A stretch of DNA of 59,684 nucleotides from Nitrospirota bacterium (GTDB lineage: Bacteria > Nitrospirota > Thermodesulfovibrionia > Thermodesulfovibrionales > UBA6898). Location of the stretch: NCBI GenBank assembly GCA_016215155.1, contig JACRLQ010000085.1:1-59684 (forward strand). Reading direction: 5' to 3'. Under the pieces are notes generated by a model, which had not been told where the DNA came from, ran no database searches, and saw only the letters and a program-made list of their open reading frames with translations. A program made the translations under genes and the position numbers. Of this stretch, positions 1 to 59,684 are shown in pieces (within the stretch, counting starts at the first letter, position 1; every line of letters starts with the position of its first letter).

Positions 1-61
1 TATAACTCGCCGCCCCTGTATGTAAAAAAATGCATGATTCTCTCCGAAGTCCGAATTTACC

Positions 62-91
62 TTGATTTTTCTATATTTTTTAACATATAAA
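62..91 (+). promoter_or_regulatory. Candidate sigma70 promoter for aconitase
   Basis: TTGATT (62-67), an 18-nt spacer and TATAAA (86-91) lie in a very AT-rich leader about 45 nt ahead of the aconitase start. It is a motif match only; the upstream gene is outside the window, so read-through cannot be excluded. Confidence 0.35.
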
Positions 92-135
92 AAAAGGTAT
101 TGTCAAAAAAATAAATATTAATGAATGAGGGTTCT

Positions 136-2085
136 ATGGGAAAAAATATTGTAGAGAAGATATTCGGGTCACACTTGGCCTATGGCGAAATGAAGGCCGG
201 CACCCCGGTCGGACTGAAGGTGGACCAGGTCTATACCCAGGACGCCACCGGCACCATGGCCTGGCTCCAGTTCGAGGCTATCGGCCTCGACCGGGTAAAG
301 GTTCCTCTTGCGGTGTCATATGTGGACCATAACATGATGCAGTCGGATTATATGAACCCCGACGACCATCTCTTCCTCCAGACCGTAGCAGCCCGCTACG
401 GCGCGTATTTTTCGAGGCCGGGCAACGGCATATGCCACCAGGTCCACCTGGAGCAGTTCGCGGCCCCCGGAAAGATCGCCCTGGGCACCGACAGCCATAC
501 GCCGACGGGCGGGGGCATGGGGATGATCGCCATAGGCGTAGGCGGGCTCGACGCCGCGACGGTCATGGGCGGATCACCGTTTGAGGTCACTATGCCCCAG
601 GTGGTTAAGATCAACCTCAAAGGGAAGTTAAACCGTCCGTGGGTCACTGCCATGGACGTGATACTTGAGGTGCTAAGGAGGCTCACGGTCAAGGGTGGGG
701 TAGGGCGTATCATGGAGTACGGCGGCCCCGGAGTAAAGGACTTAAACGTCACGGAAAGAGCGACGATCACCAATATGGGGGCGGAACTGGGGGCCACGAC
801 CTCCGTGTTCCCAAGCGACAAAAGGACGCGTTTTTATCTGGCGGCGGTGGGCCGGGAAGGTCAGTGGACCGAACTTGCCGCCGACAAGGGCGCGAAATAC
901 GCAGAGGTGATCACCATAGATCTCTCCGCAATAGAGCCGATGATCGCACGGCCCCACAGTCCGGACAATGTAGTGACGGTCGCGAGCCTCAGGGGCACGA
1001 AGGTGGACCAGGTCTGTATCGGAAGCTGCACCAATTCATCCTACCAGTCGATGAAACTGGTCTCCTCGATACTTAAGGGCAATACGGTGTCGGAGCGTGT
1101 AAACCTCCTTATAAATCCCGGGTCCAAGCAGGTCTACGAGATGATTGCGAGGGAGGGGCTCACCTCCGATATGATCGCCTCGGGGGCCAGGATGCTCGAG
1201 GCTTCCTGCGGGCCGTGCATAGGAATGGGAGGGGCGCCGGCCTCCGGCTCGGTCTCCGTCCGGTCTTATAACAGGAATTTCAAGGGCAGAAGCGGCACAA
1301 AGGACGCGCAGGTCTATCTCGCGAGCCCCGTATCGTGCGCCGTGTTTGCCCTCAGGGCAGAGATGGTCGATCCCCGGGAGGCAGGGCTTGAGATAAAGGC
1401 CTTTAAAGAGCCTAAAAAATATCTTGTAAACCGCAGTTCCCTGATACCGCCCAAAGAGGACGTATCTGGGGTCGAGGTGATAAAGGGGCCGAATATCAAG
1501 GAGGTGCCTGTCAGGGAGGCCCTTAAAGACTCCATAGACGCGGAGGTCCTTCTTAAGCTGGGAGACAACATCACGACCGACGATATCATGCCGGCCGGCT
1601 CGAAGGTCCTGCCCTTCAGGTCGAACATCCCGGCCATATCAGGGTTCGTATTTTGCAATATCGACCAGTGCTTCAGCGAGAGGGCCAATGCCGCGAAGGC
1701 CGGGGGCGGAGGCATAATCGTAGGGGGCGAAAACTACGGTCAGGGTTCATCGAGGGAGCATGCCGCGATGGCCCCGATGTTTCTGGGAGTTCAGGCCGTG
1801 ATCGCGAAGTCTTTTGCCAGGATCCACCGCTCGAACCTTATAAACTTCGGCGTCATCCCTTTTACGTTTCAGCGCGCCGACGACTACGGCAGGATCGAAA
1901 GCGGCGACAGGATAACCCTCACGGGCCTTCATAAGGCGATGGACGAAGGGGCCGTTTATGCCGCCCAAAATACGACAAAGGGGTTCTCGTTTAACCTCGT
2001 CTCGGACTTAAACAGCCGTGAGAAGGAACTGATCAAAAAAGGAGGGCTCCTGCCTTACACAAGGGAGAAGGCGTCCAAAGGATAA
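136..2085 (+). CDS. Aconitate hydratase, short Aquifex-like type
   Basis: Interconverts citrate and isocitrate in the cytoplasmic TCA cycle through a [4Fe-4S] cluster. From the first in-frame ATG (121) the protein would be 654 aa; I prefer the ATG at 136 (649 aa) because GAGG lies 7 nt upstream of it, while nothing resembling a ribosome site precedes 121. Cluster ligands are visible as the Cys of GSCTN (about residue 298) and the two Cys of SCGPC (about 358 and 361). The swivel domain follows (DNITTDDI, then GQGSSREHA with the substrate-binding Ser-Arg). The length is that of the compact single-chain aconitases of Aquifex and anaerobes, much shorter than the roughly 890-aa AcnA. It stands alone ahead of tRNA genes. 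Family assignment is very secure. Confidence 0.96.
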   Translation: MGKNIVEKIFGSHLAYGEMKAGTPVGLKVDQVYTQDATGTMAWLQFEAIGLDRVKVPLAVSYVDHNMMQSDYMNPDDHLFLQTVAARYGAYFSRPGNGICHQVHLEQFAAPGKIALGTDSHTPTGGGMGMIAIGVGGLDAATVMGGSPFEVTMPQVVKINLKGKLNRPWVTAMDVILEVLRRLTVKGGVGRIMEYGGPGVKDLNVTERATITNMGAELGATTSVFPSDKRTRFYLAAVGREGQWTELAADKGAKYAEVITIDLSAIEPMIARPHSPDNVVTVASLRGTKVDQVCIGSCTNSSYQSMKLVSSILKGNTVSERVNLLINPGSKQVYEMIAREGLTSDMIASGARMLEASCGPCIGMGGAPASGSVSVRSYNRNFKGRSGTKDAQVYLASPVSCAVFALRAEMVDPREAGLEIKAFKEPKKYLVNRSSLIPPKEDVSGVEVIKGPNIKEVPVREALKDSIDAEVLLKLGDNITTDDIMPAGSKVLPFRSNIPAISGFVFCNIDQCFSERANAAKAGGGGIIVGGENYGQGSSREHAAMAPMFLGVQAVIAKSFARIHRSNLINFGVIPFTFQRADDYGRIESGDRITLTGLHKAMDEGAVYAAQNTTKGFSFNLVSDLNSREKELIKKGGLLPYTREKASKG

Positions 2086-2095
2086 TCAATAAATG

Positions 2096-2119
2096 GGCAG
2101 GCGTTTGATCTGCCTTTTT
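2096..2119 (+). terminator. Rho-independent terminator after aconitase
   Basis: GGCAG (2096-2100) pairs with CTGCC (2110-2114) across a 9-nt loop and is followed directly by TTTTT. It starts 10 nt after the aconitase stop and separates it from the tRNA operon. Confidence 0.65.
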
Positions 2120-2132
2120 GGTCCCTAATCGA

Positions 2133-2162
2133 TTGACAAGCGGTCCCTGGACAGTGTATTTT
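2133..2162 (+). promoter_or_regulatory. Promoter of the tRNA-Lys/tRNA-Glu operon
   Basis: A consensus TTGACA (2133-2138) is separated by 18 nt from TATTTT (2157-2162), placing the start of transcription about 15 nt upstream of the mature tRNA-Lys end. The consensus -35 box and position make this the best promoter match in the window. Confidence 0.6.
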
Positions 2163-2183
2163 AAATGTCTGTGGTTTTTTTCC

Positions 2184-2259
2184 GGGCCGCTAGCTCAGTT
2201 GGTAGAGCAACGCCCTTTTAAGGCGTGGGTCGTTGGTTCGAATCCAACGCGGCTCACCA
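2184..2259 (+). tRNA. tRNA-Lys (UUU)
   Basis: A complete 76-nt cloverleaf: acceptor GGGCCGC pairs with GCGGCTC (one G-U), anticodon stem ACGCC/GGCGT encloses loop CTTTTAA with anticodon TTT, and the T loop carries TTCGAAT. The discriminator is A and CCA is encoded. It is three nt upstream of tRNA-Glu, so the two are almost certainly one transcript. Confidence 0.97.
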
Positions 2260-2262
2260 TAT

Positions 2263-2340
2263 GTCCCCATCGTCTAGCCCGGCCTAGGACATCGCCCTTT
2301 CAAGGCGGTAACGCGGGTTCGAATCCCGCTGGGGACGCCA
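2263..2340 (+). tRNA. tRNA-Glu (UUC)
   Basis: A complete 78-nt cloverleaf: acceptor GTCCCCA pairs with TGGGGAC, the anticodon loop is CTTTCAA with anticodon TTC, the T arm is CGGGTTCGAATCCCG, the discriminator is G and CCA is encoded. It is the second gene of a two-tRNA operon. Confidence 0.97.
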
Positions 2341-2347
2341 ACAATTC

Positions 2348-2378
2348 AAGGGGTTGCGAAAGCGACCCCTTTTATTTT
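2348..2378 (+). terminator. Terminator of the tRNA operon
   Basis: A ten-bp stem AAGGGGTTGC / GCGACCCCTT (one G-U) closed by a GAAA tetraloop is followed by a T-rich tail TTATTTT, starting 8 nt after the tRNA-Glu CCA. Confidence 0.85.
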
Positions 2379-2379
2379 C

Positions 2380-2638
2380 TCCGCATCCGCCGAAAAAATA
2401 ATGGCGCGCAATCTGTTCTTACACTTTTTATCATTCAACAAACGGTATTAGGGCCGTTTTGACCCAGCCGAACCCTATCCTCTCCTGCTCAAGCCGAATG
2501 CCTAGCCGTATAGCGGGGTGTATCCGGTTGTCGCGCAGGTCCTCAAATCATGAATATATCGCCCGGAAGCTGCCGTGCATTTTCCCTGCCGGGATTAGCA
2601 ATGACCTCTAATTCTGATAAAAAAATACGGCGCTGTGG
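2380..2638. other. Intergenic stretch, no gene seen
   Basis: About 260 nt between the tRNA terminator and the palindrome ahead of the DUF4143 ATPase. I see no convincing ORF, RNA or repeat here. Confidence 0.5.
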
Positions 2639-2667
2639 AAGATCTTCGGATAGTGTCCGAAGATCTT
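2639..2667. repeat. Perfect 12-bp inverted repeat (possible operator)
   Basis: AAGATCTTCGGA (2639-2650) and its exact complement TCCGAAGATCTT (2656-2667) are separated by TAGTG. No T-run follows, so it does not look like an intrinsic terminator on the plus strand. It lies about 40 nt upstream of the -35 box of the ATPase promoter and could be a binding site. Confidence 0.7.
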
Positions 2668-2706
2668 GAATCTAAGGCTGCAAGGCAAATTTATATGCTA
2701 ATTTAT

Positions 2707-2734
2707 TTGCTTTAGAGCAAAAATAGTATATAAT
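2707..2734 (+). promoter_or_regulatory. Promoter placing transcription start at the ATPase ATG
   Basis: TTGCTT (2707-2712), a 16-nt spacer and a perfect TATAAT (2729-2734). Only six nt separate the -10 box from the ATG at 2741, so a transcript from this promoter would be essentially leaderless. This agrees with the absence of a ribosome-binding site before the ATG. Confidence 0.5.
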
Positions 2735-2740
2735 AGTTTT

Positions 2741-3913
2741 ATGCTGAAGGACAGGTATCTTACTCCCTTCATTGTGGAGGACCTCAAGGACAAGATGGTG
2801 TTCATCGGCGGGCCGCGCCAAGTCGGGAAAACCACTCTCTGCAGAAAGTTCGTAGCCACGCATTTTAACGACCACGCATATTTCAACTGGGACAACAGGG
2901 CGGACAGAAAAACGATCACTGCATCGTCCTGGCCGGCGGATGCTGAACTCCTGATCTTCGATGAGATTCACAAGTACAGGCAGTGGAAGGGCCTTATCAA
3001 GGGTGAATATGACAAGTTGAAGGATGTTTTCAAGTTTCTTGTTACCGGAAGTGCCAGGCTCGACCTTTACCGTAAAGGCGGAGACTCTTTGCAGGGCAGG
3101 TATCATTATTTCCGGCTTCATCCGTTTACTTTAGCGGAAGTTGAGGGGCTTAGTTATAAGTCTACGGTCCATGGCGAATTGCACATAGGAAAGAATTTAT
3201 ATCAGGGCTCCATTGAAGCTCTGGCAAAGTTCGGGGGATTCCCTGAACCCTTTATGAAGCAGAACGAAAGACATTTGAGACGCTGGCATAATGAAAAGAT
3301 AGAGCGGATGTTCCGTGAGGACATCCTTGATGTCCAGGCCATACGGGACGTAGCGAATATGAAACTCCTCAGCGACCTCCTTCCGCTGCGGGTTGGCTCT
3401 TTGCTCTCAATAAACGCCATAAGGGAAGATATTGGAGTGAGTTTTCGGGCCGCATCGCACTGGATCGATGTGCTGGAGGCCTTCTATTATCATTTCAGGA
3501 TCTATCCCTTTACATCCGGAAAGATACGGTCTCTAAAAAAAGAACCTAAGCTCTATCTCTGGGACTGGTCTGAGGTCGAGGACGAGGCCGCCCGATTCGA
3601 AAACCTTATAGCGTCTCATCTGTTGAAGTTTGTTCATTTCATCACTGACTATGAGGGACATAAGGCGGACCTATATTTTCTAAGGGACGTTGATAAGCGT
3701 GAAGTCGATTTCCTTGTGACCATAAGCGGGAAGCCATGGTTTGCGGTTGAAGCCAAACTTAAAGACACCGCTTTGTCTCCTCAGCTTCTTTACTTCAAGG
3801 AAAGGTTGTCTATCCCGTACGTATATCAGGTAGTAAATGTCGGAGACGCCGACAGGCTTAAGCAAGGGGCAAGAATCATCCCAGTGGGGAAATTCCTGTC
3901 CGCCCTGATATAA
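2741..3913 (+). CDS. AAA-type ATPase of the AAA_14/DUF4143 family
   Basis: A 390-aa predicted NTPase. The N-terminal AAA_14 domain shows Walker A GGPRQVGKTT (residues 23-32), Walker B LLIFDE (70-75) and a sensor-like VTGSAR. The C-terminal half is DUF4143-like and carries REVDFLV...VEAK, a pattern that resembles the PD-(D/E)XK nuclease fold seen in this family. The cellular role of the family is not known; it is common in mobile and accessory regions of bacteria and archaea. There is no ribosome site before the ATG and a TATAAT box ends six nt upstream, so translation may be leaderless. It has no operon partner. The family call is strong; the function is open. Confidence 0.9.
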   Translation: MLKDRYLTPFIVEDLKDKMVFIGGPRQVGKTTLCRKFVATHFNDHAYFNWDNRADRKTITASSWPADAELLIFDEIHKYRQWKGLIKGEYDKLKDVFKFLVTGSARLDLYRKGGDSLQGRYHYFRLHPFTLAEVEGLSYKSTVHGELHIGKNLYQGSIEALAKFGGFPEPFMKQNERHLRRWHNEKIERMFREDILDVQAIRDVANMKLLSDLLPLRVGSLLSINAIREDIGVSFRAASHWIDVLEAFYYHFRIYPFTSGKIRSLKKEPKLYLWDWSEVEDEAARFENLIASHLLKFVHFITDYEGHKADLYFLRDVDKREVDFLVTISGKPWFAVEAKLKDTALSPQLLYFKERLSIPYVYQVVNVGDADRLKQGARIIPVGKFLSALI

Positions 3914-3954
3914 ATCTATCAAAGCCCCTGCAATCGACCCTCCGCTCGACCCGT

Positions 3955-4083
3955 TCATTTCCTGCCGAAATGCTCTCTCCAAATAGCATCGGCCTTCCTG
4001 ATATGGCCGGGAATGTCACTGCTCCATTTCTCTTCTAATTCGTCTTCATAATTCTTTATACCTCTTTCCGATAGCCGTTCCAT
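3955..4083 (-). CDS. Possible 42-aa small protein
   Basis: A minus-strand ATG-to-TGA frame of 42 codons, read as MERLSERGIKNYEDELEEKW onward and ending in a HFGRK-like tail. Composition (charged, helical, one Trp-rich segment) looks protein-like rather than random. There is no clear ribosome site upstream and I recognise no family. It may be the remnant of a longer gene. It occupies most of the gap between the ATPase and the YkgJ-like gene. Confidence 0.3.
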   Translation of the reverse strand: MERLSERGIKNYEDELEEKWSSDIPGHIRKADAIWREHFGRK

Positions 4084-4131
4084 CGTGGTTCAGGCTGGAT
4101 GTGCGGGCTGCCGGATGTGTAAACTAGATGT

Positions 4132-4446
4132 ATGAAGAAGCCGGAGAGTAAAAAGCAGAAGCTCTGTCTGTCGTGCCAGAAGTGCTGTAAGAGTGTCGGC
4201 GTCTATACGCACCCGGATTTCTTCGAGTGCTCCACGAAGGAGGTGGTCGATTTCTACCGGATGCGCGGGTTCCGGGTGAAAAAAGAGCGCGGCGCCCTCT
4301 TTCTTACACTTGATTACCCCTGTCCGCACCTCACCCCTGATGGATGCGGGATATATGAAAAGAGGCCCGAGATCTGCCGGAACTATGACGGTATGGAGGA
4401 TTTTGGGAAAGGGTGCCTCTGGTCGGGGCTAAAGAAAAAGGGGTAA
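4132..4446 (+). CDS. YkgJ-like CxxCxxCC zinc/iron-cluster protein
   Basis: A 104-aa protein with the YkgJ/UPF0153 signature: C12-x2-C15-x2-C18-C19 near the N terminus, then CPHL, GCGIYEKRP and CR-NY with three further cysteines. These Cys are thought to bind a metal ion or cluster, but no reaction is established for the family. It is standard length for the compact members. It appears to be a single gene, with no clear ribosome site and no partner on the same strand. The family call rests on the full set of Cys motifs. Confidence 0.85.
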   Translation: MKKPESKKQKLCLSCQKCCKSVGVYTHPDFFECSTKEVVDFYRMRGFRVKKERGALFLTLDYPCPHLTPDGCGIYEKRPEICRNYDGMEDFGKGCLWSGLKKKG

Positions 4447-4530
4447 GGTTCTTGAGTTTTCTGACCTCAGTACGGGCCTTACAGAGCCTTTCGGTAAAAT
4501 CGCCCGCCTTGCTAACTAAAGTAGCCTGTC

Positions 4531-4569
4531 CCCTTTTTGTTCCCCCTTTTTGTTCCCCCTTTTTGTTCC
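4531..4569. repeat. Three perfect 13-bp tandem repeats
   Basis: The unit CCCTTTTTGTTCC occurs three times head to tail (4531-4543, 4544-4556, 4557-4569). Since 13 is not a multiple of three, each unit shifts the reading frame. The repeat sits exactly at the broken end of the protease fragment. Its left flank, GTAGCCTGTCC, resembles short repeated sequences that I recall beside IS200/RAYT-type transposases, but that is a recollection and not a database match. Confidence 0.85.
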
Positions 4570-4795
4570 CCCAATCCCGTTATCTAGGGCAGCTATGTAT
4601 GCAGAACCCTTAACATAGTCCCAAGCAGCTTGTAAATTCATCATCTGCAACCCCCACTGATGACTTAGGGGGGCCGGAGGACTCGATGTTCCAAGGAATA
4701 AGTGATCCATCGGTGTCACCGACAACAATAAAAAGTGGTTATTTTCTACCCATTGTATCATAGGGTTTTTTGCAAGAGCTTCCTTACTGTCCGGT
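4570..4795 (-). pseudogene. Fragment of an S8 (subtilisin-like) serine protease
   Basis: On the minus strand the frame reads a propeptide-like segment (EALAKNP, WVENN), then the start of a subtilase catalytic domain (HQWGLQ, AWDYVKGS, DNGIG). DNGIG matches the position of the catalytic Asp motif of S8 peptidases. Homology stops right after this motif, where the 13-bp tandem repeat begins, so the His and Ser parts of the triad are missing. An in-frame stop precedes the propeptide. It is a remnant of roughly 75 codons; no function is expected. Confidence 0.7.
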
Positions 4796-5054
4796 TAAAA
4801 TAGAGCGCCTTGAATGGGCTCCTCTGGTCGTATTTTGAGTTTGTCGGGGTTCAGTGACAGTATATCTATAAGCGCCTTTCGTTCGAAGGGAGTTTCCCTG
4901 AGGACCCGGCTGAGTTGCCGCTTCAGGGACTGAAGAAACAAAGGCCCCGAAATCAGGAGGCATATTAACAAGGTCCAGAGGCGCGGTAGAAAAGTTCAAC
5001 GAACGTTCAACCGAAGGAGGCCGGCAATGAGCTTTTTTAAATGATGACTATTGG

Positions 5055-5097
5055 CAAAAAAGGAAGGGCTACAGGATGTTGTATCACTGTAACCCTT
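5055..5097 (-). terminator. Terminator-like hairpin of the damaged tRNA-Val copy
   Basis: On the minus strand AAGGGTTACAG (5097-5087) pairs with CTGTAGCCCTT (5074-5064), followed by CCTTTTTTG. It is the duplicate of the hairpin behind the intact tRNA-Val at 7494-7532. Confidence 0.6.
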
Positions 5098-5177
5098 TGT
5101 TTTTAATGGTAGGCCCGGGCGGTTTCGCGAACCGCCGACCTCTACCGTGTCAAGGTAGCGCTCTCCCCCCTGAGCTA
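5082..5177. repeat. Left copy of the tRNA-Val direct repeat
   Basis: This block, from TATCACTG through the D arm of the tRNA copy, repeats with small differences at 7516-7607. It covers the tRNA body plus about 25 nt beyond its 3' end, and lacks the 5' acceptor strand. The two copies bracket the NHL-repeat gene. Confidence 0.8.
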
Positions 5178-5184
5178 GATAACT
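5107..5184 (-). pseudogene. tRNA-Val (GAC) pseudogene
   Basis: The sequence matches the intact tRNA-Val at 7540-7614 through the D arm, anticodon arm (loop TTGACAC) and encoded CCA, but it is 78 nt because of one extra base in the D-loop G-run and two extra bases in the T loop. The T-stem pairs have changed to GGCGG/CCGCC, still pairing. The first seven bases (AGTTATC) no longer pair with CGGGCCT, so the acceptor stem cannot form. It has the same orientation as the intact copy, 2.4 kb away. Confidence 0.85.
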
Positions 5185-5214
5185 TTAATTCTATGCGCCT
5201 TAATCAATATTGTG

Positions 5215-5243
5215 TTGCATGTGATTTGTTTGTCATATATAAT
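5215..5243 (+). promoter_or_regulatory. Promoter of the NHL-repeat gene
   Basis: TTGCAT (5215-5220), a 17-nt spacer and a perfect TATAAT (5238-5243). Transcription from it would give a leader of about 300 nt before the NHL gene at 5551. The leader contains short ATG frames of 16 codons (5289) and 7 codons (near 5494) with purine-rich sequence upstream. Confidence 0.5.
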
Positions 5244-5550
5244 GTTAGCTAATTTAGTTGCATGTGTGCTTTGAGGAGATATAAGGGATGGCGTTTATGA
5301 TAATCCCTAAAAAGGGTTTTTTTAGCGCAGAAACCTAAACACATGGGGAGTATGACATGGGGCGGAATATCGATTGCCGGGATTGTCCAATTACAGTTTT
5401 GAATATTACTGATAGCATTTAGATAATAATGATATAAACAGGAGGTGGTCTAAACAAAAAGCAACTAATTAGAAAAAAAGGAGATTAGAGGTTAATGAGA
5501 GATGTAGGACCGTCGTAACTATCTAATATATATGAGAGGAGACTATTGGT

Positions 5551-7425
5551 ATGGAAAGAATGAATAGTTCAGTAAAACCGGGGGGGTTCCGTTTGTTGAG
5601 ATTATTTCTTCTGTTGTTGCTTGCAGTAAGTGTATATGCCGGAACTGCTTTCGGAGCAAGTTACACATATGTGAGTACGCTGGGTGTGAAAGGTTTGGCA
5701 GTAGCAGTGGACGGCTCTGGCAATTTGTATGTTGCAGAAATGGACAACCATATCATCGAGAAGTATAATTCAAGCGGCATATATGTAAACACGCTGGGTG
5801 TGACAGGTGAAACTGGCACGGACAACAGCCATTTTGATAATCCAACAGCGGTAGCAGTGGACGGCTCGGGCAATGTCTATGTTGCCGATACCAACAACCT
5901 GCGAATCCAGAAGTATGATTCAAGCGGTTCGTATGTAAGTACTCTTGATGGTGCAGGGGAAGGTTCCTTTAATTTTCCACAAGGGGTGGCAGTCGATGGC
6001 TCGGGCAATGTGTATGTGTCTGATACCAATAACCATCGCATACTGAAGTACAATTCAAGCGGCACATATGTGAGCACGCTCGGTGTGACAGGTGTACCTG
6101 GCACGGACAACAGCCATTTTGATCAGCCACAACAGATGGCTGTAGATGGCTCAGGCAATCTTTACGTGGCTGATATGCGGAACCATAGGATTCAGAAATT
6201 CAAATCGGATGGAACGTATTTGGACACGTTGGGCGTATCAAATGAATTAGGTACAGATAATAACCATTTATATTATCCGTATGGGGTAGCAGTGGACGGC
6301 TCCGGCAATGTGTATGTTGCTGATACTGTTAACCATCGGATCCAGAAATTTGATCCAACTGGCGGGTATGTGGCTACGCTTGGGGTGACGCTTGACCCCG
6401 GCTCAGACAATAGCCATTTTAGTTCTCCAACCGGGACGGCAGTGGACGGCTCAAATAATCTTTATGTGGCTGATCAGGGTAATAACAGGATCCAGAAGTA
6501 TAGCCAGTCTGTCTCGGTTGTTCCAGCAAAGCTGACGTTGATATCTCCGTCCGGCACAATAGTGACGAATGTTCCTCAATACAGGTGGAACTCGGTTTCA
6601 GCAAGTTCCTATTCGATCTCCGTCTGGGTTGACGGCAAGGCCGTGTTCAGTCGGTCATACACAGCAGCTGAAGTAAATTGTTCAGGTGGGGGAGCATGTT
6701 ACATAACTCCTTCGTTTAATATTAAGTCGGGAAGTTCGGCACGCTGGTGGGTACGTGGCGTTAATGATGGTGGTGCTGGTTCATGGAGCGAACCACTCGA
6801 ATTCGCTGTGTCGGCGCCGGTACTTCCTGGAAAGCCAACGCTTATATCACCTATAGACACAATAAATACAAAGTCGCCTCAATACAAGTGGAATTCAGTT
6901 GCAACAGCGACTTCCTATGTTATATCGATCTGGGTTGACGGCAAGAGCATGTTCGGGGGAACATTTACGGCAAACCAGGCAGGCTGTGCAAGTGGTGGAG
7001 AGTGTTCTGTGACTCCTCCGTTAGCTGTAAACTTTGGGGCTTCGGCACGCTGGTGGGTGCGTGCTATTAACGGTGTTGGTGCTGGTTCATGGAGTACACC
7101 GCTGAATTTTACCGTGGTTGATCCAATACCGGCAGCGCCTACTCTGATATCGCCGTCTGGAACTACTGCTTCTCATACACCCGAGTACAGGTGGAACTCT
7201 GTTAATATAGCGACATCGTATTGGATATCGATCTGGATTGACGGCAAGAGCATGTTTAGTCGTTCGTATACTGCAGCTGAAGTAAATTGTTCAGGTGGAG
7301 GAGAATGTTACATAACTCCTTCGTTGAATATTAATTCTGGATCATCGGTACGCTTCTGGGTACGGGGTATTAATGGTGCCGGAGCGGGTTCATGGAGCAT
7401 ACCAAACTCGTTTACTGTAGATTAG
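5551..7425 (+). CDS. Secreted NHL-repeat beta-propeller protein with three Fn3-like repeats
   Basis: A 624-aa exported protein. Residues 1-35 form a long signal peptide (hydrophobic run LFLLLLLAVSV, cleavage probably after AFGA). Six NHL units follow, each with AVDGSGN-(L/V)-YVAD, enough for a six-bladed propeller. The C-terminal 300 residues are three repeats of about 100 aa (YRWNSV, WVDGK, a conserved Cys pair, WWVRG, GAGSWS) that look fibronectin-III-like and may be disulfide-bonded. Such proteins usually bind ligands or glycans outside the cell; no enzymatic motif is visible. GAGGAG lies upstream of the ATG. No PEP-CTERM or other sorting tail is present. It stands alone between the two tRNA-Val copies, which suggests acquisition as cargo. 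Confidence 0.85.
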   Translation: MERMNSSVKPGGFRLLRLFLLLLLAVSVYAGTAFGASYTYVSTLGVKGLAVAVDGSGNLYVAEMDNHIIEKYNSSGIYVNTLGVTGETGTDNSHFDNPTAVAVDGSGNVYVADTNNLRIQKYDSSGSYVSTLDGAGEGSFNFPQGVAVDGSGNVYVSDTNNHRILKYNSSGTYVSTLGVTGVPGTDNSHFDQPQQMAVDGSGNLYVADMRNHRIQKFKSDGTYLDTLGVSNELGTDNNHLYYPYGVAVDGSGNVYVADTVNHRIQKFDPTGGYVATLGVTLDPGSDNSHFSSPTGTAVDGSNNLYVADQGNNRIQKYSQSVSVVPAKLTLISPSGTIVTNVPQYRWNSVSASSYSISVWVDGKAVFSRSYTAAEVNCSGGGACYITPSFNIKSGSSARWWVRGVNDGGAGSWSEPLEFAVSAPVLPGKPTLISPIDTINTKSPQYKWNSVATATSYVISIWVDGKSMFGGTFTANQAGCASGGECSVTPPLAVNFGASARWWVRAINGVGAGSWSTPLNFTVVDPIPAAPTLISPSGTTASHTPEYRWNSVNIATSYWISIWIDGKSMFSRSYTAAEVNCSGGGECYITPSLNINSGSSVRFWVRGINGAGAGSWSIPNSFTVD

Positions 7426-7450
7426 CATTTCACAAAGAAAGCCTAATTGG

Positions 7451-7482
7451 AAAGCCGGCGGAACCTCCGCCGGCTTTCGTAA
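7451..7482 (+). terminator. Terminator after the NHL-repeat gene
   Basis: An 11-bp perfect stem AAAGCCGGCGG (7451-7461) / CCGCCGGCTTT (7467-7477) with a 5-nt loop starts 26 nt after the stop codon. The T-run is partly inside the stem. Confidence 0.7.
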
Positions 7483-7493
7483 TTTCACGATAT

Positions 7494-7532
7494 AAAAAAG
7501 GGTCAAAGGATGACATATCACTGTAACCCTTT
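7494..7532 (-). terminator. Terminator of tRNA-Val
   Basis: On the minus strand AAAGGGT (7532-7526) pairs with ACCCTTT followed by further T residues, a few nt after the CCA end of the tRNA. Confidence 0.55.
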
Positions 7533-7607
7533 GTTGTTATGGTAGGCCCGCCCGGTTTCGAACCGGGGACCTCTACCGTGTCAAGGTAGCGCTCTCCCCC
7601 TGAGCTA
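7516..7607. repeat. Right copy of the tRNA-Val direct repeat
   Basis: Partner of the block at 5082-5177, in the same orientation, and overlapping the intact tRNA-Val gene and its 3' flank. Confidence 0.8.
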
Positions 7608-7614
7608 CGAGCCT
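7540..7614 (-). tRNA. tRNA-Val (GAC)
   Basis: A complete 75-nt cloverleaf on the minus strand: acceptor AGGCTCG/CGGGCCT (one G-U), anticodon stem CTACC/GGTAG with loop TTGACAC (anticodon GAC), T arm CCCGG-TTCGAAA-CCGGG, discriminator A and encoded CCA. Confidence 0.96.
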
Positions 7615-7634
7615 GTCGATCGAAGAAGCTTTAT

Positions 7635-7664
7635 AAAATAACATGTTTAGGTCGATCGTTTCAA
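7635..7664 (-). promoter_or_regulatory. Promoter of tRNA-Val
   Basis: On the minus strand TTGAAA (7664-7659), an 18-nt spacer and TATTTT (7640-7635) lie about 20 nt upstream of the mature tRNA end and 15 nt downstream of the moeA stop. Confidence 0.4.
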
Positions 7665-7678
7665 CCCAGCGCAAGGCA

Positions 7679-8935
7679 TTAAAAAAGCCTCACCTCGACA
7701 ACCCCGCCTTTTTCTATCCCGTTGCTGTGCATGGGGATGATGAACGTCCCGTCGGCCTTAACAAGAGTGCTGATAAGCCCTGATTTCGACATTCCCGGGA
7801 TGGCCCAGAGACCGTCCTCCCTTTCTTCGATTATCACTCGGATATGTTCCTCACGGCCCTGGGGAGAAGAAATGTTGCGCGACACTTTTGCCTTAACGAC
7901 CATATGTCTGTATTGAGGGAACCTCTCGGCAACTCCGCATAGTCTTCCCAGTAACGGCCTGATAAAGATCTGAAAACATATGCTGACCGCGGCCGGATGC
8001 CCGGGCAAACCAAAGACCGGGACCCCGTCGATAACGCCTCCTATCAGGGGTTTGCCGGGCTTAAGTGAGACCCCGTGAAAAAGGACCCCCGGATTTCCCA
8101 GGTCGCTTATTATCCCCGCGACCATGTCCTTCGTGCCGACGGAGGTGCCTCCTGATATGAGGACCATGGCGGAGTCTTTTATCGATCCGGCGATCGCGCC
8201 CCGAAGGTCGTCATAGCTGTCCCTGAAGATGCCCTTTCTTACGGCGTCACCTCCTGATTCCGTGATCATGCCCTTAAGCACATATGAATTAATGTCCCGC
8301 ACCTGGCCGAAGGCCGGAGTGGCCCCGGCCTCGACGATCTCGTCACCGGTAGAAATGATGGAGACCACGGGCCTTTTATATATGTCGATCCGGGTGACAC
8401 CCATACCGGCACAGGCCCCTATGTCCTGCGGCCTCATCCTATGACCCTTGTCCAGCACGGTCTCCCCCGCCTTGATATCCTCACCCCTCTGGACGACGTT
8501 TTCCCCCGGGCCGACAGGTTTCATTATCTCGACCATAGTGTCATCAACTGTCTGGACATGCTCGAACATCACGACGGAGTCCGCCCCCCCGGGGAGCATT
8601 CCGCCGGTGGGGATCTTTGAGGCAAAGCCCTTCTTAAGAACAAAGTCCGCCTCGCGGCCCATGAGTATCTCTTCCGAGAGGCCGAGATATGCGGGCATGG
8701 TCTCCGCGGCGCTGAAGGTGTCACCGGACCGTACCGCGTAGCCGTCGACGGTCGACCTCGGAAAATGGGGAAGATCATGGGCGGCCTTTATCTCGCGGGC
8801 GCAGATCCTGTGCAGCGCATCGTCGATACCGACGGTCTCGACACAGGGTTCTTTATCGGGAAGGCCGCCCGACATACGCCGGACCGCTTCCTCGACTGTT
8901 ATGCTTTCTTTACGCCCGAGCATGTCTTTTGTCAT
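7679..8935 (-). CDS. moeA: Molybdopterin molybdotransferase MoeA
   Basis: Inserts molybdate into adenylylated molybdopterin, the last common step of molybdenum-cofactor synthesis in the cytoplasm. The 418-aa protein has the usual family length. Landmarks in order: the N-terminal MoeA signature FPRSTVDGYAVR, the MoCF-binding segment STGDEI, GGTSVGTKDMV, the GVSLKPGKP loop and LPGHPAAV, then the C-terminal beta domain. It is a single gene on the minus strand, followed by tRNA-Val. The start has no strong ribosome site; the ATG four codons downstream is an alternative. Its presence implies molybdo- or tungsto-enzymes elsewhere in the genome. Confidence 0.95.
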   Translation of the reverse strand: MTKDMLGRKESITVEEAVRRMSGGLPDKEPCVETVGIDDALHRICAREIKAAHDLPHFPRSTVDGYAVRSGDTFSAAETMPAYLGLSEEILMGREADFVLKKGFASKIPTGGMLPGGADSVVMFEHVQTVDDTMVEIMKPVGPGENVVQRGEDIKAGETVLDKGHRMRPQDIGACAGMGVTRIDIYKRPVVSIISTGDEIVEAGATPAFGQVRDINSYVLKGMITESGGDAVRKGIFRDSYDDLRGAIAGSIKDSAMVLISGGTSVGTKDMVAGIISDLGNPGVLFHGVSLKPGKPLIGGVIDGVPVFGLPGHPAAVSICFQIFIRPLLGRLCGVAERFPQYRHMVVKAKVSRNISSPQGREEHIRVIIEEREDGLWAIPGMSKSGLISTLVKADGTFIIPMHSNGIEKGGVVEVRLF

Positions 8936-8976
8936 AGGCTATTATAAAAGTTTATCGGTCTTAAGTGGGGGGATAA

Positions 8977-9025
8977 AGAAAGGCCCCGGATCTTCCCGTC
9001 CATGCGATGGAAAGATCCGGGGCCT
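8977..9025 (-). terminator. Terminator of the cytochrome operon
   Basis: AGGCCCCGGATCTT (8981-8994) is complementary to AAGATCCGGGGCCT (9012-9025) across a 17-nt loop. On the minus strand the hairpin is followed by TTCTTT and lies about 30 nt behind the last cytochrome gene. Confidence 0.8.
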
Positions 9026-9057
9026 GATTATAAGGCTAATGCTGGCTCTTCAGGCGG

Positions 9058-10926
9058 TTATGGACGGCCTCCGCCGGCGCCGAGAATATATGCCTTGGCC
9101 CCGGCCTGATACGGCTTCCCGGCGTGAGTCGCGGAATCGAGGGTAGCGGCGACCGAGTTGTTCAATATATTGTCATCGAGCCAGTCGATGGAATCATATA
9201 TCAGCTTCTTGACATAGTAACGGTTATGAACAAATGCTCCGGGGTCGTGTTCGATGAGGTTGAAATTAAACGCGGCGCCCATGTTGTTCTTGCCTGTCGT
9301 GTTTCCGGTAATGTCCGCGTCGAACGGTGAGAGCCAATTGATGACTGCGTTCGTCCTGGCGGTATTCCCGGCGCTCTTGAAGAAATACGGGTTCGAATCC
9401 GCCCAGAAGTACCCGCGCTGTTTCAACTGCGCGTCGAAGGCCTCCATGGCCTCGGCAAGCAGGGTCTTCTGTTCCTCGAATTCGGCGACGGTAAGCGCGT
9501 ATGCGCCCCTGTGACAGGTGGCGCAGAGGGTACTCCTGATGTCCGTCACCCTTGTGATTTTCAAAGGATGATCAGGGTCGTTCCGCTCGACCGCCAGCGG
9601 CAGGAATGTATGCTTTTCGCTGTTGATGTTGAATGACATGTGACAGCTTATGCAGGGTCCCTGCTTGCCTGTCAGGGCGCCGGTGCCGGCTATTCCCTCG
9701 ACCGCGTCTATGCTGGCCCAACTGCCTTCCCGGCCTATCTTGTCGTGAAGGAAAAATGGGACGTTGTCATAGTTTATGCCTGTAAATTCATAGCCGGTGG
9801 TCCCGAAGAGCGTGCCGCCCGCGCTGAGGTAGTGGGAATTAATAAAGCCGATGCTGCCCCAGTTGCCTGTCTTCGCCGTGATCGACCCGCCGCTTTCGCG
9901 GCCGACATGGCAGACAAGACAGAGGTTCGAGTTCCCCATATCGTCATAGCGGATGATTGCGCCGTCGGCATAGGTCTCGGCCACTCTGCCGGGGTTTCTG
10001 AGACCGCCCTTATTGTTGCTGTGGCAGCCGTTGCACTGGAGCATCTGGGGCCTAAAGTTGGCATCAGGGGCGATGGGCCCGACAAACTTGGACGGATCGA
10101 CACTGCTTCCGGCGGCCCTGAGAAAGTCCAGGTATGCGATGACGCCCGTGGTAGTGTGGCAACGCTGGCATGAGGCGCGGCTCGAGATCGACCAGTTATA
10201 GTGGGCCCATGCCCCCGCGGCCGTCTTTTCGGCATGTCGCGACAACGACCACTGGCGGTTGATCACCGCGCTGGCCGAATGCGGGTTATGGCAGATAGTG
10301 CATGGGCTGTCGGCAAGCGGATTGAGCGCGTAGCCCGTGATGTCCTTTGTGTTGGCATCAGAGCCGGAGGTCCCCCAAAAGCCCGGGGTCCCCAGATGAG
10401 TATCCAGGATGCGCCTGCCTGTGCCGCTATGAAACGGGGTGATCTCTCCTCCGAGCGCGCCAGGGAGCTGATGACACCTTGTGCAGACGTTGAATTGGGC
10501 CGAACCGTTGTCCGAGGCCGCGACGCGGTATTTGTCGATCGGCCCGAGTCCGAAGTGGTTTCCGCCGTTACCGTGACAGATTTCACAGCCGTTGACCGGG
10601 CGGGGGTCCCAGTTGCCGCCGATCACTCCGGCAAGCCTTACGCCGTCGCCATTGGGGTCATGACAGTTCCGGCACGGTTCCTCACCGCCAATCTCGCCGA
10701 CAGAGGCGAGAGACGGAGTCCCATTGAGGTTGGCATGGCCGCCGACCTCCCATTCGAGCTTCTGGTTCGGATGGCAGTTGATGCATGCGTCGGCCCCGGC
10801 AAGCTGGGCCGGCGCCACGGTTATCTGGGCCGCCCCTTCTTTATTGCCTGAACCGCAGCCTATCAAGACGGGTATTAACAATAGCATTAAGGCGAGAAGA
10901 CTTCCTGACCTGAATCGTTTTGACAT
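9058..10926 (-). CDS. Ten-heme outer-membrane lipoprotein cytochrome c
   Basis: A 622-aa multiheme cytochrome. A signal peptide ends in lipobox LIGC (Cys24), so the mature protein should be lipid-anchored. I count ten CxxCH motifs (CINCH, CRNCH, CEICH, CTRCH, CTICH, CQRCH, CNGCH, CLVCH, CISCH, CATCH), spread over most of the chain. AAGGAGG lies 9 nt before the ATG. It is the last gene of a minus-strand operon with a porin and a nine-heme cytochrome, an arrangement matching porin-cytochrome conduits such as Geobacter OmbB-OmaB-OmcB, in which the lipoprotein faces the cell exterior. The conduit role is inferred from gene order and heme content; I cannot name a closer family from sequence alone. 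Confidence 0.88.
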   Translation of the reverse strand: MSKRFRSGSLLALMLLLIPVLIGCGSGNKEGAAQITVAPAQLAGADACINCHPNQKLEWEVGGHANLNGTPSLASVGEIGGEEPCRNCHDPNGDGVRLAGVIGGNWDPRPVNGCEICHGNGGNHFGLGPIDKYRVAASDNGSAQFNVCTRCHQLPGALGGEITPFHSGTGRRILDTHLGTPGFWGTSGSDANTKDITGYALNPLADSPCTICHNPHSASAVINRQWSLSRHAEKTAAGAWAHYNWSISSRASCQRCHTTTGVIAYLDFLRAAGSSVDPSKFVGPIAPDANFRPQMLQCNGCHSNNKGGLRNPGRVAETYADGAIIRYDDMGNSNLCLVCHVGRESGGSITAKTGNWGSIGFINSHYLSAGGTLFGTTGYEFTGINYDNVPFFLHDKIGREGSWASIDAVEGIAGTGALTGKQGPCISCHMSFNINSEKHTFLPLAVERNDPDHPLKITRVTDIRSTLCATCHRGAYALTVAEFEEQKTLLAEAMEAFDAQLKQRGYFWADSNPYFFKSAGNTARTNAVINWLSPFDADITGNTTGKNNMGAAFNFNLIEHDPGAFVHNRYYVKKLIYDSIDWLDDNILNNSVAATLDSATHAGKPYQAGAKAYILGAGGGRP

Positions 10927-10946
10927 GATAATTTATCCTCCTTATT

Positions 10947-11714
10947 TTATTGTAAATGACATTTAACGCAGGTCCTGTTATTACCGGCGTTCTTTAGACG
11001 GCCTGAGATCTTCGACCAGTTCCTCGGGTGAGGGTTGACCTTTAGCCCGCTGATGGCGCTGTGGCACTTCAGGCAGACGTCGCCGTCGGCATGACAGCTC
11101 TGGCAGGACGCAAGGTTCTTCCTCGCCTCCCGCGCATGCGCCCCCGACCACTGATTTTTGGGCAGCATGCCGTTTGGATGGCAGGTCTGGCACATAAGCG
11201 GAGTAAAGAGCGCATGGGTGGGGCCGCCCAGCTTCAGGTCGAGGTCCGTCCATCCCCTTCTGTGGGATTCCAGCCTGAGGTCATTTCTGTTGAATTTGTC
11301 ATGACACTGGGCGCAGAACTTTTCGGAGTCATGGCAGCGGTAACATGACCGGGGTGACTCTTTTGCCTTAATCGGATGGAGTTCCCTGAAGTCCGACCTG
11401 TGGCTCTTGGGCATGTAGTCAACTCCGGAGTTTGACACGTGAAGGTCCTGGTCGATGCCGCCGCCCTTATGGCAGTCAAGACAGAACGACTGCTGATGGC
11501 AGTCCGCGCAGTTGTTCGGCAGTTTATGCTTGTAAAGCTTGTGTTCTTTCATCCAGAATTCGCCGTGATTGGGTTCGACGTTGTTGCCGATATGGCATTC
11601 GTTACAGTACTTGATCTCCATGGAGGTCCCGTAGTCGGTATGGGTCGTCACGGACCATGCGATGGGACTCAGCACTAATAATATTATTATGGTTAGTGTT
11701 AGTTTTCTTATCAC
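10947..11714 (-). CDS. Nine-heme periplasmic cytochrome c
   Basis: A 255-aa exported cytochrome with a signal peptide (about residues 1-21) and nine CxxCH motifs (CNECH, CADCH, CLDCH, CYRCH, CAQCH, CQTCH, CQSCH, CLKCH, CVKCH), roughly one heme per 28 residues. The start is GTG, five to six nt after a strong GGAGGG. Only 14 nt separate it from the porin upstream and 20 nt from the ten-heme lipoprotein downstream. In known porin-cytochrome conduits the small multiheme protein sits inside the barrel or on its periplasmic face and passes electrons to the outer lipoprotein; that role is inferred here. Confidence 0.88.
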   Translation of the reverse strand: MIRKLTLTIIILLVLSPIAWSVTTHTDYGTSMEIKYCNECHIGNNVEPNHGEFWMKEHKLYKHKLPNNCADCHQQSFCLDCHKGGGIDQDLHVSNSGVDYMPKSHRSDFRELHPIKAKESPRSCYRCHDSEKFCAQCHDKFNRNDLRLESHRRGWTDLDLKLGGPTHALFTPLMCQTCHPNGMLPKNQWSGAHAREARKNLASCQSCHADGDVCLKCHSAISGLKVNPHPRNWSKISGRLKNAGNNRTCVKCHLQ

Positions 11715-11728
11715 AATTCCCTCCTTTC

Positions 11729-12952
11729 CTATAGGTTCCAGTCCAGCGTTAACCGTCCGAGCGTCCGGTGGCTGAAGGTCTCATTTGCGTTGGTCTCAAC
11801 CCGGCCGGTCACGGTAAGGTTCTTCATTGCGGTCCACTTGCCGGCGAACCAATAGCGCTGGGCAGACCTGTTGCCGCTGTCATCAGGACGCTGATAGGCA
11901 TTATGCTGGGCCCCCGCGGCGAGCGCGACCTTTTTGCTGATCTTATAGTCGGCCAGCAGTTCAAACCCAAGGTCACGGTCTTCATATGAGTTGCGGTAAT
12001 CGACCGAGGCGCTTACGCTGAGTTTGTCATCAGGAAATACGCGCGCGCCCAGCACAAAGACATCTGCATTACTGCTGTCCTCATATGACTGCCGCTTGTA
12101 CTCCCCAAAAAGTGATACAGGCGCCTTTGGAAGGCTGTATTCAGCCCTAAGGAGGTATTCACTGAACTTGTCGACCGCAAATACACTGAATATCGATGTT
12201 GAATCGAATGTCGGGTAAGAGCGGTAGAATTCTCCCTTGAGCATAAGGTTGCTCACGGGAAAGACGTTGATGCCGACCTGCGCCTCGTCAACGGCCTTTG
12301 ACAGCCGGTCATACTTGATTTCCGCGTACGGGCTGATCCACTTGTAGATATATTTTGCGTTCAGGCCGAATTCCTCGCGGGAGAGGTCCGAATGGTCGTA
12401 TTTTCTGACATAACTTACTCCGAGCTGGGTGTTTTTTACGTCATGGAGATGGACATCCATCCCGACGAAGTAATTTCCCTCCCTGCTTGATTCGGAGTCG
12501 AGGCTATAGACAATGTCCCTCCCGGCGGTCACGGTCACTCCAAGAGGACCGATCTTGCTGACGTTGATCGTCGCCCCGTCCATCAGGGACGAACCCGCGG
12601 AGAGGTTTACAAACTGTCTGCCGAGTCTCATGGACAGCTGCTCGATCGGGGTATAATCAAGATACAGATAATAGAGCCTGCCGTTGAAGTCCTGGTCACG
12701 GACCTTTCCTCCGGATAGGTCATCCCATATCCTTCCGAACCCCGCGGCAGAGAACTTTTTACCCTCCGGCTTGTAGCTGAATCTCAAATACTGGGCCACT
12801 ATGGACTGACTTCCTCCGAGGAGGTCATCGCCAAACAGGAACTGTGTTGATGTGGTAACTTCCACGGGCGCCGCATATACGCCTTCAGCAGTGAAAACAA
12901 ACGCCGTCAAAACAATGGTGATACAGACTGCCCATCGACGCATTCCCTTCAT
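11729..12952 (-). CDS. Outer-membrane beta-barrel porin of a cytochrome conduit
   Basis: A 407-aa exported protein with a signal peptide ending near residue 27 (VYAA) and a body of alternating hydrophobic/polar strands with aromatic girdle residues and many short turns, ending in LDWNL. It has no catalytic motif. The pattern fits a transmembrane beta barrel of about 20 strands by eye. AAGGAGAG precedes the ATG. Placed directly upstream of nine-heme and ten-heme cytochrome genes, it is most simply the barrel that holds them in the outer membrane. Sequence similarity to named conduit porins cannot be judged without a search. Confidence 0.75.
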   Translation of the reverse strand: MKGMRRWAVCITIVLTAFVFTAEGVYAAPVEVTTSTQFLFGDDLLGGSQSIVAQYLRFSYKPEGKKFSAAGFGRIWDDLSGGKVRDQDFNGRLYYLYLDYTPIEQLSMRLGRQFVNLSAGSSLMDGATINVSKIGPLGVTVTAGRDIVYSLDSESSREGNYFVGMDVHLHDVKNTQLGVSYVRKYDHSDLSREEFGLNAKYIYKWISPYAEIKYDRLSKAVDEAQVGINVFPVSNLMLKGEFYRSYPTFDSTSIFSVFAVDKFSEYLLRAEYSLPKAPVSLFGEYKRQSYEDSSNADVFVLGARVFPDDKLSVSASVDYRNSYEDRDLGFELLADYKISKKVALAAGAQHNAYQRPDDSGNRSAQRYWFAGKWTAMKNLTVTGRVETNANETFSHRTLGRLTLDWNL

Positions 12953-13024
12953 GTATCTCTCCTTTCTCTTTCAGTTGTCAACTTTTTCTCCCCCTTTTCT
13001 TTTGTGTGAGTCAGGTGTGAGCTG

Positions 13025-13369
13025 CTATTGCTTTTTTAGCGAACCTATATATGCTATAAGGTCCAGCATCTCCTGAGAATTCGGGTCCAGCGGTCTGCCG
13101 TGCATCGCCTTTTCGATGAAGATGTTTATCGCGTCTTCGATCTTATTGTACTTCTTCCCCATCAGCTTCCATTCCTTTTTTTCGAGGCTTTCTTCGAGCC
13201 CCCTGCCGTTTGGATGACAAAAGTTACAGCTGTTGCCGGTCGTCGATCCGCTCAGCTTTGCGTCGCTGAAGAGGACCTTTCCTCTTTCGGCGTTGCCGGC
13301 CGCCGCCGCAATCGAAACCATAAAAAAAACGGCTACAATAGAATAAAACGCGCATTTTGCTGCTTTCAT
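13025..13369 (-). CDS. Mono-heme cytochrome c, second of a tandem pair
   Basis: A 114-aa secreted protein: signal peptide to about residue 23 (SIAAAAG), a single CNFCH heme site and a C-terminal LDLIAYIGSL helix typical of class I cytochromes c. The residue MHGRP carries a Met that may be the distal axial ligand. AAAGGAGG is 8 nt before the ATG. It is a close paralogue of the gene just upstream (13475-13819), sharing nearly the whole mature sequence (for example KKEWKLMGKKY and IEDAINIFIEKAMHGRPL). It probably shuttles electrons in the periplasm to the nine-heme protein; this is inference. Confidence 0.88.
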   Translation of the reverse strand: MKAAKCAFYSIVAVFFMVSIAAAAGNAERGKVLFSDAKLSGSTTGNSCNFCHPNGRGLEESLEKKEWKLMGKKYNKIEDAINIFIEKAMHGRPLDPNSQEMLDLIAYIGSLKKQ

Positions 13370-13474
13370 CTGGTCGAGCCTCCTTTGACGTCATTGCGAT
13401 AATTTTTAAATCATATCGCTAAATTAATGACATGTCTACTATTAATTCTAAAATTACCGGCCCTGCCGTAAATT

Positions 13475-13819
13475 CTAATCCCTATGAAGCGAGCTGATAT
13501 AAGCTATAAGATCCAGCATTTCCTGGGAATTCGGGGCCAGAGGTCTGCCATGCATCGCTTTTTCGATAAAGATATTTATCGCGTCTTCGATTTTATAATA
13601 TTTTTTCCCCATCAGCTTCCATTCTTTCTTATCTATGGCCTCTTCGAGTCCCCTCCCGTTGCGATGACAGTAGCCGCAGCTGAATCCCGTTTTTGACCCG
13701 CTTAGTTTCGGGTCATTAAAGAGCGCTTTTCCTCTTTCGACATTTCCGGCGGCGTCCGCGAGCGAGATCACAAAAAAAACGGCCAAAAAAGTATATATTC
13801 CGCGTCTCGCCGCTCTCAT
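13475..13819 (-). CDS. Mono-heme cytochrome c, first of a tandem pair
   Basis: A 114-aa secreted cytochrome with one CGYCH heme site, otherwise very like its neighbour at 13025-13369. The frame is open up to an ATG at 13864 (129 aa), but I choose the ATG at 13819: it aligns with the start of the paralogue, gives a clean signal peptide, and has GAGGCGGG just upstream. It is the first gene of the operon. Differences are concentrated in the signal peptide and around the heme site (HRNG versus HPNG). Confidence 0.85.
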   Translation of the reverse strand: MRAARRGIYTFLAVFFVISLADAAGNVERGKALFNDPKLSGSKTGFSCGYCHRNGRGLEEAIDKKEWKLMGKKYYKIEDAINIFIEKAMHGRPLAPNSQEMLDLIAYISSLHRD

Positions 13820-13864
13820 CCGGGCCGGCCCGCCTCTAATGTCATTTTGATAATTATCAACCAT

Positions 13865-14285
13865 ATCTCCGCCCTGAAAACATCCCCCCTTTCAAAGTGT
13901 CTTTGTGCCAGGAAAATTCCTGTATAAATACCCGGTAAAAATATCCGGACTGCCAAAGGTCATATACGTCTAACTTTATTCCAAATTACTCTGTTTTGCA
14001 ACAATTTTTTACAATTATTCGCTATTTTTTCCGTTTGTCTAAATTATGAATAGGTCCCTTCAGGGGAGATGAAACCATGACAAAGCTCTCCGTCCGTAGG
14101 CCATGCTCAAAATGTCCGCCTTAAATAAATAATACAGAAAAAAACTTGTTATATCAAAAAGTTGCGCTTTGCCGGTAATGTAAGTTAGAATAATCTGTTC
14201 AGTGAGTGAACGCACTTCATTTGCTGCCTATCCTGTAGTGGCCATGGTCACGAACCGGCGGTAGCCTGCCCTGAAACCTATCCGT
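13865..14285. other. Divergent control region between cytochrome operon and EPS regulator
   Basis: About 420 nt without a gene. It must contain the leftward promoter of the cytochrome operon and the rightward one of the polysaccharide locus. An inverted repeat CAGGAA-AA-TTCCTG lies at 13909-13922, about 90 nt upstream of the first cytochrome start. I looked for riboswitch-like conserved cores and saw none I could defend. Confidence 0.5.
14162..14191 (+). promoter_or_regulatory. Candidate promoter of the polysaccharide locus
   Basis: TTGCGC (14162-14167), 18-nt spacer, TAGAAT (14186-14191), about 95 nt upstream of the regulator start. It is a motif match only. Confidence 0.35.
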
Positions 14286-14636
14286 ATGGACGAGTATCAG
14301 TTCAAAACTCTCTGTGAACTTGCCAGAGACAACACCTTGTCCCAGAGGGACCTCTCAAAGAAGATGGGGCTCAGTCTGGGCAGGATCAATTACATCATAG
14401 GCGCCCTGATCGATAAAGGCCTGATAAAGGCGGAACGCTTCAGAAATTCAAGAAAAAAACTCGGGTATATGTACATCCTCACTCCGGACGGGGTCAACGA
14501 AAAGTTCAGACAGACAAACGCCTTCATTCGACGCAAGACGGTTGAATATGAGGAACTCAGGCAGGAGATAGAGGTCCTTAAACGCGAGGACGAGCTGATG
14601 CGCCGGCGCATTTATGCCGTGGGCGAGGGTGAATGA
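14286..14636 (+). CDS. MarR-family EPS-associated transcriptional regulator
   Basis: A 116-aa protein with a winged helix-turn-helix (TLSQRDLSKKMGLSLGRINY as the recognition region, then a wing containing YMYILTPDG) and a C-terminal coiled coil of charged residues (about 84-110). It matches the small MarR-like regulators typically found at the head of exopolysaccharide loci. It is the first gene of the 43-kb plus-strand locus, 71 nt ahead of the first biosynthetic gene, and is likely to control it. No clear ribosome site precedes the ATG. Confidence 0.85.
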   Translation: MDEYQFKTLCELARDNTLSQRDLSKKMGLSLGRINYIIGALIDKGLIKAERFRNSRKKLGYMYILTPDGVNEKFRQTNAFIRRKTVEYEELRQEIEVLKREDELMRRRIYAVGEGE

Positions 14637-14707
14637 AGGTCCGGACAAAGCCGCAGTTGAACACATAATGTACGAATTATAAAAATAAAACAAAAGGTGG
14701 TAAAAGC

Positions 14708-16297
14708 ATGAACGTTAAAGTAGGAATCGTAGGCGCCGGATATTGGGGTAAAAACCTGCTCAGGAATTTCCGGGAGCTGGGCGTATTGCATGCTATCTGC
14801 GACAACGACCCCGGGAATCCCAATATCTCAAATTACGGGGATGTCAGGCTTTACACGGATTATTCCCTGCTCCTCGACGATGAAGGTATTGACGCCGTGG
14901 CAATAGCCGCGCCGGCGGTTATGCATTTTGATATGGTAAAAAGGGCACTTGAACGAGGCAAGGACGTTTACGTCGAGAAGCCGCTTTCGCTGACGGTGGC
15001 GGAGGGCGAGGCCCTGGTCAGTCTGGCCGAAAAGACCGGGAGGGTCCTTATGGTGGGCCATATCCTTCAGTATCATCCGGCCGTCATAAAGCTCAAGGAA
15101 CTCATCTCTTCGGGCGCCCTCGGCAAGGTGGACTACATATACTCAAACCGTCTCAATATCGGCAAACTGAGGACCGAGGAGAATATCCTCTGGAGCTTCG
15201 CCCCTCATGATATATCGGTCATCCTGATGCTGCTTGGCGAGGAGCCGACGGCGGTCTCCGCGACAGGCGGCGCATATTTAAACAAAGGCGTCTATGACAC
15301 GACCCTGACCACCCTGGAATTTCGAAACGGGGTAAAGGGGCATATCTTCGTGAGCTGGCTTCACCCCTTTAAAGAGCAGAAGCTCGTGGTAATCGGATCG
15401 AAGGGCATGGCTGTATTCGACGACGTAAGCAAAGAGAAGCTCTTCCTCTATCCCCACAAAATTGAATGGAAAGAGGGCAGGGTCCCGGTCGCCCACAAGG
15501 CCGACTACCAGGTGGTCCCGTTCGAACCGGCTGAACCGCTTAAGGAGGAATTGAGACATTTCATCGACTGCGTGGGGTCCGGGAAAACGCCGAAGACGGA
15601 CGGAAAAGAGGGGCTCCGGGTCTTAAAGATCCTTGAGAGGGCGGAGATGTCGATGAGCAGTGGTCTATCGTGCGCCAATAATGACGCCGCCATGACCTCC
15701 CGCAATTTATCACCTTCCGGGCCGGGCGTTTTTGCGCATGAGAGCGCCTATATCGACGATGGGGTCCGGCTCGGCGAGGGCACAAAGATATGGCATTTTT
15801 CCCATATACTCAAGGGGACATCCATCGGCGAAAAAACGATCATAGGCCAGAATGTCGTGGTAGGCCCGGACGTAACTGTGGGGAGGTCCTGCAAAATCCA
15901 GAACAACGTGTCGCTTTATAAAGGGGTCACCCTCGAAGACGATGTCTTCTGCGGACCTTCCTGTGTATTTACGAATGTCTATAACCCGAGGGCCTTTATC
16001 GAACGGAAGAAGGAGTTTCTGCCCACCCTCGTAAAAAAGGGCGCCACGATCGGCGCCAACGCCACGATCGTATGCGGCAACACCATTGGCGCCTATTCAC
16101 TCGTCGGCGCGGGGGCCGTCGTAAAATCGGACGTCCCTGATCACGCGATAGTGGCGGGGGTCCCGGCCAGACAGGTGGGCTGGGCCTGCAGGTGCGGTAC
16201 GACGCTCAAATTTACCCGGGGCAGGGCGGTCTGCGGCTACTGCGGGAATGAATACGGCCTTAAAAAAGATGAATTCAGGGTCGTCAGGGAGAAATAA
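14708..16297 (+). CDS. Fused Gfo/Idh/MocA sugar dehydrogenase and left-handed beta-helix N-acetyltransferase
   Basis: A 529-aa bifunctional protein. Residues 1-320 form an NAD-binding oxidoreductase (GAGYWGKNL Rossmann loop, catalytic EKPLSL near 90). Residues 345-490 form a hexapeptide-repeat acyltransferase (IGQNVVVGP, IGANATIVCG, AIVAGVPA). The tail carries CRCG...CGYCG, a small Cys-rich knuckle common in WbpD-like enzymes. The two halves correspond to WbpB-like UDP-GlcNAcA 3-dehydrogenase and WbpD-like 3-N-acetyltransferase, two steps of UDP-2,3-diacetamido-uronic acid synthesis; the DegT transaminase at 22475 could fill the step between them. AGGTGG precedes the ATG. Fusion is known in this family; substrate is inferred. 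Confidence 0.9.
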   Translation: MNVKVGIVGAGYWGKNLLRNFRELGVLHAICDNDPGNPNISNYGDVRLYTDYSLLLDDEGIDAVAIAAPAVMHFDMVKRALERGKDVYVEKPLSLTVAEGEALVSLAEKTGRVLMVGHILQYHPAVIKLKELISSGALGKVDYIYSNRLNIGKLRTEENILWSFAPHDISVILMLLGEEPTAVSATGGAYLNKGVYDTTLTTLEFRNGVKGHIFVSWLHPFKEQKLVVIGSKGMAVFDDVSKEKLFLYPHKIEWKEGRVPVAHKADYQVVPFEPAEPLKEELRHFIDCVGSGKTPKTDGKEGLRVLKILERAEMSMSSGLSCANNDAAMTSRNLSPSGPGVFAHESAYIDDGVRLGEGTKIWHFSHILKGTSIGEKTIIGQNVVVGPDVTVGRSCKIQNNVSLYKGVTLEDDVFCGPSCVFTNVYNPRAFIERKKEFLPTLVKKGATIGANATIVCGNTIGAYSLVGAGAVVKSDVPDHAIVAGVPARQVGWACRCGTTLKFTRGRAVCGYCGNEYGLKKDEFRVVREK

Positions 16298-16338
16298 ATG
16301 AAGAATATTCCGAGCCCTGTAATTAAAGGGTATTTCAG

Positions 16339-17388
16339 ATGATTGCACAGGCAAAGATAGGCCTTAATAAATCACCCCGTACCTGGCTTGTTACGGGAGT
16401 GGCAGGCTTCATCGGTTCAAACCTGCTTGAGGAACTTCTGAGTCTTGGCCAGACGGTTGTCGGGCTCGACAACTTTGCGACCGGCCACAGGCATAACCTC
16501 GAGGACGTAAGAGGCGCGGTTGGAGAGGCGTCATGGGGCCGCTTCACTTTTATCGAAGGCGATATTGGCAACCTTGAAGACTGCCGGAGGGCCTGCGGAG
16601 AGATAGATATCGTCCTTCATCAGGCGGCAATCGGAAGTGTGCCGCGTTCGATAGATGACCCGATCCGCACCAACCGGTCGAATATCGACGGGTTCCTGAA
16701 TATGCTCGTTGCGGCCCGTGACGCGAAGGTGAAACGCTTTATCTATGCCGCCTCGTCATCCACCTATGGGGACCATCCGGCCCTTCCAAAGGTTGAACAT
16801 ACCATAGGGAGGCCTCTTTCGCCATATGCCGTGACGAAATATGTAAATGAACTCTATGCCGATGTCTTTGCCAGGACTTATGGCATGGAGTGTATCGGCC
16901 TCAGGTACTTCAATGTCTTCGGGAGAAGGCAGGACCCGCAGGGAGCCTATGCCGCGGTGATCCCGCGCTGGATAACGGAGATGCGCTCGTTTGAGGCGCC
17001 AATGATAAACGGCGATGGTTCAACAAGCAGGGACTTCTGTTATATAGACAATGTGATTCAGGCCAACCTCCTCGCCGCTATGACCGAGAACAGGGATGCG
17101 ATTAACCAGGTTTATAACGTAGCTGCCGGAGAAAGGACAACCCTGAAAGAGTTGTTCGGCATGATCAGGGGATGTCTTTCCGATTATGACGACAGGATAA
17201 AATCGATCGACCCCGTGTATGGGCCTTTCCGCATCGGCGATGTGCCCCATTCCCTGGCGGATATCTCGAAGGCAAAAAGACTGATCGGATATGATCCCGA
17301 ATATGGGGTAAAAAATGGAATGGAAGAGACGGTTAAGTGGTTTGTTGAAAAAAACCGCGACCCGTCCTCAAAACCTTCTCTCAGATAA
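16339..17388 (+). CDS. UDP-HexNAc 4-epimerase, WbpP/TviC-like SDR
   Basis: A 349-aa extended short-chain dehydrogenase. It has GVAGFIGSN (NAD binding, about residues 20-28), SSSTYGDHP, catalytic Y163-x3-K167 and [12 protein letters not shown]. The sequence pattern is that of WbpP/TviC, which interconvert UDP-GlcNAc and UDP-GalNAc or their uronates at C4. Length is normal. It lies 41 nt behind the fusion gene and probably provides the epimeric precursor. A diverged copy of its last 85 codons is found about 0.7 kb downstream (18096-18356). Confidence 0.9.
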
Positions 17389-17457
17389 ATATGGATATCA
17401 GGATAAGTGACCCGGCCCCGATGATTCCTTGGGGCACTTGTAATATTTAGTTCGATA

Positions 17458-17781
17458 GTGGAAAATTCAAAAGAATATAAGATAGAGATTACAGAGGACA
17501 CAAGGGCCTATATATATCTTGTTTTGGAACAAGGAACAGTGACTTCTTTTGTAGTAAAACTGCTTGTACGATTTAATGAAGAATGGCATGAAATACTCCG
17601 TTATGACAGTGGACATGGCTGTCCGCATAAGGATATACTGGATACAGAAGCTACTGTCGTAAGAAAAGTATGGTATGACTTTCTCGATAATGGCCAGGCA
17701 TTGACTATGGCCGTCACGGACGTAAAGGATAACCATGAGTTTTACAAAGAGAGGTATGAGAAATGGCTAAAAAGTCAGTAA
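17458..17781 (+). CDS. Small protein resembling DUF7718
   Basis: A 107-aa acidic protein with a predicted beta-rich core (KLLVRFNEEWHEILRYDS, then GHGCPHKDIL) and a charged helical tail. I recall this HG-PH-D-L pattern from a small uncharacterised family (DUF7718); the number is from memory. The start given is GTG (17458), with no strong ribosome site. Its 3' end overlaps the next small gene by 19 nt, as in two-gene modules such as toxin-antitoxin pairs, but nothing in the sequence proves such a role. It lies between the 4-epimerase and a decayed copy of its 3' end. Confidence 0.65.
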   Translation: MENSKEYKIEITEDTRAYIYLVLEQGTVTSFVVKLLVRFNEEWHEILRYDSGHGCPHKDILDTEATVVRKVWYDFLDNGQALTMAVTDVKDNHEFYKERYEKWLKSQ

Positions 17782-17924
17782 GGGAAAAGGAGTTGCTTGA
17801 GTTCATGCATTCAGCCGGATGCAGGGAGATTACAGAAAATGACAAGAAAACGGAATGGTACAAAAAAGCATCGAAAAAAACTGCATGCCTGAAAACAGCT
17901 CACAAGGAAAAAGCACATCGTTAA
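17763..17924 (+). CDS. 53-aa Lys-rich protein overlapping the DUF7718-like gene
   Basis: An ATG at 17763 opens a 53-codon frame to TAA at 17922-17924, overlapping the previous gene by 19 nt in another frame. The product is strongly basic (KKSVREKE at the start, several KK pairs) with two Cys. A GAGAGG lies 7-8 nt ahead of the ATG. I do not recognise a family. Overlap, spacing and charge suggest a partner of the acidic upstream protein; this is inference. Confidence 0.55.
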   Translation: MAKKSVREKELLEFMHSAGCREITENDKKTEWYKKASKKTACLKTAHKEKAHR

Positions 17925-18095
17925 TGTATAAGCTATTTTATCGGCGTCCCCCAAAGTTGTTGGAAGAAAAACTCAAAGATGTTCTGGTTGCAGCCTAGCC
18001 GCCTGCCCGTCGTCACTGGTTACAGGTGGCTATGAACCTTTTTAGAAAATGTCAAGAAACAAGACCCTAATGACCCTAATGCGCGAGCCAAAGCG
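17925..18095. other. Junction sequence, nothing recognised
   Basis: About 170 nt between the small cassette and the epimerase remnant. A direct repeat of ACCCTAATG occurs twice at 18064-18081. No ORF or RNA is evident. Confidence 0.4.
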
Positions 18096-18356
18096 GAGAT
18101 GCGGTTACTCAGGTCTATAATGTTGCTGCCGGAGAAAGGACAACCTCAATGAGTTGTTCGGCATGATCAGGGGATGTCTTTCCGATATGACGACAGGATA
18201 ATATCGATCGAACCCGTGTATGGGCCTTTCCGCAAAGGTGACGTGCCCCATTCCCTGGCCGATATCTCGAAAGCAAAAATATTAATCGGATTTAACCCGG
18301 AATATGATGTAAATAAAGGGATGGAAGAGACGGTTAAATGGTTTGTAACAAAACGG
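18096..18356 (+). pseudogene. Diverged 3' fragment of a WbpP-like 4-epimerase gene
   Basis: The segment aligns at nucleotide level with about 17093-17351 of the intact epimerase gene, including identical runs such as GAGTTGTTCGGCATGATC and CCCGTGTATGGGCCTTTC. Two single-base deletions (at about 18146 and 18186) shift the frame; the last part still reads [19 protein letters not shown] in one frame. The copy has many substitutions, so it is either an old duplication or the tail of a second epimerase gene left by recombination. Its open frame runs on to a TGA at 18414-18416 that overlaps the ATG of the next gene. Confidence 0.85.
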
Positions 18357-18412
18357 CAAATTAAGGGAATAGAATCAATTCAGATATCAGGCTGTTCCCG
18401 TTTAGGGGGCCA

Positions 18413-21400
18413 ATGATCCAACGTGTGTTGCTTTTCGTGTTAGTGTTCACGGCCGCATTCTGTCTGCCGCCCGTGATCTTACAGGTTACCGCTGCCGATT
18501 TTATAGTCAACTGGGATTTTGAGAAGGGACAAAACGGCTGGCAGCTTACCTCCGGTAAGGGACAGAAAGGGGGCCGGATCATCGAAGAGACAGATAAGAA
18601 CCACGTCCTTTGCGCGGAGGGGGACACATACTGGCTGGGCAGCACGGACTACCAGATAGTCAGCCGGGTTCAGGCCGAGCATTTCGCCGGCAAGCAGCTC
18701 CGTGTGACGTTCCGGGCCAAGGGAGACCATGATGCCTACCCAGGCGTCATTACCACCTACTCCCGGGGAGGCAAGTCAGAGTACCTGACAAACTACTGGA
18801 AGACCAAATACACGGAGTCCAACAGCCGGCCGGACGATAAGTTCCGGGACTATGAAATTACCAGTGAGATACCGCAGGGCACGAACGCCATCCTTGGTTT
18901 GTCGCTTTACAATGTCACACATCGCGGCCGCCTCTGCTTTGACGACATCCAACTCTCATTTGTGGAGCCGCTCCGGCAAACGGCAAACAGCATGCCAGAT
19001 ATTTCAGCCCCCGATATCTGGCAGTCCCTGCAGTTTACTGACAAGGAGCTCATCCAACTGGGGAACACCCACAACTATCTGGTGACACAGGCGGCTTATC
19101 TGTATGGCCGCATGTCGGAGGTGGAGCGAGGCATATATTATGTAAGCCAGGCCGGTAGCGGTGAGCCGTCCAGGGAGAGAGAGAAACAGGCGGTGGCACT
19201 GAGCGCTGAGATAACCCGTTTGAGGGGCAGGCTCAAGGCATTGGAGGTCTTTTATAATCAGCGCTTCAAGAAGGTCTTTGGATCGACCTACACTGAGGAA
19301 AAACCCTGGGGGTTCTACTGGCACGACAAAGGCGCGGGAAGAGACCTGCTTATTGCGGCCGGTCCGGCGCGCAGCGACAAGCCTCCATTTGTGGAGTTGG
19401 AGAGTTCTTTTGAGAGGGTTGCCATCAGCGCCGATGTTTTGTTAAAGGATCTTCAGCAGCAGGCTGGAGGCGTCTTCACATCTCCGACGCCGAATGCTGC
19501 GCCGGTGCCGGCAGGGGTGTTGTTTGACAACGGCAACAGCTATTTCCCCCGGCAAATTGTAATGGGGGTGCGCATGGCTCCCTATGGGTTCCATTCAGCG
19601 CGATTCCTTAACGCCGATTTCATCTTTACTCATAATTTGCGGCAGTGGACTTTTGACGAGCAGGGTAACCTGAAAAATGATCCGACGCAGCAGGCTGCGG
19701 AGATTGAGCACTATGATCTGCGCTGGCTGCTCACTTCATGGATGGATCCAAAGGTTCGTTTGATTGACTATCCGCCATCCTTCAGAGAGTCGTTATCCAG
19801 GGACCCCGAGCTCTCGGCCCATACCGAGCGGGGGCCGGTTAATCTGGCAAGTGACGCCCGCTTTCATCCGGTAAATATTTTTAGTCCCTTAATCCAAAAA
19901 AATGCCGCCAGGCACTATGAGGAATTGGGGCGGCTATATCATGACGATAAACGGGTTGTTATGGTCGAATACTCAGGGGAACCGTCGCCGTCGGCGATGT
20001 TTGATGGGAAGATGTATGTCTTTGAGTACAGCGAAGAGGCGAAGGGCCTTTTCCGTGATGGGTTGCGCTCAAAGTTCAAGGATATTAAAATCCTCAACAG
20101 GGGCTGGGGTGTTGCATATGACTCTTTTGATCAGATCGATCTCCCCTCTTACAAGATGTTGGCCGACATGTCACCAGGAGACCTCCCCCTCATCTCCGAG
20201 TTCCGCCGGTTCATGAAGTTGGAGTACGCAAGGCACGAGCAGCGTATCTACAATGCCTACCGAAAGGGGGACCCCCAGGGGCATCCGGTTGCAAACCGTC
20301 TGGGTCGCAGCTACCTTAATGGGACTGGGATGGACCCGTTTGACACCTACCGCCTGGCTCAGACCACTGACATCTTTTGCACTCACGATAGCGCTGAGGG
20401 TACTGCCAGGCATCGGGCAGAGCTAAACTACGCTCACAGCATTGCGGATTACCTCGGCAAGCCGCGTGGATCTCTTGAATTTCTTGTTCTCAACCCGGAG
20501 GCCAGGCAATTCGACCCCGAGCGAGATGACGGGTTGACTCTTATCCGAAGGGGTATCAACAGTCTATGGCGACTCCTAATGTGGGACGTGACTACCATAT
20601 CCCCTTGGATGCAGGGCAGAACAGAGAGAGGGTTTCTTTCTCCTACCCGCAAGTCTGCTATGACCTTGATTCATGAATCGGCCGGCGTGTTGCCGTTAGT
20701 TCGCCGGCAGGCAGGCGGCGCGGTTGAAAAGGCCCTTCTTAATTCCAGAGTTGTGAGGCCGTCGACAGCTATATTGGCACCTTATGACGCACCTATGGTC
20801 GGTTGGCCGGACGGACAGGTCGGTGCTGAGGGAGTCGCTATACACCGTTTTTTAGACGAAAAAAACTATGATTATACCTATATTCCCGAGGAACTTATTC
20901 TTTCAGGGAAAGAGACACTGGCTGACATCAAAGTGCTTTTTACCCCATATGTTTTATGGGCCTCGGGGCCTTTGCAGAAGAAACTTCTTGACTGGGTTGA
21001 AAAAGGCGGGGTTATAATTTCAGTAGGACCTTTAGGTTACTGGGACGAGTATGGACGGCCCGGCCGTGCGCTCATCAACAAGGTATTCGGGGCTATTCCT
21101 ATAGAAATTAAACGCGCAGGCCGGTATCTGACGGAGTTCCCATATACAGCGCTGGTTAATTTCAGACAGGTGCGCGTCGAGACACAGGTGCCGTACATCA
21201 AGGATACGCAGCCGAACCTGATAAGCGCATCCTTGGGCCGAGGGAAAGTGTATCTGACTGCCGACACCAGCATGGATGATGTGCTGTCGGGCAGCAAAGC
21301 GGTTATTCTGCAAGCAGTGGATCAGGCAATCGGCCGTCGCACAGCCTGGGGTGATAGTCATGCGTTCGAACTCGTAATGCGCCAGCAGAAAAACGGCAGC

Positions 21401-21622
21401 GAAAGATATCTGTTCGTCCTCAATCGCTCCATTGACAAGGTCAGCATTGATACCATTACTGTGCCGGGAGAATATAAGGATGTAAGTGATATGGTCGTAG
21501 CCGGCGGATTTCCGTTAAGAGCCATGGCTCGTGACGGGGTTACGGTGTTTAACGTGCGCCTCGGGCCTGGGGAAGCAGCCTGTATTCGCCTTGGATCTTT
21601 TCGTCCAGAGGAGCATAAATGA
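18413..21622 (+). CDS. Large secreted GH42-like glycoside hydrolase
   Basis: A 1069-aa exported protein: signal peptide (about 1-27), a jelly-roll carbohydrate-binding-like module (29-185: NWDFEKGQNGW, LRVTFRAKG, CFDDIQLSF), a helical linker, a TIM-barrel region and a GATase-like domain near 790-930 (VLFTPYVLWASG, GGVIISVGP) like the trimerisation domain of beta-galactosidases. Around residues 517-570, EYSGEPSPS followed by LNRGWGVAYDSFDQIDLPS resembles the GH42 acid/base and LN-W-G regions; E688 or E696 could be the nucleophile. Substrate cannot be told. It could trim or release the polysaccharide made by this locus. Its stop overlaps the start of the radical SAM gene (ATGA), so the two are translationally coupled. 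Confidence 0.7.
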   Translation: MIQRVLLFVLVFTAAFCLPPVILQVTAADFIVNWDFEKGQNGWQLTSGKGQKGGRIIEETDKNHVLCAEGDTYWLGSTDYQIVSRVQAEHFAGKQLRVTFRAKGDHDAYPGVITTYSRGGKSEYLTNYWKTKYTESNSRPDDKFRDYEITSEIPQGTNAILGLSLYNVTHRGRLCFDDIQLSFVEPLRQTANSMPDISAPDIWQSLQFTDKELIQLGNTHNYLVTQAAYLYGRMSEVERGIYYVSQAGSGEPSREREKQAVALSAEITRLRGRLKALEVFYNQRFKKVFGSTYTEEKPWGFYWHDKGAGRDLLIAAGPARSDKPPFVELESSFERVAISADVLLKDLQQQAGGVFTSPTPNAAPVPAGVLFDNGNSYFPRQIVMGVRMAPYGFHSARFLNADFIFTHNLRQWTFDEQGNLKNDPTQQAAEIEHYDLRWLLTSWMDPKVRLIDYPPSFRESLSRDPELSAHTERGPVNLASDARFHPVNIFSPLIQKNAARHYEELGRLYHDDKRVVMVEYSGEPSPSAMFDGKMYVFEYSEEAKGLFRDGLRSKFKDIKILNRGWGVAYDSFDQIDLPSYKMLADMSPGDLPLISEFRRFMKLEYARHEQRIYNAYRKGDPQGHPVANRLGRSYLNGTGMDPFDTYRLAQTTDIFCTHDSAEGTARHRAELNYAHSIADYLGKPRGSLEFLVLNPEARQFDPERDDGLTLIRRGINSLWRLLMWDVTTISPWMQGRTERGFLSPTRKSAMTLIHESAGVLPLVRRQAGGAVEKALLNSRVVRPSTAILAPYDAPMVGWPDGQVGAEGVAIHRFLDEKNYDYTYIPEELILSGKETLADIKVLFTPYVLWASGPLQKKLLDWVEKGGVIISVGPLGYWDEYGRPGRALINKVFGAIPIEIKRAGRYLTEFPYTALVNFRQVRVETQVPYIKDTQPNLISASLGRGKVYLTADTSMDDVLSGSKAVILQAVDQAIGRRTAWGDSHAFELVMRQQKNGSERYLFVLNRSIDKVSIDTITVPGEYKDVSDMVVAGGFPLRAMARDGVTVFNVRLGPGEAACIRLGSFRPEEHK

Positions 21623-22482
21623 ATATTGATTTGGAGTTACCGGATTATCCCTGCAGAATTGTATTAGAGCTTACACCGCTCTGTAATCTGGCTTGCGCCA
21701 TGTGCCCGCGCCATTATGTGGAAAAAGCCCATGGATTTATGCCTAAAGAACTCTGGATAAAACTTATCGATGAGATTGCCGGGACGGCTCAGGATACCGT
21801 AATTCTGCCTTTCTGGAGGGGAGAATCACTACTCCACCCTGATTTTATAGACTTGATGGAGCTAGCACTAAAAAAATCACTGCGGATTCACATATCCACT
21901 AATGGTCACTTGGTTACAGGGAAATATGCAGATGTCCTCGCAAAATGCGAGTTCGTAACTTTTAGCATCCATACCGTTTTTGGCCTTACCAGAGCCAGAG
22001 AATTTCTGAGTCTCAAGATAAACGGGAAACCGACTGTGCAGATATCCTTCGTGAAGGGGGAAAAGAGTACGGAAGATCTCCTCCATACATTAATCAATCA
22101 TCCTGATCTTGATGGCTTTGACAGCATCCGGTTATATGAGGAGCACACAAAAGACGGTATATTTGGTAAGTCAGCATGTCAGTCAGACTCTCAGCGCATC
22201 TTCTGCCAGAAGTTGCTGGATACTCTGGTCATTTCCTTCGATGGCTCGATATCGCGCTGTAATCATATATGGGAAACAGAGAAGGGCATGAATGTTAACT
22301 CAGTGACCATCAAGGATGCATGGTCGTCATCACAACTCAGTACTATCCGCCGTGCATATCCTGACCAGTTGTGTACGCCTTGTGACCAATGGATTGGGCA
22401 TACCAGCGGTGAGTCGTGGCGCATGGTTGATGGAAAAGTGAAACATATCAGATACAGGCCGGAGGATACGCACCATGAATGA
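21619..22482 (+). CDS. Radical SAM protein with C-terminal Cys cluster
   Basis: A 287-aa protein with the radical SAM motif CNLACAMC (C-x3-C-x2-C, about residues 23-30) for the SAM-binding [4Fe-4S] cluster. C-terminal cysteines (FDGSISRCNHIW and LCTPCDQW) look like a shortened SPASM-type auxiliary cluster site. The substrate is unknown; related proteins in glycan clusters are often annotated only as radical SAM. It overlaps the glycosidase gene upstream (ATGA) and the aminotransferase downstream by 8 nt, so it belongs to that operon, perhaps modifying a sugar or a sugar-linked group. Confidence 0.85.
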   Translation: MNIDLELPDYPCRIVLELTPLCNLACAMCPRHYVEKAHGFMPKELWIKLIDEIAGTAQDTVILPFWRGESLLHPDFIDLMELALKKSLRIHISTNGHLVTGKYADVLAKCEFVTFSIHTVFGLTRAREFLSLKINGKPTVQISFVKGEKSTEDLLHTLINHPDLDGFDSIRLYEEHTKDGIFGKSACQSDSQRIFCQKLLDTLVISFDGSISRCNHIWETEKGMNVNSVTIKDAWSSSQLSTIRRAYPDQLCTPCDQWIGHTSGESWRMVDGKVKHIRYRPEDTHHE

Positions 22483-23620
22483 TCGTCGGGACATCCCAAT
22501 ATCGCTTCCTTCGACGGGGGAGCAAGAGTGGCAGGCGATACGTGAGCCGCTGATGACCGGCTGGCTGACGCAGGGACCGAAGGTTGCAGCTTTCGAAAAA
22601 GCCTTCGCCACAAGACATGGCGTTAAACATGCAATAGCGACTACAAGCTGCACTACTGCCTTGCACCTTATTCTTGCCGCACTGGATATCGGACGGGGGG
22701 ATGAGGTCATTGTGCCGGCTTTTACATGGGTTGCCACTGCAAATGTCGTGCTTTACTGCAGTGCTAAGCCTGTTTTTGTTGATATCGATAAAAGCACATT
22801 TAACCTTGATATTTCACAGGTACGGGAAAAAGTGACGAAAAAAACCAAAGCCATTATCCCCGTCCATTTGTTCGGGCTGTGCGCAGACATCGACGCCCTT
22901 AAATCGGCAGCACCTGAAATTCCCATAATAGAGGACGCTGCCTGTGCCGCCGGCAGTTTTTATAAGGGTCGTTCCGCAGGCTCTCTGGGGCTTGCAGCAG
23001 CTTTTTCTTTTCATCCACGCAAGTCTATCACCACAGGAGAGGGGGGCATGATCACGACGAACGATGACGCCCTCGCCGAAAAGATGAATATGCTGAGAAA
23101 TCACGGAGCAAGTCTTTCAGAAGAGCAGAGACATAAGGGCCCCAGGCCGTACCTGCTCCCTGAATTTAATCTCCTCGGTTACAACTACCGCATGACAGAC
23201 CTGCAGGGCGCTGTCGGTGTGGTTCAACTCTCAATGCTGGATGGATTCATAGCCGAAAGGCAGAAATGGGCGGAATTCTATACGCGGGAACTCTCAGGCA
23301 TTAAATGGCTGGGCATACCGTCGGTATCGGAAGGATTTTCACATGGGTGGCAGTCTTATGTCTGTTATATCGATGAGAATAAGTCGCACATGTCCCGCAA
23401 CGAAATTATGGAAAGATTACTCTCGCAGGGGATAAGCACAAGACCCGGGACTCATGCGGTTCATATGCTTGCATACTACAGAAAGAAATTCGGGCTCAGG
23501 CCGGATGATTTTCCTGTTGCCCAGGACTGTGATCTGCACACCATGGCAATACCTTTGCATAACCGTATGGAAGCGGACGATTATAGTTATGTCGTAAAGA
23601 CCCTTAAGGAAATAAGGTAG
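22475..23620 (+). CDS. DegT/DnrJ/EryC1/StrS sugar aminotransferase
   Basis: A 381-aa PLP-dependent nucleotide-sugar aminotransferase. The PLP lysine is K183 in HPRKSITTGEGG; other landmarks are TSCTTALHL, PAFTWVATAN, EDAACAAGS and GYNYRMTDLQGA. Family members transaminate C3 or C4 keto sugars bound to UDP, GDP or dTDP. With the WbpB/WbpD-like fusion at 14708 it could be the 3-aminotransferase of the acetamido-uronate pathway; the distance leaves this open. It lies 7 nt before the asparagine synthetase gene. Confidence 0.92.
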   Translation: MNDRRDIPISLPSTGEQEWQAIREPLMTGWLTQGPKVAAFEKAFATRHGVKHAIATTSCTTALHLILAALDIGRGDEVIVPAFTWVATANVVLYCSAKPVFVDIDKSTFNLDISQVREKVTKKTKAIIPVHLFGLCADIDALKSAAPEIPIIEDAACAAGSFYKGRSAGSLGLAAAFSFHPRKSITTGEGGMITTNDDALAEKMNMLRNHGASLSEEQRHKGPRPYLLPEFNLLGYNYRMTDLQGAVGVVQLSMLDGFIAERQKWAEFYTRELSGIKWLGIPSVSEGFSHGWQSYVCYIDENKSHMSRNEIMERLLSQGISTRPGTHAVHMLAYYRKKFGLRPDDFPVAQDCDLHTMAIPLHNRMEADDYSYVVKTLKEIR

Positions 23621-23627
23621 TCGGCAT

Positions 23628-25505
23628 ATGTGCGGAATAGCCGGTATTTTTAATCTCAACGGTGAACCACTTTCACCCGGCCTGCTGCGCAAAATGACGG
23701 ATGCGATATCGCACAGGGGGCCTGATGGTGAAGGTTTTTATATAGACAGTTTTATCGGGCTTGGCCACCGGCGCCTCGCAATCCTTGATCTTTCCAGCGC
23801 TGGCCATCAGCCGATGATCACGGCAGACAAGCAATTTGCTGTCTCTTATAATGGTGAGATCTATAATTATCGCGAACTGAGGACTGAGCTTGAGGGCCTT
23901 GGATACGGTTTCAAATCAAAAACTGATACAGAGGTTGTGCTTTATTCTTATGTCCAGTGGGGACCGGAATGCGTCAGCCGGTTCAACGGCATGTTCGCCT
24001 TTGCCATTTGGGACAAAACAAGACAGGAACTTTTTCTTGCGCGTGACCGTTACGGCATCAAGCCGCTTTATTACTCATTTTGGGGCGACACTTTTACCTT
24101 TGCGTCTGAACAAAAGGCTATACTGACACACCCGGCGTTCAAAAGGGACGTTGACCTCGAAGCGCTGCTGGAGTACTTCACCTTTCAGAATATTTTTACT
24201 GATAAAACGTTGTTAAAGGGCATCAAACTTTTCCCTGCCGGACACTGGTCAAGAGTGACTCTGGGGAAGGCAACAGCACAGATTTCATTACATCAATACT
24301 GGGATTTCAATTTTAGAGAACCTGATAAGCCTGCAACCGAGGCTGAATATACTGAGGAACTTGACTGTCTGTTTCGCCAGGCAGTAAAACGACAGTTGAT
24401 TAGCGATGTGGAATTGGGGTCGTACCTCAGTGGCGGGATGGACTCCGGATCGATCACAGCGATTGCGGCCCAGGAGCTGCCTTTTATCAAGACCTTTACC
24501 TGCGGTTTTGATCTGCATTCAGCGTCCGGTCTCGAATTAGGTTTTGATGAGAGAGAAAAAGCGGAGTACATGTCCTATCTTTTCAAAACAGAACATTACG
24601 AGATGGTCCTGAAGGCCGGAGACATGGAAAGAATTTTGCCGATGTTTGCCTGGCACCTGGAGGAACCTCGTGTGGGGCAAAGTTATCCGAATTATTATGC
24701 GGCGCAGCTTGCCTCCAAATTTGTTAAGGTTGTTTTGTCCGGTGCTGGCGGAGATGAAATGTTCGGCGGATATCCATGGCGTTATTACAGGGCTGTAATA
24801 AATGACGATTTCGATCACTATATAGATAAATACTATAATTTCTGGCAGCGCTTGATTCCCAATAAAGTCCTTCATAATGTCTTTAAGCCGATATGGGAAG
24901 ACGTAAAACACATTTGGACCAGAGATATCTTCAAAAATGTATTTCAACTTCATGCGTCCCAATTGACCAGACCTGAAGATTACATCAATCACTCCCTCTA
25001 TTTCGAAGCGAAGACGTTTCTTCACGGTCTCCTGGTAGTTGAAGACAAGCTCAGTATGGCGCATGGTCTTGAGACGAGAGTTCCTTTTCTTGATAATGAT
25101 CTTGTAGACTTTGCATTAACTGTACCTGTGGGCTTGAAGCTTAGAAGTTTGACTGAGGTAGTTCGCTTGAATGAAAACGAACCGGGGCCTAAAACGGGCA
25201 AATATTTTGACAAGACGAGAGATGGCAAGTTGTTGCTGCGTAATGCAATGACACGCTATATTCCAAAGGAAATCTCCGAGGGTCTTAAACAAGGATTTTC
25301 AGCACCAGATGCCTCATGGTTTAAAGGGGAGAGTATTGATTATGTCCGCAAGACGCTTTATGGCAGCGATGCCCGCATTTATGATTTTATAGATCGGGAT
25401 GCCGTACAAAAACTTGTTGATGAACATATAGAAGGAAAAAATAACAGGAGATTATTTATTTGGTCGCTGCTGAATTTTGAGTGGTGGTGTAGGAGGTATA
25501 TATGA
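23628..25505 (+). CDS. asnB: Asparagine synthetase (glutamine-hydrolysing)
   Basis: A 625-aa class II amidotransferase. Cys2 (MCGIAG) is the glutaminase nucleophile, with the full Ntn domain (SHRGPDGEG, YNGEIYNY). The synthetase domain has the ATP-binding loop SGGMDS near residue 268 and the downstream GAGGDEMFGGYPWRY motif. Length is normal. In polysaccharide loci such enzymes may amidate uronic acids rather than make asparagine; a uronate is predicted here, so an amidation role is plausible but unproven. It overlaps the methyltransferase gene (ATGA). Confidence 0.92.
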   Translation: MCGIAGIFNLNGEPLSPGLLRKMTDAISHRGPDGEGFYIDSFIGLGHRRLAILDLSSAGHQPMITADKQFAVSYNGEIYNYRELRTELEGLGYGFKSKTDTEVVLYSYVQWGPECVSRFNGMFAFAIWDKTRQELFLARDRYGIKPLYYSFWGDTFTFASEQKAILTHPAFKRDVDLEALLEYFTFQNIFTDKTLLKGIKLFPAGHWSRVTLGKATAQISLHQYWDFNFREPDKPATEAEYTEELDCLFRQAVKRQLISDVELGSYLSGGMDSGSITAIAAQELPFIKTFTCGFDLHSASGLELGFDEREKAEYMSYLFKTEHYEMVLKAGDMERILPMFAWHLEEPRVGQSYPNYYAAQLASKFVKVVLSGAGGDEMFGGYPWRYYRAVINDDFDHYIDKYYNFWQRLIPNKVLHNVFKPIWEDVKHIWTRDIFKNVFQLHASQLTRPEDYINHSLYFEAKTFLHGLLVVEDKLSMAHGLETRVPFLDNDLVDFALTVPVGLKLRSLTEVVRLNENEPGPKTGKYFDKTRDGKLLLRNAMTRYIPKEISEGLKQGFSAPDASWFKGESIDYVRKTLYGSDARIYDFIDRDAVQKLVDEHIEGKNNRRLFIWSLLNFEWWCRRYI

Positions 25506-26521
25506 AAGAAAGCTTAAAAAGATCGATATTCTGGTATGAATTTCTACATGCTGATAAGCTTAAAGAAGGGGAGTCGATTGAAATATTATCGTTAGAATAT
25601 ATCCTAAGGAACAATATTATGCGTCAAAAAAGTGCACATTCTGAGAGTCAGGATCAGACAAAAGATGCATTCTCTTTTAAATGGACGAAGAGGGATACCT
25701 ACGAATCAGCTTCTGTTCAGAGGGATGCACATCAGTGGCTATTGGAGCGTTATACGGGTGGACATCAGGCGGTGCTTGATGCCTGGTTAAAACCTGGGGC
25801 TAAAGTACTTGATGCCGGTTGCGGTTCCGGTTATTCTGCCATTCCATTTTTTGGTGAATACTTAAACAGAAGTCACTATCTTGGCGTGGATATCTCCAAT
25901 GCTGTAGATGTAGCTGCTGAGCGATTCAAGGATAAGGGATTGAAAGGAGAATTCTTGCAGGCTGATATTCTTAACCTGCCTTTTTCTGCACCTTTATTCG
26001 ATGTGATTTTTTCGGAAGGTGTTTTGCATCATACCGATTCAACAAGGATGTCACTAAGATATTTATCAGGATTTCTACTGCCGGGTGGAAGATTTATGTT
26101 TTATGTCTATAGAAAAAAAGGTCCGATTCGCGAGTTCACCGACGATCATATCCGGGAGTATCTAAAAGATATGGGTAATCAGGAAGCGTGGGATGCGCTG
26201 ATTCCTCTTACGAACATTGGAAAAGTTTTGGGCGATTTGAGAGTCCAGATAAGCATTCCAAGAGACATTCCTTATCTCGGAATTCAGGCGGGAAGTATTG
26301 ACCTGCAAAGGCTGTTTTATTGGTATGTATTTAAAGCATTTTATAAGCCTGACTGGACAATTGAAGAGATGAATCATGTAAACTTTGATTGGTATCGGCC
26401 GCTGAATTGTCATAGACATACGACTGAAGAAATACAGCAGTGGTGCAAGGAAGCAGGCTTGATAATTGAGCACATGAATGTGCAGGAAGCAGGAATAACG
26501 GTTGTTGCAATCAAAAAATAG
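25502..26521 (+). CDS. Class I SAM-dependent methyltransferase
   Basis: A 339-aa protein with a Rossmann SAM-binding core: motif [11 protein letters not shown] (about residue 102), acidic loop GVDIS, motif [11 protein letters not shown] and motif [14 protein letters not shown]. An N-terminal extension of about 80 residues and a C-terminal helical part frame the core. It probably methylates a sugar hydroxyl or an assembly intermediate; the acceptor is unknown. It starts inside the asnB stop (ATGA). From here to about 39.6 kb the base composition is clearly AT-richer than at the ends of the locus. Confidence 0.88.
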
Positions 26522-26565
26522 ATGCTTGCCATTGGCAGTCTTATCATCGGAGGCAGTGGTCTTAT

Positions 26566-27126
26566 ATGTTATGGGCAAATAAATTCATGCAGGAGCCGCG
26601 TCAGACACCCCTCTTCAAAAAGCTGCATATGCTGTGGCAGTCTCTTCGGCAAGAAGTTGATCGTAAGTGGAAGCGGACTCTTCCTTTTGGAGATTACATT
26701 GTTGACCGTTGGGAAAAGGCCAATCTGCTGGGGTTCGGAGAAGGTACCAGTATTTACGACAGTTCCCTGGTTATCGGTGATGTAAAGGTTGGACGTAACA
26801 CATGGATTGGTCCATTTACAGTGCTTGACGGATCAGGAGGATTGGAAATCGGGGACTATTGTTCAATATCGGCAGGTGTGCAGATTTATACTCATGACAC
26901 GGTCAAATGGGCGCTCTCAGGTGGTAAGATGGAGCCTGAGAGGTTGCCTACCAGAATCGGGTCGCGCTGCTATATAGGACCGAACACGGTGATTGCAAAA
27001 GGGGTGACCATCGGCGAAGGTTGCCTGATAGGGGCTAATAGTCTGGTTGTAACTGACATACCGGCAGGAAGTAAAGCATACGGAATTCCGTGTCGGGTGC
27101 TTGGAAAGTCAGATCTTACAATCTAA
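26566..27126 (+). CDS. Hexapeptide-repeat acyltransferase (maltose O-acetyltransferase-like)
   Basis: A 186-aa left-handed beta-helix transferase. Hexapeptide repeats start near residue 60 ([17 protein letters not shown]) and the catalytic-His region is YTHDTVKW. The C-terminal [21 protein letters not shown] is typical of sugar O-acetyltransferases. GGAGG lies 12 nt before the ATG chosen. It would O-acetylate (or N-acetylate) a sugar of the glycan, using acetyl-CoA in the cytoplasm. Confidence 0.88.
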
Positions 27127-27216
27127 CCGCATTCCCAAATATTCGATTTGGCATTTTCCACAACACTTAGGTCCAATAGTTTCCAACGATTATGAACGAG
27201 TCAGGATGACAATTTA

Positions 27217-28695
27217 ATGACACATATTTCGCGACATCTGAATAAACTTGGGAAAGAGTCTATTATTTACGGGTTGAGCAGGGCGGGGGCAAGTATTGTG
27301 AGCATGCTTCTTCTTCCTGTCTTTACGCGTGTTTTATCTCCGGAGGATTATGGAACCGTTGATATCATTACTGCGGGAATAAGCCTGTTTTCTTTAATTG
27401 CAGGCATGCAAATAGACTCCGGAGTGGCAAGGTATTATTATGAATATGATATTGAAAAGCGCGGTGACCTATTGTCAACCGGTCTGTATCTGCGGGTGTT
27501 ATTTTCCATGCTTCTGTTTTTTTGCCTCCTGCCTTTTACAGGCCATATTCTGCGGTATTTTCCATCAATTAATATAAGAATTTTTTTTATGGCGGTAAGC
27601 CTTGCTATCCTGATGGTTATTTTCAATTATTTGTTAATGCCTTTCAGATTTGAAAGAGCTGCTGTAAAATACAGCATTCTGTCAGTTGGCCAGCTTTTTT
27701 CGATGGCGCTCTGCTCGATATATTTTGTGGTCTTTAAAAAATGGGGGGTCTACGGTGTTTTCGCGGGTTATGTCTTTAGTTATTTGCTTTTTACGATAAT
27801 TGCATTGTGGCTTCTGAGGTCCATGTTTTCATTGACCATATCATTGACTTTTGCAAAGGATGTCCTTAAATACGGGCTGCCGACGGTCCCGGCGGTTTTT
27901 GCGACATGGTTTAAGACCTATATATATAGATTTTTGCTTGTGCCACTGGTTGGCTTGGCGGAGGTTGGAATATATAGTTCAGGGCTGAAAGTAAGCGGAG
28001 TCATAACGTTATTCGTCTCAGCTTTTAGCCTTGCGTGGTTCCCTTTTGCCATGTCGATCCTGCGAGATGAAAACCATAGGATTATATATGCTAAAATATT
28101 GACCTACTATACGATTATACTTGCCACGGTAGCTTTTCTGATAACCTTGTTTGCCCGTGAGATTATACATATACTTCTTCCCAGCCCTTATTGGAAAGCT
28201 GGCACTCTGGTCGGCTTTATAAGCATCGCTCTTGTTCTCGACGGCATATTCATGATATTAGGTATTGGTTTAAATATAAGGAAAATGACTTATTTAAATA
28301 CGGCGGCATTTTTGATTGGCTCCGCAATAGGGATCGTTCTCCTTGTACTTCTTATCCCCGCGCTGGGGATTACAGGAGCGGCCATTGCTACCATGTTAGG
28401 TGCATTTATTTCAGTTTTGGTTGAGGCCGTTCTGTCTCAGCGCAGCTATTACATCAATTATGAATGGAATAAAATTGTCGGTGTTTTTTCCCTGCTGATT
28501 TTTTCCAATCTGGCTGTAATGTTGATAGATAGACTTGAACTCGACCTGGCCCAAACCGTTGGGCTGAAAGCGGCTATGCTTGTATTATTTTTCGTGGGAT
28601 TGAGGTCATTGGCCGGATTGCGGGAGGCAAGTTCGTGGTATATGCAAAAATTGGGTGCAAGGGTCAACATGTTTCTAAAGGGAGCAGGTAAATGA
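27217..28695 (+). CDS. Wzx-like lipid-linked oligosaccharide flippase
   Basis: A 492-aa integral membrane protein of the polysaccharide transporter/MOP superfamily with about 12-14 hydrophobic segments and an N-terminal GLSRAGASIVSMLLLPVFTR, which is typical of Wzx. It would flip undecaprenyl-linked repeat units across the inner membrane, making the locus Wzx/Wzy-type. Sequence is AT-rich, as is common for wzx. It overlaps the next membrane-protein gene by ATGA. Confidence 0.9.
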   Translation: MTHISRHLNKLGKESIIYGLSRAGASIVSMLLLPVFTRVLSPEDYGTVDIITAGISLFSLIAGMQIDSGVARYYYEYDIEKRGDLLSTGLYLRVLFSMLLFFCLLPFTGHILRYFPSINIRIFFMAVSLAILMVIFNYLLMPFRFERAAVKYSILSVGQLFSMALCSIYFVVFKKWGVYGVFAGYVFSYLLFTIIALWLLRSMFSLTISLTFAKDVLKYGLPTVPAVFATWFKTYIYRFLLVPLVGLAEVGIYSSGLKVSGVITLFVSAFSLAWFPFAMSILRDENHRIIYAKILTYYTIILATVAFLITLFAREIIHILLPSPYWKAGTLVGFISIALVLDGIFMILGIGLNIRKMTYLNTAAFLIGSAIGIVLLVLLIPALGITGAAIATMLGAFISVLVEAVLSQRSYYINYEWNKIVGVFSLLIFSNLAVMLIDRLELDLAQTVGLKAAMLVLFFVGLRSLAGLREASSWYMQKLGARVNMFLKGAGK

Positions 28696-30257
28696 TCGAT
28701 ATTGGCTGGATAGTGGTGCTTACCTTTGCTTTAAGGGCAGCGCCCAATCTTCTGGGTATAAACCATGGCGGTGGAGATCAGACCTATCATTTTATTGCGG
28801 CGCAGGCTATAAGAGACAATAATTACAGGCTCCCGGATAAACTAAAAGGATTCCTATTGCCGGGAGTTTATGATTATCCCCCGTTATTCCATTATTTGCT
28901 AGCTATATTTCCGCGGACAACCCGAGAGAAAATTGCCCCATTTACCGGTGCGGTAATAGACAGTGTTCAGGTGCTCATACTATATTTCTTTTCACTCTGG
29001 TTATTTCAGCAGCCCCAACTCATTCATTATGCGGCAGACGCCACGAAAGTGGCCGGCACTGCTTCACTGCTGTTTGCTACCTCCCCCACCCTGCTATATT
29101 GGGGCTGTGGCCCGAGAGCTTACCATGCGACGCCGCGAGCACTAGGTGAATTATTTACTGCGATCACTTTTTTAGGTGGACTTGTCTATTACTCCCATGG
29201 GGGAAGTTTCATTTTACTGTTAACCGGAATTTTCGCTGCGCTGGCCCTGTTAACGAGCAAGTTTAGCGCGCAGGTCCTTGTCTTTTTTACTATTGGCATG
29301 GCCGGCTTTCTTAAAGCTCCTTCATTAATGTCGTTACCGATGTTGGGCGCGGTCTGCGCAGTCATTTTTTCCGGCGGACATTACAGAAGCATTCTTATTG
29401 GATGGCTAAAGCATCTCATTCTCTACCAGCAAATCATCATGCGCCATCTTCTCGTGAGCCGAAACAGATTGGCAGAATTTAGGAACCTGTTTGCAAGCGT
29501 GCGTGCCCGTAATTTTAAAGGCTGTCTTGTGAGCGGGAGAAGTCTACTGGTCAGGAATACATACGTTATATTAGCGGTCAGATATTTGGGCCTGATTGCG
29601 CTGATCATATTGGCCGCAATTAACTGGGAACATTTAGCGCAGAACCGGGAGATTATTTATTTGCTTTCCTGGATAGCGGTTAGTGTAATAATTTTTTTCA
29701 TTATTTCTCTCAGGCCATTTCTTTTTCTGGGCGAATCCGATAGATATCTCGAATATAGTCTGCCGGCACAGGTCATTGTTCTTTCCCTGATGATTCACTC
29801 GTTCAACGCAGAGACCCTTCTTGTCTCAATGCTTGTATATCACGGAGGATTTTATTTGCTGACCTTCTTATGGATATATGTTGATTTCAGGTATGTATTG
29901 CCCAAAAAGGAGCAGGAGAGGCGGCTTTTTGAATGGTTGAGAAGAGAGGGAATCAGCGGAAAAAAGGTACTTTACATTGATAACATTCCCTACGAGATTA
30001 TTTATGAAACAAATAACTTGGTACTCTTCCCCCCAGGTAATTTTACTCATATCAGCAAGGACCAGTTTGTGAAATTATGGCAGCAACTGCCATGGCCCTC
30101 AACAGATCTTGAGAGATTAATAAAAGAGTACGGTTTTGAATATATTATTGTATACAGGAAAAATGTAGCGTTGGCTTTACAAAAAGGTTGGGTTTACAAA
30201 GTCGATCAGTACAGTATAATTTATAAAAATGATGCATATGACGTTTACAAAATATGA
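28692..30257 (+). CDS. GT-C-fold polytopic membrane protein
   Basis: A 521-aa protein with roughly 10-12 transmembrane segments and a soluble C-terminal domain of about 120 residues. The first periplasmic loop carries NHGGGDQTYHF, where the Asp stands where GT39/GT83-type glycosyltransferases keep their catalytic acid. DYPPLFHY nearby resembles the conserved PPL of such enzymes. It could transfer a sugar from a lipid donor in the periplasm or polymerise repeat units. It is translationally coupled to the flippase (ATGA). The exact family is uncertain. Confidence 0.7.
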   Translation: MIDIGWIVVLTFALRAAPNLLGINHGGGDQTYHFIAAQAIRDNNYRLPDKLKGFLLPGVYDYPPLFHYLLAIFPRTTREKIAPFTGAVIDSVQVLILYFFSLWLFQQPQLIHYAADATKVAGTASLLFATSPTLLYWGCGPRAYHATPRALGELFTAITFLGGLVYYSHGGSFILLLTGIFAALALLTSKFSAQVLVFFTIGMAGFLKAPSLMSLPMLGAVCAVIFSGGHYRSILIGWLKHLILYQQIIMRHLLVSRNRLAEFRNLFASVRARNFKGCLVSGRSLLVRNTYVILAVRYLGLIALIILAAINWEHLAQNREIIYLLSWIAVSVIIFFIISLRPFLFLGESDRYLEYSLPAQVIVLSLMIHSFNAETLLVSMLVYHGGFYLLTFLWIYVDFRYVLPKKEQERRLFEWLRREGISGKKVLYIDNIPYEIIYETNNLVLFPPGNFTHISKDQFVKLWQQLPWPSTDLERLIKEYGFEYIIVYRKNVALALQKGWVYKVDQYSIIYKNDAYDVYKI

Positions 30258-30364
30258 GCTTAAGGAAGAAAACTGTCACAGTTTAAAGCAGTAACTGCAA
30301 CGCTTACAGATAATCAGATGTATCTTTCCCTTAGCATTTTCGGGTGACGGAGCTTAAAGAATAA

Positions 30365-31849
30365 GTGAATAATCTAAACGCTATTAAGTTTGCTGTCTTA
30401 TTTTTGACTTTTGCTGTATGCGCTGTGGTGGCATTACTTGAGAATTGCCCTAACATTATCTTATGTGCGGCATTATTCTATTTTGCAGGTCGTATTGTTT
30501 CCACAGCCGCTTTGAATAAAAATATGAACACGGCTGCAACCCGGGAGTTCATAGACAACATTTATACCTATGGTTTTGTTCTGAAGATAATTGCTACTTT
30601 TATAATTTATTATTATTTGATGAGTTCCAGGGGTGTGTCCTTCTACGCGCTGGATGATGAGCATTATGAGTTAATAGGCGGTATCATCGGCGAACGGTGG
30701 ATGGGTGGCGACTTTAGCATTCCATATAATGTGAGCAATCATCCTGGTTACTTCGTCGTGACTGGTGCATTCCACTATTTGGCTCATATTTGGGGAGGCT
30801 ATCATGTATTGCTGCCGCGATTATTTAACTGTTTATTCGGCGCCCTTATCCCTGTTTATATGTTTAAAATTGCCTTTCAAATATATGACGAGAATATTGC
30901 AAGAAAGTCAGCATGGGTTGGGCTGTTATACCCTCAGTTTATAATATTTTCTGCACTCCAGATGAGAGATATTATCATCACGACTATTTTTTTAATAGGC
31001 GTTCATTATTTTATAAGATACAGGACGGATTCCAGATACAGGGTTCTGATCGTTCCCTTGGGACTAATTATCGTTCTTTCTTATTTCCGTTATTTTCAAT
31101 CAGTGGTGCTGGCAATAATCGGTATAATGACCGTGATGCTCCCTCTCAATAGGGTCCGCGCAAAAAAAATGATTCTGCGTAGTGCACTGTTGCTTTTGAT
31201 GGTACTGGTAGGTATTGCGATATTCAATATTGATATATATAAAGTTATAAATCCCAAAGAAACAACGATTGAACAACAGGCGGATCGGGGGGAAGAACAC
31301 TCGTTTCGGCAATTTAGACCTACAGTTCAATCGTCCTCGCTTGCTTCCAGACTTTATGCTGCTGTTCCGTCTGTCCTTCGACCAGTAGTTTTCCCCTTTT
31401 TGTTATTAATTCAGCCTTACCCCCCGTGGATTGCCCTCGTATATGAGCATTCTCTCGGCTGGTTAGAGTTTTTGAATGGGATCTATTGGTATCTTCTTTT
31501 GCCTTTCTGCATTACCGGAATTTTCTTTGCAGTGAAGGAAAAGACGCTTTTATCATTTCCAGTATACGTGACACTCCTATCGATTCTTTTTATCAGCAGT
31601 ACGTCCTTTTTTGCTGAGCGGTATCGCCTGCCCGGTATGCCATTTGCGCTTATACTGAGCGCAGCCGGAATAGTGCGCACCGCTTATTTATCCTGGGCTA
31701 AGTTCTTTTATGTAGAGATTCATCTCCTATTGCTCTCAGGCTATTTCATCGCGAAGTATAATCTGTTTTCCCTGCCTGCGCTCACTGTCCTCATCCTGGC
31801 GTTCATTTCCGTCTTCATTGCCGGAAATCGAAAGAGTTGGATTTTGTAA
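30365..31849 (+). CDS. ArnT/GT39-like membrane glycosyltransferase
   Basis: A 494-aa protein with about 11 hydrophobic segments. The first extracytoplasmic loop has YALDDEHYELIG, fitting the acidic DE motif of GT39-like enzymes, followed by HPGYFVVTG. The start is GTG with GGAG about 12 nt upstream. No Wzy-specific sequence can be recognised, though Wzy proteins are too diverged to exclude. It probably uses a polyprenyl-phosphate sugar in the periplasm. Confidence 0.72.
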   Translation: MNNLNAIKFAVLFLTFAVCAVVALLENCPNIILCAALFYFAGRIVSTAALNKNMNTAATREFIDNIYTYGFVLKIIATFIIYYYLMSSRGVSFYALDDEHYELIGGIIGERWMGGDFSIPYNVSNHPGYFVVTGAFHYLAHIWGGYHVLLPRLFNCLFGALIPVYMFKIAFQIYDENIARKSAWVGLLYPQFIIFSALQMRDIIITTIFLIGVHYFIRYRTDSRYRVLIVPLGLIIVLSYFRYFQSVVLAIIGIMTVMLPLNRVRAKKMILRSALLLLMVLVGIAIFNIDIYKVINPKETTIEQQADRGEEHSFRQFRPTVQSSSLASRLYAAVPSVLRPVVFPFLLLIQPYPPWIALVYEHSLGWLEFLNGIYWYLLLPFCITGIFFAVKEKTLLSFPVYVTLLSILFISSTSFFAERYRLPGMPFALILSAAGIVRTAYLSWAKFFYVEIHLLLLSGYFIAKYNLFSLPALTVLILAFISVFIAGNRKSWIL

Positions 31850-31889
31850 TCTGTGCGGAGAATATGCGGCTGAGGCAAAACATTTCAGG

Positions 31890-33110
31890 ATGAAGAGTAA
31901 AGGAACCCAACGTATACTGTTTCTTTCACACATGTATCCTTCCGATATGGATGGCGCAGGAGGTATATTTATACACCGGCACGTAACTGCTCTGAGAGAT
32001 TTGGGTGTTGACGTTAAAGTAATCTCTCCGGTGCCCTGGGCCCCAAGGATTTTGTGGTTTAAGGATAAGTGGAGATCTTATGGTGCTTACCCGCGGGAGG
32101 AAGAGCTTGAAGGGGTTTCCATAAGCAGGCCGCGGTATCTTGTACTGCCTTATATGAGGTTCAGGGGCTATTCCGGCTGGTCAATGTTTGTCTTCCTTTA
32201 CCGGAATATAAAGCGACTTCGAAAGCGGTATGACTTTGATATTATTCATGCCCATACAATTACTCCCGATGGACATGCGGCTTTGATGATTGGAAAGTAT
32301 TTCGCTGTCCCGGTCGTGTGTACGGTCCGGGGCAGCGACCTTCATGAGTACCCGCAGAGGTCATCACGGATATACACCGTAAGCAAAATGGTTCTGGAGA
32401 AGGCGGATGCGATCATTACTGTCAGCAACGATCTTGCAAAAATGGCGACAAAGATGGCAACCCCGAAAAATATTCAGGTCATCTATAACGGGGTAGATAC
32501 AGCAAAGTTTTGCCGTTTTGAAAATCGGGAAGCGGTAAAGAAATCGCTTGGAATTCCCGTCCGCTCGCGGGTTATCGTCTTTGCGGGGAGATGCGAGAAA
32601 GAAAAGGGCATTTTTGAACTTCTTGAAGCTTTTGCCCGTGTCGAAAAAAAAACCAGTGATATTTATCTGTTGATAATAGGGGCAGACCATACCGGAGGCG
32701 CAGTGAAGAACCTCATTGAGGATTATGGGATTCGTGATAAGACTTTGCTGAAGGGGACAATACCCCATGACGAGATGCCCGTGTGCATGAACGCTGGTGA
32801 TATTTTTGTCCTGCCAAGCTACGCGGAGGGCATGGCAAATGTCATTTATGAAGCGATGGCCTGCGGATTGCCTGTGGTCACCACGAATGTCGGCGGAATG
32901 CCTGAGGTTGTTTCTCACGGAAGCGAAGGGTTCCTTTGTCAGCCGAAAAATTCCTCCGAGCTTGAGATATGTATAACTGCACTACTTGACAATCCTGCTC
33001 TGTCGGAGGAAATGGGCCTGAGGGCGATCAGGAAGGTGAGGGAAATGTTTTCCTGGGAAACAAATGCGACTAAACATAGTAATCTTTATAAGAGGCTCCT
33101 TTGCGGTTGA
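31890..33110 (+). CDS. Glycosyltransferase family 4
   Basis: A 406-aa GT-B glycosyltransferase. I start at the ATG at 31890 (MKSKGTQRILFLSHMYP), which begins the Rossmann fold properly; the frame stays open back to a TTG at 31818 inside the previous gene. Landmarks: GAGGIFIHRHV, HAHTITPDGH, VFAGRCEKEKGI and the donor-binding EGMANVIYEAMACGLPVV. Retaining transfer from an NDP-sugar to the growing lipid-linked repeat is expected. Confidence 0.92.
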   Translation: MKSKGTQRILFLSHMYPSDMDGAGGIFIHRHVTALRDLGVDVKVISPVPWAPRILWFKDKWRSYGAYPREEELEGVSISRPRYLVLPYMRFRGYSGWSMFVFLYRNIKRLRKRYDFDIIHAHTITPDGHAALMIGKYFAVPVVCTVRGSDLHEYPQRSSRIYTVSKMVLEKADAIITVSNDLAKMATKMATPKNIQVIYNGVDTAKFCRFENREAVKKSLGIPVRSRVIVFAGRCEKEKGIFELLEAFARVEKKTSDIYLLIIGADHTGGAVKNLIEDYGIRDKTLLKGTIPHDEMPVCMNAGDIFVLPSYAEGMANVIYEAMACGLPVVTTNVGGMPEVVSHGSEGFLCQPKNSSELEICITALLDNPALSEEMGLRAIRKVREMFSWETNATKHSNLYKRLLCG

Positions 33111-33127
33111 ATTCAGCAGGGGGTATT

Positions 33128-34477
33128 ATGAATAAATTCAAAGCCGAATTGTTCGAAAAGATACTGTTTCCGCTTTATCATATTAAGAATGGCGCAACTT
33201 TCGGCATTGAAACTATTAAAACATTGCGTCACCTGTGTAACTCACAGTGGTGGCCGAAAGACAAACTGGAAGAATATCAGGCTGAAAAACTGAAGAAGCT
33301 TATTGCGCATGCCTACCATAATGTTCCCTATTACCGGGACCTTATGAATAGCATAAGTATTAAACCTGGCGATATCAGTAATGTCAACGATTTAAGATAT
33401 TTTCCGATCCTTACCAAGAAAGATATTAAAGATAATTTTGATAGGATCATATCAAAAGATATCAAGGACAGAAAGGCCATGCGGGCTTCTACAGGCGGAA
33501 CTACAGGTGAACCGCTCTCTTTTTACCGGGATCTGAATACCCGCATATGGACAGAGGGAGCCTTATTGCGCGGTTGGTCATGGGCAAAGTATACCATCGG
33601 GGATTCCATAGTGAGTTTCACCATGGATGATCGACCAGGCTTATTGGGCAGCTTGAGGGCGCGACTTATTAATCGTCGTTATTACCCTACGCTAATAAAG
33701 ACCAGCGCTTTACTTTCCTCCCTCGAAAGGGTCAATGAGCAACTGCCTCATTATTTGTCGGGAATGACGTCGAATCTGTTTCGTATTGCGGTGCTATGTG
33801 AGAAGAATAATCTGTCAATTCATATCCCCGTTATTTTTTCAACGGCAGAAATGATGCACGATTATCAACGGGAATTTTTACAGAAATATTTCAACGGAAA
33901 GGTCTATGACTTCTATGGGTGCAACGAAATAGGGTCTCTGGCGTATGAGTGTGAATATGGAATGAAACACATTGCGGATGAGCATGTGGTTATCGAAGCG
34001 GTCGGCAATGGCGGCAGGCAGCGCTATGAACAAGCTGCCGAAATTTTAATAACGGATTTGGATAATTATGTGATGCCGTTTATTCGTTATAAAAATGGAG
34101 ATATGGGCACGTTGACACAAAAAAAATGCGAATGTGGGAGAGGGTTGAGTGTCTTGAAAAATGTTGACGGGAGATCACAGGAATTCTTGAAGACGACAGA
34201 TGGCCGATACGTACCGGGAGTGTTCTTCCCCGCCCGTTTTCGGAACTTGAAAGGAATTGAACAATACCAGATAGTCCAGGAACAGGTTTCCCATATTACG
34301 TTGAAGATTGTAAAGAATCAGTTTTTCATTAATGAAGAACTTGAGGACATGATATCTGTGATCAAGGACAAAATAGGAAGGGATATCAGTGTAACTACAG
34401 AGGAATGCAGCAACATCGCACTGACTGGAAGAGGGAAAAGCAGATTGGTGATATCATATATTGAGAAAGAATTCTGA
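33128..34477 (+). CDS. CapK/phenylacetate-CoA ligase-like adenylating enzyme
   Basis: A 449-aa ANL-superfamily-like protein. STGGTTGEPLSFYRD is the ATP-binding P-loop; YGCNEIGSLAYECEYG and DLDNYVMPFIRYKNGDMG are the later adenylation motifs. The start is the ATG at 33128, 5 nt after AGGGGG, rather than TTG at 33101. CapK-like proteins occur in capsule loci and are thought to activate a carboxylic acid as an acyl adenylate, which a partner transferase then uses. The GNAT-like gene 2 nt downstream is a fitting partner. Substrate unknown. Confidence 0.85.
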   Translation: MNKFKAELFEKILFPLYHIKNGATFGIETIKTLRHLCNSQWWPKDKLEEYQAEKLKKLIAHAYHNVPYYRDLMNSISIKPGDISNVNDLRYFPILTKKDIKDNFDRIISKDIKDRKAMRASTGGTTGEPLSFYRDLNTRIWTEGALLRGWSWAKYTIGDSIVSFTMDDRPGLLGSLRARLINRRYYPTLIKTSALLSSLERVNEQLPHYLSGMTSNLFRIAVLCEKNNLSIHIPVIFSTAEMMHDYQREFLQKYFNGKVYDFYGCNEIGSLAYECEYGMKHIADEHVVIEAVGNGGRQRYEQAAEILITDLDNYVMPFIRYKNGDMGTLTQKKCECGRGLSVLKNVDGRSQEFLKTTDGRYVPGVFFPARFRNLKGIEQYQIVQEQVSHITLKIVKNQFFINEELEDMISVIKDKIGRDISVTTEECSNIALTGRGKSRLVISYIEKEF

Positions 34478-34479
34478 TT

Positions 34480-35283
34480 ATGACAAGTCAAGAATATATT
34501 AAACAGCAAATAGCTTCGGGCTATGACATTCATCTCAGCTGCGGAGTATGGTGGATTAAGTCGGCCCCCTATTTCTATAGACCTGCAAATCCCCTTCAGG
34601 TAATTGGATGTGGTCAGGCAAGTCCGAAAAAATATAGAGCTTTGTTAGGCTACAAACATCTCGCCCCAACTGATGATTGCGCTAACCAATATTGGTCAAT
34701 AATGGTGCTGAACAATGAAAGATTGAGAAGCTTTGGGATGCAAAGTATTTCATCTTCAAAAAGGGCACGAGTCAGGAAAGGGTTAAAATTGACTCGGGTA
34801 AAGAGAATTGAATCAATCGAATCGGTAATAGACGATATGAAAGAAATCTGTATTGCACAAAAAATACGGACTGGATATGGGAAACCGGTCGAATATTATA
34901 GAAAACAATTCAAGCACTGGAAGGAATCCCGCGTGAGGCAATTTCAATCGACTGCCAAAGAATATTGGGGTGCATTTTGTGATGAATCATTAATTGCTTT
35001 CATGAATATAATCCAGATTGATAACACAATGTTAATTGATAATGCCAAAAGTCACACTGACCATTTGGATAAATGTCCAAACGACGCTTTGTTATTCACA
35101 GTGCTTGATTATTGTCGGCAGATACAAGGGTGCAATAGGGTAATATTTGGAGAGTGGAGCGGCGGAGCGGCTTCCCTAAATGACTTCAAGGCAAAATATG
35201 GCTTTGAAAGAGTGGATATGCCAGTCTATGCAAAATATAATCCGATTGTGAAGTTGCTGAAAAATATTTCAAAACGTCGTTAA
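34480..35283 (+). CDS. GNAT/FemAB-like acyltransferase
   Basis: A 267-aa protein without a signal peptide. Its C-terminal half (EYWGAFCDESLIAFMNI, then a helix, GCNRVIFGEW and FKAKYGFERVDMPVYAKYNP) resembles the GNAT/FemAB fold of enzymes that pass aminoacyl or acyl groups to amines on sugars or peptides. The N-terminal part is unlike anything I can name. It starts 2 nt behind the CapK-like gene, so activation and transfer of one acyl group by the pair is a natural hypothesis. AT-rich. Confidence 0.6.
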   Translation: MTSQEYIKQQIASGYDIHLSCGVWWIKSAPYFYRPANPLQVIGCGQASPKKYRALLGYKHLAPTDDCANQYWSIMVLNNERLRSFGMQSISSSKRARVRKGLKLTRVKRIESIESVIDDMKEICIAQKIRTGYGKPVEYYRKQFKHWKESRVRQFQSTAKEYWGAFCDESLIAFMNIIQIDNTMLIDNAKSHTDHLDKCPNDALLFTVLDYCRQIQGCNRVIFGEWSGGAASLNDFKAKYGFERVDMPVYAKYNPIVKLLKNISKRR

Positions 35284-35353
35284 TTGTTGTGAGAGTGGTG
35301 AGCTGGAACCGACGCAACGTATAATCATTATATATTATGATAGGATGTCAAAT

Positions 35354-36694
35354 ATGAAGAAATTTTCATTGGTCTGTAACACATGCAGTAAGTCTTTCAA
35401 TGATTTTGTGGAATGGTTCGCCTCCAACCAGGTCTGCCCTGATTGCGGTGGACAGTATGTTGAAGCTATATACGAGAATTTGATTGAAAGACTTATCAAG
35501 AATTTTGTAAAAAATAAACATTCTTTGAAAGGTATGTGGCGTTACTATGACATACTTCCCTTAAACTCGGAGCGCAATATTGTGACTGCCGGCGAAGGAA
35601 ATGTTTCAATAGACCGCTGGCACTTTCTTGAAGCTTTTGCAAAGCAATATTTTAACGTTAGTTGCCAGGTTTACGTCCACCGGAATGACAACAATAATGC
35701 AACAGGAAGCTTCAAGGATCTGGCAGGTTCATTGGTTGCCAGTGTGCTACAGGAAAATAATATCCAACAATATGTCGTTGCCAGCACCGGAAATATAGGC
35801 GTGGCATTTTCGAGATATATATCAAGATATAATGGAACGTTGTATGTTTTTATCCCTGAACACTCTCCTTTATTCAAGGAGGCTGAGATATCTATTTTTG
35901 GGCAAAGGGTATACCGGGTTATGGGGGATTATGCAGCAGCAAAGAGCATGGCCGAGGCATTCTCCCGCGAAAAAAATATCTTATCGGCATGCGGTGCGTT
36001 TGATCCCATGAGGGTAGAAGCCAAGAAAACGATGGCACTGGAGTGGTTCAGGCAATTAGATTATTTCCCCGATGTATATATTCAGGCATTAAGTGGCGGA
36101 ACGGGTCCCATTGGTGTAATAAAAGGCTGTCGGGAACTCATAACGGCTAAAATGATAAAAAAGTTGCCACGATTAATTTTAGTGCAAACCAGCAGATGTG
36201 CACCGATGGCAGAAGCATGGAACCTGGCTAAATCAATGGGCTTTCCCGATGGCTGGCAGAAAAGGTATCCTGTTTATGATAATCCCGATACAGGAATTAG
36301 TACCCTGGCTACGGGCAACCCTTCTGCATATCCTGTTCTCTCAAATTATATAAAAGAATCGAATGGAGATATTATAGATTTTCCGGAAGACATTGTTAAC
36401 GATTTGGCCCGCGTAATTGCTTCTGAAACATCTGTGCGCCTTGGTCCTGCAGCAGTTGTGGCGGTAGGGGGGTATTTTAACGCTCTTAAAAAAGGTCTTA
36501 TCCTGAAAGATGACCATGTCCTCATTAATCTGGGGGAAGGCATAAGAAGAGACCCGGAATTTATGGTTCAACTGAATAAGAAATCCATAAGAGTTAGTCG
36601 GAGCGGTGAATGTACATTGTTTGACCGGGCCCAGTATAAGAATGAAATCTGGTCTGGTCTGAGACAGTATATATTAGGTCCGAAGGATCATTGA
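35354..36694 (+). CDS. Threonine synthase-like PLP enzyme with N-terminal zinc ribbon
   Basis: A 446-aa fold-type II PLP enzyme. CNTC...CPDC (about residues 8-30) forms a zinc ribbon, as in archaeal-type threonine synthases. The PLP lysine is K121 in ATGSFKDLAGS; STGNIGVAFS is the serine/Asn loop and LSGGTGPIG the phosphate-binding glycine loop. I choose ATG 35354 because AGGA lies 8 nt upstream; ATG 35345 is three codons earlier. Housekeeping ThrC is unlikely in this place; the enzyme may make or modify an amino acid that decorates the polysaccharide. The gene is followed after 1 nt by an asparagine-synthetase-like pseudogene. Confidence 0.8.
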   Translation: MKKFSLVCNTCSKSFNDFVEWFASNQVCPDCGGQYVEAIYENLIERLIKNFVKNKHSLKGMWRYYDILPLNSERNIVTAGEGNVSIDRWHFLEAFAKQYFNVSCQVYVHRNDNNNATGSFKDLAGSLVASVLQENNIQQYVVASTGNIGVAFSRYISRYNGTLYVFIPEHSPLFKEAEISIFGQRVYRVMGDYAAAKSMAEAFSREKNILSACGAFDPMRVEAKKTMALEWFRQLDYFPDVYIQALSGGTGPIGVIKGCRELITAKMIKKLPRLILVQTSRCAPMAEAWNLAKSMGFPDGWQKRYPVYDNPDTGISTLATGNPSAYPVLSNYIKESNGDIIDFPEDIVNDLARVIASETSVRLGPAAVVAVGGYFNALKKGLILKDDHVLINLGEGIRRDPEFMVQLNKKSIRVSRSGECTLFDRAQYKNEIWSGLRQYILGPKDH

Positions 36695-36695
36695 T

Positions 36696-38377
36696 ATGCC
36701 TGGTATAAGCCTGGTTTGTAATTTTAACAAGATGTTAATGAGGGATAGTGCGGGGATTCAGCAGGCCCTCGATTCGATAAAGTTTGATGACCGATATGAG
36801 AAACAAATATATAGGGATGGTAAATATTATATTTTGGCGTCTTCTAAATACGATCAGTACCCATTGCGGTCATATGAAAATGATAACTATCTGATTTATC
36901 TTGAAGGAATTATTTACGACAAAGAGTTTTTTTCTCTAGAAGATGAATTATATAAATTGGCACGATGCCTCTTTGACCAAAGCGAGGTTCCATATGATCA
37001 GTTAAGCAAATGGACATTGGACGCTGATGGCGACTATATTTTAATCTTCATAGAAAAGAAATCCGATAGAATAGCCATAATGAATGATGCTATGGCGCAT
37101 TTGCCTCTGTACTATTATAGAGCTGACAGTTGTCTCATAGCGTCCAGGGATATTGGATTTGTTGCATCCCTGATCGGTAAGACTGCCTTTGATGAAAAAG
37201 CGGTCGCACAGTATTTATTGTTTCGTCACACGCTTGGAAATAAAACATTACTGAAAGACGTATTTCGTTGTGAACCCTGGAGTCTGACCAATGGATCAAT
37301 ATTCTTGGCTTAAGCGGAGGACTCGACTCAAGAGCTGTTGCTGCTGGGCTGTCGTTACAGAATGTACCTTTTTTAGGGGTTACCAGATTGCGCCATAATA
37401 ACCAGGAGAGTTTGGAGGTGAAACTAGCCGGTGAAGTAGCAGGCACGCTCAACTTTCCATGGCAGCATTTTCGTATTCGTCCGACAAAAGGCAAAGATCT
37501 CCTGAGATTGTTAAGAATTAAGTACGGAATGAATTACTTGGCTAGCAGTTTTAATCTGCCGTTCTTTGATGAGATCATTAAAACTTATGGCTCGAAAGTG
37601 CGATATTTTACGGGAGATATGGGGCTTGTAACAATGAAGAATCATTGCCCGGCAAAGCGACTTCGTAATTTAGATGACTTGGCAGATTACATTTTATATA
37701 AGAATTCATTTTTCACTGTTGATGTTCTGGAACGACTCCTTGGCATAAAGAAGGGAGAGACAAAAGAGATTTTGATAGAGCATTTAAGGGAATATCCTGA
37801 AACGAGTATGGCCCAGAAAAATGTACACTTCCAGATTTTTGAAAAAGGGTTTAATTGGGGCTTTGAGGGTATGGATAGAAACAGATATTATTTCTGGTTG
37901 GCAACTCCTCTTCTATCTACCAAAGTTTTCAGGTATTCCATGAGCTGTCCTGATGACCAAAAAGCGCCATATAAACTTTATAGAGACTTCTTGATAAGGT
38001 TGTCTCCCGCGACAGTGGATGTGGATTACGCAGATTACCGACTTCCAATTACATCCAGGAAGTTAATTATAAAGAAGAACATAACTTCTCTTTATGTTAA
38101 TAATATGCCTATCCAACTTAAGATGATTATTAGAAAGTACTTTCTGAAGAGTTGGGGATCGTACGAAAAAGATTCGGTTATTATAGAGGCGTTTCTTAAG
38201 CAGCTGGATTGTTGTGAACAACTTGGTAATTATATGGCAACAGACATAATCAGGAAAAACCTAAAAACATTTAATAAACAGCAAATTGATATCTTATTCA
38301 CGATTGTATCTTTGATAGAAGCTGCGAGCTGCAACCACAGTACATTGCACGATTACCTGGAAGGCGATTTCTTTTAG
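36696..38377 (+). pseudogene. Asparagine-synthetase-like amidotransferase gene, broken by deletion/frameshift
   Basis: Two frames make up one gene. 36696-37313 encodes a 205-aa N-terminal Ntn-like domain ending in CEPWSLTNGSIFLA and a stop. From about 37298 the next frame reads ILGLSGGLDSRAVAAGL, the ATP-pyrophosphatase loop, and continues to 38377. In related proteins about 60-70 residues separate these points; here almost none remain, so a deletion of roughly 200 nt that also shifted the frame is likelier than a single-base slip. The N terminus MPGIS lacks Cys2, so even the ancestral protein may have lacked glutaminase activity. The C-terminal part could still be translated from TTG 37388, without the SGGLDS loop. 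Confidence 0.8.
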
Positions 38378-38451
38378 GTTATGGTTTTTTTTACTTTAAT
38401 TGAAAAAGGAAAATTAGACTTTGACGATTCAGATAACCATTGGTTTATTTT

Positions 38452-39618
38452 ATGAAGGAAGCTTACAACATTGTAATGGTCAGTACCGGACATGGCCCGC
38501 TGGATGACAGGATTTACTATAAGGAAGTCTTAAGTCTGAAAAAGAAATATGCCAGGATTATCATCGTTACACCGGAGGATAAAGATGCACCTGCTATTTC
38601 GGAACCCGGCATAGAGTTCGTTTCTTTAAAGAGGGCCGGATCCCTGGCGTCGAGATTTCTTCTTGTATTTAAGGCATTTGTGGTCGTCATGAGGCTCCGG
38701 CCGGACGTGTGCCACTTCCATGATTTTGAATTGATATTTGCGATGCCCTTGCTTTGTCTGTTTTCAAAGTGCAGGATTATTTATGACGACCATGAAGTTT
38801 ATCCGGAAAAGGCGCTCGAAACAAAAAAGGTGCCCAGAATGTTCCGTCCTTTTTTCTCAAGGGTTGTTAAAATCAGCGAGAGAGTGCTGTCGCGATGTAT
38901 TCATCATATTATTACACCGGTCGAGAACCTTTCGGAGAGATTCAGCAGGTTCCATGGCAACGTAACCACAATATTTAATTATCCAAGACGTGATTTGTTT
39001 ATTCCTGATGAAAATCAAATGGCTGAGTTAAGGAGACGCTATCGGAATCAGATTCCTATTATATACCAGGGAGGGATCTCTGAGGATCGGGGTCTTTTCT
39101 CGATGCTTGATGCAATGAAAATCCTGAGACACCATAATCCGCCTATAATCTTATTGTTGGTTGGTCCGATCAGCGAATCACTTCTTGCTGAGACGAAAAG
39201 ACGCATTCGCACAATGGAGATTCAAAATAATGTAGCTATTGTCGGTACTGTGCCTCACAGTGAAGTAGTCAATTACATTTCCATATCGAAGGTGGGCCTA
39301 GTGCCGCTACTGCCCACAAAGCGGTTCAAGAAAGCCATACCTATCAAACAATTTGAGTATATGGCATGCGGGGTCCCGGTCCTTGCTTCCAATCTGCCTC
39401 TCGTAGCTTCATATATTAATGCCGCTGGATGTGGAAAGGTCGTTGAGTATCCGAGCGGTGAAGCTTTGGCATCGGGTGTGCTTGATATTCTCAGTGACGA
39501 TGAACGATGGAAAATGATGTCTGAAGCCGGAAAAACGGCGGTTCGGGACCTGTGGAGCTGGGAGCAGATGGAAAAAAAACTGTTCACTGTATATGATAAA
39601 CTTCTCGGAACTGTATAG
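38452..39618 (+). CDS. Glycosyltransferase family 4
   Basis: A 388-aa GT-B enzyme. The ATG at 38452 is preferred over TTG 38440, though neither has a good ribosome site. STGHGPLDDRIYYKE at the N terminus, CHFHDFE, IYDDHEVYPEK and the C-terminal KAIPIKQFEYMACGVPVLAS are typical of GT4 enzymes in capsule loci. The donor sugar cannot be told. Confidence 0.9.
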   Translation: MKEAYNIVMVSTGHGPLDDRIYYKEVLSLKKKYARIIIVTPEDKDAPAISEPGIEFVSLKRAGSLASRFLLVFKAFVVVMRLRPDVCHFHDFELIFAMPLLCLFSKCRIIYDDHEVYPEKALETKKVPRMFRPFFSRVVKISERVLSRCIHHIITPVENLSERFSRFHGNVTTIFNYPRRDLFIPDENQMAELRRRYRNQIPIIYQGGISEDRGLFSMLDAMKILRHHNPPIILLLVGPISESLLAETKRRIRTMEIQNNVAIVGTVPHSEVVNYISISKVGLVPLLPTKRFKKAIPIKQFEYMACGVPVLASNLPLVASYINAAGCGKVVEYPSGEALASGVLDILSDDERWKMMSEAGKTAVRDLWSWEQMEKKLFTVYDKLLGTV

Positions 39619-39645
39619 CTCAGTGTCGGGGTTTCGGAAACTGTA

Positions 39646-40611
39646 ATGTATATTTCTGAATTGGCGCCTGAGCGTGAACCTCAATACGATGAAATGGCTC
39701 TGCAATACGGCACGATCTTCTGCACCACGCAATGGGCAAATCTTTTTGCTGGCAGGATCAAAAGATACGGCATATATGACAAGGGTGGCTCTTTGGCTGG
39801 AGGCTTCTATACGTATCTGGAAAAGAAGTTCGGGTTTTCGGTTTATCGCAACCCGCCATTTACACCTTCTGTAGGTTTTTTTGCAAGGATAGGCTCCAGC
39901 AATCCTGCAGCTGTGATAGATGAGTGGAAAAAGATATTGTCCGTAACAGCGGATTTTATTGAAGGGGAATCATTTACTCTGGTTATGTGTTCGTTTGACG
40001 CAAAAATCATCGACATGCAGCCTTTCATCTGGAAAGGGTTCAAAGTATCACCCCGATACACATACATTCTGGACCTCTCGATCACAAACGATGATATGTG
40101 GAAAAGGCTGTCACATGAGCGGAGAAAGAATATCGTCAAAGGTGCAAAAGATGGGCTTGTCGTAAAAATAATTCATGATTTTACAATAATAAAAGACCTT
40201 GTGCTGAAGACGTATTCACGCCAATCAAAAGAGGCGAATGAATTTTATCTGAATAAGATCCTTTTTGAATTTGCGGATGATAGCAACAGTATCTCCTTCG
40301 CAACATTTCAGGGTGGCCAGCCAATTGCGTGTTCGTTTTGTGTGTATGACCGGAGCACGGCATATTACATTATCGGTGGCTATGACTCACAGCAGAAGCA
40401 TCATGGAGCCGGGGCACTTTCTATGTGGGCGGCAATAAATTATGCAAAAGAAGCAGGCTTGCGATATTTCGACTTTGAAGGCTCTATGAGCCCGCAGATT
40501 GAGAGATATTTTCGCGGCTTTGGAGGGCAATTGACGCCATATTATCAGATTGCTAAAACCAGTCTACCGCTTGAGCTACTGCTTAAGTTCTACCGTCGCG
40601 ATCTCTTCTGA
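39646..40611 (+). CDS. FemAB/GNAT-like acetyltransferase (BioF2-like)
   Basis: A 321-aa protein with the Acetyltransf_6/FemAB-like double-GNAT pattern: N-terminal FCTTQWANLF and YRNPPFTPSVG, central SHERRKNIVKGAKDGL, C-terminal IIGGYDSQQKHHGAGALSMW, RYFDFEGSM and FRGFGGQL. These enzymes are common in exosortase-linked EPS loci and transfer acyl or aminoacyl groups. It begins a run of seven modification and glycosyl-transfer genes up to 47216. Confidence 0.85.
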   Translation: MYISELAPEREPQYDEMALQYGTIFCTTQWANLFAGRIKRYGIYDKGGSLAGGFYTYLEKKFGFSVYRNPPFTPSVGFFARIGSSNPAAVIDEWKKILSVTADFIEGESFTLVMCSFDAKIIDMQPFIWKGFKVSPRYTYILDLSITNDDMWKRLSHERRKNIVKGAKDGLVVKIIHDFTIIKDLVLKTYSRQSKEANEFYLNKILFEFADDSNSISFATFQGGQPIACSFCVYDRSTAYYIIGGYDSQQKHHGAGALSMWAAINYAKEAGLRYFDFEGSMSPQIERYFRGFGGQLTPYYQIAKTSLPLELLLKFYRRDLF

Positions 40612-40653
40612 TAAAATGACCGCAGGAAATGATTATAGCGGGCGGATGAAATT

Positions 40654-41364
40654 ATGCCTCTTGTACTGAGAGTCGACGCAGATAAACCTTATGGCAGGGC
40701 TAACGTTGGGGAAAAAATCCTGAGCAAGGTCTGCGAAAATTATTGGCTGCCTCAAATGGCATCCTTGGGCTATCTGGGAGCTTTGGAGAAATTTCTCGTT
40801 TTTTTAAGGGAGGAGGACATATACTCCCACATTTATTTTCGTAAATGTACGCTACCCACCCTTGGGTGGAAGGGCGAACTGCTTCTGGAAGGCCATAAAA
40901 TAGGACTTCACGCCGAGGACACGCGTACCGTCGATACTCTCCGGGAGGAACTCAAGACGCTGCAGAGGCATTTTCATCTGCGGCAAATCAGTTCTTTTAC
41001 CAAACATGGCTCCGGATGCTGGAAGAGCGGACGAAATCACTACCCGCTCTATGAACCCGATAAGTATCTGAGATGGGCCGACGACCTTGGGGTCCCTTTT
41101 CTTTTCGGGAACGGGGAAGTTAAGACCGCGGAGGACGTGACCGGAGAATCTGGTTTCTATCCCAATATGTACTGGATCGACAGACTGCACCAGAGCAGTG
41201 ACATGCCCGGTTTTACGGAAGCTGTGCAATGGGCGAAGCAGGGCGGTCACGTGATTGTGATAATACACCCATGCAATTTTGTAGGCGACTCAGAGGTCGA
41301 TAAGAACATGAGGAAACTGGTTGCATTTTCAAAGGAAGAAGGTGTGTCATGGATAACGAAATAA
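40654..41364 (+). CDS. Divergent polysaccharide deacetylase-like protein
   Basis: A 236-aa (beta/alpha)-barrel-like protein. RVDADKP near the N terminus gives the metal-binding or catalytic Asp, HKIGLHAED resembles the HEIGLH metal motif of NodB-like deacetylases, and IIHPCNF supplies a late His. The usual HxxxH spacing is not obvious, so activity is uncertain. It may remove acetyl groups from HexNAc residues. It lies between a FemAB-like and a dimethylformamidase-like gene. Confidence 0.65.
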   Translation: MPLVLRVDADKPYGRANVGEKILSKVCENYWLPQMASLGYLGALEKFLVFLREEDIYSHIYFRKCTLPTLGWKGELLLEGHKIGLHAEDTRTVDTLREELKTLQRHFHLRQISSFTKHGSGCWKSGRNHYPLYEPDKYLRWADDLGVPFLFGNGEVKTAEDVTGESGFYPNMYWIDRLHQSSDMPGFTEAVQWAKQGGHVIVIIHPCNFVGDSEVDKNMRKLVAFSKEEGVSWITK

Positions 41365-41438
41365 AGGTCGTTTGCCATCTGGAAGATAATCTTGCTGAGT
41401 TGTGCGGAAAACGAAACATTCCGGAGGAAGGTTAAATA

Positions 41439-43121
41439 ATGATCATTATTCTTGTGTTCGGCTCTATTTTCGCGGTTCTGCTGCTCATGCCAAAATTTGC
41501 CACAGGCAGAATTCTTTACGCGGAAGGTTTTGTTCCGGAATTTCAGGTGCATCGGTCTTTGTCTCCGAGGGATTTAAGGTCAGTCCCTGTCAGGATCGAA
41601 ATCGTTTACAGAAAATTATACCGCGTCCGCGTTTTTGCTTTTATGAAACCGTTGTTTGACCTGCTGCCTTCCTCCTACCGGGTCCGTCCCAATAGAAACG
41701 GCCTTTTTGTCTTCTGGGCGTATCCCTTCGATATTGTGAATGTTATTGTTGGCGACGATAAGTTCAGATGCACGCACACTCTGGGACATCGTGTGAATAA
41801 TTTCTGGCCGAATTACGCAAATTTTCTTCTAGCGTTAGCAACATTATTTTCTCCCAGACTACTGCATGGAGAATGCATAGAAATCCCGACGACTCTCGGG
41901 AAGCTCTGCGGATATTCCGATAAGCTGAGCGTTTGCCCGGAAGAGGGGCTGGATCTGATGATAAGCACTTCGGCGGACCGATTTTCCCTTGAACTCGTCA
42001 GGGTCGGGGAGAGGTTAAAGACGGTGGATGAGATCAGGGACATAGCCGGGGTATACCAGAGCATCGAGACAAAGTTTCCCTCCGCGTTGGGCTGCGGCTG
42101 GCAGCCTGTTTTCAGGTACAAAATTCCGAGGGACCTTTCCACCGGCTGCTACTTGCTCAAACTCACGGAAGATCGAAAGGGCGAGGGCTCTTTCATACCC
42201 CTGATCGTAAAACCTTCTGTGCCGGAAAACAAGATCGCAGTGATCGCTTCAACAAATACGTGGCACGCCTATAACAGCTGGGGAGGGCAGAACTATTATA
42301 TCAACCACACCTCTTTCCCATCGAAGTATATACTCAGCACCAGAAGACCCTTTGACCTGCACCTGAGAGACGTTGTCGGCGAGACGTGTCAGACGGCGAG
42401 GGACCACTTACTGGCAGGCGAGCGGTTTGTCTGGTCTTGGCTTGAAAGGGAGGGGCTTGGCTACGACCTCTATTCGGATGATGATCTGCACTCCGAGGAT
42501 GTTTTCATGACGCGCCTGAAAAATTACAATATTATCCTGATAAGTACCCATAATGAATATTGGTCTTATGATATGGTCCGTCATCTTGAGGAATTCATGC
42601 GTGAGGGCGGTAATGTGATTTCATTGTCAGGGGATACGCTCTATAAGGAGGTTGAGTACCTTGACGAGGGCTGTATCGTCCTTGATGGGGCTTTATTCAG
42701 ATACCAGAATTTACCGGAAGAGGCTGTTTTGGGTGTCGCACATGACGCGCGCGGATTCGCCACCTGGGCTCCGTATAAAGTGGTCCGGCCAGACCACTGG
42801 GTTTTTCGCAATACCGGGCTGAAAGAGGGGGATCTTTTCGGCCAAAAGGGACTAAATGTCGCACCTGACGGTAAGGCGGGAGCAAGCGCTTGGGAGACGG
42901 ATAAGATATATCCGGCAACTCCTCCACAGGCCATTTTGCTGGCGAAGGGAATAAATCCAGGGGACGGCGGTGCGGACATGGTGCTTTATGACGTACCGGG
43001 GGGAGGCAGGGTCTTTTCTGTCGGCTCGATATCATATGGGGGGAGCCTTCTCGTGGATGAGGCGGTGTCACGAATTACGAGGAATGTGGTTGACGAATTT
43101 CTGAAGGACCGGACGATTTGA
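41439..43121 (+). CDS. Membrane-anchored N,N-dimethylformamidase-like protein
   Basis: A 560-aa protein with one N-terminal hydrophobic segment (residues 1-17) and a large domain similar to the large subunit of N,N-dimethylformamidase: SFIPLIVKPSVPENKIAVIA, NTWHAYNSWGGQNYY, FVWSWLEREGLGYDLYSD and STHNEYWSYDMVRHLEEF. That enzyme is an iron amidohydrolase; here a C-N bond in a surface glycan, for example an N-acyl group, is a plausible but unproven target. GGAAGG precedes the ATG. The stop overlaps the TTG start of the next glycosyltransferase. Confidence 0.75.
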   Translation: MIIILVFGSIFAVLLLMPKFATGRILYAEGFVPEFQVHRSLSPRDLRSVPVRIEIVYRKLYRVRVFAFMKPLFDLLPSSYRVRPNRNGLFVFWAYPFDIVNVIVGDDKFRCTHTLGHRVNNFWPNYANFLLALATLFSPRLLHGECIEIPTTLGKLCGYSDKLSVCPEEGLDLMISTSADRFSLELVRVGERLKTVDEIRDIAGVYQSIETKFPSALGCGWQPVFRYKIPRDLSTGCYLLKLTEDRKGEGSFIPLIVKPSVPENKIAVIASTNTWHAYNSWGGQNYYINHTSFPSKYILSTRRPFDLHLRDVVGETCQTARDHLLAGERFVWSWLEREGLGYDLYSDDDLHSEDVFMTRLKNYNIILISTHNEYWSYDMVRHLEEFMREGGNVISLSGDTLYKEVEYLDEGCIVLDGALFRYQNLPEEAVLGVAHDARGFATWAPYKVVRPDHWVFRNTGLKEGDLFGQKGLNVAPDGKAGASAWETDKIYPATPPQAILLAKGINPGDGGADMVLYDVPGGGRVFSVGSISYGGSLLVDEAVSRITRNVVDEFLKDRTI

Positions 43122-44392
43122 ATATCTGGATTGTCTATCAGTTTGCAAGCACCCCTGATCTTCCCGGAAGCCAGAGAACATATCAGTATGCCAGGGCCTT
43201 CGCTGATATGGGCAATAATGTTACTCTCTGGACCTCAAGTTTCAGTCACTATGGACGGTTCGATACTATCAAGGGAGATGTTCCTTTTGTTGTCAGGGAG
43301 GAAGGTAATCTGAAGATAATCAGCCTCAGGACATCACCTCCCTATCAGCGCAATGACTACCGGAGAGTCCTTAATTTGATTGATTTCGCCCGTGTTTTCA
43401 TGAAATATGCGGGGGCCACGCCTGTTTCTCCGGATGTCATTATTGCCTCGTATCCAAGTCCTTTTGCTGCGCTTGCCGCTTATGGAATCGCAAAGAAACG
43501 GGCAGCCAAATTTGTCCTTGAGGTCCGGGACCTGTGGCCCCAGGTTTGGGTCGAACGCGGGGTTTTTTCAGTGCTTCATCCTTTTGTTCTTCTTTTATAC
43601 GGCATCGAAAAATATTTGTACCGGAATGCGCAGACAGTCGTATCCGCTCTCCCCTATATACAGGATTATATGGCCGAACGGGGCATGCGGAATAGGGAAA
43701 TTATCTGGATACCCAACCCGGTTAGTCTCAATGAATTTGCGGGGCAAAAGACAGAGATCCCGGAGGAGTCCAGGATTATATGTGCCGGAATGAGGGAGAA
43801 CACGGCGAAAGGGATAATGAATGTGGCGTATGTCGGAGGTCTTGGCCCGGCTAACAGGGTTGATGTCATACTCGAAGCATCAAAGATCCTGCGGGATACT
43901 AATGCCTCAAACATTTCTTTTACGATAGTCGGTGAGGGTCACTCTAAAAAGGAACTGATGAAATTCATTTTGGACAACAGACTTGATTCCGTTGTGCTAT
44001 GCCCTTCAGTTTCGGCCCGTTCCGTTCCGTCGATATTGCAATGCGCAGATGCAGGTGTCTTATGCCTGCATCAAAATCCGATATACAGGTTTGGGGTCAA
44101 TCTCCATAAGACATATGATTATATGGCGGCAGGTCTGCCTATTGTTTTCTCTGCCGATGTAAAAAATGACATCGTTAAAGCTTCAGGCGCGGGGTTTACA
44201 GTTACCCCGGGAAGCGCGGAAGAAATAGCCTCAGCCTTGAAGCATCTTGCCTCAATGTCTCCGGAACAGAGACGCCTCATGGGCAGTCGTGGCTATAGAT
44301 ACGTGGCTGACTATTACGACATAAGGATTTTGTCCAGGAGATATATCGGAGCGATAGGTCCAGAAGGGCAAAGTGCGACGCAGCAGGGATAA
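43118..44392 (+). CDS. Glycosyltransferase family 4 (WbuB-like)
   Basis: A 424-aa GT-B protein starting with TTG that overlaps the previous stop by 3 nt, after AAGGACCGGA. Features: PDLPGSQRTYQYARAF, the Rossmann motif VLEVRDLWPQVWVERG, and the donor site GVNLHKTYDYMAAGLPIVF typical of WbuB-like GT4 enzymes. It most likely adds an amino-sugar such as FucNAc or related residue; donor is not determinable from sequence. Confidence 0.9.
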   Translation: MNIWIVYQFASTPDLPGSQRTYQYARAFADMGNNVTLWTSSFSHYGRFDTIKGDVPFVVREEGNLKIISLRTSPPYQRNDYRRVLNLIDFARVFMKYAGATPVSPDVIIASYPSPFAALAAYGIAKKRAAKFVLEVRDLWPQVWVERGVFSVLHPFVLLLYGIEKYLYRNAQTVVSALPYIQDYMAERGMRNREIIWIPNPVSLNEFAGQKTEIPEESRIICAGMRENTAKGIMNVAYVGGLGPANRVDVILEASKILRDTNASNISFTIVGEGHSKKELMKFILDNRLDSVVLCPSVSARSVPSILQCADAGVLCLHQNPIYRFGVNLHKTYDYMAAGLPIVFSADVKNDIVKASGAGFTVTPGSAEEIASALKHLASMSPEQRRLMGSRGYRYVADYYDIRILSRRYIGAIGPEGQSATQQG

Positions 44393-44394
44393 AT

Positions 44395-45630
44395 ATGCCG
44401 GTTAACTTGTCAGAAATGCCGGTCGTAGTTTTGCTTGGCCTTGACGCAACTGGAGTTGCGGTCGGAAGAATACTTGCGGCACGCGGAGTGACGGTTTATG
44501 GAGTGGAATTTCGGGAGGACTCGATAGCCGGATATTCGAAATATATAAAACCCCCGCCCTTTGGCCATAAGGTGGTTTTATCCGGAGATTTGCTTGAACA
44601 GTTGCTCGGGTTTGGAAAAAGTTTTGACATTAAGCCAGTCCTTATTCCTGCCGATGATTTATTCATCGATTTCATAAGCACCAATTATGACGTTCTGACT
44701 GAAGTGTTTCAGGCGCAAGGCTCTCTTTCTCCTGCAGTATGTCCGCGCTTTTTAAACAAAAGGGATTTCTACAGGTTGTGTGAGGAATATTCCGTAGCTT
44801 ATCCCGGCACTATTTTTCTACGGGGCGACGAAAAGCCGGACGATATAGCGGATAAATTCAGGTTCCCTCTCATACTGAAGCCGAATCTTATCCACAAATG
44901 GAAAGAATACCTTGGCGGCAGGAAGGTCATCGAGATCAACACATCAGGGGAACTGAAGGACATATTCAATTCGCACAGGTCTATTATCGGCGATTCAATG
45001 ATCCAGGAGGTCATCCCGGGAGGGGAGGATGCACTCTATCTGTTCAAGGGATACTTCGGACGTGACGGAAGGCTGCAGGGGTCGTTTACAGGAAGAAAAT
45101 TAAGGCAATATCCGCCGAATTTTGGAACTGCATCCCTTGCTGAAAGCCTTCGCAATGCTGATGTGGAAAGGATAAGCGTTACATTTCTTGAGACGCTTAG
45201 ATTCCACGGCATCTGCGGCTCGGAGTTCAAGTATGATGCAAGGGACGGTGTTTACAAGATGATAGAAATAAATATCAGACCTCAGACATGGGAAGACCTG
45301 ACGAGGATAGCCCACAGGGATATCATCTGGACGGCATATTGCGATCTGGCTGGGTTGCAGGTTCCGGAGCAAGGCCCCCAGGAGGAGGGAGTGAAATGGG
45401 TCTATCTCACGCGGGATATCTTTTCGGCTATATGGCATATGAAACATGGAAACACTGATGTCATCAGCTGGCTAAAATCTTACAAAGGGATTAAAACGGA
45501 TGCCCTGATTGATTTTGATGATTTTGGGATGCTTGTCAGATTGCCCGTATATACTTTTGCCCAGATCAATAAATATCGGATACAGCCATGGGTGCGGAAA
45601 TTTATCAAGAGGAAGGAATCCGGCAATTGA
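44395..45630 (+). CDS. ATP-grasp carboxylate-amine ligase-like protein
   Basis: A 411-aa ATP-grasp enzyme. The pre-ATP-grasp fold opens with VVLLGLDATGVAVGRIL; PLILKPN, MIQEVIPGGED and YKMIEINIRPQTW are the nucleotide- and Mg-binding elements. Such proteins are frequent in exosortase/EPS loci and join a carboxylate to an amine or phosphate acceptor through an acyl phosphate. It could attach an amino acid to a uronic acid. It overlaps the deacetylase gene by one base (TGATG). Confidence 0.85.
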   Translation: MPVNLSEMPVVVLLGLDATGVAVGRILAARGVTVYGVEFREDSIAGYSKYIKPPPFGHKVVLSGDLLEQLLGFGKSFDIKPVLIPADDLFIDFISTNYDVLTEVFQAQGSLSPAVCPRFLNKRDFYRLCEEYSVAYPGTIFLRGDEKPDDIADKFRFPLILKPNLIHKWKEYLGGRKVIEINTSGELKDIFNSHRSIIGDSMIQEVIPGGEDALYLFKGYFGRDGRLQGSFTGRKLRQYPPNFGTASLAESLRNADVERISVTFLETLRFHGICGSEFKYDARDGVYKMIEINIRPQTWEDLTRIAHRDIIWTAYCDLAGLQVPEQGPQEEGVKWVYLTRDIFSAIWHMKHGNTDVISWLKSYKGIKTDALIDFDDFGMLVRLPVYTFAQINKYRIQPWVRKFIKRKESGN

Positions 45631-46496
45631 TGGAGAATTGTCTCGCATTTGATATAGAGGGCTTCGTCGAGTCAAATCTTCAAAGCTTTCCCATTGACCG
45701 CAAATATATTTCGCGGAAAGATGAAGACTATGAAATTGAGCACAATGTCGATACCGTGCTTAAACTTCTCGACGAGGCCGATGTCAAGGCCACATTCTTT
45801 TTCCTCGGTCGCATAGGAGCGGACATTCCGCATATTGTCAGGAAGACTGCCGGGTGCGGTCATGAAATAGCATGCCATTCACAAGATCATACCCGAATCT
45901 TCGACATGACTCAGGAGCGGTTCAGGGACGATCTGATTAAGGCAAAGAAAACGCTTGAAGACGTTACGGGTGAAAAAGTCTACGGATTTCGTGCCCCCGA
46001 ATTCTCGATTACCGATAAGACCTTGTGGGCCCTCGACATCCTTCTGGAAGCCGGTTTTTGTTACGATTCCAGCATATACCCTACAAGTTTTCATGATGTC
46101 TACGGCATTGCCGGCGCAAAGACTTCGATCCATAAGCTTCCGAATGGTCTGGTAGAATTCCCCTTGTCTGTCATCGATCTATTCGGTATGCGGATCCCTT
46201 TTGCAGGAGGAGGTTACTTCAGACTATACCCGCTCTTTCTGACCAAATTATTTATCCATATGGTAAACAGAGAAAGCCCCTGCATGATTTACCTGCACCC
46301 ATATGAGGTAGGTCCCATGATACCAAAGATATCGGGACTGTCGGCGTACAGAAAGTTCCGGCATTACTATAACTGCGCGAACGGGGCCGAGAGATTAAAC
46401 AAAATAATAAATGCATTTGAATTTATCCCTGTCATGGAAATATTGAAACGTCGGAATTTACTGGAGTGTCCCAGCACAATAAAATGCAGCAGATAA
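45630..46496 (+). CDS. Polysaccharide deacetylase (XrtA-associated type)
   Basis: A 288-aa NodB-like deacetylase. The start is ATG 45630, in the TGATG overlap with the ATP-grasp stop and behind AAGGA. AFDIEGF carries the catalytic Asp; ATFFFLG, then HEIACHSQDH supplies the metal-binding His pair, and GFRAPEFS the substrate-groove Arg. The C-terminal MIYLHPYEVG has the catalytic His. This set matches the deacetylases of exosortase-A EPS loci. It N-deacetylates a HexNAc residue, probably outside the cytoplasm or on lipid-linked intermediates. Confidence 0.92.
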   Translation: MENCLAFDIEGFVESNLQSFPIDRKYISRKDEDYEIEHNVDTVLKLLDEADVKATFFFLGRIGADIPHIVRKTAGCGHEIACHSQDHTRIFDMTQERFRDDLIKAKKTLEDVTGEKVYGFRAPEFSITDKTLWALDILLEAGFCYDSSIYPTSFHDVYGIAGAKTSIHKLPNGLVEFPLSVIDLFGMRIPFAGGGYFRLYPLFLTKLFIHMVNRESPCMIYLHPYEVGPMIPKISGLSAYRKFRHYYNCANGAERLNKIINAFEFIPVMEILKRRNLLECPSTIKCSR

Positions 46497-46520
46497 ATAT
46501 ACTGTCACACGGAGAATGAT

Positions 46521-47216
46521 ATGAGAATGCTGAGGATTATATTATCCCATTTTATCAAAAGAGCAACATGGGCCTATCACAGTATTTATTTAAGGTCCAT
46601 GAATGGCATGGAGCAATTTCTTAGCTATATACAAAGGTCTAAACCCAAGAACTTTATATTCTACAAGGATCTGTCATCACAAAAGAGGACTGAATTTCTG
46701 GCGGTAATGGACGAACTCGGCATAAATCTGAAAGGGACCAGATTTCTTGATATAGGTCCGGCGTATGGTGATTCGCTGGACATATGCCGTGAGAAGGAAG
46801 CCGCAGTGATTGACTTTGTCGAATATGATCCTGTTTTTTTTACTTTTAACAAGCTTAAAGGCTATACAAAAGGCTATCAGTTAAACCACCTTTGGAAGCT
46901 GAAAAAATTGCAGGGCAATACCTATGATATAATCTGGATCAAGGGTTCAATTATAGCTGATTTTTTTATCACTGGTAAAATCGTTAGTCTTACCCGGTGG
47001 CTGACCCAGGTGGAGGCATTGGCCTCACCGACGTGCTGCATCATAATCTGCCCATTTTGGTTCAATGATGAACAGAAAAGAAACATTGAAGATGTGCGGC
47101 ATAACGCGTTCACGGATATTATGTTGAATAGGGGCTATGTAATACTGCCATCTATAGAGAACCATAATGCAGACCCCGCATTTCCTGTTACGTTCATGAA
47201 GAAGATAACCCTATAA
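46521..47216 (+). CDS. Putative SAM-dependent methyltransferase
   Basis: A 231-aa protein with a Rossmann-like core: FLDIGPAYGDSLDIC (motif I), VEYDP (acidic end of beta 2) and YDIIWIKGSI (motif IV). The N terminus is basic and amphipathic. The motif I glycines are fewer than usual, so SAM binding is likely but not sure. GGAG precedes the ATG. It would methylate a sugar of the repeat unit. Confidence 0.65.
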   Translation: MRMLRIILSHFIKRATWAYHSIYLRSMNGMEQFLSYIQRSKPKNFIFYKDLSSQKRTEFLAVMDELGINLKGTRFLDIGPAYGDSLDICREKEAAVIDFVEYDPVFFTFNKLKGYTKGYQLNHLWKLKKLQGNTYDIIWIKGSIIADFFITGKIVSLTRWLTQVEALASPTCCIIICPFWFNDEQKRNIEDVRHNAFTDIMLNRGYVILPSIENHNADPAFPVTFMKKITL

Positions 47217-47270
47217 TTTATGTTGAGTTCTTAAATCTGAAACCGCTTCATTAGATAATTAGTATCAATC

Positions 47271-47885
47271 ATGAATAAGGAAGGATTATCAATAGCTGAT
47301 AATGCCCTGAAGCGAATATTTGATATAGTGGGTTCTTTTTTGGGTCTTATACTAACATGGTGGATAATAATTATTGCCGTTATTGTGGTTTCAATAGATG
47401 ACGGCAAAAACGGTTTTTTCACTCAAACAAGGGTAGGGCGCAATGGCAAGTTGTTTAAAGTTATCAAGATCCGCACTATGCGTGAAATCCCATCTTTCGA
47501 TACAACAGTAACGACGACCTATGATCCGCGCATTACATATCTAGGGCGTTTATTAAGAAAAACCAAAATTGATGAATTACCTCAATTGATAAATGTTTTT
47601 TTAGGTCACATGAGTTTTGTCGGCCCACGTCCTGATGTCCCGGGGTTTGCCGACGCGTTGAAGGGCGAAGACCGGATTATTCTGACTGTTAGACCAGGCA
47701 TCACAGGTCCCGCTACTCTTAAATACAGAAATGAAGAAGAGATCCTTGCCAAGCAGGGCGATCCTGAAAAATACAATGCTGAAGTTATCTATCCCGACAA
47801 AGTGAGGCTCAATCGGGAATATGTCGAGCAGTACAGCTTCTGTCGTGACATTAGATATATTCTGCGGACAATATTAGGGAAATAG
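47271..47885 (+). CDS. Initiating sugar-phosphate transferase (PglC/WcaJ-like), intact copy
   Basis: A 204-aa monotopic polyprenyl-phosphate hexose-1-phosphate transferase of the short PglC type. One N-terminal hydrophobic segment (KRIFDIVGSFLGLILTWW) is followed by the conserved core: GRNGKLFKVIKIRTM, the catalytic pair in [16 protein letters not shown] and VGPRP, and RPGITGPATL. It loads the first sugar phosphate on undecaprenyl phosphate. A second, decayed copy of such a gene lies at 50248-50836. Confidence 0.93.
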   Translation: MNKEGLSIADNALKRIFDIVGSFLGLILTWWIIIIAVIVVSIDDGKNGFFTQTRVGRNGKLFKVIKIRTMREIPSFDTTVTTTYDPRITYLGRLLRKTKIDELPQLINVFLGHMSFVGPRPDVPGFADALKGEDRIILTVRPGITGPATLKYRNEEEILAKQGDPEKYNAEVIYPDKVRLNREYVEQYSFCRDIRYILRTILGK

Positions 47886-47897
47886 TATGTTTTTTTG

Positions 47898-48053
47898 CTG
47901 GATTTTCCGATATCCATTCTCCGTGCTATTCTTCGTCGGATATTTCCAACTAGTGGGGAGATTCGATGGCGATACGGGGTGTCTCATGGTACGAAGATGG
48001 TCTATATTTATTACATAGTGAATCCTTTTTTGCTGCTTCTAAAGAAACGGTGA
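47898..48053 (+). pseudogene. C-terminal remnant of an NTP_transf_5 nucleotidyltransferase gene
   Basis: Immediately behind the intact sugar transferase one frame reads LRAILRRIFPTSGEIRWRYG, then TKMVYIYYIVNPFLLLLKKR and TGA. It matches the C terminus of the intact gene at 50839-52005 (IRAIFPGPARMRARYG, then SKMVCIYYILNPFFILFKRT), position by position. No start or N-terminal part is present. So the same sugar transferase/nucleotidyltransferase order occurs here and at 50248-52005. Confidence 0.75.
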
Positions 48054-48178
48054 AACGGAGTGATAAAGAGCGTGAGAGGTGCTAAAAAAAGCGTTGAATG
48101 ATAGAATATAGCTCAGATGAAGAGAGTTTAAGGCAGTGGATGCCCTAATAGATGCATAAAGAATAGAGCTTAGAAACG
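48054..48178. other. Intergenic sequence before the MNT/HEPN pair
   Basis: About 125 nt, purine-rich and AT-rich, between the nucleotidyltransferase remnant and the MNT gene. No promoter matching the consensus well was found. Confidence 0.4.
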
Positions 48179-48526
48179 ATGAAATTGCTTGTTGAGCATA
48201 AAACGGTTACGGACATAGAGAAGTCCATCCTGACGAGATGCCGTGATATCATGAAGAAGATCGATCCTTCCGCTGATGTCATACTGTATGGCTCACGGGC
48301 AAGAGGAGACGCACAGAATGATTCCGACTATGACCTTCTCGTTTTGACTGAAAATGAGGCAAGCCTCCTCTATGAAGATAAAATCCGCAGGCTTATTTTT
48401 CCAGTAGAACTTGAAACTGGAGCTGTACTTACTCTTATGCTTATCAATAGACATGAATGGAATTCTCCACTGCAACAGGCATCACCGTTTTCTCAAAACG
48501 TCGAGAGGGAGGGGGTTATCCTGTGA
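48179..48526 (+). CDS. MNT-type nucleotidyltransferase (HEPN partner, MntA-like)
   Basis: A 115-aa minimal nucleotidyltransferase. GSRARGDAQNDSDYDL (about residues 38-53) is the GSx10DxD active-site motif of MNT proteins. In studied HEPN/MNT pairs the MNT protein is the antitoxin and AMPylates its HEPN partner. The stop overlaps the GTG of the HEPN gene (GTGA), indicating coupled translation. No clear ribosome site precedes the ATG. Confidence 0.88.
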   Translation: MKLLVEHKTVTDIEKSILTRCRDIMKKIDPSADVILYGSRARGDAQNDSDYDLLVLTENEASLLYEDKIRRLIFPVELETGAVLTLMLINRHEWNSPLQQASPFSQNVEREGVIL

Positions 48527-48933
48527 CGGACGCACAAAAGGCGCTGATTGTGTATAGACTGGCACGCGCGAATGAATGTTTGGATGAGGCGAGGCTTCTT
48601 ATGGAGAAGGGACATGCAAACACGTTTGTGAACCGTTTGTATTACGCATGTTTTTATGCTGTTTCCGCCTTGCTGCTTTTAAGGGAGGCTTCTTCGGCCA
48701 AACACTCCGGCACACGATCGCTTTTTCATCAGATGTTTGTCAAGACAGGCTCCATTGACATTGAAAAAGGGCAGTTGTACGATAGACTATTTGATAATCG
48801 CCAAAAAGCAGATTATGCTGATTTCATAAAGTTTAATCTCGAAGATGTTCATGGATGGCTTGAGGAAGCTGAACAGTTTGTTTACCTCATAGAAGCTTTC
48901 GTCGATAAAGAACTCAATTCTAAGACCTTATGA
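48523..48933 (+). CDS. HEPN-domain protein paired with MNT
   Basis: A 136-aa all-helical HEPN protein (NRLYYACFYAVSALLL, then FDNRQKADYADF). The GTG start at 48523 overlaps the MNT stop and follows GAGGGAGGGGG, a very strong ribosome site; an ATG at 48457 in this frame would overlap the MNT gene by 70 nt. HEPN toxins cleave RNA using R-x4-6-H; I cannot find that exact motif here (only R-SLF-H), so nuclease activity is doubtful. The stop overlaps the following aminotransferase start (ATGA). Confidence 0.82.
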   Translation: MTDAQKALIVYRLARANECLDEARLLMEKGHANTFVNRLYYACFYAVSALLLLREASSAKHSGTRSLFHQMFVKTGSIDIEKGQLYDRLFDNRQKADYADFIKFNLEDVHGWLEEAEQFVYLIEAFVDKELNSKTL

Positions 48934-50060
48934 AACGCATCTTCCTCTCCCCGCCGCATATGGGCGGCCAGGAGCTTGAGTTTGTCAAACAGGCCTTTGA
49001 GAGCAACTACATAGCTCCGTTGGGTCCTCACGTTGATGCCTTTGAAGAAGAGTTTTCTGAGATAATAGGCATTTCCCATGCTGCGGCAGTCTCAAGCGGA
49101 ACGGCCGCGATGCATCTGGCCCTGCGTCTGCTTGGGGTAGGTCCCGGCGATGAGGTCCTTGCGCCTTCATTTACCTTTATTGGCGGAGTAAGCCCTGTCA
49201 TCTTTCAAGGGGCTGAATTGTCTTTTATAGACTCAGACACTGCATCCTGGAATATCGATCCTGACCTGCTGGAAGAAGAGCTGACTTTCAGAAATAAGAA
49301 GGGCCGGCTTCCAAAAGCGGTCATCACTGCAGATATCCTGGGGCAGTCTGCTGATCTCGATCGGCTTCTTGATGTCTGCAATGAGCATCATATTCCTGTT
49401 GTCTCTGACTCTGCTGAGGCGCTTGGGGCAACATATAAGGACCGGAGTGCGGGGCAAGGGGCCGCCTTTACTGTCTATTCTTTTAACGGCAATAAGATCA
49501 TCACCACCTCCGGCGGCGGCATGCTGGCCTCAGACGACGGGGCATTGATAGAGAAGGCCAAATTCCTTTCGCAGCAAGCACGGGATGCAGGCCCGCACTA
49601 TGAACACACTCAGATCGGCTACAACTACCGCATGAGCAACATTGTTGCGGCCATTGGGCGCGGCCAGTTGCGCGTTCTGAATGAGCGTGTTGAAAGGAAG
49701 CGCTGGATATGTGACTATTACCGCAAGGCACTGGCGGATGTTCCGGGGGTCGAATTCATGCCCGAGGCCTCTTACGGCCGGGCGACCCGCTGGCTGACTG
49801 TAATTCTTATAACACCTGAAGCCTTTGGGGCGGACCGTGAGGCTGTCAGGCAGGCCCTCGAAAAGGAGAATATCGAATCCCGCCCGGTCTGGAAGCCGAT
49901 GCATCTGCAGCCTGTTTTCAAAGGTGCGCCCATGCGCGGCGGCGCAGTGTGTGAAGACTTTTTTTGCCGCGGCCTCTGTTTGCCGTGCGGCACGGCAATG
50001 ACCGAGGTTGATTTACAAAGGGTCGCAGACATTATCAATACCCGGCAAAAAAAAGGATAA
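48930..50060 (+). CDS. DegT-family sugar aminotransferase (PglE-like)
   Basis: A 376-aa PLP-dependent aminotransferase. The PLP lysine is K189 in SFNGNKIITTSGGGM, a spacing and sequence typical of PglE-like enzymes that aminate UDP-4-keto-6-deoxy-GlcNAc. HPPHMGG-like N terminus, SSGTAAMHLAL, PSFTFIGG and GYNYRMSNI are also conserved. Together with the 4,6-dehydratase at 52126 it would give UDP-4-amino-4,6-dideoxy-HexNAc. It starts inside the stop of the HEPN gene (ATGA), an odd link between a toxin-antitoxin-like pair and a sugar enzyme. Confidence 0.92.
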   Translation: MKRIFLSPPHMGGQELEFVKQAFESNYIAPLGPHVDAFEEEFSEIIGISHAAAVSSGTAAMHLALRLLGVGPGDEVLAPSFTFIGGVSPVIFQGAELSFIDSDTASWNIDPDLLEEELTFRNKKGRLPKAVITADILGQSADLDRLLDVCNEHHIPVVSDSAEALGATYKDRSAGQGAAFTVYSFNGNKIITTSGGGMLASDDGALIEKAKFLSQQARDAGPHYEHTQIGYNYRMSNIVAAIGRGQLRVLNERVERKRWICDYYRKALADVPGVEFMPEASYGRATRWLTVILITPEAFGADREAVRQALEKENIESRPVWKPMHLQPVFKGAPMRGGAVCEDFFCRGLCLPCGTAMTEVDLQRVADIINTRQKKG

Positions 50061-50247
50061 TCAACAACCGTGAATTGTGAGTGATGAATAGTGAAAATAA
50101 AAACAGGTTAACAGGACGCTGAAAAAAAGCTGTATGTTTGAGCCGTCATTGTCTCGAAAGCAGCATTAATCAGTTGTCATCCCCGAGTTCCTTTGTAGGG
50201 GGTCCATGTCTAAACAGCCTGGGTGATGCCGAGGAAGCCCCTTATTG
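50061..50247. other. Intergenic sequence, nothing recognised
   Basis: About 190 nt between the aminotransferase and the decayed sugar transferase. I see no ORF, RNA or repeat unit that I can support. Confidence 0.4.
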
Positions 50248-50836
50248 ATGGTGAAACGTTTTCTTGATATTGTATAGTCAGCTTGCGGTCTGGTACTGCT
50301 GTCACCATTATTCCTTCTGATGGCTCCTTATCAGGATCGACAGTCGCGGACCTGTCTTTTTCCGGCAGGAGCGGATGGGGAGGCACTTTAAACCCTTCAG
50401 GATCTATAAATTCCGGTCCATGACTGCAGGCGCCCCCAAGGCCGGCCCGTCTGTTACGGCGGGGGGTGATGCACGGATTACGAAGGTCGGGAGCTTCCTC
50501 AGAAAAACGAAGATCGATGAGCTTCCGCAGCTGATCAATGTGCTTCTGGGCGACATGAGCCTTGTCGGTCCGCGGCCTGAAGTCCGACGTTACGCTGAAC
50601 TGTTCAGGGAAGACTATGAGCGGATACTGAGCGTCCGGCCCGGCATTACTGATTACGCTGCCATTGAGTTCAGAAATGAGGAGGAGGTCCTGGCCGGCTA
50701 CAGCGACCTCGAAGAAGGATATACAAAAGACGTCCTTCCAACCAAGATAAAACTCTACCACAGATATCTCTCGGATTCAGGCTTATTGACCGACCTCAAG
50801 ATCATCTTTCTGACCCTCGCAAAACTGTTTAAATAA
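50248..50836 (+). pseudogene. Decayed initiating sugar transferase gene
   Basis: The gene begins MVKRFLDIV (ATG 50248) and then meets TAG at 50275-50277, continues SACGLVLLSPLFLLMA, and needs a frame change near 50322 to go on as LLIRIDSRGPVFFRQERMG. From there the core is open to TAA at 50836 ([36 protein letters not shown]). An internal ATG at 50375 could give a 153-aa product lacking the membrane segment. One nonsense and one frameshift make it inactive. The intact paralogue at 47271 may have replaced it. Confidence 0.88.
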
Positions 50837-50838
50837 GA

Positions 50839-52005
50839 ATGGCGAACACGGTAAACAGGCTAACCTTTAATAATTATTTTTCCATGTCCTCCAGGATGTC
50901 TCCTGAACAAAGACTCCTTCTCCTTCTGATCAGGCCCTGTCCGTCCGTGGAGGTCATAAAAGAAGCGGAAGAAATATTCCGCGACGGGTCCAGGCCGGTA
51001 AATATCGACGAGCTTTATTCCCTGGCGGCTGAAAACGGGGTGGCGTCGCTTATCTTCAGAAATTCCATAAATCTTCAGTTTTTGCCTCAGGACCTGAGGG
51101 ACAGGCTGAAAAATGCCTATTACAGCGTCCTTAACGACAATGCAAAGCACCTGGAGGAGACCTTCAGGATATCAGACACTCTGAAGGAAAACGGGATCGA
51201 ATCTATAGTCCTGAAGGGTTCTCCGGTCTCAGAGTTCCTGTTCGGGGATGCCGGGGTCTATCCGACCGGTGACATCGATATCCTTCTCAGGCCTGCTGAT
51301 ATCAGGAGGGCCGACGGAATAATCAGCGGACTCGGCTATGAGATATTCGGCATGACCGGCCTGCCTGAAGAAAGCCGATACCTGCATTATCAGGGCGAGG
51401 CCTATTATCTGGACCTTCACCTGAGGCCTGCCACGCCGTATTTCGATATTCCCGGTGAATTCTGGTGGGCCGACCCGATAAGTGTGAAGTGCTCGGACCG
51501 GTCGTTGAAAAGTCTCTCAGGAGAAAGATATCTCCTGTTTTCGATAAACCACCTTCTTTCGCACCAATACAGGAAACTTAAGTTTTTTGTCCTCATTGAC
51601 GCGGTCATTCGGGCAGACGAAGGCCGTCTGGATTGGCATAAAGTTACAGACCACGCGGAGAGATTCGGGATGAAACGCCTGGTTTTTCTCACCTTGAAAC
51701 TGCTTCATGAGATGACCGGCGTCGAGGTCCCTGAGTATATCAGGACAGCAACGCCATGGGGATATGGCCTGTTCAGATATCTTGTGTTTGACGGTCTGTT
51801 CAAAAAAACGGTCGTAGTTTATCTTCGCCATGCGGTCTATCTCGCCCTTCTGGCAGGGCCGGACGCCCTGCTTAAGATAGCGATAAGGGCGATATTTCCC
51901 GGGCCGGCCAGAATGAGGGCGCGCTACGGCCTGCCCCCTGATTCAAAAATGGTATGTATCTACTATATATTGAACCCTTTTTTTATATTATTTAAAAGGA
52001 CATGA
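50839..52005 (+). CDS. NTP_transf_5-type nucleotidyltransferase-like protein
   Basis: A 388-aa protein of the uncharacterised nucleotidyltransferase family PF14907. VLKGSPVSEFLFGDAGVYPTGD is the diagnostic core, with DIDILLRPAD as the two metal-binding Asp residues. The C-terminal half is helical with a hydrophobic end. Function is unknown; the family is common in exopolysaccharide and exosortase loci. It starts 2 nt after the decayed sugar transferase. A fragment of a second copy lies at 47898-48053. Confidence 0.85.
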   Translation: MANTVNRLTFNNYFSMSSRMSPEQRLLLLLIRPCPSVEVIKEAEEIFRDGSRPVNIDELYSLAAENGVASLIFRNSINLQFLPQDLRDRLKNAYYSVLNDNAKHLEETFRISDTLKENGIESIVLKGSPVSEFLFGDAGVYPTGDIDILLRPADIRRADGIISGLGYEIFGMTGLPEESRYLHYQGEAYYLDLHLRPATPYFDIPGEFWWADPISVKCSDRSLKSLSGERYLLFSINHLLSHQYRKLKFFVLIDAVIRADEGRLDWHKVTDHAERFGMKRLVFLTLKLLHEMTGVEVPEYIRTATPWGYGLFRYLVFDGLFKKTVVVYLRHAVYLALLAGPDALLKIAIRAIFPGPARMRARYGLPPDSKMVCIYYILNPFFILFKRT

Positions 52006-52017
52006 CAGGATATTTTG

Positions 52018-52043
52018 TAGGGGCAATCCCACTGTGGTTGCCC
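52018..52043. repeat. Dispersed partly palindromic repeat, copy 1
   Basis: TAGGGGCAATCCCACTGTGG followed by TTGCCC. GGGCAAtcCCA and TGGTTGCCC can pair. A second copy differing at one position lies at 59367-59392. Confidence 0.6.
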
Positions 52044-52125
52044 TGCTTGCTGGGTGTATAGTATCAATGCCATGTTATAATAATGAACTCTCAATTAGTT
52101 TAATAAATATAAAAACGGCGGGGTC

Positions 52126-54000
52126 TTGACGAGGGTTTACGATTTATTAAAGGATTTTCTGATCAGACACAGGCGGTCAGTTGTGGCCGTCATGCATCTT
52201 TCATTGGCTGCGCTGTCTTTTTACGTTTCCTTCGCCCTCAGATTTGACGTATTCATTACCCGCCAGAGTGACCGGCTTAATTACTATTATTTCGTCAATT
52301 ACCTCCCGCTGCTTCTTATCATAAGACTCGCCCTGTATTTGCAGGCGGGCATGCATAAGGACATGTGGAGGTACGCAAGCATTAATGATCTCACAAGGAT
52401 CATAAAGGCCACACTATTGGGGACTGCCATTTTTTTCGTCTCCGTCAGATATCTCTTTGGTGAGACCAGCTTCCCGCGCTCTATCTTCCTGATCGACTGC
52501 CTGCTTTTGATACTCCTGCTGGGTGGTTCGAGGCTTATCATCAGGGTGTTCAGGGAATACCTCAAGCATGACGCCGACTCAAAACGGGTGCTGATTATCG
52601 GGGCCGGCGATGCCGGCGAGATGGTGGCGAGGGACATGAGGAACAACCTCAAATATGGCATGGAGCCGATAGGTTTTATCGATGATGACCCTTCAAAAAA
52701 AGGGCTGTCCATCCATGGATACCCCATCTTTGGACCGCGTAAAATGATCCCTGAGATAATAGAAAAATACAGTCCGGACGAGATCCTCATCGCGATGCCC
52801 GCCAGAGGGCACAAGGTCGTAAGGGAGGTCTTCGACTACTGCAGGGAGTTCGATCTGCCGGTGAAGACACTCCCGGCCCTGGACGCAATAGTCGGCGGCA
52901 AGGTCACCGTGTCGCAGATAAGGCCTCTTTCCCTTGAGGACCTGCTTCAGAGGGAGCAGGTAAGGACCGACATAAAGGAGGTATCTGATTACATAAGCGG
53001 CAGATGCGTTTTGGTGACTGGGGCCGGCGGGTCCATCGGTTCGGAGCTCTGCAGGCAGATATACTCCTACAAACCATCCAAACTGGTCATGTTCGACCGA
53101 TATGAAAACGGGCTCTTTCAGATCGACCTCGAACTCTACAGACAGAAAAAAAGCACCTTCGTATCTTCCGTCGTCGGCGACATGACGGACAGGAAGACCC
53201 TCGAAAATCTTTTTACAAAGTATAAGCCTGAGATCGTCTTCCACGCCGCGTCCCATAAACACGTCCCGCTTATGGAGATAAACCCGCTTGAGGCGGTCAG
53301 AAACAATGTCTTCGGCACCAGGAACCTTATTGAAACAGCCGACGGCCACCACGTCGAGAGTTTTGTGATGATCTCGACCGACAAGGCCGTGAACCCTACC
53401 AGCGTGATGGGGGCCACAAAAAGGGTCGCCGAGTTCCTTTGCATGAGCATGAACGAACAAAGCCAAACCAGGTTCTCGACAGTCCGGTTCGGTAACGTGC
53501 TGGGGTCCAACGGGAGCGTCGTCACCGTATTCAGCGATCAGATCAGACGGGGCGTTCCCCTTACAGTGACGGACCCGGAGATGAAGAGGTTCTTCATGCT
53601 TATACCGGAGGCCGCGCAGCTGGTCCTTACCGCGGCGTCTTCCGGCAGGGGCGGCGACATATTTGTCCTTGAGATGGGCGAGCAGATCAGGATCGTCGAA
53701 CTCGCCGAAAACGTCATCAGGTTCTCTGGGTTCATCCCGTATGAAGATATCCAGATAGAATTTACCGGCCTTCGTCCGGGGGAGAAACTCTATGAAGAAC
53801 TCTTCGACAGCACTGAAAAGGTCGCGGAGACCCACAATGAGAAGATCAGGGCCGCTATACCGGAATACAGGCCGACGAGGGACGATCTTAATATGTATCT
53901 CACCCGCCTCGAACACGTCTTAAAAACAGCGGATATTGATGATCTGCATCGAACACTGGGAAAGATAGTCCCCAACTTCAGGAGTTCGAGATCGTCCTGA
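52126..54000 (+). CDS. Membrane NDP-sugar 4,6-dehydratase (PglF/WbpM/CapD-like)
   Basis: A 624-aa polysaccharide biosynthesis protein. Four hydrophobic segments fill the first 140 residues; a Rossmann-like CoA-binding domain follows (GAGDAGEMVARDM), then the catalytic SDR domain (GAGGSIGSELCRQI). STDKAVNPTSVMGATKR shows the S-M-K triad, in which Met replaces the usual Tyr, as known for this family. It makes UDP-4-keto-6-deoxy-GlcNAc. The start is TTG behind GGCGGGG. From here on the GC content is high again. Confidence 0.93.
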   Translation: MTRVYDLLKDFLIRHRRSVVAVMHLSLAALSFYVSFALRFDVFITRQSDRLNYYYFVNYLPLLLIIRLALYLQAGMHKDMWRYASINDLTRIIKATLLGTAIFFVSVRYLFGETSFPRSIFLIDCLLLILLLGGSRLIIRVFREYLKHDADSKRVLIIGAGDAGEMVARDMRNNLKYGMEPIGFIDDDPSKKGLSIHGYPIFGPRKMIPEIIEKYSPDEILIAMPARGHKVVREVFDYCREFDLPVKTLPALDAIVGGKVTVSQIRPLSLEDLLQREQVRTDIKEVSDYISGRCVLVTGAGGSIGSELCRQIYSYKPSKLVMFDRYENGLFQIDLELYRQKKSTFVSSVVGDMTDRKTLENLFTKYKPEIVFHAASHKHVPLMEINPLEAVRNNVFGTRNLIETADGHHVESFVMISTDKAVNPTSVMGATKRVAEFLCMSMNEQSQTRFSTVRFGNVLGSNGSVVTVFSDQIRRGVPLTVTDPEMKRFFMLIPEAAQLVLTAASSGRGGDIFVLEMGEQIRIVELAENVIRFSGFIPYEDIQIEFTGLRPGEKLYEELFDSTEKVAETHNEKIRAAIPEYRPTRDDLNMYLTRLEHVLKTADIDDLHRTLGKIVPNFRSSRSS

Positions 54001-54078
54001 ATAAATGGTTTATTCCAATATTTGCCCGCAAAAATATAAAATACATTCAATGAACGATAACAACAGGGAGTACCGGCG

Positions 54079-55179
54079 ATGAAGACCGCATTGATAACGG
54101 GTATTACGGGTCAGGACGGGGCGTACCTGGCCGAGTTTCTGCTTTCTAAGGGATACATGGTCCATGGCATTAAAAGACGCGCTTCTCTTTTTAATACGCA
54201 GCGGGTGGACCATCTGTACCTCGATCCTCATGAAGGGCACCCGAGGTTTTTTATGCATTACGGCGACCTCACGGACGCCACGAATCTTATACGCATAATT
54301 CAGGAGACGCAGCCCGCGGAGATCTACAACCTCGCCGCGCAGTCCCATGTGCAGGTATCATTTGAGACCCCCGAGTATACCGCAAACTCCGACGCGCTTG
54401 GGACACTCCGGCTGCTTGAGGCCCTGCGGATACTGAACATGACCAAAAAAGTAAAGTTCTATCAGGCCTCCACGAGTGAACTGTACGGAAAGGCGCAGGA
54501 GATCCCCCAGAGCGAGACCACACCGTTTTATCCGCGGAGCCCGTACGCGGTGGCCAAGCTCTATGCCTACTGGATCGTCGTCAATTACCGCGAGGCCTAT
54601 GGAATGCACGCAAGCAACGGGATACTCTTCAACCACGAATCTCCTGTCCGAGGCGAGACCTTCGTGACCAGAAAGATCACGATGGCCGTGGGGCGTATCA
54701 TTCTCGGTCTTCAAAAGAAGCTTTATCTGGGCAACCTCGACGCAAAGAGGGACTGGGGATACGCGGGAGATTATGTCGAGGCGATGTGGCGTATGCTGCA
54801 GCAGAAGACACCCGGCGATTATGTCATCGCGACCGGGAATACTAACTCCGTCCGTGAATTTGCGGAGATGGCCTTTAAAGAGGCGGGCTTACTCATCGCA
54901 TGGTCAGGGAAGGGGGTCCGGGAAGTGGGGAAGGTGACGGCGATCCTCAACAAACGGTCAAAGGTTCGCGCAGGGGAGGTTGTAGTGGCCATAGACCCCC
55001 GCTACCACAGGCCCACCGAGGTGGATTTACTGCTTGGCGATCCTTCGAAGGCTGAAAAGAAATTGGGATGGAAGGCGACGGTAATGCTGCCGGAACTCGT
55101 CAGTATGATGGTGACCGCGGATATGAAGCTCGCGGAGAAGGAACTCCTGCTCAAGAAAAACAGCATGCCGGTGAGATAG
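54079..55179 (+). CDS. gmd: GDP-mannose 4,6-dehydratase
   Basis: A 366-aa SDR that makes GDP-4-keto-6-deoxy-D-mannose from GDP-mannose. It has [15 protein letters not shown] (NADP site), the family marker [15 protein letters not shown], catalytic STSELYG and [10 protein letters not shown], and [16 protein letters not shown] at the end. Length is normal. It lies 28 nt ahead of fcl. The pair leads to GDP-L-fucose or another 6-deoxyhexose. Confidence 0.97.
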
Positions 55180-55207
55180 AAACGGGTCCCTGTAACCTGA
55201 AAGAGTC

Positions 55208-56140
55208 ATGTGCATGATGGATAAAAACGCGAAGATATATGTCGCAGGCCACCGGGGCCTGGTCGGTTCGGCGATGGTCCGCCGACTGGTCCATGTGGGG
55301 TATCACAACATCGTCACCCGCACTAGCGGGGAACTCGACCTTACTAAACAGCCTGATGTGTCCGCTTTTTTTGAGGAACAGAGGCCGGAGTATGTGTTCG
55401 ATGCCGCCGCTAAGGTGGGGGGGATCCACGCGAACAATAGCTTCCGCGCGGAGTTTATATACAGTAACCTGATGATCCAGTGCTCGCTGATCCACAATGC
55501 GTATGTCTATGGCGTAAAGAAACTGCTGTTTCTCGGAAGTTCGTGCGTCTATCCGAGAGACTGCCCCCAGCCCATGAAGGAGGAGCACCTCCTTACCGGG
55601 CCGCTCGAGCCGACCAACGAACCCTATGCCGTCGCGAAGATAGCCGGCATAAAGATGTGCCAGGCATATAACAGCCAGTACGGCACGAACTTTATAACCC
55701 TTATGCCGACGAACCTGTACGGCCCAAACGATAACTTTGACCTTGAAAATTCTCATGTGCTTCCTGCGATGATACGTAAATTCCATGAGGCCAAACTGAA
55801 CTCGCAGCCTGTCAGGTTATGGGGTTCAGGCACGCCGCGCCGTGAGTTTCTGCATGTGGATGACCTGGCGGACGCGTCCGTTTTTCTGATGAACAGTTAC
55901 GACGGCAGTGATATTTTAAACGTCGGGACCGGCATAGACTCGACTATCCTTGAACTCTCCGAGATTGTAAGGAAGGTGGTCCGGTTCGAGGGTGAGGTAA
56001 TTTGGGACAGGTCGATGCCGGACGGCATGAAAAGGAAACTTCTCGACATAAGCAGAATAAGCGGCCTGGGATGGAAACCCCGAATTTCTCCGGAAGAAGG
56101 GATCAGAATGACCTACGAATGGTATATTAATAACCGGTGA
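55208..56140 (+). CDS. fcl: GDP-L-fucose synthase
   Basis: A 310-aa epimerase/reductase that converts GDP-4-keto-6-deoxymannose to GDP-L-fucose. It has GHRGLVGSAMVRRL (NADP site), AAKVGGIHANN, the family marker SSCVYPRDCPQPM and catalytic Y-AVAK in NEPYAVAKIAGIKMC. GAAAGAG precedes the ATG; a second ATG two codons later is possible. The stop overlaps the GTG start of the manC gene. Confidence 0.96.
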   Translation: MCMMDKNAKIYVAGHRGLVGSAMVRRLVHVGYHNIVTRTSGELDLTKQPDVSAFFEEQRPEYVFDAAAKVGGIHANNSFRAEFIYSNLMIQCSLIHNAYVYGVKKLLFLGSSCVYPRDCPQPMKEEHLLTGPLEPTNEPYAVAKIAGIKMCQAYNSQYGTNFITLMPTNLYGPNDNFDLENSHVLPAMIRKFHEAKLNSQPVRLWGSGTPRREFLHVDDLADASVFLMNSYDGSDILNVGTGIDSTILELSEIVRKVVRFEGEVIWDRSMPDGMKRKLLDISRISGLGWKPRISPEEGIRMTYEWYINNR

Positions 56141-57573
56141 AAAAAAGTAGTCTGAACATAAATGCGGTGATACTCGCCGGCGGCAGCGGCACAAGGTTCT
56201 GGCCTCTGAGCAGGGAGGCCACTCCAAAGCAGATGCTGCGGGTATTCGGCGACAAAACGATGGTCCAGCATACGGCTGCGAGGCTTGAGGGGCTCGTCAC
56301 TGACGATAATATCTATGTCGTTACAGGAAAGAAATATGCCTTCGATATCCGCGGTCAGATGTCCGAGGTCTGTGACCCCGGCATGTTCAATATGGTCGTT
56401 GAACCGGAGGGGAAAAACACCGCGCCGGCGATAGGTCTTGCGGCGGTCCGTATCAGGAAGAAAAACCCCTCCGCGGTGATGGTCGTCATGCCTTCGGACC
56501 ATGTGATACTTAAAAACTCAAAATTCAGAAATATCATTAAACAGGCCGGCGGCCTTGCGGAGCTGGGGTTTCTGACCACCATCGGGATTGTCCCCGACAG
56601 GCCCGAGACGGGATACGGATATATACAAAAAGGCCCCGTCCTGGATAAGAAAGACCCGGCGTCGGCCTTCAGGGTGAGGCGTTTCGTAGAGAAGCCTGAT
56701 CTGAAGAAGGCGGAGAAATATGTGTCGTCAGGCAGTTACCTCTGGAACAGCGGAATATTCGTCTGGAGGGCGGCCGATATCCTCGGGGAGATGAAAAGAC
56801 AGCTGCCTGAGCTTCATGCGGGCCTTCTGGAAATCGAAAAGGCGTTAGGCGGAAAAAACGAGGCTGAAAAGACGGAGTCGGTCTTTAAGAAACTTAAATC
56901 AATATCCATTGACTACGGGATAATGGAACACGCCAAAAATGTGGCGGTAGTCCCGGCCGACATAGGATGGAATGACGTGGGCAGCTGGAGGGCCCTCGAC
57001 GACATATCGGAAAAAGACGCCAAAGGTAATGTCATCGCCGGCAACGTCATAAATATCGGTTCCAGGGACTCCATTATCTATGCAGGCAAACGGCTGGTGG
57101 CCGCCGTGGGCATCGAAAATACCATAGTCGTGGACACCCCGGACGCCACCCTTATCTGCGGCAAGGACCACGCGCAGGAGGTCAGAAGCGTTGTAGACGA
57201 ACTCCGGAAGAAGGGGGCCGACGAACTCCTCGAGCATACGACGGTCAATAGGCCGTGGGGATCATATACGCTCCTGGAGATGGGCGACAGGTACAAGATC
57301 AAGAGGATCGTCGTAAACCCCGGCGCGAAACTCAGTTACCAGCTCCACCATCACAGGAGCGAGCACTGGGTTGTCGTCTCGGGCACCGCAAGGGTGACTG
57401 TCGGCGAGCAGTCCTATAACGTCCATCCCAATGAATCTACTTACGTGCCGATATCGACCAGGCACAGGCTCGAAAACCCCGGCAAGGTGCCGCTTCAGAT
57501 GATCGAGGTCCAAAACGGCGATTACCTTGCGGAGGACGATATCATCCGGTTCGACGACGATTACGGAAGATAA
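56137..57573 (+). CDS. manC: Mannose-1-phosphate guanylyltransferase / mannose-6-phosphate isomerase
   Basis: A 478-aa type II bifunctional enzyme. The N-terminal nucleotidyltransferase has AGGSGTRFWPLSREATPKQ and FVEKPD; the C-terminal cupin isomerase has NRPWGSYTLLE, YQLHHHRSEHWVVVSGTA. It supplies GDP-mannose for gmd. The GTG start overlaps the fcl stop (GTGA), and the gene is the last of the locus before the convergent proS. Confidence 0.95.
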   Translation: MKKSSLNINAVILAGGSGTRFWPLSREATPKQMLRVFGDKTMVQHTAARLEGLVTDDNIYVVTGKKYAFDIRGQMSEVCDPGMFNMVVEPEGKNTAPAIGLAAVRIRKKNPSAVMVVMPSDHVILKNSKFRNIIKQAGGLAELGFLTTIGIVPDRPETGYGYIQKGPVLDKKDPASAFRVRRFVEKPDLKKAEKYVSSGSYLWNSGIFVWRAADILGEMKRQLPELHAGLLEIEKALGGKNEAEKTESVFKKLKSISIDYGIMEHAKNVAVVPADIGWNDVGSWRALDDISEKDAKGNVIAGNVINIGSRDSIIYAGKRLVAAVGIENTIVVDTPDATLICGKDHAQEVRSVVDELRKKGADELLEHTTVNRPWGSYTLLEMGDRYKIKRIVVNPGAKLSYQLHHHRSEHWVVVSGTARVTVGEQSYNVHPNESTYVPISTRHRLENPGKVPLQMIEVQNGDYLAEDDIIRFDDDYGR

Positions 57574-57576
57574 CGC

Positions 57577-57600
57577 AGGGGCATGGCGCGCCGTGCCCCT
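57577..57600. terminator. Bidirectional terminator between manC and proS
   Basis: AGGGGCATGGCG / CGCCGTGCCCCT, an almost perfect 24-nt palindrome with one G-U-compatible mismatch, begins 3 nt after the manC stop and its last two bases belong to the proS stop codon. No T-run follows, so the efficiency is uncertain. Confidence 0.55.
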
Positions 57601-59281
57601 ACAACCCTGCCAGTAACTGTCTTGCTTTTTCGACGACCTCTTCGACCTTTATTTTTGTCAATTCTTTTGTCTTTCTGTCCTTGATCTCGATCAGTCCTTC
57701 CCTCAGGTTCTTTTCTCCGATTATAATCTGTGTCGGAATTCCGATCAGGTCGGCGTCCTTGAACTTTACCCCCGCCCGTTCCTCCCTGTCGTCCAGAAGG
57801 ACCTCGATTCTCTCCGAAGAAAGCGCCTTATAGAGCATCTCCGCTGTTTCGACCGTCTTTTCGTCATTCATGTTCAGAGGGATCAATTCGACGTCAAACG
57901 GGGCAATGCTGCGCGGCCAGATCATGCCGTCCTTGTCATTGTTCTGCTCGATTGCCGCCGCCGCGATGCGGGCCGGGCCTATACCGTAGCTTCCCATTAT
58001 GATCGGTTTTTCGACGCCGTTTTCATCAAGGAATACGGCATTGAGGGCGGAAGAATACTTTGTGCCCAGTTTGAAGATATTGCCTATCTCGATCACCCGC
58101 TCTACATGAAGGGGCTTTCCGCAGGAGCACATGTCCCCCGACTTAGCTATATGGATATCGTGCCATTCAGCATTAAAATCCCTGTCCGCCTTAACGCCTC
58201 TGATATGATAGTGCTGTTTATTTGCCCCGGCAATAAAAAGTCCGTCTTTAAGGCAAGGGTCGGCTATGACCCTTATCGAATGGCCCATCGGCCCGATAAA
58301 CCCCGCCTCAACTCCCAAAATCTCCTTGACCTCCGTCTTTTGCGCCGGCCTGTGGCTTCCCACCACACCTGAAAGCTTCTTTTCATGCAGTTCCTGGTCG
58401 CCCCTTACCAATGCCAGCACCGGCCCCTGCTCAGTGATTACAAGTATGCTTTTTATAAAGTACGACGGGTTGACCTTTAGGAAGTTGGACACTTCTTTAA
58501 CCGTCCGCTTTTCGGGGGTATGCGCCTCTTCATAAGGCCAGTCAACAGTCTCGTTCGGGAGCGGAGCCGACAATGCGAGTTCAACGTTGGCGGAATATCC
58601 GCAGCCGTCGCACAGCGCGACCTCGTCTTCTCCCGCCGGGCTCGGGGCCATGAACTCATGTGAATATCCGCCCCCCATCATGCCGGGGTCTGATTCTACC
58701 TGAAGAAACTTAAGGCCGCATCTGCCGAAGATCCTGTGGTAGGCCCCGGCATGCAGCTGGTAGTTTTTATCCAGTCCTTCCTCCGTGGCGTCGAAGCTGT
58801 AGCTGTCCTTCATTATGAATTCCCTGGTCCGGAGGACCCCACTTTTGGGCCGGGCCTCATCCCTCAGCTTTGTCTGTATCTGGTACCAGACCTGCGGCAG
58901 GTCACGGTAGGAACGGATTTCCCGCGAGGCAAGCCAGGTCATGATCTCCTCGTGCGTCATCCCGAGGCAGAAGTCACGTTCGGTGCGGTCTTTAAGCCTG
59001 AACATCTCATCGCCTATTACGTCCCACCTTCCGGTCTGCTGCCATATCTCGGCGGGATGGAGTATCGGCATAGATATCTCCTGCGCCCCGATAGATTCCA
59101 TCTCTTCCTTTAAAATGGCGTCTATCCTGTCGAGCACCCTCCAGCCTAGGGGAAGAAAGATATACAGCCCCGCCGCCAGCTGCCTTACAAAGCCGGCCCT
59201 GACCATAAGTATGTGACTTATCGCCTCGGCGTCGGCCGGGGCCTCTCTCAAAGTCGGTATAAACATCTTGGAATATCGCAT
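57599..59281 (-). CDS. proS: Prolyl-tRNA synthetase, bacterial type
   Basis: A 560-aa class II aminoacyl-tRNA synthetase. Motif 1 region GWRVLDRIDAILKEEM, motif 2 TKLRDEARPKSGVLRTREF and motif 3 MGSYGIGPARI are all visible. The INS editing domain lies between (GSHRPAQKTEVKEILG, AGANKQHYHIRGV), as in the long bacterial form. AGAAGGGA precedes the ATG. It is a chromosomal housekeeping gene that marks the right border of the polysaccharide locus. Confidence 0.96.
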   Translation of the reverse strand: MRYSKMFIPTLREAPADAEAISHILMVRAGFVRQLAAGLYIFLPLGWRVLDRIDAILKEEMESIGAQEISMPILHPAEIWQQTGRWDVIGDEMFRLKDRTERDFCLGMTHEEIMTWLASREIRSYRDLPQVWYQIQTKLRDEARPKSGVLRTREFIMKDSYSFDATEEGLDKNYQLHAGAYHRIFGRCGLKFLQVESDPGMMGGGYSHEFMAPSPAGEDEVALCDGCGYSANVELALSAPLPNETVDWPYEEAHTPEKRTVKEVSNFLKVNPSYFIKSILVITEQGPVLALVRGDQELHEKKLSGVVGSHRPAQKTEVKEILGVEAGFIGPMGHSIRVIADPCLKDGLFIAGANKQHYHIRGVKADRDFNAEWHDIHIAKSGDMCSCGKPLHVERVIEIGNIFKLGTKYSSALNAVFLDENGVEKPIIMGSYGIGPARIAAAAIEQNNDKDGMIWPRSIAPFDVELIPLNMNDEKTVETAEMLYKALSSERIEVLLDDREERAGVKFKDADLIGIPTQIIIGEKNLREGLIEIKDRKTKELTKIKVEEVVEKARQLLAGL

Positions 59282-59684
59282 GGTAAGTGTCCCTTCTGTC
59301 GTTAAGTTATTTCAGTAATTATAATGAAACAGCGCGGGTTCTTTCCATGCCTTGTCTTTTATGGGGTAGGGGCAATCCCCCTGTGGTTGCCCTCTATCCC
59401 CAGGAGGGTTCTGATTGCCCACGTCACCGGAGGGGCACAGTCGGCAAAATTCCTCTTTACATAAATTTTCTCATTACCTATAATCAAGCAGGGTTTCAGA
59501 AGTGCCGCTTTTTCATTTTAATATTTATGGATGCTGAGAAGATTATGTCACTTTATTGTTACACCGTTTTGGATATCGGCATGACCCGGCGGCGGCTTGA
59601 AAAAACAGGGAGTTGGAAGCATCGGTATATGAAACACATAATAGGCCGCTGACTATGATATCAATAATACAGCTAGCTATGATA
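59282..59684. other. Region upstream of proS, no gene recognised
   Basis: About 400 nt. It must hold the proS promoter on the minus strand. It contains copy 2 of the dispersed repeat. A plus-strand frame of 121 codons crosses it, but the translation shows no recognisable domain and includes the repeat, so I do not call it. Confidence 0.5.
59366..59392. repeat. Dispersed partly palindromic repeat, copy 2
   Basis: GTAGGGGCAATCCCCCTGTG followed by GTTGCCC, differing from copy 1 (52018-52043) in one base of the shared part. Both copies are intergenic. Confidence 0.6.

Follow-up and report, generated by a model that had tools for sequence, protein, structure and literature searches.

The window, a 59,684-nucleotide stretch of Nitrospirota DNA that constitutes contig C8 of genome G000 (3.43 Mb in 101 contigs), contains an intact and a partial copy of tRNA-Val(GAC) in direct repeat, separated by an insert of ~2.4 kb with one substantial gene. 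The locus comprises the following features:

4516..4761, minus strand: short open frame outside the left copy, resembling a subtilase by eye and apparently broken (no Pfam match; neighbouring frames interrupted)
5064..5106, minus strand: left-copy terminator hairpin, strong (fold -17.8 kcal/mol, z -5.8)
5107..5177, minus strand: tRNA-Val 3' fragment from U8 to CCA, T-stem GGCGG/CCGCC, one extra nucleotide in the D loop and two in the T loop (sequence, Rfam, relatives)
5178..5184, minus strand: junction, where the 5' acceptor strand has been lost (mismatches to the intact gene at 5 of 7 positions)
5185..5550, no strand: AT-rich (GC 0.347) left end of the insert, non-coding
5551..7425, plus strand: NHL-repeat propeller gene, 624 aa, with three C-terminal repeats of about 100 aa, probably secreted (Pfam NHL, 8.6e-49; DNA repeat families D1-D3; leader by eye)
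7451..7477, plus strand: inverted repeat 3' of the NHL gene, probable terminator (by eye), occupying the space expected for element arm sites
7498..7539, minus strand: right-copy terminator hairpin (7498-7538 folded, -11.7 kcal/mol, z -2.1)
7540..7614, minus strand: intact tRNA-Val(GAC), T-stem CCCGG/CCGGG, adjoining moeA (ARAGORN; Rfam, 63.1 bits; comparison with relatives)
7679..8935, minus strand: moeA, the conserved upstream neighbour of tRNA-Val in the family (Pfam MoeA_N, MoCF and MoeA_C; synteny)

The direct repeat of part of the tRNA and its 3' flank, which the preliminary description had proposed, is real. Positions 34-143 of a 151-nt right-copy query align to 5064-5177 on the minus strand with 86.8% identity (11 mismatches and 4 gap positions), and the score of 113 bits is well above the 28.3 bits of the best of 50 pair-shuffled windows. 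The block common to both copies runs from U8 through CCA to the end of the terminator hairpin; the 3' flank in the repeat therefore measures about 43 nt, with a whole hairpin in each copy, rather than the about 25 nt originally given. The right copy is intact, as had been stated, and is called by ARAGORN as tRNA-Val(gac). The left copy receives no ARAGORN call and is called by Rfam at 5110-5184 with 32.6 bits (gathering 29); the earlier observations that it lacks the 5' acceptor strand and has an enlarged T loop (9 nt) both hold. From U8 to CCA it is the family tRNA without substitution, altered only by one added G in the D loop and the two added nucleotides in the T loop, and thus it either recently stopped being a gene or was recently derived from one. 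Only these two tRNA-Val(GAC) copies rise above chance in the genome, the next of 13 matches (E 0.037) lying inside a tRNA-Ala. The flanks upstream of the two copies have a similarity score above the shuffled mean but with p about 0.07, and shared homology of these flanks was dropped as a claim. Elsewhere in the genome, ARAGORN reports an odd 91-nt tRNA-Cys(GCA) on contig C79 (locus L173:5364-5454), which scores 27.8 bits in Rfam, below the cut-off.

The single substantial gene between the copies encodes NHL repeats. NHL propellers with Ig-like repeats are usually extracellular binding proteins. The C-terminal repeats of the present protein are probably Ig-like, and it is presumably secreted and may have a binding role. 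The preliminary description had called it a secreted, adhesin-like propeller: the propeller is confirmed by Pfam, and secretion is probable from a leader recognised by eye. Partial homologues occur in 44 of the 61 genomes, its own included, at E <= 1e-20, and among the matches listed for the 60 relatives there is no full-length homologue outside the window. The GC3 of the gene is 0.437 compared with 0.68-0.73 in moeA, aconitase and the CxxCxxCC gene; because several other window genes are equally low, composition was rejected as proof of foreign origin and helps little in judging it. The left end of the insert (5185-5550) has no match in the 60 relatives, so no sibling element is known. The reported absence of an integrase stands, as Pfam found none in or beside the insert and tblastn of 12 recombinases against 4447-7539 gave a best E of 0.55. 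The protease fragment reported outside the left copy is not confirmed, its resemblance to a subtilase start being by eye only, and its equation with the subtilase beside tRNA-Val in G016 was rejected on a 16-residue match (E 0.38). Beside this broken open frame, a short tandem run of a TTTTTGTTCCCCC-like unit lies at 4531-4572. Further along the window, at 21619-45630, lies a possible polysaccharide or secondary-metabolite cluster, a block of low-GC3 genes (about 0.37-0.57) that includes some of the DegT/DnrJ aminotransferase, asparagine synthase and methyltransferase types.

The moeA-tRNA-Val(GAC) site is, judged from comparison of genome sequences, an integration hotspot in the 27-genome family, in which it is documented here. 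The 151-nt tRNA query matched 58 of 61 genomes (60 relatives and the window's own) at E <= 0.001, many of the matches being other tRNAs; all 27 family genomes were also searched with a tRNA 3'-half pattern, which matched in 23, and 37 stretches around copies were mapped, two of them from the window's own genome. An intact tRNA-Val(GAC) is present in 21 family genomes (20 by ARAGORN, plus a G001 copy with an NN gap). Upstream of it and in the same orientation, 20 of the 21 have moeA, usually no more than 4 kb away and in G006 at about 6 kb, and the gene content 3' of the tRNA differs almost everywhere in the family. Besides the window's own, 17 partial 3' copies of the tRNA occur in 12 family genomes (three in G001; two each in G017, G018 and G025; one each in G003, G006, G008, G015, G019, G020, G021 and G023). 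Fifteen of the 17 start at query positions 53-57, in the anticodon arm, one starts at 62 beside an NN, and that of G008 starts at 75, in the T arm. In contrast to all 17 in relatives, the window fragment starts at query position 34, which is U8, and retains the D arm. A scan of viral contigs for the tRNA 3' half gave 0 matches, and a scan of wider genome contigs for moeA returned 46 loci, distant only (up to 45% identity) and useless for synteny. The exception among the 21 is G011, where moeA adjoins a tRNA-Val 5' half that leads into a run of N and the intact tRNA lies far off on the same contig, an arrangement that is either a rearrangement or a scaffolding error through the tRNA. In G003, an inverted stretch resembling the tRNA 3' end and the start of the native terminator is located at 11000-11040 (locus L098), just before the distal fragment.

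In G026 and G016, a single tRNA and its terminator are followed after 2.7 and 4.6 kb by genes that we take, from reading the proteins rather than by family search, to be thrS, rplT, pheS and pheT; one or two genes precede thrS, so these sites are not strictly empty. Within genus g5, the distal tRNA fragments of G018 and G025 abut the same thrS block that in G026 comes less than 3 kb after the single tRNA, and the small gene C34 is common to G018 and G026. The interval between tRNA and thrS is about 15 kb in G014, and in G008 tRNA-Val and thrS lie about 125 kb apart on one contig. Near the site in the window's genome and genus there is no thrS, the right-hand neighbour in G026, G016, G018, G025 and G014. 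Within this genus no site proved strictly empty, all four members with the locus differing. The fifth member, G004 (listed as 100% complete), has no tRNA-Val(GAC) match and no moeA ortholog, only a 40% paralog, and its locus may be lost or unassembled.

Integrases occur at the same tRNA in relatives. Recombinase cluster C9 comprises 7 proteins at 6 loci, with PF00589 in both members scanned. Its integrases lie directly 3' of the intact tRNA and face it in G018 and G019 (PF00589 by Pfam) and in G006 (same cluster), and G017 has a 225-residue C9 frame after its distal fragment. Arm-type repeats were sought as exact 8-mers at 10-12 nt spacing within 260 nt, a test that misses degenerate sites; they were found, mostly at 11-nt spacing, in 10 of 41 3' flanks and 7 of 41 5' flanks compared with about 1% in shuffles, each set of 41 including both window copies. 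By the same test, neither window junction has arm-type repeats within 260 nt. Related element ends recur across species, the right ends of G015, G017, G019 and G023 being 77-99% identical over about 140 nt. The window's own genome provides a control, a canonical-looking tRNA-Met island of about 19.7 kb. Its tRNA-Met is at C56:2638-2714, and an identical 46-nt 3' copy lies 19.7 kb away at 22405-22450, the island end; within the island, a recombinase-like frame occupies 2968-3969, and a repeat with 11-nt spacing lies close to the intact end. Similar but different terminators follow both tRNA-Met copies, so for that element it is normal that the terminator is duplicated together with the tRNA part.

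Counting that of the window, eight intervals of 1-7 kb are bounded at both ends by a copy on a single contig:

G000, 2.4 kb: NHL protein (Pfam)
G001, 2.2 kb, weaker, with NN in the tRNA: Pfam-unmatched protein, leader by eye
G003, 4.6 kb: C5 DNA methylase, HATPase protein and Methyltransf_35
G008, 5.2 kb: C5 DNA methylase with HNH and Fic proteins
G017, 6.6 kb, between two fragments: fn3/PKD protein and PemK/MazF toxin gene
G018 and G025, 1.2 kb, between two fragments: DUF5658
G020, 3.3 kb: DUF5050 protein with HYDIN-type Ig

Both copies have the same orientation in all eight, and the fragment lies 3' of the tRNA in all five that have an intact or near-intact tRNA. None of the eight contains an intact integrase by Pfam or by tblastn with 12 recombinases, a few short G001 and G025 frames lying outside the Pfam scan. 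The G001 interval has a C-terminal recombinase remnant of about 35 codons at its tRNA copy (tblastn best E 5e-13). At tRNA-Val(GAC), fragment-bounded units of 1-7 kb lacking an intact integrase are thus the rule among those closed on one contig (8 of 8), a count biased to small units because short intervals close on one contig more easily. Islander-type surveys drop fragment-bounded units that lack an integrase, and such units are undercounted because of this integrase filter.

Between the two copies in the window, two base pairs of the T-stem are flipped. Seventeen of the 21 intact family copies have the GGCGG form (G007 among them, with further changes), which matches the left copy, and four (G000, G001, G003 and G016) have the CCCGG form, the type of the right copy. 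A left copy of the family type and a right copy with the other T-stem fit foreign DNA that restored the tRNA and displaced its native 3' part, and the left copy is presumably the native one. T-stem type is not a clean lineage marker, because the terminators of G013 and G016 are of one type (84.9% over 73 nt) while their T-stems differ, and because the native-looking fragments of genus-mate G001 are CCCGG. The genus-native type could accordingly be CCCGG; the left copy would then be foreign and the roles swapped. Both window terminators and that of G001:C48 are about equally far apart (scores of 25, 27 and 29), and these scores alone do not tell which copy came in.

Taken together, the 2.4-kb segment is probably an insertion into tRNA-Val(GAC) at the hotspot, integrase-less and CIME-like, with one NHL-Ig gene. 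That DNA had inserted into this tRNA gene was already the preliminary suggestion, and it is strengthened by the finding that the same tRNA is the family hotspot and that the two copies have different T-stems. The incoming DNA would have supplied a substitute for the greater part of the tRNA (T-stem CCCGG) and a terminator, so that the tRNA beside moeA would have kept its function, with its own promoter and 5' strand still in front. The native 3' part (GGCGG, strong terminator) would have been pushed 2.4 kb away and become a fragment without a 5' strand. The locus agrees with a canonical island in having the 3' fragment on the 3' side in the same orientation, and departs from it in that homology starts at U8 and not at the anticodon or T loop. 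The event type is well known; the U8 start of homology and the lack of arm-type repeats are its two unusual details. The U8 junction would follow from a D-arm crossover, from an element with almost all of the tRNA or from homology-assisted joining, and the crossover possibly lay further inside the tRNA than U8 if the element carried the D arm. A recombinase was presumably used. The insert is best described as a CIME-like passenger, either stripped or always integrase-less. The integrase remnant at the G001 tRNA copy favours stripping there; the window insert has no integrase remnant and no arm-type repeats, and its U8 junction has no parallel among the others.

The odd U8 junction, the missing arm-type repeats and integrase, and the different T-stems would all be accounted for if a relative's moeA/tRNA-Val(CCCGG)-terminator-NHL DNA had entered by recombination at moeA or the tRNA at one end, with an illegitimate join to the native tRNA at U8 at the other end and no site-specific recombinase. 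Such homology-assisted import makes a coincidence of a junction at an exact tRNA structural boundary, of the proven hotspot and of the insert-fragment geometry, and we regard it as unlikely. Tandem duplication of tRNA-Val, followed by a gene insertion or a deletion with loss of the left copy's 5' end, would explain two copies in line with the same kind of terminator, and the window terminators are indeed closer to each other and to G001:C48 than to most relatives. Yet the T-stems differ by two flipped base pairs though both forms exist in the family, and the upstream flanks are not significantly alike. The simple tandem duplication that the preliminary description had named as its refuting case is also absent in relatives, in which a second copy is a 3' fragment, with the cut at the anticodon arm in 15 of 17, and not a duplicate; this origin is improbable. 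Assembly breaks at the same tRNA in relatives, namely the NN in G001 tRNA copies and the N run in G011, would speak for an assembly artefact joining two loci, which is barely credible for a window region with no N and for copies that are 13% different, 2.4 kb apart and the only two in the genome.

Beyond insertion of a CIME-like passenger, the site might host a guild of integrase-less cargo (secreted propeller/Ig, methylase-nuclease, toxin) moved in trans by integrase elements of the same site, with the window's cassette having used a D-arm crossover (GCTC-loop-GAGC, symmetrical) at a subsite outside the Islander survey list; we consider this extended scheme a long shot. Should the D-arm junction mark a recombinase subsite, the known tRNA crossover positions would gain one more. 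Three tRNA crossover subsites were reportedly distinguished by Williams in 2002.

The Islander paper gives the anticodon loop, the T loop and the T/acceptor junction as the only crossover subsites (PMC4383910). Like the tRNA-targeted tyrosine-integrase islands described there, the locus has an intact tRNA and, on the 3' side, a fragment of the same tRNA in the same orientation that reaches the 3' end, with a length of more than 2 kb; unlike them, it has no integrase inside, a start of homology at U8 rather than at a listed subsite, and no arm-type sites at its ends. A site in the D arm is not wholly unprecedented, because in archaea, according to the review PMC8371274, an attB site can reach across the D loop. 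CALIN arrays mobilised in trans, as outlined in PMC11389934, are likewise cargo between recombination-like sites without a recombinase, but the window's sites are tRNA pieces and not attC. Cis-mobilizable elements (CIMEs), of which classical examples measure 1.2-13 kb, derive from an ICE or IME and retain attL and attR, as summarised in PMC5704250 and PMC7563491. The insert has putative att-like tRNA repeats, one substantial gene and a left end without counterpart in the 60 relatives. By the tests that define them, the insert is not a member of the integrase islands; as a short cargo segment between attachment-like repeats, without integration or transfer genes, it resembles a CIME.
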